A DNA stretch of 57,298 nt, from the NCBI GenBank assembly GCA_031269945.1, contig JAISYK010000010.1, positions 1-57,298 of the forward strand, written 5' to 3'. The DNA is from Candidatus Endomicrobiellum calonymphae (GTDB lineage Bacteria; Elusimicrobiota; Endomicrobiia; Endomicrobiales; Endomicrobiaceae). The position numbers and the translations under genes are program-made. Under the pieces are notes generated by a model. That model ran no database searches and was not told the origin of the DNA. It worked only from the letters and a program-made list of their open reading frames with translations. Shown one piece after another: positions 1-57,298 of the stretch (its first letter is position 1; each line of letters begins with the position of its first letter).

Positions 1-167
1 GCTCTCCCTTCCTTCTTGACAACCGACAATTCTCCATCTTTAAGAATTTTATTTTCTATCTCTTTAAGCTTTTTACGCTCTGCCATGAAAGTGTTGATTT
101 CTTTTTCAATCTTCTTAATGGCTGCTTCCTGATTGTTCGGTTTTATCGTAAGCACTTTTAATTTCAT
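1..167 (-). CDS. Hypothetical protein, N-terminal part only
   Basis: An open reading frame on the minus strand starts with ATG at 167 and runs off the left edge of the window, giving about 55 residues. It begins MKLKVLTIKPNN and is rich in Lys and Glu, which suggests a coiled coil. No family is recognised. No clear ribosome binding site precedes it; the best candidate is a weak AAGAAC. It could be a real gene or the surviving 5' end of a broken one. Confidence 0.35.
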   Translation of the reverse strand, partial: MKLKVLTIKPNNQEAAIKKIEKEINTFMAERKKLKEIENKILKDGELSVVKKEGR

Positions 168-394
168 TTATAGTTTTTTGAGTTCTTTAAAATTTTTCAG
201 CGATTTTGTCTGCTATTATGCTAGTTATAGTAATCACATTCTGTAAGAGTCAAATTAGTAAATATAATTCAAAGTAATAATTTTTCACTTATTTTTTGTT
301 TATATCCATATTTTTATTGTACTTATGTTTATTACGATATGTAAGATTGGTAAAACAAAATGTTTTTCAAAGTGTTCGAATATTTTTTTATTCA

Positions 395-424
395 TTGATA
401 AAATTATTCTAAAAGTGTTAGAAT
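395..424 (+). promoter_or_regulatory. Candidate sigma-70 promoter for proB
   Basis: TTGATA at 395-400 is followed after 18 bases by TAGAAT at 419-424. Transcription would start about 35 bases before the GTG start of proB. The match is moderate and the surroundings are AT-rich, so chance resemblance is possible. Confidence 0.35.
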
Positions 425-465
425 TTGGACGTTGACTAAGTGACTAATTAAAAAGGGTTAGAATA

Positions 466-1563
466 GTGAAAATAGTTATAAAATTGGGTACAAGCACTCT
501 TATCGATAAAGACGGTTCGTTAAATAAAAAATATATATCAGAGTTAGCTTTAAGTCTTGATGAGCTTCAAAAGGAAAATCATAAATTTTTAATTGTGAGC
601 TCTGGTGCTATAGGTGCGGGCTGCAATCGTTTAAATATAAATGTCAAACTCAAAAGATTGAGGGAAAAGCAAGCGTTTGCAGCTGTCGGGCAGCCTTTAG
701 TTATAAATGCGTATTCGGATGCTTTTGCTGAGTATGGTAAGACGATTGCTCAGATTCTTCTTACAAGAGACGATTTTGACAAAAGAGATAAATACTTAAA
801 TATGAGAAATACTTTAAATACTCTAATTAGAAAAAATGTTGTGCCTATAATAAATGAGAATGATTCTGTTGCTGTGGAGGAAATAAACTTCGGGGATAAC
901 GATACTTTGTCGGCTTTAGTTTCCGCTGCGACGAATGCTGACAAGCTTATAATTTTCACGGATGTTGACGGTATTTATGATGCATATCCTTCAAAAAACT
1001 CTGTTATACCTAGAATAGAAAAAATTACTGAAAAAATTGAAAAATTGGCTACGAGTAGTTCTTCAAGTGGGAAAGGTACTGGCGGTATGAAGACAAAAAT
1101 AATAGCCGCTAAAATAGCTGTGGCTTCAGGTGTAGATACAATAATAACGAATGGTTCGAAACTTAATTTGTTAAGAGATATTGTCTTCAGCGGTGACCAA
1201 ATAGGTACGGTTATCAAAGCAAGACAGCAGAGTTTTGAAGAAAAGAAATCATGGATAGCTTTTAGTAAAAAAGTTAAGGGTACAATTTTTGTAAACGCTA
1301 AAGCGATGGAAGCTTTGGTGAGTAAAGGGAAAAGTCTTCTTGCTGTTGGAATAACGAAAGTAAGCGGAAATTTTGAGAGAGGCGATTCTGTGAGTGTTTC
1401 TAATTCTGAAGATAATAATAAAGATTTTGCTAGAGGTTTAACTAATTATGACAACGAAGTTATTGAAAAGATAAAAGGCAAAAAAGTTTTTGAGATTGAG
1501 AAAATTATAGATGCAACTGATGATGAGATCATACATCGCGATAATTTAGCTATATTATGGTGA
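466..1563 (+). CDS. proB: Glutamate 5-kinase with PUA domain
   Basis: ProB phosphorylates L-glutamate with ATP to gamma-glutamyl phosphate, the first committed step of proline synthesis in the cytosol. The amino acid kinase domain fills roughly residues 1-260: KLGTSTLID near 6-14, SSGAIGAG at 45-52, NENDSV at 130-135, FGDNDTLSA at 142-150 and GTGGMKTK at 204-211. A C-terminal PUA domain follows from about residue 275. The length of 365 aa is normal for the PUA-containing form. The GTG start is chosen because AAAAGGG lies nine bases upstream. The usual partner proA is not in the window: the DNA downstream is decayed and shows no ProA motifs, so it must lie elsewhere if the pathway works. Confidence 0.93.
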   Translation: MKIVIKLGTSTLIDKDGSLNKKYISELALSLDELQKENHKFLIVSSGAIGAGCNRLNINVKLKRLREKQAFAAVGQPLVINAYSDAFAEYGKTIAQILLTRDDFDKRDKYLNMRNTLNTLIRKNVVPIINENDSVAVEEINFGDNDTLSALVSAATNADKLIIFTDVDGIYDAYPSKNSVIPRIEKITEKIEKLATSSSSSGKGTGGMKTKIIAAKIAVASGVDTIITNGSKLNLLRDIVFSGDQIGTVIKARQQSFEEKKSWIAFSKKVKGTIFVNAKAMEALVSKGKSLLAVGITKVSGNFERGDSVSVSNSEDNNKDFARGLTNYDNEVIEKIKGKKVFEIEKIIDATDDEIIHRDNLAILW

Positions 1564-2681
1564 GGAAATATCTTCATAATAGCTCTTGTTAATGTAGTGT
1601 AGGTTTTTTTAACGTGCAAAGTGGTGTTTAGGGTGAAACCAGTTTTATTGAGTTTGTAAGAACATTTCTAAGATTTTGTCGTCTTCCACATCTGAAAGTG
1701 TGCTGTGGCTTTTGGTTTTTTTAATTGTATGGCTCGGTTTAGGTATTTACGCACTTTTAATTAGCAGATTTTTATCGTATTTTGGTTTATAGTTTTGCCC
1801 CGAGGTAAATTTTTCATCGAAAGTTTCTATTTTTGTAAAGCGATTTTCGACGCTTGTTTTTGGGGTTGCTGGAATTTTAAGGCTCCAAGGTTTATTCGTT
1901 TTATGCTGTTATTAGAAACAATGTCCGAAAAAATATTATATCCATCCTTACATACTTGCCCTTCCCTTCTTTTTAATTATCATAGTAGAACTGTCAAATC
2001 AAAACAAAAAGTTGTACTAAAACCTACTAAAGTACATTTTTCCCATTTTTCGGTATTTCTTTAGTTTGGGGTGTGGGGTTGTCTTAAATTTATTGTCTAT
2101 ACTTGTTTTTTTTTGAGTTCGTGCTCCAAATGAGATGACAATATTTTTTTGCTCTGCTTTCAAAAATATTTTTGATATTTGTGGTTTTTATTTTAAATTC
2201 AAAAAATATTATCTTCTTATTTAAAGTAGTTGTTTTTTTTTCTGAAAGTTTTAATATATTCGAGAAACTTTATAAATTATAGATTTTGTTTATTTTGATT
2301 GTATCTCCACGTTTAATATTATTATAGCTTTCGAAACAATTGAAAAGAATTTTGTATTTTTAGGTATAAAAAAATAGGCTGTACCGTATGCAAGGGAATT
2401 ACTGTTTAGAGCGATGATAGATAGTATTCTGCTGCGGACTTGAAAAATCTGTTAAAAGTTTTGTTTGTAAAAAAAGAAATGCCATATAACCTTCGCATAT
2501 AATACAATTTTATTTTATATTTTCTTCAGAGAGCACGAAATATTCTTTGAAATTCGTATGGGAATTGCATAAAACTGTTTAATTTTCATAAAATAAGAGA
2601 GCTAATTTTTAGTTTCATTTACGTTTTGTGTAGATATTTTAAGTGTTTTTCAGATAATGTATCGATCAGAAATTTATTTAG
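1564..2681. other. 1.1 kb without an intact gene
   Basis: All frames are interrupted. An 89-codon open frame at 1795-2064 has no family resemblance and no ribosome binding site. The composition is T-rich on the plus strand. This is probably decayed coding sequence, but no parent gene can be named. Confidence 0.5.
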
Positions 2682-4913
2682 CTAAATAAATTTAATATTT
2701 GCTATTTTGGCAAGTAATTTTTTCCACTGCCCATTTTCAAATAAAACTACAAGTTTTAAATTGTCTCCAGTGCCGCTCTGCTCGATGACTTTGCCTTTCC
2801 CAAAGGTAGAATGTAAAACTGTTGCTCCTATTTTGTATGAATTTGTATCTTTGATTGTGCTAATGGATGGACTGTTATTTATCTCATAATCATAGGCGTT
2901 TTTGTAAACAGGTTCGATTTTAAAGTGCTTTTTGTTAAAATTTTTAAAATTTAAATTTTGTTTCAGTGCGGTGAAATCGTATGTAAGGCCTGCTTCTGTA
3001 ATAAATCGCGATGGTATGTTCCACCTTATTTTGCCATAAACGGTTCTTTCAGTTGACCAGCATAAATATAAATTTTTTTTTGCTCTTGTCATTCCAACAT
3101 ACATAAGTCTCCTTTCCTCTTCTAATTCTTCATCATTATAAGTGCATTCCCAAATTGGCAATAATCCTTCTTCAAGACCGCATATAAAAACATATTCAAA
3201 CTCCAATCCTTTGGCCAAATGTAAAGTCATTAAGAGTACATTTTCTTTTGATTCATCAAGAGAATCTGTGTCACTTGCTAGAGCAATTTGTGTGAGATAT
3301 CCTGCAAGCGATTTGTCTGGAGAACGATTTTCAAAGTCTTTAATGGCGGAAATTAATTCTTGTATGTTTTCTATTTTTGTTTTTGATTCAGGAGTATTTT
3401 CAATTTCAAGTTCTTTTAAATATCCTGAATGCATTATGATTTTTTCAGATATTGTTTTAGCGGAAGCACATTTCTTTAACTTTGAAAAAGTTTCAATAAG
3501 TTGCATGAAGGAGTTTAAAGCTTTTAGGGCTCCTTTTGCTACGCCTGATTGATGTGCTAAAGGTATGGTTTCCCATAGTGAAATATTTTTTAGTAATGCA
3601 AATTTTTCAAGTGTTTTTAGAGACGTTTTCCCGATGCCTCTTCTAGGAACATTAATAATTCTTTTGAAGCTTAGGTTGTCATTTTGGTTGTGTATGAGTT
3701 TTAAGTAAGCTATGATGTCTTTGACTTCAGTGCGATCATAAAATTTTAGTGCTCCCATGAGAGTATAAGGTATTCCAGATCTCCTGAATGCGTCCTCAAA
3801 CGCTCGAGATTGAGCGTTTGTTCTGTAGAAGACTGCAAAATTTGAAAGCTTGTGCCTATATGATTCTAATAAAATCAAGTTGGCAACTTTTGTCGCTTCA
3901 TCGTTCTCGTTTATAGCTTTTATAACTATTACTGATCCGTTATCGGGATTTTCCGTCCATAGCTGTTTATCTATTCTTGCGTTATTGTGTTTTACTACTT
4001 TATAAGCTGTTGATAAAATCTTTGGCGTTGATCTGTAATTCTGTTCTAGCTTTACTGATTTTGCATTCGGATAATCTTTATTAAAATTTAAAATATTATT
4101 TATATCGGCTCCTCTCCACGAATATACCGATTGATCATCGTCTCCTACGACGCAAAGATTACGATGCTTCCCTGCGAGCAATCTTGCGAGTGTATATTGA
4201 GCATGATTTGTATCTTGATATTCGTCAATCATGATATATTTAAATTTTTCCTGATAGTGTTCTAGTATTGCCGGAAACTGCCGCAAGGTTGAAACAGTTT
4301 GCATTATTAAATCACCAAAATCAAAAGCACTTGCTTTTTTCAATTTTTTTTGATAGAGCCCGTAAATTCTTGATATTGTGGATTCAAAAAGATTATCTAA
4401 TTGTTCAGCTTCAGATGCCACGTCTAACGGAAATTTTAAGTCATCTTTGGCACGACTTATTTTATTTACTATAGTCGATACTTTAAATTTTTTTTCATCA
4501 ATATTTAGTTCTCTCATACAATCTATGACTGCATTTTTCTGATCCATGAAATCGTATATTAAAAAGTTTGAATCTTTTAAATTTATTTTTGAAGATTCAA
4601 CACGTAAGAAGTGTGCACAGAAAGAATGAAATGTGGATATCCATATGTTTTGATAAGCTTGACTTAAATTGTTCACTCTTTTTTTCATCTCGATGGCGGC
4701 TTTGTTTGTGAATGTGACAGCTAAAATGGAGCACGGTGCTACGCCAGAGGAAATTAGGTACGCTATTCTGTGAACAATAACTCTGGTTTTACCTGTTCCT
4801 GCTCCCGCAAGGATTATTGAGGGGCCATCAGTACAAAAAACAGCTTCTACTTGAGAAGGATTTAAATTTTTAGTTAAAATTTCTTTCATTTTTTTAATCG
4901 CACTATCTACCAC
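2682..4913 (-). CDS. pcrA: UvrD/PcrA-type ATP-dependent DNA helicase
   Basis: This is a superfamily 1A 3'-5' DNA helicase of the UvrD/Rep/PcrA group, acting in repair and in removing proteins from DNA. Visible motifs are Walker A GAGTGKT at 37-43, motif Ia TFTNKAA near 67-73, Walker B DEYQDTN at 230-236, motif III GDDDQSVYSWRGA near 257-270, QNYRS near 294, and the late motif LMTLHLAKGLEFEYVF. A Tudor-like C-terminal segment (GATVLHSTFGKGKV) matches PcrA-type proteins. The length of 743 aa is typical. The start is uncertain: GTG at 4913 sits almost on a TATAAT-like sequence, so the ATG eight codons further in (4889) may be the true start. The gene stands alone, divergent from the nitroreductase gene. 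Confidence 0.93.
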   Translation of the reverse strand: MVDSAIKKMKEILTKNLNPSQVEAVFCTDGPSIILAGAGTGKTRVIVHRIAYLISSGVAPCSILAVTFTNKAAIEMKKRVNNLSQAYQNIWISTFHSFCAHFLRVESSKINLKDSNFLIYDFMDQKNAVIDCMRELNIDEKKFKVSTIVNKISRAKDDLKFPLDVASEAEQLDNLFESTISRIYGLYQKKLKKASAFDFGDLIMQTVSTLRQFPAILEHYQEKFKYIMIDEYQDTNHAQYTLARLLAGKHRNLCVVGDDDQSVYSWRGADINNILNFNKDYPNAKSVKLEQNYRSTPKILSTAYKVVKHNNARIDKQLWTENPDNGSVIVIKAINENDEATKVANLILLESYRHKLSNFAVFYRTNAQSRAFEDAFRRSGIPYTLMGALKFYDRTEVKDIIAYLKLIHNQNDNLSFKRIINVPRRGIGKTSLKTLEKFALLKNISLWETIPLAHQSGVAKGALKALNSFMQLIETFSKLKKCASAKTISEKIIMHSGYLKELEIENTPESKTKIENIQELISAIKDFENRSPDKSLAGYLTQIALASDTDSLDESKENVLLMTLHLAKGLEFEYVFICGLEEGLLPIWECTYNDEELEEERRLMYVGMTRAKKNLYLCWSTERTVYGKIRWNIPSRFITEAGLTYDFTALKQNLNFKNFNKKHFKIEPVYKNAYDYEINNSPSISTIKDTNSYKIGATVLHSTFGKGKVIEQSGTGDNLKLVVLFENGQWKKLLAKIANIKFI

Positions 4914-5105
4914 ATTATATCTAAAAATTTTTGATATAATCCGGAAATATAACTAAAAAGTGTTTTATTATAATTTTTTTGATGGAATGTCTTCAAAGTT
5001 GTATTAATTTTAATGACAGAAAATCAAAATTTATAAAAATGACAAGAACTGATGAAGGGTTTCTAGTTGGGATGGTATTAAATAAAATTAATTTTGGAGG
5101 ATAAA

Positions 5106-5606
5106 GTGGATATTTTGCTTGAGAGGAAGAGTGTTCGCAAGTATTCGAATGAGGATGTTGAGAAGGAAGATTTGGATTATATTTTGCATGCTGCAATGTC
5201 TGCACCTACTGCAAGAAATACAAGATGCTACTCATTTGTAGTATTAAAAGATAAAAAAACTCATGAAAAAATTGCTGAAATACATCATGCTGCACAAATG
5301 ATATTGCAGGCTCCTTTAGCAATTTTAGTTGTAGGTGATGAAAATGTAGCTTTTGAAGAGTATTTATCACAAGATTGTTCAGCTGCAACGCAAAACATTC
5401 TTCTTGCAGCAACTACAAGAGGCTATGGATCGGTTTGGTGTGGTGTTTATTCAAACGAAAAAATTTCAAAAGCTGTTGAAAAACTTTTTAATCTTCCAGA
5501 AAATATTAAGGCCTTTTCTATTGTAGTCATAGGGAAATCTGCCGATAATAACCTTCCTAAAGACAGGTGGCAACCTGAAAAGATTAAGTATGAGACTTGG
5601 GAATGA
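5106..5606 (+). CDS. Nitroreductase family flavoprotein
   Basis: This 166-residue protein belongs to the FMN-dependent nitroreductase fold, whose members reduce nitro compounds, quinones or flavins with NAD(P)H. The N-terminal RKSVRKY motif binds FMN phosphate, AMSAPTARN follows, and GYGSVWCGVY and VVIGKS form the C-terminal half. GTG at 5106 is chosen because GGAGG at 5096-5100 lies five bases before it; a TTG upstream would place the ribosome binding site inside the gene. The stop overlaps the argS start as ATGA, so the two are translationally coupled. The natural substrate cannot be told from sequence. Confidence 0.85.
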   Translation: MDILLERKSVRKYSNEDVEKEDLDYILHAAMSAPTARNTRCYSFVVLKDKKTHEKIAEIHHAAQMILQAPLAILVVGDENVAFEEYLSQDCSAATQNILLAATTRGYGSVWCGVYSNEKISKAVEKLFNLPENIKAFSIVVIGKSADNNLPKDRWQPEKIKYETWE

Positions 5607-7264
5607 TAAAGCAACAGGTATTGGCCAGTTTAAATAGCGTGCTTGCAAAATATTTAAATAATAAAGGTGTGCATGGTGATTTTAATTTTACCCTAGAGGT
5701 TCCGCCAAAAAATATTGATGCTGATTTTGCCATGAATGCGGCGATGCTTATAGCGAAAAAACTTAAAGTAAATCCAAAAATCATTGCTGAAGGACTTGTG
5801 GAAATTATACTGAAAGAAATCTCTGATGTTATAGAAAAAGCTGAAATAGCCGGGAATGGTTTTATTAACCTGTATGTTAAAGATGAAGTTATTTATAAGA
5901 CACTTAAAAAAATTCTTGTGGAAAAGAATAAATATGGTAGTATGCCTAAGAAAAATAAAAAAAAAAAGGTCTTGTTGGAGTTTGTCTCGGCTAATCCCAC
6001 CGGACCTTTACATGTAGGACATGGGCGAGGTGCTGCGATAGGTGATTCTCTTGCTAGAATATTGAAATATTTGGGATATGATGTTACTAAAGAGTACTAT
6101 TTGAACGACGCTGGGAATCAAATGTTTATTTTGGCGGAATCTACTAAGATTCGATATAAGCAAATGACGAATGTGAAAATTGATTTCCCTGAAGATCTCT
6201 ATCAGGGTAGATATATTGTTGATATTGCAAAACGCCTATTTTCTGAAGGTAAGGATATAAATGAAGTAGATTTTAAATATGAAACTATAAAGGATATTTT
6301 GAAAACTATAAAAGATGATTTAAAAAATTTTGCGGTTGAATTTGACAGTTGGATTTTTGAAAGTAAATTGGCTTTTGTTGAAGATAAAAATGGAAGGACA
6401 AAAGTTGATGAAGTGTGTGAGAATCTGTTTGTAAAGAACGAAGCTTACATAGAAGGCGAGGCACTATGGCTTTCTTCTTCGAAGTTTGGCGATACTAAAG
6501 ATAGAGTTTTGAGGAGAAGCAACGGCAAATATACTTACCTTGCTTCAGACGTAGCGTATCATAAAAATAAGTTTGAAAGAGGTTTCACAAAGCTTATAAA
6601 TTTGTGGGGAGCAGATCATCATGGATATGTTGCAAGAATAAAAGCTTGCGTGCAGATGTTGGGTTTTAATGACGAGGCATTGAGTATTATTCTTTATCAA
6701 CTTGTTTCTTTAACGAGAAATGGGCAGTCTGTGATTATGTCAACGCGTAATGGAGAGTTTATAACTTTGAAAGAAGTTGTGGATGAAGTTGGAAAAGATG
6801 CATGCAGGTTCTTCTTTTTGTTGCGTGATCCTAATTCTTCACTTGAATTTGATCTAGAATTAGCTAAAAAACATTCAAATGAGAACCCTGTTTTTTATGT
6901 TCAGTACGTAAATGCAAGGTGTAATTCTATTATTAGAGAGAGTAAAAATAGGGAAGATATTATTTCTGATGTTGAAACTATAAATTTTGCTTTGCTTAGT
7001 ACTAGGGAAGAAAGAAATTTAATAAAAAAACTTTCCGCATTTTGCGATACGCTTGCCATATCTGAAAAAACTATGAGTCCGCATCATTTTACGACCTATT
7101 TAATTGAACTTGCGGATGTGTATCATAAATTCTATGAAAAATGTCGAGTTTTGACAGATGATAGAAAGCTTACTTCTGCAAGACTCAAACTTATCGAGAG
7201 TGTCATGATAATAATTAAAAACGGATTGAATCTTTTAGGAGTTTCTGTTCCGGATAAAATGTAA
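5603..7264 (+). CDS. argS: Arginyl-tRNA synthetase
   Basis: ArgS charges tRNA-Arg with arginine. The N-terminal Add-1 domain is followed by the class I signature SANPTGPLHVGHGR, with the HIGH motif as HVGH at about 137-140. GADHHGYVARI and the DALR anticodon-binding domain (from about 430) follow. The KMSKS loop is replaced by MSTRNGEF; a divergent loop is common in ArgRS and does not imply loss of function. The 553-residue length is normal. ATG at 5603 overlaps the preceding stop; the TTG two codons upstream is less likely. The 3' side opens into a large decayed region. Confidence 0.94.
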   Translation: MIKQQVLASLNSVLAKYLNNKGVHGDFNFTLEVPPKNIDADFAMNAAMLIAKKLKVNPKIIAEGLVEIILKEISDVIEKAEIAGNGFINLYVKDEVIYKTLKKILVEKNKYGSMPKKNKKKKVLLEFVSANPTGPLHVGHGRGAAIGDSLARILKYLGYDVTKEYYLNDAGNQMFILAESTKIRYKQMTNVKIDFPEDLYQGRYIVDIAKRLFSEGKDINEVDFKYETIKDILKTIKDDLKNFAVEFDSWIFESKLAFVEDKNGRTKVDEVCENLFVKNEAYIEGEALWLSSSKFGDTKDRVLRRSNGKYTYLASDVAYHKNKFERGFTKLINLWGADHHGYVARIKACVQMLGFNDEALSIILYQLVSLTRNGQSVIMSTRNGEFITLKEVVDEVGKDACRFFFLLRDPNSSLEFDLELAKKHSNENPVFYVQYVNARCNSIIRESKNREDIISDVETINFALLSTREERNLIKKLSAFCDTLAISEKTMSPHHFTTYLIELADVYHKFYEKCRVLTDDRKLTSARLKLIESVMIIIKNGLNLLGVSVPDKM

Positions 7265-7989
7265 AAAATAGAGTTTTTTGCATGATGACGAGTTGTAATT
7301 AAAATTAAGCGAAAAATTAAATATATCGTAAGAATAAGTAACCAGGTAATCAAACAGAAAACATGTAGAGAGTAGTCTCATTAGTTTTTTTATGATTTTT
7401 TATAGGTTTAGTAGATGCATCTGTGGCTCCTTATGGAGCTGTATCGATTATTTTTGGGAGTTTGTTCCCTTTTAGAATCATAAAAGTTGAGGTTTGTTGT
7501 AGATTCTGAATTTTTTTGTGTTGGACGAGGATAATTGTGTGAATAATACGACTGAAAGTTGTGGAGTTACAAAATTTAAAAATCTTCGATCACAAACTGA
7601 AATTATTAAAGTCAAAACGCTTTTTTTACGTCCTATCATTAGAGTCAGATGGGAGAATTTAGTTTTTAATACATAATATGATGTTGGGTTTAAAGGTGAA
7701 ATTTATTATACTTAAACCACGGAAAGCTTGGTTTTAATTTTTTTTAAGGATAGAGAAGAGATTGATTTTGTAAAAAGAAAGTGGCTTCTTGGTCGAAGAA
7801 TCAGAAAACATATAATAATATAATGATGTGAGAGTCATAATTCATTTGACTGATAAATGTAAAAATATAGAACCTTTGGGACATTTTGGTTGTGAAATTT
7901 CTTTGAATGATTTAGAAAAAAAGAGTATTAATTTTTTGGTTTGCAAAGATAGATGTTGTAGGTAAGAGATTTAAAAATCGGAATGTTGC
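7265..7989. other. Decayed region, no gene recognised
   Basis: About 0.7 kb after argS has stops in all frames. Short phrases look like former coding sequence (for example a frame around 7740-7800 reading DREEIDFVKRKWLLGRRIRK), but no parent family is identifiable. Confidence 0.45.
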
Positions 7990-8790
7990 TTAGTTGTTCT
8001 GATGTACAGTGAGAAGAAGATGTAAGAACTACTATAGCAATTTTGCAGTGGATTTATAAATGCTGGACATATGTCAAGTTGTGCTGGCTTTATTTTAAAG
8101 GTTGGCAATAAAAATATTTTATTTTGTGGAAATTTAGGAAGCAGTCAATTTAGCTTTTATTGTAGCCAGCTTATACTAATGATGTAAATAAAATAAATAA
8201 AGGGATAGCGCAAACTTTTAGAGATGGTTTAATGTTGGCGATTGCTGTGATAAGGATTGTTTTGGTTTGAGTTCTATCGAAAGATAGAACTCAAGAAGTT
8301 TTGTATGAACTTAAACTTATATAATAAGATTGAGAAAAGTTTCCAAAAGAGTGCCTATTTATTCCATATCTCATGGTGCTGATATAGCATGCCTGCTTTA
8401 TATTTTTGTATCAGAAAAAATTGAGTTTCAAGAGATTGCCGTCTAAATTTTGTGACGATTGATTTTTAATTAATGTGCATAAAAAAGAATTTGCTCTATG
8501 CCTGGAAGCATAAAATTAAAAATGAGGAGAGATTATATAATAAGTAAATGGATTTTAACTTCTAAAAATGGTGATATGCATGAAAAAAAAATCAGAGCAA
8601 TTTTTGCAAAAAATTTTTGAGGGTCAAGATGTTTTTATAGCAATAGTTGATAAGAAATTATGTGAATCCAGAAAGTGATGCTGGACTTTTAGTTCAAAAT
8701 AAAAACCTACATTGTGATGTTAAAATTTTTGCAAAAATGAGAAAGTATGATGTTTCTCATGGATTATGTGGATTTTGAAATGTCTTAAGA
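7990..8790 (+). pseudogene. Remnant of an RNA-processing metallo-beta-lactamase (CPSF/RMMBL type) enzyme
   Basis: Fragments in shifting frames line up, in order, with beta-CASP exonucleases of the metallo-beta-lactamase fold. EEDVRTTIAILQ (about 8015-8050) corresponds to the family's YTEEDV segment. FINAGHMSSCAGF then KNILFCGNLGS (about 8050-8145) correspond to the AGH motif and the FSGDLG motif, with Asp changed to Asn. RTQEVLYEL (about 8286-8312) matches the GRTQELLYEL segment, and KVSKRVPIYSISHGADIA (about 8335-8388) matches the KVPKIPIYLDSPMA segment. At least three frameshifts and several stops separate them. The end is uncertain; a frame near 8700-8780 may be the RMMBL tail. Clearly non-functional. 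Confidence 0.55.
8268..8292 (+). repeat. Perfect 10-bp inverted repeat inside the pseudogene
   Basis: GAGTTCTATC and GATAGAACTC flank the five-base loop GAAAA. No T-run follows, so it is not a standard terminator. It lies where the beta-CASP remnant should encode the segment just before RTQE. Confidence 0.6.
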
Positions 8791-9039
8791 GTGGTCTTCG
8801 AAGCAAAAGTGTTGAAATATATAATTGAAAATATATAGTATATAAAGCACATTCAAATATAAAGGATAGTCAGAGTATTATGTGAAAAACTCTTGCTGAG
8901 AATTTTAAATATCTGAAATAAATTAAGTTAAGCGATTTTGAGAGTCAATATTGCCTAATATAAAACCAATCTTTCCAAACTCGCTTAAAGTTTAATTTTT
9001 TAAATGTTGAGATTAAACAGATCTTGCCTCAAAGAAAAG

Positions 9040-9475
9040 AGCAAAAATAGTTAAAATTGCAATGTTTGAGATTTGTAATGATACTGAAACGGAGTATGAT
9101 AATATTATAAATCCAATGCAGCAGTATACATATATCGTAAAAGTACTCTAAGGTCCTCTCTAGCTACGATGATATAGTTAGGAATTCTCCGACTACTTTT
9201 TAAAAAGTTGCAAAAGATATAATTTTTATAGTGAATGATATTGTTATGTGCCCATAGTGCTTCTTTTGATTTGCTTTTTGATCACAAGTAACTTTTTCAA
9301 GTTGTTGGTATGTTCGCCAAGAACGTTTTTTGTGTTGATACTTTGAAATTCTCTGGACGATATTTAAATTTCGATTCAAGCAAACTTAAAAAATATAGCT
9401 GATGCTTTTTAGGTATTGAAATGAGCTAAAGCATAAGTAATAGTGAATGTTAGTTATGACTTTGTTCTCGGCCTC
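9040..9475 (+). pseudogene. Remnant of a DnaQ-like 3'-5' exonuclease
   Basis: Broken frames recall the exonuclease domain of the DNA polymerase III epsilon/PolC group. KIVKIAMFEICNDTETEYD with IINPM (about 9045-9125) resembles the ExoI region. Then come SYDDIVRNSP (about 9160-9190) and VAKDIIFIVND, followed by CPHSASFDLLFDH (about 9248-9285), which corresponds to the HNASFD ExoII motif. KNVFCVDTLKFSGRYL follows at about 9320-9367. At least two frameshifts and several stops interrupt it. The His-Asn of ExoII has become Pro-His, so activity would be lost even without the frameshifts. Confidence 0.6.
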
Positions 9476-9648
9476 ATGGCAAATGTATATGTGTGCTTCA
9501 TTTTCGATCAATGGTGTATGCGCAAGGGGTGGGCATCATGTTAAATAGAGCACTCTGTGTATGGTGCACATAAAATAGCTTTGGTTTAGTACTTTTTAGT
9601 ACTTATAAAATGAGTAATTAGATTCATTGTTAATAATGTGTGTGATAT

Positions 9649-9679
9649 TTGACAAAATGTGGTAGAATGATTGTATAAT
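9649..9679 (+). promoter_or_regulatory. Sigma-70 promoter
   Basis: A perfect TTGACA at 9649-9654 and a perfect TATAAT at 9674-9679 are separated by 19 bases, slightly longer than ideal. It faces the leader and the small repeat protein/glmU genes. Transcription would begin near 9686. Confidence 0.6.
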
Positions 9680-9685
9680 TGCCGG

Positions 9686-9955
9686 CGGGTTGGGAATGTG
9701 CACACAAAGTATGTAGAACGAACGGATAATGGATGTAGAGAGACTTTTTAATACTTGAGTATTGTGTGGAAAAGCCTAGTGTGTGCGGTTTAATGAAAAT
9801 GAAAAAAATCTAGCTTCGAAAATAAGAAGAGGGTGTGGGGTTTCTGGGAACATTGCTGGTAATTGACTCAGGCGATAATTGCGGAAAGATGAGAATTTAT
9901 CCAGAAGTGCGATAAATGTAACGAGAAATTGAGAACATATAGTTGTGGGGGGAGT
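9686..9955 (+). ncRNA. Candidate structured leader or small RNA (class unknown)
   Basis: This 270-nt stretch between a strong promoter and the next gene has no open frame and is noticeably richer in G than its surroundings (GCCGGCGGG at the 5' end). TGCACACA at 9699-9706 can pair with TGTGTGCG at 9780-9787, enclosing a small hairpin AATAC-TTGA-GTATT at 9749-9762. It could be a cis-regulatory leader of the downstream genes, an independent RNA, or decayed DNA. I could not match it to tmRNA, RNase P RNA, SRP RNA, 6S RNA or a known riboswitch consensus. Confidence 0.3.
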
Positions 9956-9958
9956 ATG

Positions 9959-10198
9959 ATGACTGAAAAAGTGCAGAAAATTGGGATAAAAAGAGAGTAC
10001 GGATTTCTTTATTTCATTGATGGACAGGGAGATATTTCGAGAGTTCCTATGGCAAAGGGTGGAACCACTTTGAAAGTAAAAAAAATAGGTTTAAAAAAAG
10101 AAAAGGGCTACTTATATTTTGTTGATAAAGATGGAGATGTTTCAAAATCAGTTATGAGTAGAGGTGGAAGGATGAAATCTAAAAAAAGTAAGAAGTAG
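9959..10198 (+). CDS. Small basic protein made of two tandem 35-residue repeats
   Basis: This 79-residue protein consists of two copies of one unit with a period of 35 residues. Copy one (4-35) has QKIGIKREYGFLYFIDGQGD and ends in MAKGG. Copy two (39-70) has KKIGLKKEKGYLYFVDKDGD and ends in MSRGG. A Lys/Arg-rich tail follows. The pattern (basic strand, aromatic GxLYFxD strand, acidic G-D turn, GG) suggests short beta-hairpins, possibly one blade-like or dimerising unit each. I recall similar single-repeat microproteins in other bacteria but cannot name a family or function. GGGGGAG at 9948-9954 favours the ATG at 9959 over the one at 9956. The gene lies 14 bases before glmU and probably shares its transcript. 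Confidence 0.8.
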   Translation: MTEKVQKIGIKREYGFLYFIDGQGDISRVPMAKGGTTLKVKKIGLKKEKGYLYFVDKDGDVSKSVMSRGGRMKSKKSKK

Positions 10199-10212
10199 GT
10201 AAAATTAGGGTA

Positions 10213-11571
10213 ATGAAAAATTTTTCGGTTGTCGTACTTGCAGCAGGTGCAGGGAAAAGAATGAGGTCTTCTTTACCGAAGGTCGTGCATAGGCTTTCAG
10301 GTAAGCCCTTGATAAAATGGGTCATAGATAGTGTTTCTGTTTTGAAGCCAGATAATTTGGTTCTTGTTCTTGGTTGGTGTGCTAAATCTGTCGAGTGCTT
10401 TTTGTCTGATGACAGTAATATAAAAATTGTTTATCAAAAAGAACAACTTGGCTCTGGACATGCGTTGTTACAAGCGGAAAGGATTCTAGGTAATTATAAA
10501 GGTGATATTTTAGTTCTGAACGCAGATGTTCCTTTGATAAAATCATCTGTATTATTATCTTTGGTAGAAAATAATAGAAAAACTGGAGCTTCAGCTACCG
10601 TTTTAGTTGTGCGAACTAGTGATCCTTTTGGTTACGGTAGAATTGTTGCAGAAAATGATAAATATGTGGAGAAAATAGTTGAGGAAAAAGATGCTACTTC
10701 AGAAGAGAGACAAATAAAAAAAATAAATTCAGGTGTTTATTGTTTTGATGAAAATTTGTGGAGAGCTTTGTTAAAATTGAAATCAAATAATGTAAAAAAA
10801 GAGTATTACCTAACTGATACTGTTACTATTTTAAGAGAATTAGGTAAAAAGGTTTCTTCTATTATCGTGGAAGATAGTTGTGAAGTTAAGGGTATAAATA
10901 CCAGAGAAGAGCTTTCTGAAGTTGAAAGTGCGTTGAAAGAAAGAAAAATAAAAGAGCTTTTAGATAATGGCGTATCTATTATAGATACAAGTAATGTGTA
11001 CATTTCTTATGATGCAAAAATTGGTATGGATTCGGTCATTTATCCAGGTGTTTTTATAGATACTGATGTTTCAATAGGTAAAAATTGTGTAATAAAAGGT
11101 AGTAGCTATATAAAGAATTCTAGGATTGGAGATGCCAGCGTAATATCGTATTCCTACGTACAAGATGCCGTTGTAGACGAAAGAGTCAAAATAGGACCTT
11201 TTTCGCATATAAGACAAAATTCCATTCTGAATGAAAATGTTAAAGTGGGTAATTTTTCGGAAATAAAGCAAAGTGTGATATCTGGAAATTCTGAAGTTAA
11301 TCACCTTTCTTATATAGGTGACGCACAGGTTGGTAAAAATGTAAATGTAGGTGCTGGTACTATAGTTTGTAATTACGATGGAATAAAAAAACATGAGACT
11401 ATTATCGGTTCTAGATCGTTTATAGGTTCTAATGTAAATTTGGTAGCTCCTGTCGAAATAGGGGAGGATGTTTTTATTGCAGCGGGTTCTACTATTACAC
11501 ATGATATTCCTTCTGAAAAGTTTGCTATTGCAAGAGCAAGACAAGAAATAAAAGAAAAAGAGGGCTTATGA
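10213..11571 (+). CDS. glmU: Bifunctional UDP-N-acetylglucosamine pyrophosphorylase / glucosamine-1-phosphate acetyltransferase
   Basis: GlmU acetylates glucosamine-1-phosphate and couples the product to UTP, giving UDP-GlcNAc for peptidoglycan and lipopolysaccharide. The N-terminal nucleotidyltransferase domain shows LAAGAGKRM at 9-17, LPKVVH at 21-26, GSGHAL near 80 and NADVPL near 101. From about residue 250 a left-handed beta-helix of hexapeptide repeats (IGKNCVI, VKVGNF, VNVGAGTIVCNYDG) carries the acetyltransferase site. The 452 aa length is standard. ATG at 10213 follows TTAGGG. The stop overlaps the ATG of a short open frame. Confidence 0.95.
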   Translation: MKNFSVVVLAAGAGKRMRSSLPKVVHRLSGKPLIKWVIDSVSVLKPDNLVLVLGWCAKSVECFLSDDSNIKIVYQKEQLGSGHALLQAERILGNYKGDILVLNADVPLIKSSVLLSLVENNRKTGASATVLVVRTSDPFGYGRIVAENDKYVEKIVEEKDATSEERQIKKINSGVYCFDENLWRALLKLKSNNVKKEYYLTDTVTILRELGKKVSSIIVEDSCEVKGINTREELSEVESALKERKIKELLDNGVSIIDTSNVYISYDAKIGMDSVIYPGVFIDTDVSIGKNCVIKGSSYIKNSRIGDASVISYSYVQDAVVDERVKIGPFSHIRQNSILNENVKVGNFSEIKQSVISGNSEVNHLSYIGDAQVGKNVNVGAGTIVCNYDGIKKHETIIGSRSFIGSNVNLVAPVEIGEDVFIAAGSTITHDIPSEKFAIARARQEIKEKEGL

Positions 11572-11696
11572 ATCTTGAAAACTCATTTTATTTGAAATCT
11601 GAGGAGATACATTGTGGTAAGAATTTGAGTATGGCAATTTTTGTCGGTATTATATGGTGTAGGCGTAGAAAAAAGATATATCCTATGAGATTCTGA
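11568..11696 (+). CDS. Short open frame overlapping glmU, doubtful
   Basis: A 42-codon frame starts at an ATG that overlaps the glmU stop as ATGA and reads MNLENSFYLKSEEIHCGKN, then a hydrophobic stretch and a basic end. The overlap suggests that a translated gene once followed here. The present frame may be a truncated remnant; no family is recognised. Confidence 0.2.
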   Translation: MNLENSFYLKSEEIHCGKNLSMAIFVGIIWCRRRKKIYPMRF

Positions 11697-11759
11697 TGGT
11701 AGTTTAATTGCGTTTATTGTGATTAATTTGATGTAAATAGTAACAAAAAGAGGGAATTT

Positions 11760-12698
11760 ATGGAGTGTAAGATTATTTCTGGCAATGCCAGTACTGAGCT
11801 CGCAGGACAAATTGCTAGTGAGCTTGGGGTTGAACTAAGTGAGGTGAGAGTTGGACGTTTTAATGATGGAGAAATTCAAGTTAAAATTGTTGAGAATGTG
11901 AGAGGAAAATGCTGCTATGTAGTTCAATCCACGAGCACACCTGTTAATGAAAATTTGATGGAGCTTTTGATTATTTCTGATGCATTGAAAAGAGCGTCTG
12001 CAAAAAGGATAATAGCAGTCGTTCCTTATTATGGATATGGTAGACAAGACAGAAAATCCGAGCCTAGAGTACCAATTACGGCAAGGCTTGTTGCCAATCT
12101 TTTTGCTACAGCAGGTATTACCAGGGTTTTGACAATGGATTTACATGCGGGGCAAATTCAAGGCTTCTTTGACATTCCTGTTGATCACCTTTATGGGAGA
12201 TCGGTGCTTTTAAATTATTTTAAGCTTAAGGAATTAAAGGATGTTGTAATTGTTTCTCCTGATGCGGGGGGGGTTGAAAGGGCTAGGTCCTTTGCCAAAC
12301 ATTTCAACGCTGACTTGGCAATCATTGATAAAAGGAGACCACGACCAAATGAAGCATCTATTATGAACATTATAGGCGAAGTTAAAAATAAGACTAATAT
12401 AATTTTAGATGATTTGGTTGATACTGCTGAAACTTTGACGAAAGTTGCCGAGGCTGTAAAAATGAAAGGAGCACTGAATGTTTTTGCAGCTGCGACGCAC
12501 GGCATTCTTTCTGGAGATGCTAAGAAAAAAATACAAGATTCATGTATAGAAAAGCTTGTCATAACGAATTCGGTTCACTTATTAAAGGATGATGATCCGA
12601 CAGAAAAAATAGAGGTTCTAAGTATTGCTCCAATTTTAGCTGAAGTGATAAAGAGAATTTCTAATAATGAGTCTATAAGTGATCTTTTTTTTAATTAG
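11760..12698 (+). CDS. prs: Ribose-phosphate pyrophosphokinase
   Basis: Prs makes PRPP from ribose 5-phosphate and ATP for nucleotide, histidine and tryptophan synthesis. The 312-residue protein has FNDGEIQVKI at 35-43, PYYGYGRQDRK at 89-99, TMDLHAGQIQGFFDIPVDH at 125-143 and SPDAGGVERA at 166-175. The PRPP-binding loop reads LDDLVDTAETL at 216-226, whereas family members usually have DTAGT or DTGGT, so a glutamate replaces a loop glycine. A run of eight G at 12266-12273 encodes part of DAGG. ATG at 11760 follows AGAGGGA. It heads a likely prs-rplY-pth group. Confidence 0.94.
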   Translation: MECKIISGNASTELAGQIASELGVELSEVRVGRFNDGEIQVKIVENVRGKCCYVVQSTSTPVNENLMELLIISDALKRASAKRIIAVVPYYGYGRQDRKSEPRVPITARLVANLFATAGITRVLTMDLHAGQIQGFFDIPVDHLYGRSVLLNYFKLKELKDVVIVSPDAGGVERARSFAKHFNADLAIIDKRRPRPNEASIMNIIGEVKNKTNIILDDLVDTAETLTKVAEAVKMKGALNVFAAATHGILSGDAKKKIQDSCIEKLVITNSVHLLKDDDPTEKIEVLSIAPILAEVIKRISNNESISDLFFN

Positions 12699-12859
12699 AA
12701 AATTGTATTAGCACGTTAGTTTAGCTTAAATTCTATTCAAGTAAATTACCAAGTAAATTATTAAGATGAGTGGGTGTAATATAAAATAAATTGTGGGGCT
12801 TGTGTGTAGAGTGAATATTCTAACAGTAGCAGAATGAGAGAGGAGGGTGGCAATATAAT

Positions 12860-13567
12860 ATGGATGGAGTAATTTTGGATATAGAGTCGAGAGTAATAGG
12901 TTCAAAAAAGAATCTTGCTTTTTTAAGGAAAAATGGAAAAATTCCTGCCGTTTTTTACGGTAAAGGAATTAAGTCTGAGTCTATTGCTGTTAATTTGAAG
13001 GCTTTTACTTCAATATTAGAAACCAATGGAACAAATGCGATTATATATTTAAACTTTAAAAACGCTAGAAAGTCAGCAATAGTAAAATCGATTCAGAAAG
13101 ATATTTTGAGTCAGAGTCCTATACATGTGGATTTTCAAGCAATTTCGCTTAAAGATAAAGTTGAAGTTTTTGTTCCTGTGCATATTGAGGGTGTTGCAGA
13201 TGGAGTTAAAAATTTTGGTGGTGTTATGGAGTTTGTAGTCAGAGAAATTAAGGTTGAAGCTTTACCGGAAAATATTCCTCAAAAAATAAATATTAATATC
13301 GATTCGTTAGCTATAGGACAAGGAATGACTATTGCAGATTTACCTAAAATTGAAGGAGTAGATTATCTTCAAGATCCGTCAACATTGATAGTTCACGTTG
13401 TTGTCGTTTCATCTGAAGAGGGAAAGTCTTCTGGAAGTACTGAAGGAGGGGGAACAGTTCGTGTTCAGGACCAACCTGAAGTGATAGGTAAAGGCAAGAA
13501 AGGTAAGGAAGGTGATGAAATTGTGTCAACAGCAAATAATGCTGCGATAGGTGGATCAAGGGAATAA
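12860..13567 (+). CDS. rplY: 50S ribosomal protein L25, Ctc (long) form
   Basis: L25 binds 5S rRNA in the large subunit. The 235-residue protein is the two-domain Ctc/TL5 form: an N-terminal L25 domain (AVFYGKGI near 30-37, then HVDFQAISLKDKVEVFVPV) and a C-terminal beta domain (VEALPENIPQKININIDSL, GQGMTIADL). A low-complexity Gly/Lys/Glu tail of about 45 residues follows, longer than in many relatives. AGGAGGG lies 12 bases before ATG 12860, a slightly long spacing. The rplY-pth order is conserved in many bacteria. Confidence 0.92.
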   Translation: MDGVILDIESRVIGSKKNLAFLRKNGKIPAVFYGKGIKSESIAVNLKAFTSILETNGTNAIIYLNFKNARKSAIVKSIQKDILSQSPIHVDFQAISLKDKVEVFVPVHIEGVADGVKNFGGVMEFVVREIKVEALPENIPQKININIDSLAIGQGMTIADLPKIEGVDYLQDPSTLIVHVVVVSSEEGKSSGSTEGGGTVRVQDQPEVIGKGKKGKEGDEIVSTANNAAIGGSRE

Positions 13568-13621
13568 TTTACTTTGGTTAAAGAGCGAAAATATATATAA
13601 ACGAAAATTTGTTTTAAATAT

Positions 13622-14281
13622 ATGAATAGACAAATTAAGCTTTTTGTGGGATTAGGGAATGTCGGGGAAAAATATAAAAATACTCGTCATAACGTGGGGT
13701 TTGTTGTTGTAGACGAAATAGCAAAGGCAAAACAGCTTGAATTTAGAGTTTGGAACAATATGTTGATTTCCTTTTGTAAAATAGTAGGTGGTAAAGTGTG
13801 TCTTTTAAAGCCTATGACTTTTATGAATCGCTCAGGGGATGCAGTTTGTCTTTTTATGAGATATTATGGAATTGTTCCTGAGGAAGTTTTTGTTTTTTAT
13901 GACGATTTTACAATACCGATAGGTGAGTATAGGGTAAGAATGTCAGGATCTTCAGGTGGGCATAATGGAATAAATTCTATAATAGCTCGATTAAATACTA
14001 AAAATTTCCCTAGGATGAAACTTGGTGTTGGTCCTATTCCAAATTTTGTAAAATCCGAGGATTATGTATTATCAGAATTTGAAGATAATGACGAAAAAAA
14101 AATAGATACGATTAAAAAAACGGTGGTCAAGTTTTTTGATAATGTGTGTGTGTTTGGACTTGATAAAGCGGCTTCAAAAATTGCAAATAATGAAATGAAG
14201 AAAATCACCGATGATAAAAAAAAGTGTAACAATAAAGTCTTAAAAAAATGTCCCATACCCATAGTAAAAATAAAATGCTAG
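13622..14281 (+). CDS. pth: Peptidyl-tRNA hydrolase
   Basis: Pth releases peptides from tRNA after premature dissociation from the ribosome. Key motifs are present: FVGLGNVGEKY at 8-18 (usually GLGNPG), TRHNVGF with the catalytic His near 23, MNRSGDAV with the substrate Asn near 68, YDDF with the catalytic Asp near 98, and GSSGGHNGINS. Family members are about 190 residues. Here the 219-residue protein ends in an extra Lys-rich tail (KKITDDKKKCNNKV, ending KIKC) that overlaps the next gene, so the tail may be read-through created by loss of an earlier stop. Its ribosome binding site is poor, suggesting coupling to rplY. Confidence 0.92.
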   Translation: MNRQIKLFVGLGNVGEKYKNTRHNVGFVVVDEIAKAKQLEFRVWNNMLISFCKIVGGKVCLLKPMTFMNRSGDAVCLFMRYYGIVPEEVFVFYDDFTIPIGEYRVRMSGSSGGHNGINSIIARLNTKNFPRMKLGVGPIPNFVKSEDYVLSEFEDNDEKKIDTIKKTVVKFFDNVCVFGLDKAASKIANNEMKKITDDKKKCNNKVLKKCPIPIVKIKC

Positions 14282-14454
14282 TTTGTTATAAAGGATTTGT
14301 TAACGGCCCTTGTGGTGGTTTTTTCAATGGTAAGTGCGAAGTAGTTAAGACGAAAGATTGTGTGTGGGTTTTGATTTATGAAAAACTGAAAAGTGGTGAG
14401 AAATTAGAAGAATTTGTTAATAAGTATATAGAACCTAAAAAAGTAAGTTTTTAA
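14248..14454 (+). CDS. MetV-like zinc-binding protein (MTHFR C-terminal domain family)
   Basis: This small protein (68 aa from ATG 14248, or 59 aa from ATG 14275) matches the cysteine-rich domain called the methylenetetrahydrofolate reductase C-terminal domain, found in MetV of acetogenic MetVF complexes and fused to some MetF proteins. The core is CYKGFVNGPCGG, GKCEV and DCVWVLIYEKL, giving four Cys that probably bind zinc. In MetV this domain is preceded by another; here it is alone. It overlaps the 3' end of pth and lies two bases before metF, so it probably acts with MetF. Neither start has a clear ribosome binding site. Confidence 0.75.
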   Translation: MSHTHSKNKMLVCYKGFVNGPCGGFFNGKCEVVKTKDCVWVLIYEKLKSGEKLEEFVNKYIEPKKVSF

Positions 14455-14456
14455 GT

Positions 14457-15329
14457 GTGCGAGATATCAACTTGAATTTTAAAGAGAAATTAAAATCGAA
14501 TAAATTTTTGATAACAGCAGAGTTGCTTCCCCCAAAAGGTGTAGACATTTCTTCTTTTTTGCGTAGAGCTGCTTGTTTGTCGGATATCGACGCTGTAAAT
14601 GTTACAGATAACCAGAGAGCTTCTATGAGAGTGGGCTCTCTTGCGATGAGTAAGATACTAATGGAGCAATCGATAGAACCTATTTTACAGATTACTGCAA
14701 GAGATAGAAACAGAATTGCCTTGCAGTCTGAACTATTAAGTGCTAATGTTTTAGGTATAGAGAATGTCTTACTTTTAAGTGGTGATCATCCAAATGTCGG
14801 GGAGTATTGCGACTCAAAAGCGGTTTATGATTTGGACACTATACAACTTATAAAAACTGCGAGACTTTTAGAAGATGGTGTGGATTTGGTTGGAAAAAAA
14901 TTGAGCGGTAGTCCAAAATTTTGTGTTGGAGCGGTTGTAAATCCTTCAGTACAACCAAGCGATTTACAGGTGTTAATGTTAAAAAAAAAAATTAGGGCTG
15001 GGGCTGAATTTTTTCAAACTCAAGCAATCTTTGATGTGTCAGCATACAAATTTTTTTTTGATAAGGTAAAACATTTAAAAGTAAAAGTTTTACCGGGAGT
15101 GATTCTTATTAAATCTAAAAAATTTATGCGGTTTATTCAATCGCTTCCGGGCGTAAATATATCTGAAAAAATTCAAAATAGAATAAATTCTGCCGTTGAT
15201 CCATTAATCGAGGGTGTAAAAATTTGTTCTGAAACCATTAGGGAATTTCGCTCTTTTGCTGATGGTGTTCATATCATGGCAATAGGCAGTGAGGAGTATA
15301 TACCGGAAATAATAAAGAATAGTTTGTAA
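14457..15329 (+). CDS. metF: 5,10-methylenetetrahydrofolate reductase
   Basis: MetF reduces methylene-THF to methyl-THF, feeding methionine synthesis. It is an FAD-dependent TIM barrel. Visible motifs are TAELLPPKG near 18-26 with the conserved Glu, AVNVTDNQRA near 45-54, LLLSGDHP near 106-113, and FFQTQAIFD near 190-198. At 290 residues it is of normal length. The GTG start directly follows the stop of the MetV-like gene, implying translational coupling. The downstream 0.7 kb is decayed. Confidence 0.9.
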   Translation: MRDINLNFKEKLKSNKFLITAELLPPKGVDISSFLRRAACLSDIDAVNVTDNQRASMRVGSLAMSKILMEQSIEPILQITARDRNRIALQSELLSANVLGIENVLLLSGDHPNVGEYCDSKAVYDLDTIQLIKTARLLEDGVDLVGKKLSGSPKFCVGAVVNPSVQPSDLQVLMLKKKIRAGAEFFQTQAIFDVSAYKFFFDKVKHLKVKVLPGVILIKSKKFMRFIQSLPGVNISEKIQNRINSAVDPLIEGVKICSETIREFRSFADGVHIMAIGSEEYIPEIIKNSL

Positions 15330-16068
15330 AAATAAATTAGTGAAATTGTTGTTTAATTTTAGATTTTTTTGATAAATACTATGCAAAATTTATTGCGTAT
15401 GCAAACTATCTTGAATTCTTTGTTGTTTTTTGTCTCCTGATTTAATCCATCTTTACCCATCTTTACGCTTTTAAGAGGGTTTATATTTTAGACAGATATT
15501 TAATAGCGTGAAATTAAAGAGATTTTTTTGTTCCTTTGCTTATTTGTTCTGTTGTAGTTGACGGAATAGAAATAGATATTTTTAAAGTTTTGAAGTATTA
15601 TACGTTTGTCACGTCTGTTTTTTGTTGTGAAACATACTGATGACGTGGTCAGAGAGTAGTGTGGTAGAATCGCAACTTCAATAAAAGCTTAGAGTTTTTG
15701 ATTTTGTAAAAAATAAGAATCAATTTGTTTCTTGCAGATATTGAAAAAGAATGTAGTAAAATTAAGGAAAGTTAAAAGTGTTCTAGCTAGGATCTTTAAA
15801 TTTACAAAACGGTAAAATTTTACAGCTTTTTTTGCGAACAGTTAAAGGGATGCTATTAAAAAAAGTAAAGTGATTCCATTTAAAACTTTTGATAAAACTG
15901 TTAGATTTGTTTACGATAAGATTTTAAAAATTTCAAATGAAGCAAATCATGTAGCTGAGGGTTGTGCGTTGTAGTTTTTTTTGCAGATAGTAAAAAAAAT
16001 TGGGAAAATTAAAAAAGAAGCTTTTCGAATGAGTGTAAAAGTTAAAAGATAATTTTAGAGGAGAGATT
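15330..16068. other. 0.7 kb without an intact gene, probable unidentified remnant
   Basis: No frame is open. A plus-strand phrase near 15870-15975 (KTFDKTVRFVYDKILKISNE) and another near 15510 resembling a signal peptide look like former protein, but no family is recognised. The hppA ribosome binding site is at the right edge. Confidence 0.4.
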
Positions 16069-18480
16069 ATGTTGAGGTTAAGTAGAATTTTTTCATTGAG
16101 GAACGCATTGACAATTTTTTTATTTATGATTTTAGTTGTCAATCGGTCTTTTGCTAACGAAGCGAATTTGATTATTCCTGATTTAACTCTAGTTAATTTT
16201 TTTGATAGTACCATTAATGCCAAAACACTTTTGGCGTTTGGTTTTTTTATCTGTATTTTTGGAATTTTATTTGGGATTTATCATTTTTTTAGTATCAAAA
16301 ATCTTCCCGTTCATAAGTCAATGGAGTCAGCTGCGGAACTTATATATGAAACATGTAAAACGTATCTTATAAGTCAAGGTAAATTCATAATTACACTTGA
16401 AATTTTGCTTGCTGGTATAATGGTACTGTATTTTGGGTTAATACAGCATTTTGAAGCAATTAAAGTTGCTATAATAGTACTCTGCAGCGTTATAGGTATT
16501 CTGGGAAGCTACACTGTGGCATGGTTTGGTATGAGAATTAATACTTTTGCAAACTCAAGAACTGCTTTTGCAAGTTTAAAAGGTAAACCTTTTCTTCTTT
16601 GCTCAATACCACTTTGTGCAGGTATGAGCATAGGAATGCTTTTGGTAAGCATTGAATTAGCTATAATGCTTATAATTCTTCTTTTTATTCCTTCTAATCT
16701 CGCTGGTGCGTGTTTTATAGGGTTTGCAGTTGGTGAATCTTTGGGTGCTTCGGTCCTTAGAATTGCTGGTGGAATATTTACTAAAATTGCTGATATTGCT
16801 TCAGATTTAATGAAAATAGTTTTCAAAATTAAGGAAGATGATGCAAGAAACCCAGGTGTTATTGCGGATTGTACAGGTGACAATGCCGGAGATTCTGTAG
16901 GCCCCACAGCTGACGGGTTCGAAACTTATGGTGTCACTGGCGTGGCATTAATAACATTTATAGTTTTGGCTGTAAGCGATTCAACTTTACAGGTTAAACT
17001 TTTAACGTGGATTTTTCTAATGCGACTGATAATGCTTATGTCTAGTGCTTTTTCTTATGGGATTAATTTGTTGATAGTAAAAGTGAAATATGCTGGTTTG
17101 GATAAAATGAATTTTGAAACTCCCTTAACATCCCTTGTATGGATTACTTCAATGATATCGATTGTGTTGACTTTTGCAGTTTCTAATACTATGATAGGCG
17201 ATTTGTGTAACGGAACTTTATGGTGGAAACTTTCGCTTATTATAAGTTGTGGAACATTAGCAGGTGCTATTATACCAGAAGTAGTAAAGATTTTTACTTC
17301 TGTAAAAAGTGTTTTTGTGCAAAATATTGTTTCTTCTTCAAAAAATGGGGGAGCACCACTTAACATTCTAGCAGGGTTTACAACTGGAAATTTTAGTGCA
17401 TATTTAATGGGTATCGTAATAATAATTCTCATGGGAATTGCTTATATAATTAGCTTAAATGGTATGGACTCGATTATGATAGCTCCAGCGGTGTTTGCGT
17501 TTGGTCTTTTAGCTTTTGGATTTTTAGGTATGGGGCCGGTTACTATTGCGGTTGACTCTTACGGTCCCGTAACCGATAACGCACAATCGATATATGAACT
17601 TTCACTTATTGAAAATATTCCTGGTATTTGTAAAGAGATAGAAGAAAATTTTGGATTTCAACCAGATTTTAATAAATCAAAAATACTTCTTGAAGAAAAT
17701 GATGGAGCTGGGAACACATTTAAAGCTACCGCAAAACCTGTTCTTATAGGAACTGCTGTTGTGGGTGCAACGACTATGATATTTTCAACAATAATGGTGC
17801 TCACTGATGGACTTAAGTTTGGTTTTGCAAATTTATCATTATTACATGCTCCTTTTTTGTTAGGTTTAATTGCAGGCGGAGCTGTGATTTATTGGTTTAC
17901 TGGATCTTCTAATCATGCTGTGACGAGTGGTGCATATAGTGCTGTGAAATTTATTGGAAGTAACATAAGATTAGATGGCAGCTTAGATAGAGCTTCGATA
18001 GAAGATTCTAAAAAAGTTGTTGAAATATGTATAAAATACGCTCAAAAGGGTATGATAAACTTGTTTTTAGTTGTTTTCTTTACAACTCTTGCTTTTGCGT
18101 TTATAGAACCTTACTTTTTTATAGGTTATCTTACTTCAATAGCCTTATTTGGTTTTTTTCAAGCAATTTTCATGGCAAATGCTGGTGGTGCTTGGGATAA
18201 TGCGAAAAAATATGTCGAGGTCGATTTGCGTGAAAATGGAACCGAGCTTCACAAGGCGGTTGTCGTAGGAGATACGGTAGGAGATCCTTTTAAAGATACT
18301 TCTTCAGTTTCAATGAATCCTATAATTAAATTTACAACGCTTTTTGGACTTCTTGCTTTAGAACTTGCATTAGCGCTTAATTCAAGAAGCATGTTGCTGA
18401 ACGCTATTCTTGCTTTGATATTTTTTATTGTTGCAGTTGTATTTGTAATAAAATCATTAGGTATGCAAAATAAAAATTAA
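16069..18480 (+). CDS. hppA: Membrane-bound ion-translocating pyrophosphatase
   Basis: This integral membrane pump couples pyrophosphate hydrolysis to H+ or Na+ transport. It has many hydrophobic helices and the catalytic signatures DDARNPGVIADCTGDNAGD from 257, DSYGPVTDNAQ near 496-506, GGAWDNAKKYVE near 705 and GDTVGDPFKDTSS. The motif at 548-553 is GNTFKA: a Lys at the position that is Ala (GNTTAA) in potassium-dependent enzymes, which points to a K+-independent pump. The residue three further on is Ala rather than the Thr usual in that class, so the signature is mixed. At 803 residues it is longer than the common 660-770, with an extra hydrophobic N-terminal segment. AGAGGAGAG precedes the ATG. 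The ion cannot be decided from sequence. Confidence 0.94.
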   Translation: MLRLSRIFSLRNALTIFLFMILVVNRSFANEANLIIPDLTLVNFFDSTINAKTLLAFGFFICIFGILFGIYHFFSIKNLPVHKSMESAAELIYETCKTYLISQGKFIITLEILLAGIMVLYFGLIQHFEAIKVAIIVLCSVIGILGSYTVAWFGMRINTFANSRTAFASLKGKPFLLCSIPLCAGMSIGMLLVSIELAIMLIILLFIPSNLAGACFIGFAVGESLGASVLRIAGGIFTKIADIASDLMKIVFKIKEDDARNPGVIADCTGDNAGDSVGPTADGFETYGVTGVALITFIVLAVSDSTLQVKLLTWIFLMRLIMLMSSAFSYGINLLIVKVKYAGLDKMNFETPLTSLVWITSMISIVLTFAVSNTMIGDLCNGTLWWKLSLIISCGTLAGAIIPEVVKIFTSVKSVFVQNIVSSSKNGGAPLNILAGFTTGNFSAYLMGIVIIILMGIAYIISLNGMDSIMIAPAVFAFGLLAFGFLGMGPVTIAVDSYGPVTDNAQSIYELSLIENIPGICKEIEENFGFQPDFNKSKILLEENDGAGNTFKATAKPVLIGTAVVGATTMIFSTIMVLTDGLKFGFANLSLLHAPFLLGLIAGGAVIYWFTGSSNHAVTSGAYSAVKFIGSNIRLDGSLDRASIEDSKKVVEICIKYAQKGMINLFLVVFFTTLAFAFIEPYFFIGYLTSIALFGFFQAIFMANAGGAWDNAKKYVEVDLRENGTELHKAVVVGDTVGDPFKDTSSVSMNPIIKFTTLFGLLALELALALNSRSMLLNAILALIFFIVAVVFVIKSLGMQNKN

Positions 18481-18538
18481 AAATGTTAGAAAAGACTTGT
18501 TTTAATAGATTGTATTTAGATTTGGTTATTGTTTATGG

Positions 18539-19243
18539 ATGTTTTGTTTGAAATTTTTTAAAAATATTTTTGCATTTTTATTAGTGCCTGCAGCTGGAGC
18601 TGCGGGCTGTGTGTTTTTAGAATATTTGTTGTATTTTGCGATCTGTGCCAAAAGTAAATGTGAGTACGTTCCTTTTTGGATAGGTGTTGTGTGCTATATA
18701 GTGTTTCAGATTGTTTTTTACAAACCTATGAGGACTTATGTGTTTGGACATGAGCTTTCTCACGCAGTAGTCGGTGTTTTGAGCGGTGCCAAAGTCAAGA
18801 AATTTAACGTTGGTAAAAAGTTTGGAAGTGTAGTTTTAACCAAGGGTAATATTTGTATAGCTCTTGCACCCTATTTTTTTCCTGTATATACTTTTGCAGT
18901 AATAATGATTTACGTTTTTTTAGGTTGGTTCACAGATATAAGAATTTTTTATGGGTTCTTCCTTTTTTTCGTTGGCTTTTCATGTGCTTTTCATGTTGCT
19001 CTTACGATATGTGCACTTGTAACGAAACAATCGGATTTAAAAATTCACGGTGTTTTTTTTTCTTTGGTTATGATTTTTACGCTGAATACTGCTGTATTTG
19101 CTACAATTGCAGCTCTGGTTTTTCCAAATGAAGTGAATTTAAAAAAAATATTTCTTCAAATTTTCGTCAATGTGATAAATGTTTATAAATTTATGTATAA
19201 TGGAGTGTTAGGAGTATGGTTGGCATTCCAAAAGATGAAATAA
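18539..19243 (+). CDS. Putative membrane zinc metalloprotease (M50-like, HELSH motif)
   Basis: This 234-residue protein has about five or six hydrophobic helices and the zinc protease motif HELSH at 71-75 (consensus HExxH) within FGHELSHAVVGVLSGAKV. The placement of HExxH just after a helix, followed by GxxV, resembles site-2 protease (M50B) relatives. The second metal ligand motif of classical S2P (NxxPxxxxDG) is not seen; ALAPYFFPVY near 105-115 may take its place. It overlaps the next gene by 28 bases. The ribosome binding site is weak. The substrate is unknown; the neighbours suggest an envelope role. Confidence 0.65.
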   Translation: MFCLKFFKNIFAFLLVPAAGAAGCVFLEYLLYFAICAKSKCEYVPFWIGVVCYIVFQIVFYKPMRTYVFGHELSHAVVGVLSGAKVKKFNVGKKFGSVVLTKGNICIALAPYFFPVYTFAVIMIYVFLGWFTDIRIFYGFFLFFVGFSCAFHVALTICALVTKQSDLKIHGVFFSLVMIFTLNTAVFATIAALVFPNEVNLKKIFLQIFVNVINVYKFMYNGVLGVWLAFQKMK

Positions 19244-19803
19244 AAAGAAAAATGGTTCATTTATTATCTCTTATATATGTGCTTAGCTATTGGTATGTCT
19301 CGAAAGTTGTTGTTGTTTGTGAACTTTTTATCGCGATTATTGTCGTTGTTTTTTTTGAATATTTAAGATTTAAAAATCATAGGTTCAACAATTTTTTTAA
19401 AAATAATTTTAAAGGGTTCTATAGACCTGAAGAAGCTAATAGGATTAGTGGATTAATTGGTACATTGGTTGGTGCACTACTTACTATTTTAATGTTTCAT
19501 AATAAATATATGGTTTTTACAAGTTTCCTTTATTTTGCTTTTGGTGATTCTTCTGCAGCTTTAATAGGTAGAGCTTTAGGGAAGAATAAAACATTTGCAG
19601 GGAAAAGCTTGAAAGGCAGTTTAGCGTGTTTTATAGTTTGTTTTATAATAGGGATTTTTATCTTCAATTGGAAGTTTGCATTAATAGGTGCTGTTGTGTC
19701 AACTATAGTTGAAGCGATACCGTGGAAAATGAACGATAATTTTTGGATGCAAATAATTAATGCTGGATTTCTATCGTTTTTGTCGAAGATAATGACATAC
19801 TAA
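19216..19803 (+). CDS. CTP-dependent diacylglycerol/polyprenol kinase family protein
   Basis: This 195-residue membrane protein belongs to the CTP transferase-like group that includes phosphatidate cytidylyltransferase, Dgk1, Sec59 and phytol kinase. The N-terminal KRKMVHL matches the family's RKxxH motif, which is why the start at 19216 is preferred over Met-13. FGDSSAALIGRALGK near 114-128 and FAGKSLKGSLACF follow, with IVEAIPWKMNDNF near the end matching the family's ExxP..DN motif. Likely substrates are diacylglycerol, undecaprenol or another isoprenoid alcohol. It overlaps the M50-like gene, so the two are probably coupled. Confidence 0.8.
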   Translation: MVGIPKDEIKRKMVHLLSLIYVLSYWYVSKVVVVCELFIAIIVVVFFEYLRFKNHRFNNFFKNNFKGFYRPEEANRISGLIGTLVGALLTILMFHNKYMVFTSFLYFAFGDSSAALIGRALGKNKTFAGKSLKGSLACFIVCFIIGIFIFNWKFALIGAVVSTIVEAIPWKMNDNFWMQIINAGFLSFLSKIMTY

Positions 19804-19851
19804 CTGATTATTTTATTTGTACTTGAAAAAGCTATATTAAAGAAAGACAGA

Positions 19852-20529
19852 ATGAAAAAAAATATTATGGTATTTGTGGTTTTTTTTACATCTATATGTG
19901 TAGGTTTTGCTCAGAAAAAAATATTTTATTCTGATAGTCCTGGAAGTGTTAAAGAAATTGCTTTGACTTTTGACGATGGCCCTAACAAAGTGACAAAAAA
20001 AATTTTAGATATATTAAAAAAAAAAAATGTTAGAGCTACGTTTTTCCTAGTCGGGATAAGAGCAAAATCTAATCCAGATATGGTAAGAGCGATTGTTTCT
20101 GCTGGACATGAAATTGCAAATCATACTTTTAAACACATAAATTTTTATTCTTATGAGGGGAAAGATAAGACAATTAAAATAGAAGAAGAGCTTTTACAGA
20201 GTGAAAATATAATTAAAAAAATTACGAATATTAAAACTTCTTTGGTTCGTTTTCCTTATGGCTATTCAAAATCAGATGCTGTAGAAGTGGCAAAAAAGTG
20301 GGGTTATTATGTGATAAATTGGAGTTTTGGATGTGATTGGGAAAAAGTAACTGCTGAGGAAATGTATAGTAAGTATAAAAAAGCTGCGAAAGATGGTGCT
20401 ATATTTTTGATGCACGATTTAAATGAAAATAGTAAAATTTTACTGTTTTTAAGTGATTTTATAGATGAGCTTAAGAAATCGAATTATAAAATAGTTACTG
20501 TAAGTGAGCTTTTAGGTTTAGCTTCTTAA
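19852..20529 (+). CDS. Polysaccharide deacetylase (NodB/CE4 family), secreted
   Basis: CE4 enzymes remove acetyl groups from chitin oligomers, peptidoglycan or other GlcNAc polymers. A signal peptide covers about residues 1-20 (MKKNIMVFVVFFTSICVGFA). The NodB domain shows LTFDDGPN with the Asp pair at 41-42, metal-binding H91 and H95 in NHTFKH, RFPYGY near 134-139, and INWSFGCDW and FLMHDL at the C-terminal end. At 225 aa it is a complete catalytic domain without extra modules. It follows the CTP-transferase-like gene by 50 bases. Peptidoglycan modification is the most likely role in this envelope cluster. Confidence 0.85.
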   Translation: MKKNIMVFVVFFTSICVGFAQKKIFYSDSPGSVKEIALTFDDGPNKVTKKILDILKKKNVRATFFLVGIRAKSNPDMVRAIVSAGHEIANHTFKHINFYSYEGKDKTIKIEEELLQSENIIKKITNIKTSLVRFPYGYSKSDAVEVAKKWGYYVINWSFGCDWEKVTAEEMYSKYKKAAKDGAIFLMHDLNENSKILLFLSDFIDELKKSNYKIVTVSELLGLAS

Positions 20530-21801
20530 TGATAGTGAAAATATGATAAGAGTCGAGTCAGGTGTATTTTACGAATGGACAGTATTCATTTTTTTATAGT
20601 AAGCTTTTTATGAATAAAATCTCAGATCAGAAAATAATAAATCCAGTGTGGGTAAGAAAGCATTTGCGGATATTGAACTTAAATCTAAGGCGTAAAAATT
20701 CTAATATTTTGTAAGTTCTCCGTAAAAATTATTGTGAAGGCACTTTAATAAGATATAAATTTATTTATTATTAAATAAAATTTAAAATCGCGTCTTTTCA
20801 AAACGTGTTAATTGTAAATATGAGGATGTTTTAAACTCTTTGCAAATCTTTCAACGACACGAATGAATACAAGGTTTTAATCTATTTTTTCTTTATATAA
20901 AATGAACTTTTTCTGTAATTCTAAGTCGATTATATTTTTAAAAAAAATTAAAAGTTCAACTCTGAAAAAAGAGGTGAATTTTTTGGTTTATTTGACGTAT
21001 TATCTCGTAGTGCTGTTTTCAGGGTGATAGACTAATGATATTTGTTGAAAATTCGTTTTTTCTTTTTTTATTTTTTGTATTGTTGCTGCAATCTGCTGAA
21101 AAAAGAATAGAACAACAATTAGTGGCCATTTTTCATAAAAAAAATACTTATTTATTCTCTTTTGCATTATTTACTGAAACCCATAATCAGTATTTACATT
21201 TCTGGACTGCTTAGGTTTTTCATTTTCTATTAATTAAGAGCTACTGTACAAAGCTTCATTCTACTCCACAACATGAGATGAGAGGGGTCGTTTTTATCTT
21301 CTACAACACAATGACAATAATAATTTTTATTCATTATCTAAAAAAAACAATCTTGTGATTGATTACGATTACCATTAAGATTTTCATCTACAAACTCATA
21401 CTGGAAATGTTGTGCCACTCCACTTTTTTTATTCTCATTATGTTAGACTTCATATTACTTACTCTGATTATCGCCTATTTCTTCCTATACCCCCTCTTAC
21501 TCTCAGCACATTTAAAAAATAAAATGTTAAAATTCCAGAATTACGAGTTTTATTCACTTTTCAGGTCAATATCGCATTTTTTTTTTATCGAATCATCATT
21601 TATTAATTTAATGACGCATTATTGTAGTTCGTAATGTCTTTTTAATTTTGATTTGTTTAATTTAATAGATGTTGGAGCATATAAATTAGAGGTCAGATGG
21701 GAAGTATCTTATCTGCCATTACAAACAGTTACTTTTTTGCACATGGCATAAATTTTTATTAATATGAAGAGAATTGATATTGATGTGCTGTATTTGATTT
21801 C
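20530..21801. other. 1.3 kb without an intact gene
   Basis: Stops interrupt all frames apart from a 91-codon hydrophobic frame at 21359-21634, which has no ribosome binding site and no family resemblance. I see no tRNA, repeat or strong promoter here. It is probably decayed sequence between convergent genes. Confidence 0.5.
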
Positions 21802-22518
21802 TTATATGATATGCTCAAGGACAATAATGATAATCACACCAGCAAGCAGGGTAAGAGATGTAAGTCTATTTTTGCATTTGTAAGTTTTTGGAATTAAACC
21901 TGAAGCGGAAAGAAAGATAAAAGTACCTGCAGTTATGCTTAGTAAAGTGCTAAGAACTGTCATAGATATATTTTTGAATAGAAATATACCCAAAAATGTA
22001 CCTATCGGAGTAAAGCAGGCTGTAAGAAATGAAAGATTAAAAATTTTCTTTTTAGAGGCATTATTGTTATGCAGGAGAATGCCTGAAACCGTTACTCCGT
22101 CGGGAAGCTTATGCAGTAGTATTGTAAGAGTTGTAAGAATTCCTGTGCTGATATTTGCTTCAAAACCTATGGAGATTACAAGTCCATCAGTGATTGAATG
22201 TAAAGAAAATCCTATAATTGATGTTAAATCTATGTGCTTATGATGTTTGTCGTCATGGTAGTGGTGAAACAAAATTACAAATTCTAAAAATAACATAATT
22301 AAAAAACCTAAAAGGACATACATCATTACTTTAGTAGAGTTGGTGCTGATACTTAAGCTTTTTGGTATTAAATGAGTAAATGCTAAAGTAAGCATTACGC
22401 CTGCTGAAAAGTTTATTATGAGAAAAGAGTTTTTTTTGGACCATTTATGGAAAATTAGTACTAAGATAGTGCCCATCATTGCCGCACTTGCCGCTATAAG
22501 CGAATAAATAATTTTCAT
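21802..22518 (-). CDS. ZIP family divalent metal transporter
   Basis: ZIP proteins import Zn2+, Fe2+ or Mn2+ into the cytosol. The 238-residue protein has about eight hydrophobic helices. The metal site of helix 4 is HSITDG (H107, D111) and that of helix 5 is HKLPDG (H136, D140); the family usually has HxxPEG, so Asp replaces Glu. A His/Asp-rich cytoplasmic loop (HHYHDDKHHKH, 85-95) lies between helices 3 and 4, typical for the family. AAGAGAAG precedes the ATG. The metal cannot be assigned. Confidence 0.88.
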   Translation of the reverse strand: MKIIYSLIAASAAMMGTILVLIFHKWSKKNSFLIINFSAGVMLTLAFTHLIPKSLSISTNSTKVMMYVLLGFLIMLFLEFVILFHHYHDDKHHKHIDLTSIIGFSLHSITDGLVISIGFEANISTGILTTLTILLHKLPDGVTVSGILLHNNNASKKKIFNLSFLTACFTPIGTFLGIFLFKNISMTVLSTLLSITAGTFIFLSASGLIPKTYKCKNRLTSLTLLAGVIIIIVLEHII

Positions 22519-22563
22519 CTTCTCTTTTTTTTCCTGAAGTTTATTTTAACGATTTTGTGATTT

Positions 22564-23154
22564 TTACAATTTTTTTGACAATAATACAGAACATCTTTTT
22601 TTGTTTTTTAGCATTCCAACAGATTTTTTTATTAATAGTATTGTTTGTATCGTAACTAATACAGTGAAGAATGCGCTTAAATAATAATCTAGAGAAACTA
22701 TTCTTTCAAAAATATGAACCGAAAATCCAAGTATTATCAAAAATGATAATAAAGCTGTGAGAATGAATTGTCTATCAATGAAAGAGCAAAAAACAAATCC
22801 AATGAATACTATAGTTGTCGTTATTTCTGAAACATTCACGCTTATGATTTTTGATGATTGAGTATGAACATCCATGGAAATTGAAGCTTTGTTTGTCACA
22901 ACCAAGGCTAGAATAAAAAGAGTCATCGAGTTCAAAATAATTGAAACAATCTGTGCTCTTTGCAAGCTTTCATCAATTTCATCAATTTCATTTGAGCATA
23001 TAAATTTTAAGAATGAAGAGAGAGTATTTATAATAATCAAATTTGCATGAGAAAACAGCACAAAACTTTTAGAATAGAATGCTCCTACTGTTTGTAGGAG
23101 CATTGATACAAAGCTAACAACCAAAACAGTGAATATTTTTATTCCTTTTTCCAT
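22564..23154 (-). CDS. Membrane protein resembling the CDF transmembrane domain but lacking metal ligands
   Basis: This 196-residue protein has five or six hydrophobic helices and no soluble domain. Its layout resembles the transmembrane half of cation diffusion facilitators (CzcD/FieF): the segment FSHANLIIIN at 34-43 lies where CDFs have the SDAxHxxxD metal motif, with His, Leu and Asn in place of the Asp, His and Asp ligands. The C-terminal LDYYLSAFFTVLVTIQTI resembles the CDF helix 6 (WxDPxxSLxIAxLI). The cytoplasmic domain is absent. If the relationship is right, it cannot transport metal in the usual way. It lies between the ZIP gene and pyk, 45 bases from the former. The assignment is inference. 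Confidence 0.45.
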   Translation of the reverse strand: MEKGIKIFTVLVVSFVSMLLQTVGAFYSKSFVLFSHANLIIINTLSSFLKFICSNEIDEIDESLQRAQIVSIILNSMTLFILALVVTNKASISMDVHTQSSKIISVNVSEITTTIVFIGFVFCSFIDRQFILTALLSFLIILGFSVHIFERIVSLDYYLSAFFTVLVTIQTILLIKKSVGMLKNKKRCSVLLSKKL

Positions 23155-23185
23155 AGTATGTATGTACGAATAAAGCAGAAAAACT

Positions 23186-24226
23186 TTAATTTTGTTTAGG
23201 TACGATATGACTGTTTTTTTCTGTAAACTTTATTATATTGCCCATAATTTCGACAACTTTATCTGGATACTGACCTACAGCCGTTTCTGCAGAAAGCATG
23301 ACATAATCAGTTCCATCTATGACTGCATTTGCTACATCACTCACCTCAGCTCTTGTTGGCATGGGATTTTTAATCATGCTCTCAAGCATCTGAGTTGCAA
23401 TTATTACAAACTTTTTTTGTAGCACACATTTTTTTATTATATGTTTTTGCATTATGGGAACTGACCATATGGGAATTGAAATTCCCATATCTCCTCTTGC
23501 GACCATTATTCCATCACATACTTTAAGAATAGATTCAATGTTATCAATTCCTGTTTTATCTTCAATTTTTGCAATAAGTTCGCAGTTTTTATTATTTTTT
23601 GATTTTAAGATGTCTATTAATGGTTCCATGTCAGAACGATCTCTTACAAAAGAATTTGCAATAAAATCCGCGTCATATTCTAGTGCATAAATCATTCCTT
23701 CTCTGTCCTTTTCTTCTATTAACGGAAACTTAAGATTTGCTTGTGGGATATTCACGCCTTTATGTTCTTTTAAAGTGTAGTCTATTTGAACCTCAGTAAC
23801 AAGCTCGTTACTTGTTGAGGATAAAACTTTAAGTATAAGATTGCCATCATCTACAAATATATTTAATCCTTTTTTTACATCGGCAAGAGGATTTAGATAA
23901 TCTATAAAAACTCTTTTATTATCACCTATTACTTCTTTCCCTTTATTCGTAAGAATTAATTGTTGCCCTTTTTTTATTTTCGTTTTTCCATCTTTTATCT
24001 TACCAATTCTTATTCTATGACCTTCAAGATCTACAAGAATTTTTACGTGTTTCTTGTATTTTTTATTTAAAGCTTTTATCAACTTAAAATCTTTTTCATG
24101 TTCTTCATAAGTGGAGTGTGAAAAATTAAGTCTTGCCACTGTCATCCCTTTATCTGACATTTTTTTTAAAATTTTAAGAGAACGCGTTGAAGGCCCCATC
24201 GTACAAATAATTCCTGTCTTACTCAC
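23186..24226 (-). CDS. pyk: Pyruvate kinase lacking the C-terminal domain
   Basis: Pyk converts phosphoenolpyruvate and ADP to pyruvate and ATP. The A and B domains are present: CTMGPSTRS at 8-16, [13 protein letters not shown] at 31-43, [12 protein letters not shown], the B domain lid at about 70-165, [23 protein letters not shown] and [12 protein letters not shown]. The protein ends at 346 aa, shortly after the barrel; typical enzymes are about 470 aa with a C-terminal effector domain. The stop lies only 31 bases from the next gene start, so there is no hidden remainder. Loss of the domain would remove allosteric control and part of the tetramer interface. AAGGAG sits six bases before the GTG start. 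Confidence 0.9.
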
Positions 24227-24790
24227 TTTATACTCCTTTTATCCATTACCACAAATGCTGCCCTAATGTTACTTAAAGCTTAAAGTCAAGTTAAATGTGA
24301 TATACCTTTATAATAACTACAACACCTTAGCATTCACATAAAATTTTCGCAAAAATTTATGAGCATTCACAAAAATGGACAAAACACAAAAATCTCTTTT
24401 ATTATCGTTAGATTTTTTCAAAAACGAAAAAACCCGGTCATTAAATCTTATACGATTAGACATTTTTAATTTTATGAGACATCAAATAAACAACCTAGAC
24501 GGGTACATTACCGTACATACTATATATATAAACTTCATTAAAACATCTTTCCATCCAGAACACTTCCCCCCCCTTAATGTACAATCTAAATCACCTCTCA
24601 GACAGATCATGAGAGTTTCTCCTAGTTTATCGCACAGCACAAGAACCTAAAATCCGTAACTTTACATGAAGAACCTAATAAAAAACGACAAAAACCACTC
24701 TTTTTAACAAAAAGATTCAATATAAATCCTCACACGCACCCCGGCTTATTGTATATAAATTTAATATTTTAAGTCAATTATGGTCATGAA
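24227..24790. other. 0.56 kb intergenic region between pyk and rnhA
   Basis: No supported gene. A 91-codon plus-strand frame at 24375-24650 has no recognisable domain. A run of eight C occurs at about 24566-24573. GCATTCACA occurs twice around 24330-24370. Confidence 0.45.
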
Positions 24791-25474
24791 TTATTTCCTT
24801 CTCATCGCAGCTTTTTGGGCTAAAGAGTCAACTTTGTCATTTCTAGAGTTTCCGGTGTGGCTTTTTATATGTCTCCACTCAATTTTTATTTTTGTTTTAA
24901 GAATGAAGTTTACATACTCTTTTGAAATGTCATTTTTCGCTTTCCATTCACCGGTTATAAATTTTTCTATGCCTTGATAGTCGTAATTGATTCTTATTTT
25001 TTTTACATTGTTGTCCTGACACCATTTTACTGTTTCAATAATGGATTTTAACTCTCCTCCAAATTGTCTAAATTGCGTATTTGAAATAGTTCCTGAAATT
25101 TCAGCTTTTATTTCATTCCCCAAATAAATAATCGCACCGTAGCCTGTATTGCCTGAAATGTATGAGCCGTCTACAAAGGCTTCATAAATATTACTTTCTG
25201 TTGGGTAAATTTTAAAATGACTTACTATATCCCACGCCAAATCTATAGCTGTATCAATTTCAGAGTTGTATATTTGTTTTTTTATAGAGTAAGTGTTTCT
25301 CGTAGGCTTATAGTAAATCAGAATACTCCCGCAAGATTTATTGTTTGCAAAAATTGTAAGTTTAACGGAGTAATTTTTGAAAGAATTGTCGTCAAAAAAA
25401 GATCTTATATTTTGTTTTTTAAGTGTACTTTGTAACTTTAAAGCTTTATTTTTTAGTTTGTTTCTATACAGCAT
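24791..25474 (-). CDS. rnhA: Ribonuclease HI
   Basis: RNase HI cuts the RNA strand of RNA-DNA hybrids. The catalytic domain occupies the C-terminal two thirds: FVDGSYISGNTGYGAI with D102, GGELKSIIE with E141, INYDYQGIEKFI with D165, IEWRHIKSHTG with His-206, and NDKVDSLAQ with D216. The first 90 residues form an extension that does not show the usual viroplasmin-like hybrid-binding signature clearly. AGGAGAAG precedes ATG 25474. The gene follows rmuC by 30 bases on the same strand and is probably cotranscribed with it. Confidence 0.88.
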   Translation of the reverse strand: MLYRNKLKNKALKLQSTLKKQNIRSFFDDNSFKNYSVKLTIFANNKSCGSILIYYKPTRNTYSIKKQIYNSEIDTAIDLAWDIVSHFKIYPTESNIYEAFVDGSYISGNTGYGAIIYLGNEIKAEISGTISNTQFRQFGGELKSIIETVKWCQDNNVKKIRINYDYQGIEKFITGEWKAKNDISKEYVNFILKTKIKIEWRHIKSHTGNSRNDKVDSLAQKAAMRRK

Positions 25475-25504
25475 TATTGTGTCTTCTCCTAAAATTGTTT
25501 TATG

Positions 25505-26680
25505 TTATTGTATGTGATTTAAGATTTCTTCTGGAATTTCTCTTTTTGTTGATGCTCCGAGTTCTTTTAATTTTTGTACTCTTTCTATAAGACTATCACC
25601 TTTTTTATCGGATGAATGAAGCCTTTTTATTGCTTCCTGTGTTTTGCTTTTTGCTTCTGATATTTTTTTGTCAGCTTCTATCAAAATTTGGCTAAATGTA
25701 ACAAATTTATCGTAGAGACTGCCTCCCTGTTTTGCTATCTCAAGTACATTTTTTTTCTGATATTCCTGACGCCATATGTATTCAACAGTTTTTAGAGTGG
25801 CTAGGAGCGTTGACGGAGTTACGATCACTATGTTTTTTTTAAAAGCGTAGGCAACAAGATTGGGTTTATCTTTTACAGCAAGCGAAATTGCTCCTTCTAT
25901 AGGTACGAACATCAAAACATACTCGGGCTGGTTTAAGTTTGGTAGATTTGCGTAGTCTTTTAAAACAATCTCGTCGATGTGTTTTTTTATGCTTGTGGAA
26001 TGTTGTTTTAAATAAACTTTTTTATCTAACTCATTTTGTGAGCTATAATAGTTCTCATAGGCTACAAGCGAAGTTTTAGCATCTATTATGACATGTTTTT
26101 TGTCTGGTAAATTTACTATATAATCTGGGATTTTTTTTTCGTCATCAGTTTTAAATTGTTTCTGGGGTATATAGTTTACCCCCTCGACCATTCCAACATA
26201 CTCAAAAATCCTTTCAATACTTAATTCACCCCATATTCCTTGAATTTTATTTTCACCTTTCAAAGCTTTGGCAAGATTATTGGCTTCTTCGCTTATCTTT
26301 TTATTAAGATTTGTCAGTTTCTCCAATTCTTTTTGTAATTCTGACATTTTCTCAGCTTCGTAAATTTGAAGATTCTCAATCTTATTTTTAAATTCGTCTA
26401 TTTTTATTTTAAAAGGGGTTACAACATTTTCTAAAGAATTTTTATTTAAGTTTGTAATTTGCGTGTTTTTTTTCTCTAATATTTTCGAAGCGATGTTTTC
26501 AAATTCTATTTTTAAACTTTCATTAAGCCCCGATTGTTTTTCAATTTGCTCAGTTAGATTTTTAATTTTTTGTTCCTTCGCTGCATTGTCTTTTGTTGCA
26601 GATATATGTTTATACATAGATAAACAAATTCCTAATGCCATTCCAAATAGAAACGATAAAATTGGAATTGTTATGCTCAC
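25505..26680 (-). CDS. rmuC: DNA recombination protein RmuC
   Basis: RmuC proteins limit recombination at inverted repeats; they carry a predicted PD-(D/E)XK-like core. The 391-residue protein has an N-terminal membrane anchor (about 3-20), a long Lys/Glu-rich coiled coil to about 145, and then the conserved core: GIWGELSIERIFEYVGMVEG near 149-168, PDYIVNLPDKKHVIIDAKTS, YVLMFVPIEGAI and TPSTLLATLKTVEYIWRQE. AGGAGGAGGGGG precedes the GTG start by seven bases, an unusually strong site. It probably heads a two-gene operon with rnhA. Confidence 0.9.
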   Translation of the reverse strand: MSITIPILSFLFGMALGICLSMYKHISATKDNAAKEQKIKNLTEQIEKQSGLNESLKIEFENIASKILEKKNTQITNLNKNSLENVVTPFKIKIDEFKNKIENLQIYEAEKMSELQKELEKLTNLNKKISEEANNLAKALKGENKIQGIWGELSIERIFEYVGMVEGVNYIPQKQFKTDDEKKIPDYIVNLPDKKHVIIDAKTSLVAYENYYSSQNELDKKVYLKQHSTSIKKHIDEIVLKDYANLPNLNQPEYVLMFVPIEGAISLAVKDKPNLVAYAFKKNIVIVTPSTLLATLKTVEYIWRQEYQKKNVLEIAKQGGSLYDKFVTFSQILIEADKKISEAKSKTQEAIKRLHSSDKKGDSLIERVQKLKELGASTKREIPEEILNHIQ

Positions 26681-27419
26681 ACAATTACCCCCTCCTCCTA
26701 GAAAAATTCTACATAAAAACCAACCTCGCTTTCAAACTTTTAATTTAAAATTTTTTAAGATTTTTGAATTTAGAGCATAATTAACTAAGCACAGATTACT
26801 AAAAATTCAAACATTCCATAGTGTATACATTGTTGTGCATGCTGATGGCCACAATAAATAATAATAAAGTTACATAGAGTAATGAATTAACTAGGTTATT
26901 GACAAGTACTCTAATTTGTGTTACACAAAATTACGGAAATGTTAAAATTTGAATAGTGGAAGATATCAGGATGTATAAATAAGTATACAGTATTTGAGGG
27001 TTAATTTTTGGCTTTTTTACTGTGTTGTGATGGTAGTTGCTTTTGTTGAAATTGTCTAGGGTAACAGTTTATTGCCTTGTGAGAAAATGAGAAAAGAGTT
27101 AGGAGGGGTATTTATTGTTTTGTTGTTGAAAAGTGCGGGAGCTATCTATAGGGTGATGTTTAATTAAAAATCGTCGTAATAATAATGGTTTTTTTTCAAA
27201 GTTTTACCAGTTGTTTAGTAGTTTATGGAAATCCCAGATTGCAGATTAAAAAGTTTTTGAGTTAATAGAAAAAAGGAACTGTACGTTATTATATTAACTT
27301 GGATTGAAAAGTTTTGTTAAGAAATTTAACGAGAACAAGAGAGATATGATGATTATGTATTGCATCAGATAGTGAATTTTGTCGTAAGTTTGAGATTATT
27401 TGCGTGTAAGTGTAAAAAT
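26681..27419. other. 0.74 kb decayed region
   Basis: No open frame of note. Around 27080-27130 a short frame starting MRKELGGVFIVLLLKS looks like a signal peptide after an AGGAGG-like sequence, and could be the start of the remnant that follows. Confidence 0.4.
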
Positions 27420-28120
27420 TTACGAACGTAAGCTTATAAATCCTCAAATACTAAAAGTATTAGATGATAAATAAGAAAAATTAGTAACGCTTAAAGAAAA
27501 TGTTTAAGATGATGTTGAAAAAGAAAAGATAAAAATAAGATTTCAGTAAAAAAGAAATATTGTGTATTACTGCACGAAAGAGTAAGGTGTTATATAATGG
27601 CTATGAGAGAATTGGTAAAAAAGTGTATGTAGATGGAATAAAAATGGTAGAGAGAAAGATATAGATAAATTGGAAATTGGAATGCTACATTTATGTCTTT
27701 AATTTTTTACCAGAGTTGAATGTTCACTTCTTTGGCAGGCAAACATCATCCGGACATTGTGGAGATGCTAGAATATCTTTTAAATCACTTCATTATCGTG
27801 TATGTTTTATGAGAGTATAAAGTACTATTGTTGAAGATGAAGGTGGCTTTTATATTGGTGTTACGCATTTGGACTTAGCAATAATGCTATCTTAAAAACT
27901 CCAGATATAAGTATTTTATTTACAGTTTTTCTTCCGGTTTTTATATTTCAGAAAATGATGTTTTTAGTGTTGAGTTGGAATTACGGGAAAGATGCAGTTT
28001 AACTATAGATTATGAAACGAATAGAACTAATTTATGAGAAATATATGAAGAACTTTTTATTGTTGGATTAATCCTTCTTGTAAGCCGCGACTTATGGTAT
28101 AGAGTGTAAGAGCTAGCTAC
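27420..28120 (+). pseudogene. Remnant of an unidentified, possibly beta-rich envelope protein
   Basis: Coherent protein phrases appear in successive frames: ERKLINPQILKVLDD near 27425-27470, NGYERIGKKVYVDG near 27597-27640, SGHCGDARISFKSLHY near 27749-27797, GGFYIGVTHLDL near 27843-27880, LKTPDISI, and ELRERCSLTIDYETNR near 27980-28025. At least four frameshifts separate them. The repeated aromatic/charged strand pattern near the end suggests an outer-membrane or exported beta protein, perhaps starting near 27085. The family is not recognised. Confidence 0.35.
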
Positions 28121-28149
28121 CTGTATAGTGCATTATAGTTTTTGTTTTG

Positions 28150-29052
28150 TTATTTTTTAGACTTTGGTATTGAGATACATATTTCCTTGTAGTTGCAGTA
28201 TTTGCATAAAACTGTATTATTTGTGTAAGGAAATTCTTTTTTATTTTTTGGAATGTTTCTTTCTACGTCGATAAGATATTCGTACATGTTCTTTGTCTCG
28301 TTCACTATTGTGTTTTCAAATTCTAAAATTGAGCGATTGTCGATTTTGACGTTATTTTCTTTATATTGGGGGTGAAGATAGACTATAGTAGGTGAAATGT
28401 CATCAGCTTTTTTATTGAAATGATAATTCGCCCAAAGTGTATATCCTGTGAGTTGTTTTAAATGTTTTCTTTCGTCTGGCTTCCCAGTTTTCCAATCCAT
28501 AATATATATTTTATCAAGGCTGGGGAATAAGAAATCTACTTTGCAAAATGCTTTGTGGTTTTTTACTCTAAATTCTCCAAAACCTTCAGGTTCTATAATC
28601 CATTTAGAGCTTTGCACTAAAGAGTTTTTTTCAATCCATGCAAATCTTGAACTATCGAGAAAATTTTCTAATATTTTTTTTATTTTCTCATAAATTTTAG
28701 ATGTCAATATAATTTCGCCATTATAGTAATGTTCAAAAAAAGTTTTTGAACAACAATACTTTTCCGTCATTTTTAAGGAATATTTAAAAAATTTATCTTT
28801 GTTTAGAGGTTTTGCATTTTTTTTGTATCTATTAAGGATGTCTCTTATAATGTCATGCACAATGCTTCCAGTTTCTAATGGTTTAGAAGTCAAATTTTTT
28901 AAGAACTGGATTTTCTCAAGAGGCATTTCTTCGTCAAACTTTGCATAATAATCGTAAAAGTATTGCCTTTTGCAATTTGAAAATTTTTCATACCTCGAAA
29001 TAGACCAGCCTAGAATATCAGTGTAGTTAAATTTTTTTATATTTTCGTTCAC
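28150..29052 (-). CDS. PD-(D/E)XK nuclease with Cas4/AddB-type cysteine cluster
   Basis: This 300-residue stand-alone nuclease has the RecB-family core: GSIVHDII at 62-69, VDF with D173, DWK at 186-188 and QLTGYTLW with Gln-200. One cysteine near the N-terminus (C27, in SNCKRQYFYDY) and three at the C-terminus (C283, C286, C292, as CxxCxxxxxC) match the arrangement that holds a 4Fe-4S cluster in AddB, Cas4 and Dna2. No cas gene, CRISPR array or addA/recB partner lies nearby. A role in DNA end processing is inferred. The GTG start is supported by GAGGAAA nine bases upstream. Confidence 0.8.
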   Translation of the reverse strand: MNENIKKFNYTDILGWSISRYEKFSNCKRQYFYDYYAKFDEEMPLEKIQFLKNLTSKPLETGSIVHDIIRDILNRYKKNAKPLNKDKFFKYSLKMTEKYCCSKTFFEHYYNGEIILTSKIYEKIKKILENFLDSSRFAWIEKNSLVQSSKWIIEPEGFGEFRVKNHKAFCKVDFLFPSLDKIYIMDWKTGKPDERKHLKQLTGYTLWANYHFNKKADDISPTIVYLHPQYKENNVKIDNRSILEFENTIVNETKNMYEYLIDVERNIPKNKKEFPYTNNTVLCKYCNYKEICISIPKSKK

Positions 29053-29157
29053 TATTAAGTGTTTCCTCTATTGCAGTAATTGAGACAAATATTAACATAT
29101 TGTATATGGAGGAGTACATGTGAGATAGATAGATTTCGTGAAATTAAGAAATTTTTG

Positions 29158-30624
29158 TTAACCATAAGGTGTTAGGAGTCTATACGCATTATTTCTAATA
29201 CGTTTTAGTAACGGCAAATTTATACACTCTTGGGCGGTGGTAAGTTTTGCTTTTTCTTTTTTTGTTTCAATGATGTCGCTGAGCTCTTTTGCCAAATTTT
29301 TACTGAATATTTCTATGTTGGATTCAAAATTGAGCTTAAAACTTCTAACATCCCAATTTGCTGATCCTATAAAGACCCATTCGTTGTCAATTAAAAAGAT
29401 TTTGCTGTGATCAAAAGGCGGTGGAGTGCGATAAATTTTAACACCGCTTTCAATTAGGCGCAAAAAATTTGATTCGACAGCCCAATTCATAAAGGTATAA
29501 TCTGTTTTATTGGGAATTATTATTTCTACGTTAACACCTTTCATGGCTGCCATCTCAATAGCCGTTAGAATGTTATTTTCAGGTAAAAAATAAGGCGTTA
29601 TTATAAGAATTTTTTTTGTAGCTGCATTTATTGCCCCGTGCACGATTAGTTCTATTATGCCGTTTTTATTATCAGGCCCATCTGGAATTAATCTTGCAGG
29701 CATTGGAACAAATTCAGTATTACGATCATATAGTTTTTTAGGCTCTGATATTGACCGAAATTTTTTACCGGTGACAAATTCCCAATCATCTCTAAATGTT
29801 TTTAATAACTGGTGTATAACGGGACCTTTAATCTTGAAGGTAATGTCTAAAATACCCCTTTTTAAATTATCTATCGAGACGTTTTTTTTTGAAAGATTCA
29901 TTCCTCCGAAAAAAGCTGTTTCGCCATCAATTACCATAACTTTTCTGTGATTTCTTAAATTTACAAAAGGCATTGCAACTGGAATTTGAGGAGGCAAAAA
30001 CACGCCATATTCCAAACCTTTAATTTGCATAAGTTTTTTTTCTATCGAGCGGTGAAAAAATTTTAGAGTGCCTATGCCGTCAACTAGGACTTTTACTACT
30101 GCTCCATTTTTGATTGCTTTTTTAAAAGCTTCAAGAAATTTCATTGTTTCGCTGTCATAATCGAAAATATAACTTGAGATTAAAATTTCTTTTTTTGCAT
30201 TTTGAATGATTTTAATCATTTCGGGATAAGCCTCAACACCGTTTTGTAAAGGAATCACAGAGTTTCCAAAAACGAAATTCTGCGGGTATACACTGTACCC
30301 AAAGTTTATAAATTGGTTGTAATCTTCAGAAAAGTCTTTGAAAATGGTTTTTATTGTTTGACCAGAGCGTTTTGTATATGTGCTCTTTCTCATTAAACGG
30401 GTGCCTTTCCTTTTCACTCTGTTAATTCCTAAAAGTATATATATAATAGTCCCAACGAAAGGAGACAAAAAAACGAGTCCTATCCACCCTATCGAGCTTT
30501 TAGCATCGTCTTTATGCAGCAATACGTGTATGCTAGTTCCCACAGATAGCACCACGCGGACACCAGCTGCAGTAAGATCTCGCGGACTGTAACTAGCAAA
30601 ACTTAATAAAATATTCTCGAACAT
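29158..30624 (-). CDS. cls: Cardiolipin synthase (phospholipase D family)
   Basis: Cls joins phosphatidylglycerol molecules to make cardiolipin in the inner membrane. The 488-residue protein has two N-terminal membrane helices (about 17-70) and two HKD motifs: NHRKVMVIDG near 226-235 with GGMNLS, and FDHSKIFLIDN near 398-408 with GSANWDVRS. Length and layout match bacterial Cls of the ClsA type. The ribosome binding site is weak. It stands alone, divergent from aroE. Confidence 0.92.
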   Translation of the reverse strand: MFENILLSFASYSPRDLTAAGVRVVLSVGTSIHVLLHKDDAKSSIGWIGLVFLSPFVGTIIYILLGINRVKRKGTRLMRKSTYTKRSGQTIKTIFKDFSEDYNQFINFGYSVYPQNFVFGNSVIPLQNGVEAYPEMIKIIQNAKKEILISSYIFDYDSETMKFLEAFKKAIKNGAVVKVLVDGIGTLKFFHRSIEKKLMQIKGLEYGVFLPPQIPVAMPFVNLRNHRKVMVIDGETAFFGGMNLSKKNVSIDNLKRGILDITFKIKGPVIHQLLKTFRDDWEFVTGKKFRSISEPKKLYDRNTEFVPMPARLIPDGPDNKNGIIELIVHGAINAATKKILIITPYFLPENNILTAIEMAAMKGVNVEIIIPNKTDYTFMNWAVESNFLRLIESGVKIYRTPPPFDHSKIFLIDNEWVFIGSANWDVRSFKLNFESNIEIFSKNLAKELSDIIETKKEKAKLTTAQECINLPLLKRIRNNAYRLLTPYG

Positions 30625-30806
30625 TTATTTCACAATAATGTTAATATTTTGGTTGCACCATTGAGATACTCTACCAAAGTTAATCTTTGTTTAGCAACTT
30701 TCAAAAATTAAGTATGTGAGTATAGCGTTTAGTTTGATATTCATTGTGGCGTTATTGTAAAATACCGGAATGTGGGTTGTACATGTAATTTAAATGGTGA
30801 GTTAAA

Positions 30807-31631
30807 ATGATAAATACTGAAACAAAACTATTTGCAATTTTGGGATCTCCTATAAAGCATTCACTTTCGCCTCAAATGCATAATGAATGGTTTAAAAAAA
30901 TGAATTTGAATTGTGTTTACCTTGCTTTTGAGTTAGATTCTAAATATCTTGATGAGGTAATGAAATCTTTGAAACTTCTTGGATTTTGTGGTGCCAATAT
31001 AACTATTCCTTATAAAATTGAAATAATGGAACATATTGATTTTTTAGACGAAATCGCGGAGAGAATAGGAAGCGTAAACACTCTAAGTTTTAAAGATAAT
31101 AAAGTTCACGGCTACAATACCGATTATTTAGGGTTTAGTCAAGATTTGTTGGCAAAAAAAATAGAGTTAAAAAATAAAAATGTGTTAGTGATTGGGGCAG
31201 GAGGCGTGGCGAGGGCGATAGTATATGCTTTGAAAAACAGCGTAGCTGCTGGAAATGTATATATATCTAATAGAACGTTAAGGAACGCTCGATTACTTGC
31301 AAGCATATTTGAATTAAAAGTTTTCGACATTAATGAAGTGGAAAAACTTCTTCCGGAAATAGATTTTCTTGTAAACACTTCTTCCTGTGGATTAAAAGAG
31401 AGTGATGTCCTCCCTTTTAATGTTGTCAAAGTTAAAAATAGTTTAGTTGTATATGATCTAATTTTCAATAAAGATACACCTTTTGTGACGTTTGCAAAAA
31501 AAAATAGATTGAAGGTATTTACTGGTGAAGGGATGCTTATACGTCAGGGGGCTTGTGGATTTAAAATATGGACTGGGAAATATCCTGATATAAAAATTGC
31601 TGAAACTCTTTTAAAGGAATTTATTAAGTAA
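30807..31631 (+). CDS. aroE: Shikimate dehydrogenase
   Basis: AroE reduces 3-dehydroshikimate with NADPH in aromatic amino acid synthesis. The substrate-binding part shows ILGSPIKHSLSPQMHN at 11-26 and NITIPYK with the catalytic Lys near 70, then NTDYLGF near 102-108. The Rossmann part has VIGAGGVARAI near 131-141 and ISNRTLRNA. GEGMLIRQGACGF near 241-253 is the usual C-terminal motif. The 274-residue length is normal. It is followed, 56 bases on, by ispD in the same direction. Confidence 0.94.
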   Translation: MINTETKLFAILGSPIKHSLSPQMHNEWFKKMNLNCVYLAFELDSKYLDEVMKSLKLLGFCGANITIPYKIEIMEHIDFLDEIAERIGSVNTLSFKDNKVHGYNTDYLGFSQDLLAKKIELKNKNVLVIGAGGVARAIVYALKNSVAAGNVYISNRTLRNARLLASIFELKVFDINEVEKLLPEIDFLVNTSSCGLKESDVLPFNVVKVKNSLVVYDLIFNKDTPFVTFAKKNRLKVFTGEGMLIRQGACGFKIWTGKYPDIKIAETLLKEFIK

Positions 31632-31687
31632 AGCTAGAATTTTGGGTTTGTTCTATGTAGTTTTATTTTATTGTTTTGGTAATTTTA

Positions 31688-32416
31688 ATGAAGAATGCCG
31701 CAATAATATTAGCAGCTGGATTAGGGAAGAGATTTTGTGGTGCAACTTCTGGAGAAGTTAAACATAAGGTTTCTAAACAATTTTTAAACATTAATGGTAA
31801 GCCAATGTTCCTGTGGAGCGTTGAGGCTTTTGCCTCGGTAAAGAATTTTGAACAGATAATTGTAGTTGTGCCGCCTAAAATGATTGAAACTTTGTCTTTA
31901 AAGTATGAAAAATATAGAACAAATTTTGTTTTTGTTCCAGGTGGAAATGAGAGATTTGAATCAGTGAGAAATGCTCTTTTCATCGTTGGGAATGATATTG
32001 ACTTTGTAGCCGTACATGATGCAGCAAGGCCACTTATTTCAAGAGAAGATATTTTATCGATTTTGAAAAGTGCTAAAAAGAAGGGAGCTGCCATAGCGGT
32101 TGAAGAAACTAGAGATACTATTAAATTAGTATCAGATGTTGATGGAGAATATAGCAAATATGTATTGAAAACTTTGAATAGAGCAGTTTTAAGGAATGCA
32201 CAGACCCCTCAAATTTTCGAATCTAGTCTTCTTAAAAGAGCTTACTTTGAAAAGATAACCCATGATGTTGTGTCCGATGATTCGCAACTTGTTGAAAATT
32301 TAAAAGTTAAAGTGGCTGTCGTCGAAACAAAATTTTTAAATTTTAAAATAACAACAAAACAAGATTTTAAATTAGCAGCGGCTCTTTTTGCTCTTAAATC
32401 AAAAGTGTATAAATAA
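31688..32416 (+). CDS. ispD: 2-C-methyl-D-erythritol 4-phosphate cytidylyltransferase
   Basis: IspD activates MEP with CTP in the non-mevalonate isoprenoid pathway. The 242-residue protein has the CTP-binding LAAGLGKRF near 7-15, then HKVSKQFLNINGKP, VPGGNERFESV and VAVHDAARPLISRED. TLNRAVLRNAQTPQIF is the MEP-binding part. A small insertion between GKRF and KQF (CGATSGEVKHKV) is present. ATG at 31688 is taken instead of a TTG four codons upstream because the hydrophobic first strand then starts as in relatives. ispF follows after about 200 bases. Confidence 0.92.
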   Translation: MKNAAIILAAGLGKRFCGATSGEVKHKVSKQFLNINGKPMFLWSVEAFASVKNFEQIIVVVPPKMIETLSLKYEKYRTNFVFVPGGNERFESVRNALFIVGNDIDFVAVHDAARPLISREDILSILKSAKKKGAAIAVEETRDTIKLVSDVDGEYSKYVLKTLNRAVLRNAQTPQIFESSLLKRAYFEKITHDVVSDDSQLVENLKVKVAVVETKFLNFKITTKQDFKLAAALFALKSKVYK

Positions 32417-32612
32417 TTTATACTGTCTGAGGTTAGCTAAGATTGCTAAAAAATGTTATTTTTGGTATGTGACCCAGAGTGTGAATTATGTATTAAGCTG
32501 TATGCAAAAGTAAAACAAGCGAAGTTTATGAAAATTAGTTAAAACACAATTCTTTTGTTAAGATTTCTTGAGAAATTGTAATTTTTTCGGTAATAACGAC
32601 ATTAAGGCAGAT

Positions 32613-33110
32613 ATGTATATTGGTTTTGGATATGATGTTCATAGATTTAATGAGGACAGGTTACTAGTTTTGGGTGGCGTTAAGATAAAAAATTCCAAAG
32701 GTCTTGGTGGTCATAGTGACGCTGACGTTTTGATTCATTCCTTGATGGATGCATTGCTTGGTGCTGCTGGACTTAATGACATAGGCCATTTCTTTTCAAG
32801 TACGGATCCGAAATATAAGAATATTTCTAGTATTTGTCTTTTGGAATTTGTTTATGAGAAGCTAGAAAAGCAAGATTTCTATGTTAACAATGTTGATGTT
32901 GTCGTGTTAGCGGAAGTGCCTAAAATATATCCTTTCATTGATGATATGAAGCAAAATATTTCTAGAGTCATTAAATTGCAAAAGGAAAGGATTGGAATAA
33001 AAGCGACTACCAATGAAAAATTAGGTTTTCTTGGGAGGTGTGAAGGTATAGCTGCCATGACGATTGCTTCCATTAGCAGAGATAAAAAATATGACGATAA
33101 AAATTTATAA
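32613..33110 (+). CDS. ispF: 2-C-methyl-D-erythritol 2,4-cyclodiphosphate synthase
   Basis: IspF cyclises CDP-ME-2-phosphate to MEcPP in the same pathway as IspD. The 165-residue protein shows GYDVHRF near 6-12 with the metal ligands Asp and His, [20 protein letters not shown] near 34-53, [13 protein letters not shown] near 61-73, and [18 protein letters not shown] near 134-151. ATG at 32613 is preferred over an upstream TTG because AAGGCAG lies just before it and homologs start MYIGFGYD. It overlaps cysS by 20 bases. Confidence 0.94.
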
Positions 33111-34485
33111 CACTCTTACTAATAGAAAAGAAGAATTTCGATCGCAAAAAGAAAAATTTGTTTCTATGTACGTGTGCGGTATAACCCCCTATGACGAAAT
33201 GCACGTAGGTCATGCAAGAGTTTATATAATATTTGATGTTATAAAAAGGCATTTATTAAAAAGAGGCTATGAAGTAAAGCATGTACAAAATTTTACAGAT
33301 GTTGACGATAAGATTATTAAAAGATCGCAAGAAAAAAACATGCGTCCTTCTGATCTTGCTCAGATTTATATCAATGATTATTTTCTACAGGCTGGCAGAT
33401 TAAACATTTTAAGAGCTGAAAAGTACCCACGCGTTACGCAGATGATCAAAGAGATAATTTATTTTATTCAGGAACTTGTAAATAAGGGTTTTGCCTATGA
33501 GAGTAACGGAGGCGTTTACTTTTCAGTCGAGAAGTTTAAAGATTACGGGAAGCTATCAAAAAAGAGTCTTATGAATTTAAAAATAGCTTCAAGAGTGGAT
33601 GTGAGCGATGATAAAAGATTAGCGTTTGATTTTGTGTTGTGGAAAAAAATGAAAGAAAGCGAACCACAAGAGGTGATATGGGAAAGTCCATGGGGTAAAG
33701 GCCGTCCTGGTTGGCATATTGAATGCTCGGTGATGTCATCTGAGTTGCTTGGCGAGACGATAGATATACATGGAGGCGGACAGGATTTAATATTTCCTCA
33801 TCACGAAAACGAGATTGCTCAAAGTGAAGCGAGAAGCAATAAACAGTTTGTCAAATATTGGATACATAACGGTTTTGTTACGATAAACAAAGAAAAGATA
33901 TCAAAATCGCTAAGTAACTCTTTTAGTTTGAGGACGGTTTTTGAAAAATACGCCCCGCGTACTATACGCTACTATCTTTTAACACAAAATTATTCAAGTC
34001 CATTAGACTTTTCTGAAAATGGTATTGAAAGTGCTAAAAATACTTTAAAAGGGATAGATGAATTTTATCTTAAACTTGTTGCTTCCGTTAAGAAATTTGC
34101 GAATGGGATAATAGATAAAGATTTGCTCATTTTGCAAGAGAACTTTTTAAATGCTCTTGATGATAATTTTAATTCTCAAAAAGCTTTGTCTTATCTCCAT
34201 GAGTTAAAAAATATGGCTTTAAAAGGATTTTTTGATGCGAGCATGGAGAGGCTTTCTCAATTGAAAATTCTTTTTGAAGATTTTACTGAAACATCTTTAG
34301 GCATTGCTTTGCCTAAAGAGCAAGGTATAAATTTAAATTTACAAAGTCTTCTAAAGGAAAGAAACGAAGCAAGAAAAAATAAAAACTGGGAAAAGTCTGA
34401 TAGACTTAGAAAACTAATATATGAAAGAGGATATAAAATAGTAGACAATAAAGATGGTAGTTCAGTTTTAGTGAAGAATATATGA
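33091..34485 (+). CDS. cysS: Cysteinyl-tRNA synthetase
   Basis: CysS charges tRNA-Cys. The class I HIGH motif reads HVGHAR in [16 protein letters not shown], with the first zinc Cys in VCG. The other zinc ligands are in IECSVMS and [17 protein letters not shown]. The KMSKS loop is KISKSLSNS near 266. A C-terminal helical anticodon-binding region completes the 464-residue protein. ATG at 33091 ([10 protein letters not shown]) is chosen by homology and overlaps the end of ispF, so translation is probably coupled. Confidence 0.95.
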
Positions 34486-35157
34486 TTTTCCGTTCGTTTT
34501 TATATAGCATAGCGAAAATTTATAATTGTAGATGTGCTAATAGATAAAGGAGAGGTTAAAGTATTTGTTTTCGGTTTTTATGTAAATATGAATCGCTTGT
34601 TTCAATGATAAGTGCAGTTATTGCGGAACTTTACTTTCCCCTACTTGAAATAATAAGAGTCAGAAAAGAAATGGGTGAGAAGACTAAGACCGCATAAGGA
34701 AAAAGTTTGAAATTTATAAAGATTTATCTGAACATGTTGTACAGGTAATTTCTGGTGGGGTTGTGGATTTTAAAGATTCTGAATTTATAGATTTTGTTGA
34801 TGCTTTTAATGTGTGATGTTAATTAAGTTTAAATATGATTAAATGTGATAGAAGAATACAGGAAGTAAGAAAAAAGTTTGTAAGTGTAGGGTATCTCATC
34901 AAACCGTTTTTTAAGATAAATTTGGATGTGTAACAGTTCGTTTGTTTGGTGCTGTAGTGAGAAATATCAGTGTGGAAAATATAGCAAGATGCACAAGGAC
35001 ATTGCTGATTTCGGTGTATTGTATTGGTGATACTACATGTCAGCGAGAGCAACGAGAAAAGTTGACTTAATTACGAGTAAGAATCTCTTAGAAAATTAAT
35101 GATGATAGAATAATACAGATAAATGCTAAAAACAGTGAAACAGAACTAAGGTGAATT
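34486..35157. other. 0.67 kb decayed region, unidentified remnant
   Basis: Phrases such as EKFEIYKDLSEHVVQVISGG (about 34706-34765) and EVRKKFVSVGYLIKPFF (about 34862-34912) in different frames suggest a former protein gene on the plus strand. I could not identify the family. Confidence 0.4.
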
Positions 35158-35916
35158 ATGCCGTATGGTAAAAATAATAAGCAACTGTCAAAAAAAAGCG
35201 TTATTTACGGACGAAATCCTGTCTTAGAGCTTTTGAAAGCTGGTAAACGCAGTATAAGTAAGATAGTGCTTTCTCAAACCGCAAGAGGAACTGTGATTTC
35301 AGAGATTATTAATCTTGCAAAGCGGAGAGGTATAGTAATACATAATGTTTCGCCAAAAAAGTTGGATAATTTTTCTAAAGATTCACAAGGGATAGTTGCA
35401 GAAGTTTCGTTTGTGAAATATGCGAATGTAGGTGATTTAATTAAAAAAGCAAAAAAATCCCCTAATCCAGTTCTTGTGATTTTAGATGGTATTGAAGATC
35501 CGCATAACTTAGGTGCAATTATAAGAAATTGCGTAGCTTTTGGAGCAGATGGCGTAATTATACCTAAACGAAGAGCTGTAGGAATAAATGAGACTGTCGT
35601 GAAATCTTCCGCTGGATCTGTAGAGCATATTTCGGTATCACAAGTTGCGAATGTTAATCAAACAATAAATTTATTAAAAAAAAATGGTTTTTGGATAGGT
35701 GCTGGCGTTAAAAGTGACAGATATGTGAATGAAAAGATTAATTTTCACTTTCCTATGGCGATAATAATAGGAAGCGAAGGGTTTGGAATTCACAATTTAA
35801 CGAAAAAAAATTGTGACTTCTTTATATCAATTCCTCAAAAAAATACAATTTCTTCATTGAATGCTTCGTGTGCCTCAGCTATTATTCTTTATGAAATATC
35901 AAAAGGGCTTGTTTGA
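35158..35916 (+). CDS. rlmB: 23S rRNA (guanosine-2'-O)-methyltransferase, SpoU/TrmH family
   Basis: RlmB-type enzymes methylate a ribose in 23S rRNA using SAM. The N-terminal substrate-binding domain (YGRNPVLELLKAGKRSI near 17-33) precedes the SPOUT trefoil-knot domain with ILDGIEDPHNLGAIIRN near 108-124, KSSAGSVEHI, IIIGSEGFGI near 200-209, and SIPQKNTISSLNASCASAI near 223-241. The length of 252 is normal. The exact target nucleotide is inferred from the subfamily. Confidence 0.88.
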   Translation: MPYGKNNKQLSKKSVIYGRNPVLELLKAGKRSISKIVLSQTARGTVISEIINLAKRRGIVIHNVSPKKLDNFSKDSQGIVAEVSFVKYANVGDLIKKAKKSPNPVLVILDGIEDPHNLGAIIRNCVAFGADGVIIPKRRAVGINETVVKSSAGSVEHISVSQVANVNQTINLLKKNGFWIGAGVKSDRYVNEKINFHFPMAIIIGSEGFGIHNLTKKNCDFFISIPQKNTISSLNASCASAIILYEISKGLV

Positions 35917-36838
35917 ATGTAAGGAGTATAAGTTAGAGTAAAAATTGTATTTGTAGTTTAGATAAAAAGATCAAAGAGGGATAAAATGGTATTATAGTTA
36001 TGCAACTAAGGCTCTGTTAGTATAAATATTGTAATATTTCTCAAATATGCAGTATATATAAATTTAAATCTATTTTTTTAACGCTCTGGAATATATCGAA
36101 GAGTATAATATAGTTAGTTGTGACGATAAAAAGATTTGGCTAAACGAGTTGGGTTTTGATAAATGCCAGGGATTTACACTAGCTCATTGAGATAGATCCG
36201 GCCGTGTTGTTTTGAGGCATTATGAAAATGTGAAAAGAGTATCTTACAGAATTGTCGAAATGTTTTTTACATCTTGATCTGTGAGTGAGATTTGTGTTAA
36301 GGAGCTTAGCTTGTTGAACTAGATGAATGAAAAACAAAAAAAAGAGGTATTTCAAAGTATTAAAATTATTAATCAAATTAATCAAAAAAGAGGGCTTGAT
36401 ATAGTAAAAGAGTCAGTTAGAAGATAGGATAGAAAAAAAACTTGGTAACTGTAAAATGAAATGATATTTAAATATAGTGAAAAACTTTAAAAATCACCAA
36501 AAAGTATAAATATGTTGTTGGAACGCAAATGGATTATAAGTTTGATTTAGGAATATGTATTGTCCTTCTGGTGGATTACGTTTGGTATGACTGTAAAAAT
36601 AATGTAAAAAATAAAATTAGTTTTATTAAATTAAAAATCTGCTGTGAAGTAGTGATTTGCTTTTTTACTGCTTAAAGATGTACAATTAGCGCTGATTATT
36701 ATTATGGAGAGTGGTTTTTATTATTTAGTACAAGGTTTGTCACAAAAGTTTGTTTCTATGGTTGACCAGCGTTTTTTTTCAGATTAACATATGGTGATAT
36801 TATAATTGTTATTCTACATACATGGGGTAGGTTTAGTT
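35917..36838. other. 0.9 kb decayed region before rplM
   Basis: Stops break all frames. Plus-strand phrases EYIEEYNIVSCDDKKIWLNE (about 36089-36148), HYENVKRVSYRIVEMFF (about 36219-36269) and MNEKQKKEVFQSIKIINQ (about 36324-36375) look like one frameshifted gene that I cannot identify. The rplM ribosome binding site is at the right edge. Confidence 0.4.
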
Positions 36839-37276
36839 ATGAACAAGAGTACGTATTTACCAAAGCAGGATATGATTAAAAGAAAATGGCACTTAATAAA
36901 TGCCGATGGAAAAGTTCTAGGTAGACTAGCTGTTGAAATAGCGAGAATTTTAATAGGTAAAAGTAAAGTTTTCTATACGAATCATATAGATTGTGGAGAT
37001 TTTGTGATTGTTACAAATGTGAGCAAAATCGTCCTCACAGGTAAAAAGATAGATCAGAAAACGTATTTTACATATTCTGGCTATCCTGGTGGTGCCAAAT
37101 TGATTCCTTACTCTGTTTTAATGAGAACAAAACCTGAAAGAGCTTTGATTGCTGCGGTTAAAGGAATGCTTCCAAAAAATAAACTTGCAAGTAAGCAAAT
37201 TACAAGGCTTAAAGTTTTCAAGAATGATGAACATAAACATAATGCACAAATTGCTTGCGGTGTGTCGCTAAAATAA
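36839..37276 (+). CDS. rplM: 50S ribosomal protein L13
   Basis: L13 is an early-assembly protein of the large subunit. The 145-residue protein shows TYLPKQDMIKRKWHLINADG, VLGRLAVEIARILIGK, DCGDFVIVTNVSKIVLTGKK and the GMLPKNKLA motif. ATG at 36839 is chosen because homologs begin close to TYLPK and GGGGTAGG lies eight bases upstream; an in-frame start 11 codons earlier is unlikely. It forms the conserved rplM-rpsI operon. Confidence 0.95.
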   Translation: MNKSTYLPKQDMIKRKWHLINADGKVLGRLAVEIARILIGKSKVFYTNHIDCGDFVIVTNVSKIVLTGKKIDQKTYFTYSGYPGGAKLIPYSVLMRTKPERALIAAVKGMLPKNKLASKQITRLKVFKNDEHKHNAQIACGVSLK

Positions 37277-37292
37277 AAAAAAAAGAGGAAAA

Positions 37293-37688
37293 ATGAAAAA
37301 TATTTCTTATATAACTGCAGGGCGTAGAAAAAATGCAGTTGCTATAGTGAAAGTTTTGGAAGGTAGCGGTAGAGTGCTGATCAATGAAAAAACTTTGGAT
37401 GAATATTTTGGCGGCTTGGAAAGGCTTAAAAAAATAGTTTTAAAGCCTCTTGATGTTTGCGGCGAAGTGAAAAATTACGATTTTTGTGTTAGTGTTAGAG
37501 GTGGTGGAGTAAGTGGACAGGCAGGAGCTGTATGCCACGGGCTAGCTAGAACGATTTTAAAGCTTAATGATTTGTCAAAAGCAATGCTAAAAAAAGAAGG
37601 GCTTTTGACTAGGGATCCCAGAATGGTAGAAAGAAAAAAAACTGGTAGACCCAAAGCAAGAAAACGTTTCCAATTCTCAAAACGTTAG
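37293..37688 (+). CDS. rpsI: 30S ribosomal protein S9
   Basis: S9 binds 16S rRNA, and its basic tail reaches the P-site tRNA. The 131-residue protein has TAGRRKNAVAIVKVLEGSG at the start, VSVRGGGVSGQAGAVCHG near 67-84 and the invariant tail LLTRDPRMVERKKTGRPKAR followed by FQFSKR. AAAGAGGAAAA precedes ATG. It lies 16 bases after rplM. Confidence 0.96.
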   Translation: MKNISYITAGRRKNAVAIVKVLEGSGRVLINEKTLDEYFGGLERLKKIVLKPLDVCGEVKNYDFCVSVRGGGVSGQAGAVCHGLARTILKLNDLSKAMLKKEGLLTRDPRMVERKKTGRPKARKRFQFSKR

Positions 37689-38081
37689 TTAAATTGTACG
37701 AATTATGCCTGAGAAAGTGTAGATTTGTTGTTGCAATAAACAGAGATTTTATTCAAAACCCACAACAAACAAACATAAAGGGCCACTTTGTAAGTTATTG
37801 ATAAGACCATTGTGATGTGCCATATCGTAAGGATTGGCTATGGTAGCGTTGACTTAAGCATTTTATCACTTTTTACAAATGATATAATTATTCAATCATT
37901 TATCTCTTTCTTCCTTTGGTTTGCTTCCTTTAGTTTTTGATAAGTAAATATATGCGTAACGACGAAGTTAACAGTGAAACTAGTTACTTTAAGTTCTAGT
38001 GGCTTTGGTTTTGTGTGACAGTGGCAATTAATTTGTTTATGTGAAATAATAATTGGGGTGGGGGGGGGGAGGTATAGATTT
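37689..38081. other. Intergenic region between convergent genes, with a G10 tract
   Basis: No gene is seen. GGGGT followed by ten G at about 38060-38069 is striking in such AT-rich DNA; it lies 12 bases beyond the stop of the convergent AEC permease gene. A long-loop TTGTTGT/ACAACAA inverted repeat follows rpsI, too weak to call a terminator. Confidence 0.5.
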
Positions 38082-39014
38082 TTAATATCCTTGAATTAGC
38101 CAAGCTGTTGTAGGAAGTGTTATGAGTGATATTACTGTTGAGAACAAAATTACAAATGTATTGAGATTATTGTCGAGCTTATATTGAGAAGATATAGTTA
38201 AAGTTAGAATCATTGTAGGCATAGCTGCTTCCATAACCGTTGATTTCAAGACAATCCCGTTGATGTCTAAAAGCAAAGCGACTCCGAAGGTGATTAGCGG
38301 TGCTAGGAATAGTTTTGTTACGATTGCAGGAATTGAAATTGTTAGATATTTTAACTTTGGCACTGTAAGAGTGAGTCCTATGCTAAATATCATGAGTGGA
38401 ACTATTGGCATAGACATAAGCTCTAAAGTTTTTGTCAGAAAACTCGGTAGACGCAATCCTGAAAAGTTTGCTAAAAATCCAGAAAAAAGTGCCCAAACTG
38501 GAGGAAGCTTTAGTACTGGTTTAAGGATTTTTTTTGTTGTAGGCTTTTCTCCGCTCCCATAGTACGAAGCTATAGCCGTGCCGACTAACCATACTAGAGG
38601 GGTTACCGCAAATAAGTCATAGATGAGAACATATTCTGCCGCATTTTTGCCGTATAAGTCTGTAAGAAGTAAAAGCCCTAGAAAAGTAACGTTTCCGAAA
38701 GAGGAAGTTAAAATTAGGACGCCTTTCTCTCCTTTACTTAGAATTGTTAGTTTTCCAATTACTGCGTAGGTTACAAAAGATATTAGAAGTGATAATAAAA
38801 TCGTTATTGTTGCAGATAGCGGTAACAAAAGTATACTTTTGTCTATATCTGCTGTAGATATAACCTTAAAGCACAGTGCCGGGAAAAAAAAATTTATCAC
38901 ACTTGTGTTAATCACATTCACTGCAGTGTCAGGGCCTATATTCCCCGGCCTTATCAATTTGAAACATACACCCATGCTCGCTATTATAAAAAGTGACCCT
39001 AGACTGTCAAACAT
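38082..39014 (-). CDS. AEC family permease (auxin efflux carrier/malonate transporter type)
   Basis: AEC proteins export or import small organic anions. The 310-residue protein has about ten hydrophobic helices in two five-helix halves. VINFFFPALCFKVIS near 39-53 and LTSSFGNVTFLGLLLL near 101-116 correspond to the family's crossover helix region, and EAAMPTMILTLTISSQY near 267-283 to the second one. The substrate is unknown. The upstream ribosome binding site is weak. It lies 28 bases downstream of guaB on the same strand. Confidence 0.82.
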   Translation of the reverse strand: MFDSLGSLFIIASMGVCFKLIRPGNIGPDTAVNVINTSVINFFFPALCFKVISTADIDKSILLLPLSATITILLSLLISFVTYAVIGKLTILSKGEKGVLILTSSFGNVTFLGLLLLTDLYGKNAAEYVLIYDLFAVTPLVWLVGTAIASYYGSGEKPTTKKILKPVLKLPPVWALFSGFLANFSGLRLPSFLTKTLELMSMPIVPLMIFSIGLTLTVPKLKYLTISIPAIVTKLFLAPLITFGVALLLDINGIVLKSTVMEAAMPTMILTLTISSQYKLDNNLNTFVILFSTVISLITLPTTAWLIQGY

Positions 39015-39042
39015 ATTTTAAATTTTTAGATAGTTTCAATTC

Positions 39043-40575
<1,533 letters not shown>

Positions 40576-40611
40576 TCAGAAAGGATTATAATCAACCAAA
40601 TAGACTAAAAG

Positions 40612-40683
40612 CTCCGACGGCTGGACTCGAACCAGCAGCCGATCGGTTAACAGCCGACTGCTCCACCATTGAGCTACGTCGGA
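40612..40683 (-). tRNA. tRNA-Asn (anticodon GTT)
   Basis: The minus strand folds as a tRNA: acceptor TCCGACG paired with CGTCGGA, D stem GCTC/GAGC, anticodon stem GTCGG/CCGAT (one G-T pair) around loop CTGTTAA, and T stem GCTGG/CCAGC around TTCGAGT. The discriminator is G. CCA is not encoded; GC then TTTT follows, so the CCA-adding enzyme encoded at 51144-52415 is needed. Confidence 0.96.
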
Positions 40684-40890
40684 ACTCACGACAGCATCAC
40701 GTCTGTTTTCTGACATGAACAAACTTCAACGTTAGCCTTGACTACACCCGTCTCATTGTACTTAATTTTAAAAAAATTCAAAAGTAGTACTGAAAGATAA
40801 TGTAATAATTGTTTATGTTAAATTTTTGTTAGGTTATTAAATTATCAAAGTTTGATTGTACATTTATACGTATCTGGTGGATATTTGTTG

Positions 40891-40896
40891 TATAAT
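40891..40896 (+). promoter_or_regulatory. Candidate -10 element upstream of ilvD
   Basis: A perfect TATAAT lies about 118 bases before the ilvD start, but no good -35 sequence is found at the expected distance. The region 40684-41013 otherwise holds no gene. Confidence 0.3.
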
Positions 40897-41013
40897 TAGA
40901 AAGGCGTGGTTAGTAATTCTATCGAAGGCTATGGACGAAGTAGAAGGTAGCTAAAAAATTATAAACTGAAAATAATATAATTAACGGAACATAGTCAGAC
41001 AACGAGGTCCAGA

Positions 41014-42663
41014 ATGAAAAGTGATCAGATAAAAAAAGGTGTGATGAGGGCACCAAATAGGAGTTTGTTGTATTCTACAGGAATAAGTCCGAAAGATTTA
41101 GATAAGCCTTTTGTGGGAATTGTCTCGTCGTTTACCGATTTAGTTCCAGGTCATATTACAATGCGTGATCTAGAGAGGTATATAGAGAGAGGTGTTGCGG
41201 CAGGCGGAGGAGTCCCTTTTATTTTCTCAACTCCTGCGGTCTGTGACGGTATAGCCATGGGGCACAATGGTATGCACTATTCGTTGGCTTCAAGAGAAAT
41301 AATTGCGGATTTGATAGAAACAGTTGCAAATGCCCATATGCTGGATGGCCTTGTTCTTTTGTCAAATTGTGACAAAGTTACGCCGGGAATGCTTATGGCG
41401 GCATCAAGGCTCAACGTACCTTCGATTGTTGTTACTGCAGGCGCCATGATGACTGGAATGTACGGAAAGAAAAGGCGTTCCATGGTAAGGGATACATTTG
41501 AAGCGGTTGGCCAGTTTCAATGTGGTAAAATTACTGAAAAGCAGCTTAAAGAACTAGAGATGGTGGCATGTCCAGGAGCGGGTTCTTGTCAGGGAATGTA
41601 TACCGCTAATACTATGGCGTGTTTATCTGAAGCGATGGGTATGTCCATGGAGGGTTGTGCTACCGCTCTTGCTGTTAGCGCAAAGAAGAAGAGAATCGCT
41701 TATGAGTCTGGTATAAGAGCTGTAGAACTTATAAAGAAAGATGTAAAACCTTGTGACATTTTGACGATGAATGCTTTTAAGAATGCAATTTCAGTAGATA
41801 TGTCCTTAGGTGGTTCTACAAATACGGTCTTGCATCTTCCTGCAATAGCTAATGAGCTGAATATGAAATTGCCTCTCGAGTTATTTGATGAAATTTCTAG
41901 AAGAACTCCACAAATTTCTTGCTTAGAACCAGCGGGCGACCACTACATGGAAGATTTGGATAATGCAGGGGGACTGCCAGCAGTACTTTTTGCAATTAAA
42001 AAAAAATTAGTTCATTCTAAGACTGTGTCTGGGCCTGACATAATTGAAATTGCAGAGTCAGCTAGAATTCTAGATGAAAATGTTATAAGAATAAAAAATC
42101 CTTACAAACATGAAGGCGGAATTGCAATTTTAAAAGGGAATATTGCTCCTAATGGCTGTGTTGTTAAACAGGCCGCTGTAAGTGATAAAATGAGAGTTTT
42201 TTCAGGCAGAGCGAGAGTGTTTGATTGCGAAGATGACGCTATGAAAGCTATACTTGCCAAAGAAATTGTTTCGGGTGATGTTGTTGTTATAAGATATGAG
42301 GGACCTGCAGGAGGCCCAGGTATGAGAGAAATGTTGAGCCCTACAAGTGCGTTGCATGGTATGGGTTTGAGTGATTCTGTTGCTCTTCTTACAGATGGAC
42401 GATTCTCAGGCGGTACAAGAGGACCATGTATAGGACATATTTCACCAGAAGCTGCAGCAGGTGGAGCTATTGCTGCAATCAATGATGGCGACATAGTAAA
42501 TATCAATATACCTCAGAGGACACTGAATGTTGAATTAACATGCTTTGAACTAAAGGAAAGGATCACTAAAATCACGAAACCAGAATCAAAAATTAAGACT
42601 GGTTATATGGCACGTTACTCCAGATTAGTACAATCGGCGGATACTGGTGCTGTGTTGAAATAA
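41014..42663 (+). CDS. ilvD: Dihydroxy-acid dehydratase
   Basis: IlvD dehydrates dihydroxy acids to the keto acids of valine, leucine and isoleucine; it uses an Fe-S cluster. The 549-residue protein has the signatures [14 protein letters not shown] near 117-130 and [16 protein letters not shown] near 187-202 with cluster cysteines, [13 protein letters not shown] near 264-276, [13 protein letters not shown] near 460-472 and [15 protein letters not shown] lies six bases before ATG 41014. It opens the ilvD-ilvB-ilvN-ilvC block. Confidence 0.96.
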
Positions 42664-42960
42664 GAATAGTTTTCTATTAACTAAAGTATAATGTTTTAAA
42701 AAAATAGCTGTTTAAAACGTGCTACTTTGTGTTAGCTGTTGTGATAATGATGGATGGTATGAACTATTGTTAAAAGTCAATAATTAACTGTGGGGGGGTG
42801 TGTCTTTTTTTTTACCTAAAAATGTGATTTGAGGTTTGTCTGGGTGGATTTTTTTTGAAAAGATTTTTATTGATGATTTTTTGTATGAACAAAGAGAATA
42901 TGGATGGTTGGAATTAATTTAAGTAAGTTTGAATAAAATTATTGAGGGTGAAATGCTGGC
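42664..42960. other. Spacer between ilvD and ilvB
   Basis: About 0.3 kb with no gene. It contains a G7 run (near 42791-42797) and a T-rich stretch directly after it, but no convincing hairpin. No Leu/Ile/Val-rich attenuator leader peptide was found. Confidence 0.4.
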
Positions 42961-44697
42961 ATGGTAAAGATGACAGGTGCTCAGATTTTAGTTGAAAGTT
43001 TATTAAAAGAGGATGTTGAAGTGGTGTTTGGACTTCCTGGTGGACAAGCTTTACCAATATTTGATGCAATTCATGGATCGGAATTAAATTTTATTTTGGC
43101 TAGACATGAGCAAGCGGCTTCTCATATGGCTGATGGTTATTCTCGATCTACAGGTAAACCTGGAATATTTATAGTTACTTCGGGTCCAGGAGCTACGAAT
43201 ATAGTTACAGGGCTTTTTAATGCATATATGGACTCCGTTCCCTTAGTTGGAATTACCGGACAGGTTGCGACGAATGTGATTGGGCAGGATGCTTTTCAAG
43301 AAGCAGATATAACGGGTATTACAAGGCCGGTAACAAAACATAATTTTTTGATTAAAGATGTAAATGATTTAGCGAGAACTTTAAAAGAGGCATTTTATAT
43401 TGCGACTAGAGGTAGACCAGGCCCTGTTTTAGTTGATGTTCCGGTTGATGTTCAGCGTGCATCTTGTGAGTTTGTTTATCCTGATAAAATTGATATACGT
43501 TCTTACAAGCCTAACTATAATGGGCATCCGGTGCAGATTAAGAAAGCAATTGAAGTTATAAATAAGAGTGAAAGGCCTGTGTTTTATATAGGTGCAGGGG
43601 TTGTTGCTTCTAGTGCAGAAAATGAGATTTTTGAAATATCGATAAAAGGTAATATTCCTGTCACAAATACTTTGTTAGCTGTTGGGGCATATCCGCTTGA
43701 CACGAATTTAAGTTTGGGGATGCTAGGAATGCACGGAACTTTTTGTGCTAATAAGGCAATGCAATCAGCAGATGTTATTATAGCTGTTGGCTCAAGATTT
43801 GACGATAGATGCACAGGGAAAGTTTGTGAATTTGCTAAAAAAGCTAAAAAAATTCACATCGATATAGATCCTACGGCTATATCAAAAGTTGTTGAGGCCG
43901 ATATTCCCGTAGTAGGCGATGCAAAAACGGTTCTAAAAGAAATGATTGCTTTTGTAGATAGGAAAGATAGAGGAGATTGGCTTAAGGTAATTGATGCGTG
44001 GAAAAGCGAGCATCCCTTGTGGTATAACAAAAATGATGACAAGCTTCATCCACAGTATGTAATTGAAAAAATTTCTGAGCTTACGAAAGGAGAAGCAATT
44101 GTTGTGACGGAAGTTGGTCAGCATCAAATGTGGTCCGCACAATATTACAAAGCGAAGAGATCACGTTTATTTTTAAGTTCTGGAGGACTTGGAACCATGG
44201 GCTTTGGGTATCCCGCTGGCATCGGAGCAAAATTTGGAAATCTTGATAAAGAGGTTATAGTTGTGGCGGGTGACGGTTCTTTTCAGATGAATATGCAGGA
44301 AATGGCGGTGGCTATGTTAAATGAAATTAATGTTAAAGTTGTTATATTAAATAATCAGTATCTTGGGAATGTGCGGCAATGGCAAGAAATGTTTTACGGT
44401 AAAAGGTACTCGCATACTTGCCTTGCAAAGCGTAAAAAATGTCCCAAATGGTGTAATTTGCCAAAAAGGGACACTTGTCCCGTTTATGTCCCTGATTTTT
44501 TAAAATGGGCCCAAAGTTATGGTGCTTTAGGAATACGTGTGATTGAAAAGAGAGAAGTGGAACCTGCTTTAAAAGAGATGCTTGAAACAAAAAATTCGGT
44601 TGTTCTTGATATATGGACCGAGATAGAGGAAAATGTTCTTCCTATGGTTCCTGCAGGTGCGTCCCTTGACGATGTCATCACGCGGATGAGCGGATGA
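42961..44697 (+). CDS. ilvB: Acetolactate synthase, catalytic large subunit
   Basis: IlvB joins pyruvate to pyruvate or 2-ketobutyrate using thiamine diphosphate, at the entry to branched-chain amino acid synthesis. The N-terminal PYR domain has VFGLPGGQALPIFDA near 22-36 and ARHEQAASHMADGY with the catalytic Glu near 49. The ThDP-binding region has GDGSFQMNMQEMA near 440-452 and ILNNQYLGNVRQWQ. Where most enzymes run from RYSHT straight to PDF, this one has an insertion with four Cys (487, 494, 498, 506) in the pattern C-x6-C-x3-C-x7-C. The 578-residue length is otherwise normal. Its regulatory partner gene downstream is broken. Confidence 0.95.
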   Translation: MVKMTGAQILVESLLKEDVEVVFGLPGGQALPIFDAIHGSELNFILARHEQAASHMADGYSRSTGKPGIFIVTSGPGATNIVTGLFNAYMDSVPLVGITGQVATNVIGQDAFQEADITGITRPVTKHNFLIKDVNDLARTLKEAFYIATRGRPGPVLVDVPVDVQRASCEFVYPDKIDIRSYKPNYNGHPVQIKKAIEVINKSERPVFYIGAGVVASSAENEIFEISIKGNIPVTNTLLAVGAYPLDTNLSLGMLGMHGTFCANKAMQSADVIIAVGSRFDDRCTGKVCEFAKKAKKIHIDIDPTAISKVVEADIPVVGDAKTVLKEMIAFVDRKDRGDWLKVIDAWKSEHPLWYNKNDDKLHPQYVIEKISELTKGEAIVVTEVGQHQMWSAQYYKAKRSRLFLSSGGLGTMGFGYPAGIGAKFGNLDKEVIVVAGDGSFQMNMQEMAVAMLNEINVKVVILNNQYLGNVRQWQEMFYGKRYSHTCLAKRKKCPKWCNLPKRDTCPVYVPDFLKWAQSYGALGIRVIEKREVEPALKEMLETKNSVVLDIWTEIEENVLPMVPAGASLDDVITRMSG

Positions 44698-44760
44698 TGA
44701 TCAAAATTTGCTTTTTGGGCTAAATTATTGTTTTGGATTAGTTTATATTATGGATGATAT

Positions 44761-45292
44761 GTGTATCATATGATTTCGGTTTTGGTTGGGGATAAATTTG
44801 GTGTTTTGGCAAGAATATCTATTTTTTTTGCAGAACGCGGATTTAATATGGATTCTCTTGCAGTAGACATAACTGTAAATTCGATAATTTCAAGAATGAC
44901 TGTTCTCGTAAGGGGTGTCGATTGTGTTCTTGAGCAAGTCACAACAAAGCAACTAATGAACTTTTGCCGATGTGATAAAAGTTAGTGAGTTTAATTTGAT
45001 ATCGAGGACGTTTAGTGAGGTAATTATTTTGTAAAAATGAGCTTAAATAAGTCTAATCGAGATGAAGCTAAGTCATGCATATGTTTGAAGTTTTTAGATC
45101 AAAAGTTGTTGATTAGTATATCACAACAAGATTCGCTCATTGTTGAAGTGGCCTATCCTGTAGGCCTGGCTGGGCTGGTATATGGTATAGAAAGTAGAGT
45201 TGGTGCTTCTCTTGATGGAGATGAGGATGTGGCTTGTGGTATAAAGGGAATGTGTGTAGGACGTGGTGGTTGCCGCTTTTGGTCACGGGTGA
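44761..45292 (+). pseudogene. ilvN: Acetolactate synthase small (regulatory) subunit, frameshifted
   Basis: The N-terminal ACT domain is intact: HMISVLVGDKFGVLARIS and RGFNMDSLAVDIT (44767-44875), followed by SRMTVLVRGVD and LEQVTTKQLM. Near 44962 the frame is lost: the continuation DVIKVSEFNLISR is in another frame. A second lesion near 45032 separates it from MSLNKSNRDEAKS and QDSLIVEVAYPV (45037-45165). A third near 45262 separates GIKGMC from VAAFGHG, which ends at the original stop at 45290-45292. An unusual stretch of about 16 residues also sits before GIKGM. A 74-residue ACT-only fragment could still be made from GTG 44761, which lacks a good ribosome binding site. It lies between intact ilvB and ilvC. 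Confidence 0.85.
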
Positions 45293-45373
45293 AGTGTCAT
45301 CAAAGTAGGTAAATAATTAAATTAATAAATAAAATTAAAGTATGAAACATGAGAATAAATAAGGAGAATGAAA

Positions 45374-46372
45374 ATGACAGAGTCAAAAATGTATTATGAA
45401 AATGATGCTAGTTTAGATTTTTTGCAAGGGAAAACCATTGCTGTTTTGGGTTATGGGAGTCAAGGGCATGCTCATGCTTTAAATCTTAAAGATTCTGGGG
45501 TGAATGTTATAGTTGCCCAGAGGCCAGGCGGAGATAACTATAAAAAAGCTATAGAAGATGGCTGGAAACCACTAAACGTTGTTGAAGCAGTTAAGCAGGC
45601 AGATTGGGTTCACATTCTTTTGCCAGATGAGATTCAAAAGAAAATCTGGGAAGAGGATATAAAGCCAAATATAAAAAAAGAAGCGATTTTGAGTTTTTCT
45701 CATGGCTTTAATATACACTTTAAGCAGATAGTTCCTATGTCGGGCTTAGACGTAATTATGATTGCACCAAAGGGTCCGGGCCATTTAGTTAGAAGGCAGT
45801 ATGAAAAAGGTAATGGTGTTCCGTGCTTGATAGCTGTACAGCAGGATACAAGCGGAAGAGCAAAGGACTTGGCCCTTGCATATTCGAAGGGCATAGGAGG
45901 CACTAGAGCTGGAGTATTGGAAACAACTTTTTCCGAAGAAACCGAAACTGATTTATTCGGTGAACAAGTAGTTCTTTGCGGTGGACTTGTGGAACTGATA
46001 AATTCTGGATTTGAAACTCTTGTGGCTGCTGGCTATCAGCCTGAAATAGCTTATTTTGAGTGTTTGCATGAAGTAAAACTAATTGTAGATTTAATTTTTG
46101 AAGGCGGCTTTAGTAAAATGAATTATTCAATTTCCGATACTGCTGAATATGGTGAGTACGTAAGCGGAAAAAGAATAATAAATGATGCTACTAGGAAGGA
46201 AATGAAAAAAGTTTTAGTTGATATACAATCTGGTAAATTTGCAGAAGATTGGCTTAAACAAAATAAAGTTGGAAGACCATTTTTTACTAAATCGAGAAAA
46301 GAAATGAGTGATAGAACGATTGAAAAAGTTGGAGCAAAATTGCGCTCTCAGATGAATTGGATTAAGAAATAA
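45374..46372 (+). CDS. ilvC: Ketol-acid reductoisomerase
   Basis: IlvC isomerises and reduces acetolactate with NADPH. This is the short class I form (332 aa). The Rossmann motif is [15 protein letters not shown] near 23-37, then [37 protein letters not shown] near 137-147, [16 protein letters not shown] near 189-204, [13 protein letters not shown] with the metal ligands, and the C-terminal [12 protein letters not shown] at 45374 is preferred to the ATG at 45368 because AAGGAG at 45361-45366 leaves only one base before the latter. Confidence 0.95.
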
Positions 46373-46426
46373 AAATTAAAGAATAGATTTTTTTATGGAT
46401 TATTGCAGTGTTGAGGAGAGGTTTTA

Positions 46427-47134
46427 TTGGGTAAATTTTTAAGATTGTTTATTTTAATATTATTAGTTGTTGGTGTAGCTTTTTATTTTGCTTTTAATAT
46501 GATTATGGGTGTTTTAGTTCGCAGTAAAAAAGAAACTGTGGTACCTAATGTTGTTGGGAGAGATCTTTACAAAGCATTAGAGGAGCTTTCGAGTGTAGGC
46601 TGCGGTCTTAAAAAAGAAAGTGAAGAATTCAATCAAAATGTACCAGAAGGAATAATTTTTAGGCAAGATCCCTCTGCTGGAATGAATGTCAAGGAAGGGA
46701 AAGTCGTTAAAGTTTCAATAAGTAAGGGCGGAGAGATGGTTTACGTTCCAAATCTTATTGGTCAGACTATTCGCTTTGCAGACATTTCTTTAAAAAATTC
46801 GGCTTTAATTCTTGGTGAGATTTCAAAAAAATATTCTACTGCGGTGGGTAAAGGTATAGTTATTTCGCAAGATGTTGAGTCCGGATCTGCGATAGATAAA
46901 TATTCTGTTGTAAATATTGTTGTTTCAAATGGTTCTCCGCCGAAGGGAGTGCTCTTTATGCCGAATTTTTTGGGTAAAAATATTGGAGAGGCTAGAGTTT
47001 GGGCCCTTCAGCGAGGTATAAGCGTGAATATTGCTAATGACGATACTTCTAAAACAAATATCATCGTGAAACAGTCTCCAGAATCTGATGAAGACATAAC
47101 AAGATTAAAAAGTGTTGATTTGTGGCTAGGTTAG
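46427..47134 (+). CDS. Membrane-anchored protein with three PASTA domains
   Basis: One N-terminal transmembrane helix (about 6-30) is followed by three PASTA repeats of about 65 residues outside the membrane: VVPNVVGRDLYKALEEL from about 38, VYVPNLIGQTIRFADISL from about 105, and LFMPNFLGKNIGEARVWAL from about 176. The conserved ends of the type RQDPSAGMNVKEGKVVKVSIS are visible. PASTA domains bind peptidoglycan or beta-lactams and usually occur in PBPs or Ser/Thr kinases; here no kinase or transpeptidase is attached. The TTG start at 46427 is supported by GAGGAGAGG five bases upstream. The operon with rpe, an amidase and murI points to a cell-wall role. Confidence 0.85.
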   Translation: MGKFLRLFILILLVVGVAFYFAFNMIMGVLVRSKKETVVPNVVGRDLYKALEELSSVGCGLKKESEEFNQNVPEGIIFRQDPSAGMNVKEGKVVKVSISKGGEMVYVPNLIGQTIRFADISLKNSALILGEISKKYSTAVGKGIVISQDVESGSAIDKYSVVNIVVSNGSPPKGVLFMPNFLGKNIGEARVWALQRGISVNIANDDTSKTNIIVKQSPESDEDITRLKSVDLWLG

Positions 47135-47210
47135 TTCTTCTATATTGAAGCAAATAAAATATTAGTGAGATGGTAAATAGATTTTAATATATTTGGTCGT
47201 AAGTAAATGA

Positions 47211-47861
47211 ATGAAAAAAATCATAATTGCTCCGTCCATTTTATCAGCAGATTTTGTTGCGTTAAAATATGATGTAAAAATGATAGAAAATTCTGAAGCG
47301 GAATGGGTTCACATTGATGTAATGGATGGACATTTTGTTCCGAATATTACCGTAGGTCCATTGGTTGTTAAGTCGTTAAGAAATGTAACTAAATTATTAT
47401 TTGATGTGCATCTTATGATAACGAATCCTGAAAAATATTGGCGAGAATTTCAGAGAGCTGGAGCGGATTTAATAACTTTTCACGATGAAGTCATAAGTGA
47501 CAAAAAAAAAATGATAAATGATATAAAATCGTCAGGTGTTAAGGTAGGGTTATCTATAAAACCTAAAACTTCTATTTCAAAAATAGAGTACTTGATTCCT
47601 CATATTGACTTAGTTTTAGTTATGACGGTCGAACCGGGTTTTGATAGACAGTTTTTTATTGAAGAGATGGTTTACAAAATAAGAAATTTAAGGAAAATAA
47701 TTGACGAAAATAATTATAACTGTCTCATAGAAGTTGATGGTGGAATTAATCCTCAAACTGCTTCGGCTTGCATTGGCGCAGGTGCGGACGTATTAGTTAG
47801 TGGAAGTTATATTTTTTTAGCTAAAAATCCAAGACTAGCTGTAAAATCTCTTTTAATATGA
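47211..47861 (+). CDS. rpe: Ribulose-phosphate 3-epimerase
   Basis: Rpe interconverts ribulose 5-phosphate and xylulose 5-phosphate in the pentose phosphate pathway. The TIM barrel shows IAPSILSADF near 5-14, WVHIDVMDGHFVPNIT near 32-47, DVHLMI near 65-70, VLVMTVEPGF near 135-144 and EVDGGINPQTA near 175-185. Metal ligands His and Asp are present. The 216-residue length is normal. It overlaps the amidase start as ATGA. Confidence 0.95.
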   Translation: MKKIIIAPSILSADFVALKYDVKMIENSEAEWVHIDVMDGHFVPNITVGPLVVKSLRNVTKLLFDVHLMITNPEKYWREFQRAGADLITFHDEVISDKKKMINDIKSSGVKVGLSIKPKTSISKIEYLIPHIDLVLVMTVEPGFDRQFFIEEMVYKIRNLRKIIDENNYNCLIEVDGGINPQTASACIGAGADVLVSGSYIFLAKNPRLAVKSLLI

Positions 47862-49609
47862 AAAAGTTTATCATTTTGTTTTTTTCGCTTTTAACTATGG
47901 TTTTTGCTGCTTATTTATATGCAGAAAGTAAAGCCAGTATTCTATCAAAAGCTATTAATGTATTTATTGATGAAAAACCTTTTTTAGGGGTGAATGTTTA
48001 TAAGGTTTCTCAGCAGACTAATTATTTTTCCATAAAAGAAGTTGCTAAAATGTATAATGCCGTCCTTAAATGGAAGCCTGTAAGTTTTCAGGTAACGATG
48101 TATCTAAACAACAATAAAATAGATATTAGAGCAAACAGTACAGAAGTTGTTTTAGGAAGGAAAAAGAAAAAAATGTCTCTCCCTTCAAGGTTTATAAATA
48201 AAGATATTTATATTCCTCCAGAACTTCTTACTTCAAGAGAATTTGCAAATATTGCCAAAGCAGATGCTGTGTGGAATCCTGTATCTTCTGTGCTGAAGAT
48301 AACGCATCATCCAAATGTTGTAGCCGTAAAATACTTTACAATGCCAGAAAGTACTCAGATTATTGTTCAACTCGAAGAGCCGTTGTCTTATGATGTTTTG
48401 AAATCTTCTGAATCCGTGGTTATAAAGATATCTAGAGGTAGAGTAAAGCGTGATTTGATACATGTAAACAGCGGTATTATAAAAAACATAGAGTGTAATA
48501 CTGAAGGGAAGTTTGCCTTAATAAAAGTTAATCTTCAACAACACTGTCCGAAGCTTGTTAAAACTTCGCTACTTTCAAAACCCGATAGGATATCTGTTGA
48601 TATTGCGCATTCTAAAAGTATCAATTTGGCTAATTTGGAAGAGATAGTTATTGTTAAGCCAAAAAAAATTGATGTCTTGCAAAATGAAAAAGAAAGTGAT
48701 ATTGATCTATCATCTTCTGGGAAGTATAATGAGCAAGTAGATGAAGTTACACCTTTAACTGAAAGTGATGAAGATAATAAGGATCTTAAAAAGATACCTG
48801 TCGTGAAATTTGAAAATAGCAACATAATTGATGATAGTTCTTTAATAGCTGACGATACTCAAAATGCAGTTGTGGAGGTTATGTCAAAACAACGGGAAGG
48901 TAATAGGCGTAAAAAAATTATAGTTCTTGATGCTGGTCACGGCGGAGAAGATGCAGGTGCTGTTGGCCCCAATGGTACAAAAGAAAAAGATATAAATCTT
49001 GCCATAGTTTATGAACTTAAAACGCTTTTTGACAAAAATAGTGATTACGAAATAATTCTTACGAGAAAAGATGATACTTTCATTCCTCTTGCTGGAAGGA
49101 TCAATATAGCTAACGATAGCAAAGCTGACTTATTTATGTCTGTGCATTGTAACGCAAATTTTGACAGAAATGTGAATAGTTTTGAGATTTACGTTCTTGC
49201 AGATAAGGCCACTGATTCTAGAGCCGCCGCAACAGAGGTTCTTGAAAATTCTGTTCTAGAGATTGAAAAATCACGCGTTAAAAATCGCTCTTTAATTCAA
49301 AACGTGTTTTGGTCTTTAGGTATAAATGAGCATTTAAACGATTCTTTGGAATTATGTGGTTTTATAGTTCGTGAAACTAAACAAAGACTTAAAATTCCAA
49401 GTAAAGATCCAAAGCAAGCCAATTTTTATGTGCTAAGAGGGACTTATAATATGCCTTCTGTACTTGTGGAGAGTGCTTATATAAGCAATTATGCTCAGGA
49501 AGCAAAGTTTGTTGCTTCAAATAAATTTATTTCAGCTGTGGCTAATTCTGTATATGAAGGAGTAGTGAAATATTATGCGAACAAAAACAAAAAACGGAAC
49601 GACAAATAA
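47858..49609 (+). CDS. N-acetylmuramoyl-L-alanine amidase (Amidase_3) with N-terminal binding domains
   Basis: This exported zinc enzyme cleaves the bond between MurNAc and L-Ala in peptidoglycan. It has a signal peptide (about 1-23), a copper-amine-oxidase-like N-terminal domain (about 30-150; VFIDEKPFLGVNVY), an AMIN-like wall-targeting domain (about 155-255), a variable Asp/Glu-rich linker (about 260-350), and the C-terminal Amidase_3 domain. That domain carries VLDAGHGGEDAGAVG, KEKDINLA, SVHCNANF and SVLVESAYISN with the zinc His/Glu and catalytic Glu. At 583 aa it matches the long AmiC-like type. It overlaps rpe by four bases and murI by 35 bases. Confidence 0.92.
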   Translation: MKKFIILFFSLLTMVFAAYLYAESKASILSKAINVFIDEKPFLGVNVYKVSQQTNYFSIKEVAKMYNAVLKWKPVSFQVTMYLNNNKIDIRANSTEVVLGRKKKKMSLPSRFINKDIYIPPELLTSREFANIAKADAVWNPVSSVLKITHHPNVVAVKYFTMPESTQIIVQLEEPLSYDVLKSSESVVIKISRGRVKRDLIHVNSGIIKNIECNTEGKFALIKVNLQQHCPKLVKTSLLSKPDRISVDIAHSKSINLANLEEIVIVKPKKIDVLQNEKESDIDLSSSGKYNEQVDEVTPLTESDEDNKDLKKIPVVKFENSNIIDDSSLIADDTQNAVVEVMSKQREGNRRKKIIVLDAGHGGEDAGAVGPNGTKEKDINLAIVYELKTLFDKNSDYEIILTRKDDTFIPLAGRINIANDSKADLFMSVHCNANFDRNVNSFEIYVLADKATDSRAAATEVLENSVLEIEKSRVKNRSLIQNVFWSLGINEHLNDSLELCGFIVRETKQRLKIPSKDPKQANFYVLRGTYNMPSVLVESAYISNYAQEAKFVASNKFISAVANSVYEGVVKYYANKNKKRNDK

Positions 49610-50402
49610 CAATCCAATAGGAATTTTTGACTCTGGATTTGGAGGGCTTACCATAATGTCTGCAATAAATGAAGCTCTTCCTTCAGAAAGTCTTATTTAC
49701 TTTGGTGATACTGCACACGTTCCTTACGGGTCAAAATCAAAAAGTATTGTAATAAAATATTCCAAAGAAATAACTTCTTTTTTAATAAGATACAAAGTTA
49801 AACTAATCGTTATAGCATGTAATACAGCGTCTGCTTTTGCCTTGCCGATTTTAAAAAAAACTTTAAAAGTACCTGTGATAGGCGTGATTAAGTCTGGATC
49901 AAAAGCTGCGGTATTTGCATCTAAAAATAAAAGAATAGGTATTATGGGTACCGAGGGTACTATAAATAGTAAATCTTATTTGAGAGAAATTAATAAAATT
50001 TCTATATGCGAAGTGTATCAGCAAGCGTGCCCTCTATTAGTTCCGCTTGTGGAGGAAGGATGGAATGATAACGAAATTGCAGATAGCATAGTGAAAAAGT
50101 ACGTAGAACCTCTTTTAGAGAAACAAATTGACACTCTGGTTTTAGGATGTACGCATTATCCGCTTTTAAGAAATATTTTGAAAAAAAATGTTGGTGAAAA
50201 AATTACTCTTATAGATTCTGCAAAAGCTACAGCACGCGAAGTTAGAAATGTATTAAATAAGAAATATCTTTTTGCAAATCTAAGAAATAAAAATTTTTTA
50301 AAATTCTATGTAAGTGATAATCCCAATAAATTAAAAATAATAGGTAGCCGTTTTTTTTCTAAAAAAATTTTTGATGTAAAAAAAATAGAAATGAGTTGTT
50401 AA
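49575..50402 (+). CDS. murI: Glutamate racemase
   Basis: MurI makes D-glutamate for peptidoglycan. The 275-residue protein has IGIFDSGFGGLTIM near 15-28, YFGDTAHVPYGSKS near 42-55, the first catalytic Cys in IACNTASA near 75-82, and the second in LGCTHYPLL near 188-196. The start at 49575 lies inside the amidase gene, so expression is probably coupled; a later start is possible because the first 13 residues are not conserved. The C-terminal end is Lys-rich. Confidence 0.94.
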   Translation: MRTKTKNGTTNNNPIGIFDSGFGGLTIMSAINEALPSESLIYFGDTAHVPYGSKSKSIVIKYSKEITSFLIRYKVKLIVIACNTASAFALPILKKTLKVPVIGVIKSGSKAAVFASKNKRIGIMGTEGTINSKSYLREINKISICEVYQQACPLLVPLVEEGWNDNEIADSIVKKYVEPLLEKQIDTLVLGCTHYPLLRNILKKNVGEKITLIDSAKATAREVRNVLNKKYLFANLRNKNFLKFYVSDNPNKLKIIGSRFFSKKIFDVKKIEMSC

Positions 50403-50414
50403 GCGAGTTAAAAA

Positions 50415-50789
50415 ATGAAATATAAGGTTTCAGTTGAGAAAAATTTTTCTTCGGCTCATTGTTTGCGAGAATATAAGGGTAAGTGTGAAAATTTACATGG
50501 ACACAATTGGAAAGTAAGAGTTGCTTTTTGCGGGAATAAGCTTGATGATACAGGAATTCTCATAGATTTTACGAATATTAAAATTCCTATCGATGAGATA
50601 ATGAAGTTTTTAGATCATAAATTTTTGAATGAAATTGATCCTTTTGATAAAGTTAATCCAACTTCTGAAAATATAGCTGCGTTTATTTTGGAACAACTTA
50701 GACACATAGAAACAGAAAATGCAAAAGTGTGTGAAGTTGAAGTCTGGGAAAATGAGTCATCTTCGGCAAGTATAATAATAGAAAATTGA
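50415..50789 (+). CDS. queD: 6-carboxytetrahydropterin synthase (QueD/PTPS family)
   Basis: QueD makes 6-carboxy-tetrahydropterin from dihydroneopterin triphosphate on the way to queuosine. The 124-residue protein shows FSSAHCL near 11-17 and ENLHGHNWKV near 25-34, giving the zinc His triad, the catalytic Cys in GKCENLHGH, IDFTNIK, LDHKFLN near 68-74, TSENIAAF and VWENESSSA. It follows murI by 12 bases. No queC, queE or queF is in the window, so the pathway cannot be judged here. Confidence 0.9.
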   Translation: MKYKVSVEKNFSSAHCLREYKGKCENLHGHNWKVRVAFCGNKLDDTGILIDFTNIKIPIDEIMKFLDHKFLNEIDPFDKVNPTSENIAAFILEQLRHIETENAKVCEVEVWENESSSASIIIEN

Positions 50790-51143
50790 GTAATGAGATA
50801 TAAAAAATTGTTTTAAAATTCTCTTTATTTTGTTTTTAATTTCGTTATGATAATTGTTCTTGGGAATGTGTGACTGACTTGTTTCTATTGATAAAAAATG
50901 GCAAAAGTAGGAAAAATTTGTTATGCTGGGGAAGAGCCTTGTATTGTGTGCTATATATTTGGAGTATTTCGGTATTGTGCATATTGGCTGCTTTTGTTAT
51001 TTTTAAATTATGTTTCTAACTACTGTGTTTCTATTTTCTGCCTATTTAGTCTGCTTCATACTGTTTTAGCTGCTTGCTCTTTTGTGAGTTTAGAATTTTT
51101 TGGTTGCATTTTTTTCTATTTTATTTTTCATATTTTGTGCTCA
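50790..51143. other. Short region after queD, doubtful remnant
   Basis: A 98-codon frame at 50898-51194 starts MAKVGKICYAGEEPCI and then becomes an aberrant Cys/Phe-rich hydrophobic string that overlaps the convergent CCA gene. The first residues faintly recall the GEEPxISG segment before the cluster of some radical SAM activases, but this is too short to claim. Probably not a gene. Confidence 0.3.
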
Positions 51144-52415
51144 TTATCCTGCGGGATTGTTAAATATGTTTATCACTTCTTCCATCCCCGTTAAAATTTG
51201 ACTATTGTAGAAAGTGTTCTTTGATTTTAAATCTTCGATCCTTTTTTTAAGCTCGTTAATCTTTATACGTTCATCATTTTTAGCGTAATATGCCTCTGAA
51301 AATTCCATTATTAAATCTAGCTCATTACCACACTTTTTGGCGAATTTTCGTACCATACCATCTGTCCATTGACTCGAATACGTTTTAACATATATACCAT
51401 TTTGTACGATTGAAGTTGTTTTTTTTATGAATTCTTTTGAATATTTTAATCTACCCAAAATAAGTTCAATCTCTTTGCCATTTTCATTTTGTGATTTGTA
51501 CGGGTAAGTTTTAACGCATAATTTTTTATGTTTTGAATATTCTACAATATCATGCATCAAAGCTGCCATTCTTAAAACAATATCATTTCTTATGCTATCT
51601 ATAATCTTCATGGTACGTGCAAATGCACTGGCTAGCGAATGTTTCCTCGTTTGTTTTAAGTTTTGTAATTCGGGTATAACATTGTTTAGCAAGTTAATTT
51701 TGAGTATTAATATAAATGCCTTTGACGGATTATCTGCGATTAAAATCTTATTAATCTCATCTCTTATGCGTTTTGATGGAACAATTTTAATACGTGTTGA
51801 TGACATTTTCATTGCACTGAAAGTTCGAGGTTCAATTTTAAAATCAAGTTGCAAGCTCTGTCGTATTGCACGTAGAATTCTTAAAGGATCTTGTCTGAAT
51901 ATTGTTTCAGCATCCGCAATATCAGTTACTCTTATAATTTTGTTTTTGATGTCTTCGATGCCTTGACGAGTAAAATCTAGAATTTTCATGTCTTTGAGTC
52001 TTAAAAATAGAGCGTTAATTGTGAAATCGCGTCTTAGAGCATCTTGTTTTAGAGAGGCAAGCTGGGTATGAGGATTTCTAGAATTTGCGTCGTAATACTC
52101 TTTTCTAGGCATCACGAATTCTACCTCTTTATTATTTAGAAGTAACTTAGCAGTTCCAAATTTTTCAAATGAGACTGGAGGGGGAAGTTTGTACTTATTT
52201 GCTAAAATCTTGGAAAAGTTAATCCCAGCCAGCTTTCCGTCTGTCTTATTTTTTCCACCGCAAACCATAATATCTAGATCTTTGGGTTCTCTGTTTATGA
52301 ATAAATCTCTTACAAACCCGCCTACGATGTACACGTCAAATTCGTTTTCTGCTGCAGTGACGAAAATTTTATAGATTATCGATTTGTATCCATCAGGTAT
52401 AACTATACCTTTCAT
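51144..52415 (-). CDS. tRNA nucleotidyltransferase (CCA-adding/poly(A) polymerase family) with HD domain
   Basis: The enzyme adds CCA or A residues to RNA 3' ends. The head domain has YIVGGFVRDLF with GGFVRD at 32-37, the DLD metal motif at 46-48, and RRDFTINAL near 128-136. RQDPLRILRAIR near 174-185 is the neck motif. From about 265 an HD domain follows, with MHDIVEYSKH near 298-307. At 423 aa it is a complete class II enzyme. The tRNA-Asn in this window lacks encoded CCA, so CCA addition is needed, whether this enzyme does it alone or shares the task. It is convergent to queD. Confidence 0.9.
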   Translation of the reverse strand: MKGIVIPDGYKSIIYKIFVTAAENEFDVYIVGGFVRDLFINREPKDLDIMVCGGKNKTDGKLAGINFSKILANKYKLPPPVSFEKFGTAKLLLNNKEVEFVMPRKEYYDANSRNPHTQLASLKQDALRRDFTINALFLRLKDMKILDFTRQGIEDIKNKIIRVTDIADAETIFRQDPLRILRAIRQSLQLDFKIEPRTFSAMKMSSTRIKIVPSKRIRDEINKILIADNPSKAFILILKINLLNNVIPELQNLKQTRKHSLASAFARTMKIIDSIRNDIVLRMAALMHDIVEYSKHKKLCVKTYPYKSQNENGKEIELILGRLKYSKEFIKKTTSIVQNGIYVKTYSSQWTDGMVRKFAKKCGNELDLIMEFSEAYYAKNDERIKINELKKRIEDLKSKNTFYNSQILTGMEEVINIFNNPAG

Positions 52416-52641
52416 ATGTGTCTTTATTGTATCATAATAATTATATAGAATGGGTGGGCAAGATAAAAAACTATATGGGTGGCAGGCGTGTAATAAATGG
52501 AGATATAGTTGATTGTTGCCGGAAGTATTGGTTAGAACTTGTTTGTGGTTAATAGAAGTAATGAAGTATAAAACATAGTAAAGTTTGGCAAAAAAATAAA
52601 TTCTAAGGAACGGAGTAAATATTAAGAGGGTTTGAATTTAA

Positions 52642-53430
52642 ATGATGAGAAAATTTTCAATTGTATTGTTGATTTGTTCTTTGGCGTTAAACTTTTTTGC
52701 ATGTCAAAATGTGAGAAAAACTTATGGATTATTTTATGAGTTTAAATTTGCATCTCATCAGGAGGAAGACAAAGTACTTAAAGAAAGATCCGATGATCTT
52801 GCTGAGGCAAAAAGGAGAGAAAATAAATTTAAAATGGAATACGCAAAGAAGGTCTTTTTTTATAAGAAATTTAGTGGATTAGAAGAAATAAAACCTGTTG
52901 GAGCTAATAATTCAGAAAAATTGATACTTACTAAATCTAAAGAAGATGAAGAGGTATCAAATATTGTAAGAAGATTCAAACATAGTAACCAATGGGTAAG
53001 ACTTAGTGATATAGAGAAGCTTATGGAAGAAGCGGTGTCTCATGATTTTCAATCGTTAATGCCACCCTTGAAAGTTTATTTTTTTTATAAGCCTTTGAGT
53101 AGTGATGCCCTTCGATATGCAAAGACTTGTCATAAGAATTTGCTTGCTACTAAGAAGTATTTTTTTAGAGCGGTCCTTGTATCTAGTGGTCACGACTTGT
53201 ATTGGTGCGATGCTTTCGATCTTAACAATTCAGCTCTAATTGATAAGGTTAAGGATATTGAATATAAGAGCGTTAGTAGCTGTGACGATAAAATTAGTGA
53301 AGATGAGATTGAAATATATCAAGAGTATGGCTTAACGAAAGATGATATGGCTCGTCTTGAAAAAATGAAACTTGAACTTTTTCAAAAATATCGTGATCAC
53401 TATTTAATATTTGACACATTTAACACTTGA
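52642..53430 (+). CDS. Putative lipoprotein of unknown function
   Basis: A 262-residue protein with a lipoprotein-like signal: basic MMRK, hydrophobic FSIVLLICSLALNFFA, then Cys-21. Phe at -3 is not ideal for the lipobox. A Lys/Glu-rich, probably helical stretch (about 35-75) follows, then a mixed domain with FKHSNQWVRLSDIEKLMEEA near 114-133 and Cys residues near 171, 190 and 214. Asp/Glu-rich helices end the protein. No family is recognised. The ribosome binding site (GAGGG) is about 12 bases from the first ATG; the second ATG may be used. Decayed DNA follows, so it stands alone. Confidence 0.7.
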   Translation: MMRKFSIVLLICSLALNFFACQNVRKTYGLFYEFKFASHQEEDKVLKERSDDLAEAKRRENKFKMEYAKKVFFYKKFSGLEEIKPVGANNSEKLILTKSKEDEEVSNIVRRFKHSNQWVRLSDIEKLMEEAVSHDFQSLMPPLKVYFFYKPLSSDALRYAKTCHKNLLATKKYFFRAVLVSSGHDLYWCDAFDLNNSALIDKVKDIEYKSVSSCDDKISEDEIEIYQEYGLTKDDMARLEKMKLELFQKYRDHYLIFDTFNT

Positions 53431-55266
53431 TGTCCCCGCGTAGTATGAACTTAAACTTATTGTATTTAGATTAATATGATAGAAAAGAGAGTTGTATCTA
53501 AAAAAAATAAGATCTTAAGATAGAAACTGTCTCTAAACTCTTTCTTGCGTTTTGTTAATAAATTAAAATCTTTTTTGCGATAGTTGAGAAGAATACAATG
53601 AAAAACAAATTCTAAGTTTGCTTTGGAATTTATTGAGGGGATTTGTAAGCGATCATTAGCTTATAAAAATATAAAAGGTGATGAGTGTGTAAATAATGAT
53701 GAACAAATACATTGTTGATTAAGCTTATCGAAAAAAAAGTTGTTAATGAAATAAATTCTTACTTAGAGAATTTAAAATTGATCGGGCGTTTGATGTTGAC
53801 GGCAATAAGTTGATTAAAGTTGGCTGGGGTGTCATTTGTTTGTTAAAGCTATAATACCAGTTTTTTTTGGTTTTTGTCAGAAGTTGAGTTTAAGGGAAGA
53901 ATAATGATAATTTTTCAAAAATTTTTGAGTTATATCAAAAGGAAACTAAGAAAAAAATTAAAATCTGTTATTAACTATGCCGTAAAGGCATTAGAGATTA
54001 CAATTAATCCACAATATTTGTGTTAATAAGGAACATAATTTTAACAAAATGCTAGCTACATTGTACCCATTGATTAGAATATTTGTTGGTAATGAGTTTC
54101 TGCTGAAATATCAAGATAATTTCTTAATGCGTTGGGTAAAATTTTATGGGTTGGGGCGTTATCAAAAATAACGTAATCACACACTTATAGCAAAGAGAAA
54201 AATAAAACGAGGAAAAGAAAGTGGCAGTCGCTTTAAACGATGATTCGATTGATTTTGTCTTACCTTTCAAAATCTGCAAAAGCACAAATAGTATTTTTAG
54301 TAAAGAGGTTGCAAACAAAATGTAAACTGAGATTGTGAGATGTGAATTTATATAATTAAAAAATTGCAAAGAATTCGTGTTGTTATGAAATCTGAAAGCT
54401 CTTTTCCTAAGTAAAAATTTTGTGATGAGGGATGGGTGTTGTTTTTATAAATGCATGAGGGTTTGATTTTCGATGAATACAAAACCTATCATTCCTATAT
54501 TTGAATTTGTATCATCAAAACAATAAGGGGCGCATCTAAGCATGCAAATAATAAGACATATCAATGTTTTTTTTGTGTCAATTAAGTTTTGGGTTAATCG
54601 TTTAAATTTTATGATCTCTTTCAAATAAATCTCCGATATTATTTAACTATTTTAGTGTTTCATTAGTGTCGTTAACGTTATTTATATATTCCAGTTATTG
54701 ATTTTTAATACTATGTCTTCGACTAAAATATTTCTGTTGAATGTTGAAGTATCTTTGTAAACGATATTAAAAAAAAACACCACTATTATGCTTACGCTTC
54801 TGACTAATTTTAGCTATCAAATTTATATATTTGATTCCCGAAACGTAGCTTTTTTGATTTTGATGTAAATTTAACGAAATAATGTATGTAATAGCATAAA
54901 AAGAGTCGTATTTTGGCACGTTTAAAAATACATAGATCTTTGATTTTGTTGATTTAATTGTTAGCGTAGCACTCAGTATCTTACATTGGTATTTTAATTT
55001 TTTTTATTATACTATTTTATACTTTTCTGAGATCCATTGAAGCTTCTTGTATGTCATATAGAATAATAATTATTTGAAAGTATTTCATTTAAATCGTCTT
55101 TTAATTATCTGATAAAAATATTTTGGATTCAGTATCAGGTAAATGAAGAGCAAAAATTCAGTGAGCAAAATGAAATTAAGAGAAAATATAGTTTTTATAT
55201 CATCATTTTAAACTTCTTGCTTGCAACGCACGAGTGTATGGAATAAAGTTACATACATACTTGTTG
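53431..55266. other. 1.8 kb decayed region
   Basis: No intact frame. Plus-strand phrases around 53610-53850 (for example EKKVVNEINSYLENLK, and LAYKNIKGDECVNNDE) look like a broken gene of unknown family. A possible second remnant lies at about 53900-54000 (YIKRKLRKKLKSVINYAVKA). From about 54420 to 55260 I see nothing recognisable. Confidence 0.45.
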
Positions 55267-55278
55267 TGCTCGCGAGCA
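55267..55278. promoter_or_regulatory. Perfect 12-bp palindrome upstream of the iron operon
   Basis: TGCTCGCGAGCA is a GC-rich perfect palindrome in very AT-rich DNA, 20 bases upstream of the -35 element. It could be a protein binding site. No known regulator consensus is recognised. Confidence 0.4.
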
Positions 55279-55298
55279 ACTTATATTATGTCTTACGT

Positions 55299-55327
55299 TT
55301 GACATTAGGTTAAAAATTTTATATTAG
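55299..55327 (+). promoter_or_regulatory. Promoter of the dtxR-feoA-feoB operon with DtxR-like half-site
   Basis: A perfect TTGACA at 55299-55304 is followed by 17 bases and TATTAG at 55322-55327 (TATATT at 55320-55325 is an alternative with 15-base spacing). The spacer begins TTAGGTTA (55305-55312), identical to the left half of the DtxR/IdeR consensus. The right half is poorly matched. Autoregulation is inferred. Confidence 0.5.
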
Positions 55328-55384
55328 TCTAAAACACCGTTTTTAATTTTAAAGGCTTGAACTTGGAGAATTTAAGGAGCTTGA

Positions 55385-55852
55385 ATAATAAAAAGGATAA
55401 ATCTAAAAAAAAGAAAATATTCTAACAATTTAAGTGCTTCTCTTGAGAATTATCTTGAGGCTATTGCGGCACTAAAAAAAGTCAAAAAGTGTGCTAGAAT
55501 AGGCGACATTGCCAAATATTTAAATGTTAAAAGTTCAAGCGTTAACATTGCGGTTAACTTTTTAGCTGAAAGTGGGTTTGTGTTACATGAAAAATACGGA
55601 TATGTAGATTTGACTGAACGTGGAGAAAAAATAGCTTTAGAGGTGCAAACTAAGCATGACATATTGTACAGGTTTTTAAATAATTTATTATTTATAAACG
55701 ACGTAATAGCTGACAAAGAGGCTTGTCAAGTGGAGCATTTAGTTGGATCAGAGACTATAGAGAGGCTTAAAAGATTGCATACTCTTTTGGAAAATAATTT
55801 TTTTTCAAAGAGTAAAGATGTTGTCAATTTAAAAGAATATTTAGAAAAGTAA
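55385..55852 (+). CDS. DtxR/MntR-family metal-dependent repressor, no standard start codon
   Basis: DtxR-type proteins sense Fe2+ or Mn2+ and repress uptake genes. The frame is open from 55385 and gives 155 residues. ASLENYLEAI leads into a winged helix (ARIGDIAKYL, SSSVNIAVNFLAESGF, YVDLTERGEKIA). Then follow KHDILYRFL with a ligand-type His, and EACQVEHLVGSETIERL, matching the Cys-x2-Glu-His metal motif of DtxR. Asn-22 replaces the Met/Asp ligand near the N-terminus. The frame contains no ATG, GTG or TTG before 55580, inside the winged helix. AAGGAG at 55374-55379 lies five bases before ATA 55385, so ATA initiation is possible. Alternatively TTG 55381 starts a frame that would need a slip at the A8 run (55405-55412). 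It precedes feoA and feoB. Confidence 0.75.
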   Translation: MIKRINLKKRKYSNNLSASLENYLEAIAALKKVKKCARIGDIAKYLNVKSSSVNIAVNFLAESGFVLHEKYGYVDLTERGEKIALEVQTKHDILYRFLNNLLFINDVIADKEACQVEHLVGSETIERLKRLHTLLENNFFSKSKDVVNLKEYLEK

Positions 55853-55953
55853 CAATAGTAGGCGGTAATGTGGGTAAGTGGAAGTTGTTTGTTCTAAATG
55901 TAAGTTAGGCAAAACTAAAATAGTTGTATTTAACTAAAAACAAGGAGATGGAT

Positions 55954-56346
55954 ATGAAGCAGTTTAGAGAAGTTTTATGTTATATTTGTGGATATTTGCG
56001 TAGACACTTGCTTAGGTTCTATTTTCATAGACATATTCATCATGGAGGAATGAAAGATAAATTTGGCGATTATGAGCATATTCATAGATTTAGGTTTTTT
56101 AATGAAGATGTACCCGACAATTTTATTAAATTAAGTTGTGCTAATCCTGGAGAATATGAACTGTTTACGGCTTGTTGTGATAGAAAATTTAGATATAGAC
56201 TTCTTGAAATGGGTTTCGTTCCTGGCGGTGATTTAACTGTTATTAATAGTAATCTAAATGGAGGAGTTATGATTAAAATAAAAGGTGCTAAGATTGCTTT
56301 AAGTAATGATGTTGCAGATAAAATTTTAGTGAGAGAAAAAAAATAA
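55954..56346 (+). CDS. feoA: FeoA-domain protein with His-rich N-terminal extension
   Basis: FeoA is a small SH3-like cytosolic partner of the ferrous iron transporter FeoB. The FeoA domain fills the C-terminal half: FRYRLLEMGFVPGGDLTVI near 78-96, then GGVMIKIKGAKIALS and VADKILV. Ordinary FeoA proteins have about 75-85 residues; this one has 130 because of an N-terminal part with CYIC, several Arg, and a His cluster (FHRHIHHGG near 24-32, then HIHRF). That part may bind metal. GGAG lies six bases before ATG 55954. The stop and the feoB start share one base (TAATG). Confidence 0.85.
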   Translation: MKQFREVLCYICGYLRRHLLRFYFHRHIHHGGMKDKFGDYEHIHRFRFFNEDVPDNFIKLSCANPGEYELFTACCDRKFRYRLLEMGFVPGGDLTVINSNLNGGVMIKIKGAKIALSNDVADKILVREKK

Positions 56347-57298
56347 TGAGTACGTTAAAAAAGAATATTATAGTTGCTTTGGTGGGCAATCCTAATAGCG
56401 GTAAATCGACACTATTTAATAATTTAACTGGAGAAAATCAAAGCGTTGGTAATTATCCCGGTGTGACAGTGAGAAAAAAAGAAAGCTTAAAAAACTACAG
56501 AGATTATAGTATAAATTTTATTGATTTACCTGGCATATACAGTCTTTCGGCATATTCTGATGATGAAGTGGTAGCAAGAGATTTTTTAATCAATGAAAAA
56601 CCTGATGTTGTAATCAATGTTATTGATGCTTCTAACATGGAGCGTAATCTTTATTTATTTACGCAAATTGTAGAGTTGGGTACTCCTGTTGCGATAGTTT
56701 TGAGTATGGTTGATATTCTAAAATTACAATGTGGAACTATAGATAGGCAAACAATGTCAAATCTTTTGGGAGTTCCTGTGTTTATCGCATTGACGGATAA
56801 AGAGATAGGGATAACTAGTATTTTAGATTATATTGTAGATGTGGCAAAAAAAGAGAAATTAAAGAAACAAATATCAAACAGGGTTGATTACGGTGAAAAT
56901 ATTAAAGAAGAAATCGATAAACTTGAAAAACTTATATCAAAAGATTCCCAATTGTCAAAATTCCCAAAAAGCTGGCTTTCAATAAAACTTTTGGAAAATG
57001 ACCCTTTAGCGTTAAAACTTGTTCACGAAACAGATAAAAAAAGTATTATTTTGAACCAACTTGAAAAAAGTAGAAGTCACATAAAAAGACATTTTGGGAA
57101 GATGGCAGATGCTGAAATAGCCAACAGGCGCTACGGGTTCGCAAGCTCTGTTGTGAAAATGACCATAAAAAAAACAGGTAGAAAAAAAGTTGACATGACT
57201 GAAATTATAGATAATTTTGTACTTAATAAATATCTCGGTATTCCTATTTTTGTGGTTGTAATGTACATAATTTTTAAATTTACGTTCGTTTTTTCAGA
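56346..57298 (+). CDS. feoB: Ferrous iron transport protein B, N-terminal part (cut by window end)
   Basis: FeoB is the inner-membrane Fe2+ transporter with an N-terminal G protein. About 317 residues are inside the window. G1 is GNPNSGKS at 14-21, G2 lies in PGVTVRKK, G3 is DLPGIYSL at 60-67. G4 reads SMVD at 120-123; the family has NxxD, so the base-binding Asn is Ser here (codon AGT). The G5 region is ALTDKEIG instead of a clear SA motif. The GDI-like domain (SWLSIKLLEND, RRYGFASSVV) follows, and the first membrane helix starts at about 301. ATG shares a base with the feoA stop. Confidence 0.93.
   Translation, partial: MSTLKKNIIVALVGNPNSGKSTLFNNLTGENQSVGNYPGVTVRKKESLKNYRDYSINFIDLPGIYSLSAYSDDEVVARDFLINEKPDVVINVIDASNMERNLYLFTQIVELGTPVAIVLSMVDILKLQCGTIDRQTMSNLLGVPVFIALTDKEIGITSILDYIVDVAKKEKLKKQISNRVDYGENIKEEIDKLEKLISKDSQLSKFPKSWLSIKLLENDPLALKLVHETDKKSIILNQLEKSRSHIKRHFGKMADAEIANRRYGFASSVVKMTIKKTGRKKVDMTEIIDNFVLNKYLGIPIFVVVMYIIFKFTFVFS

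Follow-up and report, generated by a model that had tools for sequence, protein, structure and literature searches.

Substitution of ATA for the ATG start codon of a DtxR/MntR-type regulator gene upstream of feoAB in an Endomicrobium-type endosymbiont

By comparison with its orthologs, it was found that a G-to-A substitution has changed the ATG start codon of a DtxR/MntR-type regulator gene to ATA within the original reading frame. The most probable outcomes are low-level production of the regulator or its very recent loss. I favor, with a probability of about one half, weak initiation at the ATA, which would give a low level of full-length regulator and a partly derepressed feoAB operon, in a gene that is heading to loss. 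The shrinking genome may show the regulator early in its loss, when only the start codon is gone. The window, meaning the whole stretch of 57,298 nucleotides analyzed here, is contig C9 of an 808-kb draft genome (13 contigs, 83% complete). Genomes of Endomicrobium/'Candidatus Endomicrobiellum' from termite-gut flagellates match its regulator, feo operon and gene order; the window organism is an Endomicrobium-type endosymbiont. All window features whose coordinates are given below for this locus lie on the forward strand.

The regulator gene and its start region

The regulator frame (55385-55852) runs uninterrupted for 155 codons to a TAA stop codon at 55850-55852. It matches PF01325 (5e-11) and PF02742 (1e-12), both above the Pfam cut-off, and by these matches it is read as a real gene. 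The nearest solved structures are those of MntR. Ligand positions E25, H91, C114, E117 and H118 are invariant across 27 orthologs and are all present in the window regulator. It resembles the MntR/DtxR family repressors in having both family domains and in lying upstream of feoAB, and its ligand motif Cys-x-x-Glu-His is of the DtxR kind. At the position of MntR Asp8 or DtxR Met10, the window regulator (N22) and most orthologs have an Asn residue. Unlike the family repressors, it lacks a normal start codon. Judging from homology and position, the regulator is probably autoregulated and controls the feoAB ferrous-iron operon.

The feoA gene (55954-56346; PF04023) starts with ATG at 55954 and is syntenic in the genomes G001, G015 and G006. 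It is followed by the N-terminal part of feoB (56346-57298; PF02421), while the rest of feoB lies at the start of contig C11 (FeoB_C at G000:C11:568-723). The feoB frame is open across the contig break, and a truncation of feoB at the window end was rejected in favor of the break as the cause. Positions 57170-57298 of the window overlap the start of contig C11, which allows both contigs to be merged within feoB. On the other side, about 1.9 kb (53430-55290) 5′ of the regulator promoter has no recognizable gene.

The promoter (55299-55325) matches the consensus, with TTGACA at 55299-55304, a 15-nt spacer and TATATT at 55320-55325, and its position is conserved in most orthologous loci. A palindrome, TTAGTCTAA (55324-55332), overlaps the -10 element and may be an operator. 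A second, imperfect operator-like box, TTAGGTTAA, lies at 55305-55313. Such a box is found upstream of the regulator gene in most orthologs, and in 12 loci lacking the regulator no combination of promoter and box was found near feoA.

A Shine-Dalgarno (SD) sequence, TAAGGAG (55373-55379), lies 5 nt before an ATA codon at 55385-55387 and 8 nt before another at 55388-55390. A TGA codon at 55382-55384 is an in-frame stop just 5′ of the first ATA. The original prediction that this intact frame offers only ATA at a workable distance from the SD sequence was confirmed base by base. There is no in-frame ATG, GTG or TTG before codon 66, where the earliest is GTG at 55580; a start at this GTG would remove most of the DNA-binding domain. 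A gene caller restricted to ATG, GTG and TTG would shorten the regulator to 90 residues. With a 16S rRNA 3′ end taken from a same-genus genome (none was found in this assembly), the SD duplex has -7.4 kcal/mol, ranking second among 28 orthologs (mean -5.5), while those of the nearest relatives are weaker (-4.9 and -5.6).

Is the loss of a start codon common in this genome? Among 134 intact-body orthologs in about 177 kb of the genome (the window contig plus 120 kb from the contig adjoining it), the regulator is the only one that has lost its start codon without a nearby in-frame substitute, and a genome-wide start-codon problem was rejected. The other flags in this baseline are mis-calls or noise (ligA, a secA-sized gene, a short gene and an antisense frame), or a frameshift in the case of greA.

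Origin of the ATA and the neighboring A-run

All 27 intact orthologs compared have an ATG start codon in frame with the regulator. The start region was aligned for the L027, L003 and L004 loci; L003 and L027 are the closest relatives. The L003 sequence TTGA ATG GTA AAG is matched by TTGA ATA ATA AAA in the window, so that its ATG corresponds to 55385. The ATG of L027 aligns with 55388 and is followed by a 3-nt length difference; the N-termini of the regulators vary by one or two codons between species. The ancestral start would therefore have been at 55385 or 55388, with a G-to-A change and an unchanged frame in either case. Because the orthologous ATG aligns with the ATA pair, a start mutation from ATG to ATA, one of the options in the original prediction, is supported.

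Another option was that slippage restores the frame. Translation would start from a TTG codon (55381-55383), and RNA polymerase or the ribosome would skip one A of an A8 run (55405-55412). As predicted, this TTG is out of frame and needs one skipped base: its frame translates to LNNKKDKSKKKKIF followed by a stop codon, while with one A fewer it joins the regulator frame as LNNKKDKSKKRKYSNNLSASLENYLE. In Blochmannia and Buchnera, such rescue by slippage is accepted for poly(A)-frameshifted genes (PMC4389277), which the window regulator resembles in being part of an AT-rich endosymbiont genome, here with an A8 run near the gene start. Unlike in those genes, the A-run of the window leaves the frame unbroken. 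The A8 run had been placed at a frame break; since the ancestral ATG already lies in the regulator frame, no such break exists, no homopolymer frameshift relative to the intact orthologs was found, and there is nothing to rescue. The L027 locus has the same TTG and the same in-frame A8 run beside a normal in-frame ATG, and thus both are incidental in the window. In addition, the TTG is only 1 nt past the SD sequence. A/T runs of at least 8 are common in the window (79, against 43 expected from its dinucleotides), and the A8 run was rejected as a signal. Slippage rescue of the regulator was accordingly rejected as unneeded and is very improbable. A frame without ATG, GTG or TTG beside an A-run does not necessarily indicate slippage.

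Selection on the gene body and the fate of the regulator

The dN/dS ratio of the regulator is 0.37-0.40 on the window branch against a background of 0.08-0.10, a 3.8- to 4.8-fold difference. In codon models that were purpose-written rather than taken from a standard package, omega was 0.37 on the window branch and 0.098 elsewhere (2dlnL 9.1 against one ratio), and the former was not clearly below 1 (2dlnL 3.6 against omega of 1). In a three-species comparison, none of the other genes among 37 from the window shifts as much as the regulator (ratio 4.8; next 2.3), for which the corrected p is about 0.1 if it is counted as one of 37 tested. The same comparison gave no significant shift for feoA (1.0) or the N-terminal part of feoB (1.6). 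On the other hand, 15 of the 18 new residues on the window branch are found in intact orthologs, where neutrality expects 25% (P about 4e-7), and the neutral share of the new residues was estimated as 0 with an upper bound of 26%. The body has no frameshift and no stop codon. By itself the lack of stop codons is weak evidence: it is also compatible with a brief spell of neutral evolution (P 0.35 at 0.2 substitutions per codon). The raised dN/dS and the tolerated residues can both be explained if the start mutated recently, whether or not some function remains.

Thus, of the earlier suggestion that the gene is newly dead, the relaxation finds support in one selection test, while the other speaks against long neglect. 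A fresh pseudogene, in which the ATA allows no useful initiation, no regulator is made, feoAB is constitutive and the body is too young to have decayed, is a possible reading of the locus, though a less probable one than weak initiation. The raised dN/dS without relaxation of feoA and feoB fits it, and the stop-free body is compatible with it. The start signal lost and the raised dN/dS are as in the early pseudogenes of reduced endosymbiont genomes. Unlike those, the window regulator is free of stop codons and frameshifts, almost all of its new residues are of the tolerated kind, and the SD sequence, promoter and box are retained.

The state of the regulator elsewhere in the genus also bears on this point. 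A match was found in 25 of 42 genomes, comprising 19 uninterrupted genes, that of the window, and five interrupted or remnant genes (G008, G012, G016, G027 and G065). It was not found in the other 17, while feoB was found in 40 of the 42; some of these absences may be due to incomplete assemblies, and the genomes without a regulator may belong to a single clade, so that the number of losses may differ from these counts. The broken or missing regulators beside a retained feoB are in line with a fresh pseudogene in the window. As intact, broken and missing regulators occur upstream of feoAB within one genus, the order of events is testable.

The IF3 gene is present in the window genome and appears intact. 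IF3 discriminates against AUA. Weak initiation is made less probable by this intact IF3, by the raised dN/dS confined to the regulator, which fits relaxation, and by the fact that about half of the genus has a broken regulator or none. It is supported by the uninterrupted body, by the retention of the ligands, promoter and box, by the tolerated new residues, and by an SD sequence stronger than those of the nearest relatives. There are also precedents. In Staphylococcus and Bacillus, AUA-start genes such as S. aureus infC and ccpN have a strong SD sequence before the AUA, as in the window, and ccpN is likewise a regulatory gene (PMC13009471). AUA starts with extended SD sequences gave about 10% of AUG expression in S. 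aureus, and the ccpN start up to 30% in rich medium (PMC13009471). Weaker starts, GUG and UUG in the study concerned, tend to come with stronger SD sequences (PMC5622118). The AUA of infC and ccpN is conserved between species and its initiation has been measured (PMC13009471), whereas the ATA of the window is known from sequence in a single lineage; it lies within reach of the SD sequence and in frame with an intact gene, and the intact orthologs do not share it. From the precedents and the presence of IF3 together, weak initiation was ranked first and a fresh pseudogene second. Ribosomes at the strong TAAGGAG would most likely still initiate weakly at the ATA at 55385 (or 55388), so that full-length regulator is still made, in a small fraction of the amount produced before the mutation. 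This would partly derepress feoAB, and the gene would probably be lost in time, as elsewhere in the genus.

Two other readings were considered. A consensus error or a within-population polymorphism, with ATG in some or all cells, is improbable. The assembly is an incomplete multi-contig draft and the reading hangs on one base, but the gene body is independently unusual on the window branch and the start region has no other sign of misassembly. The ATA might be a selected attenuator, the ATG having been exchanged while the SD sequence was strengthened as a translational setting of endosymbiont iron uptake; this seems slightly less probable again.

Other frame breaks

Some other genes near or outside this locus have frame breaks. 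Within a stretch of about 12 codons, the regulator of G008 (L014, about 1490-1960) has an out-of-frame GTG start, an A8 run and a change of frame. Its body is intact after the frame change, and an in-frame GTG past the A8 run could be its start. In the genome of the window, but outside the window, the greA gene (L142; G000:C11 about 79,455-79,922) reads MREIYLTRLGRKRLIDELKELQKKK, after which its frame is broken at an A7 run; the closest relatives have A6 or AAAAAG at this point. The 136 codons of the greA body are intact and evolve under purifying selection (omega 0.14; 2dlnL 10.6 against 1). This may be the slippage-rescue configuration known from Blochmannia, a recent frameshift or an assembly error. 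Within the window, an ilvN remnant (about 44,750-45,350) between intact ilvB and ilvC has several frame breaks, while the gene is intact in G001. A MetV-like small protein with the motif KGFVNGPCG is encoded next to metF (about 14,195-14,450); it has a frameshift near the N-terminus relative to G001 and G015, and an in-frame ATG lies immediately 5′ of its conserved part.
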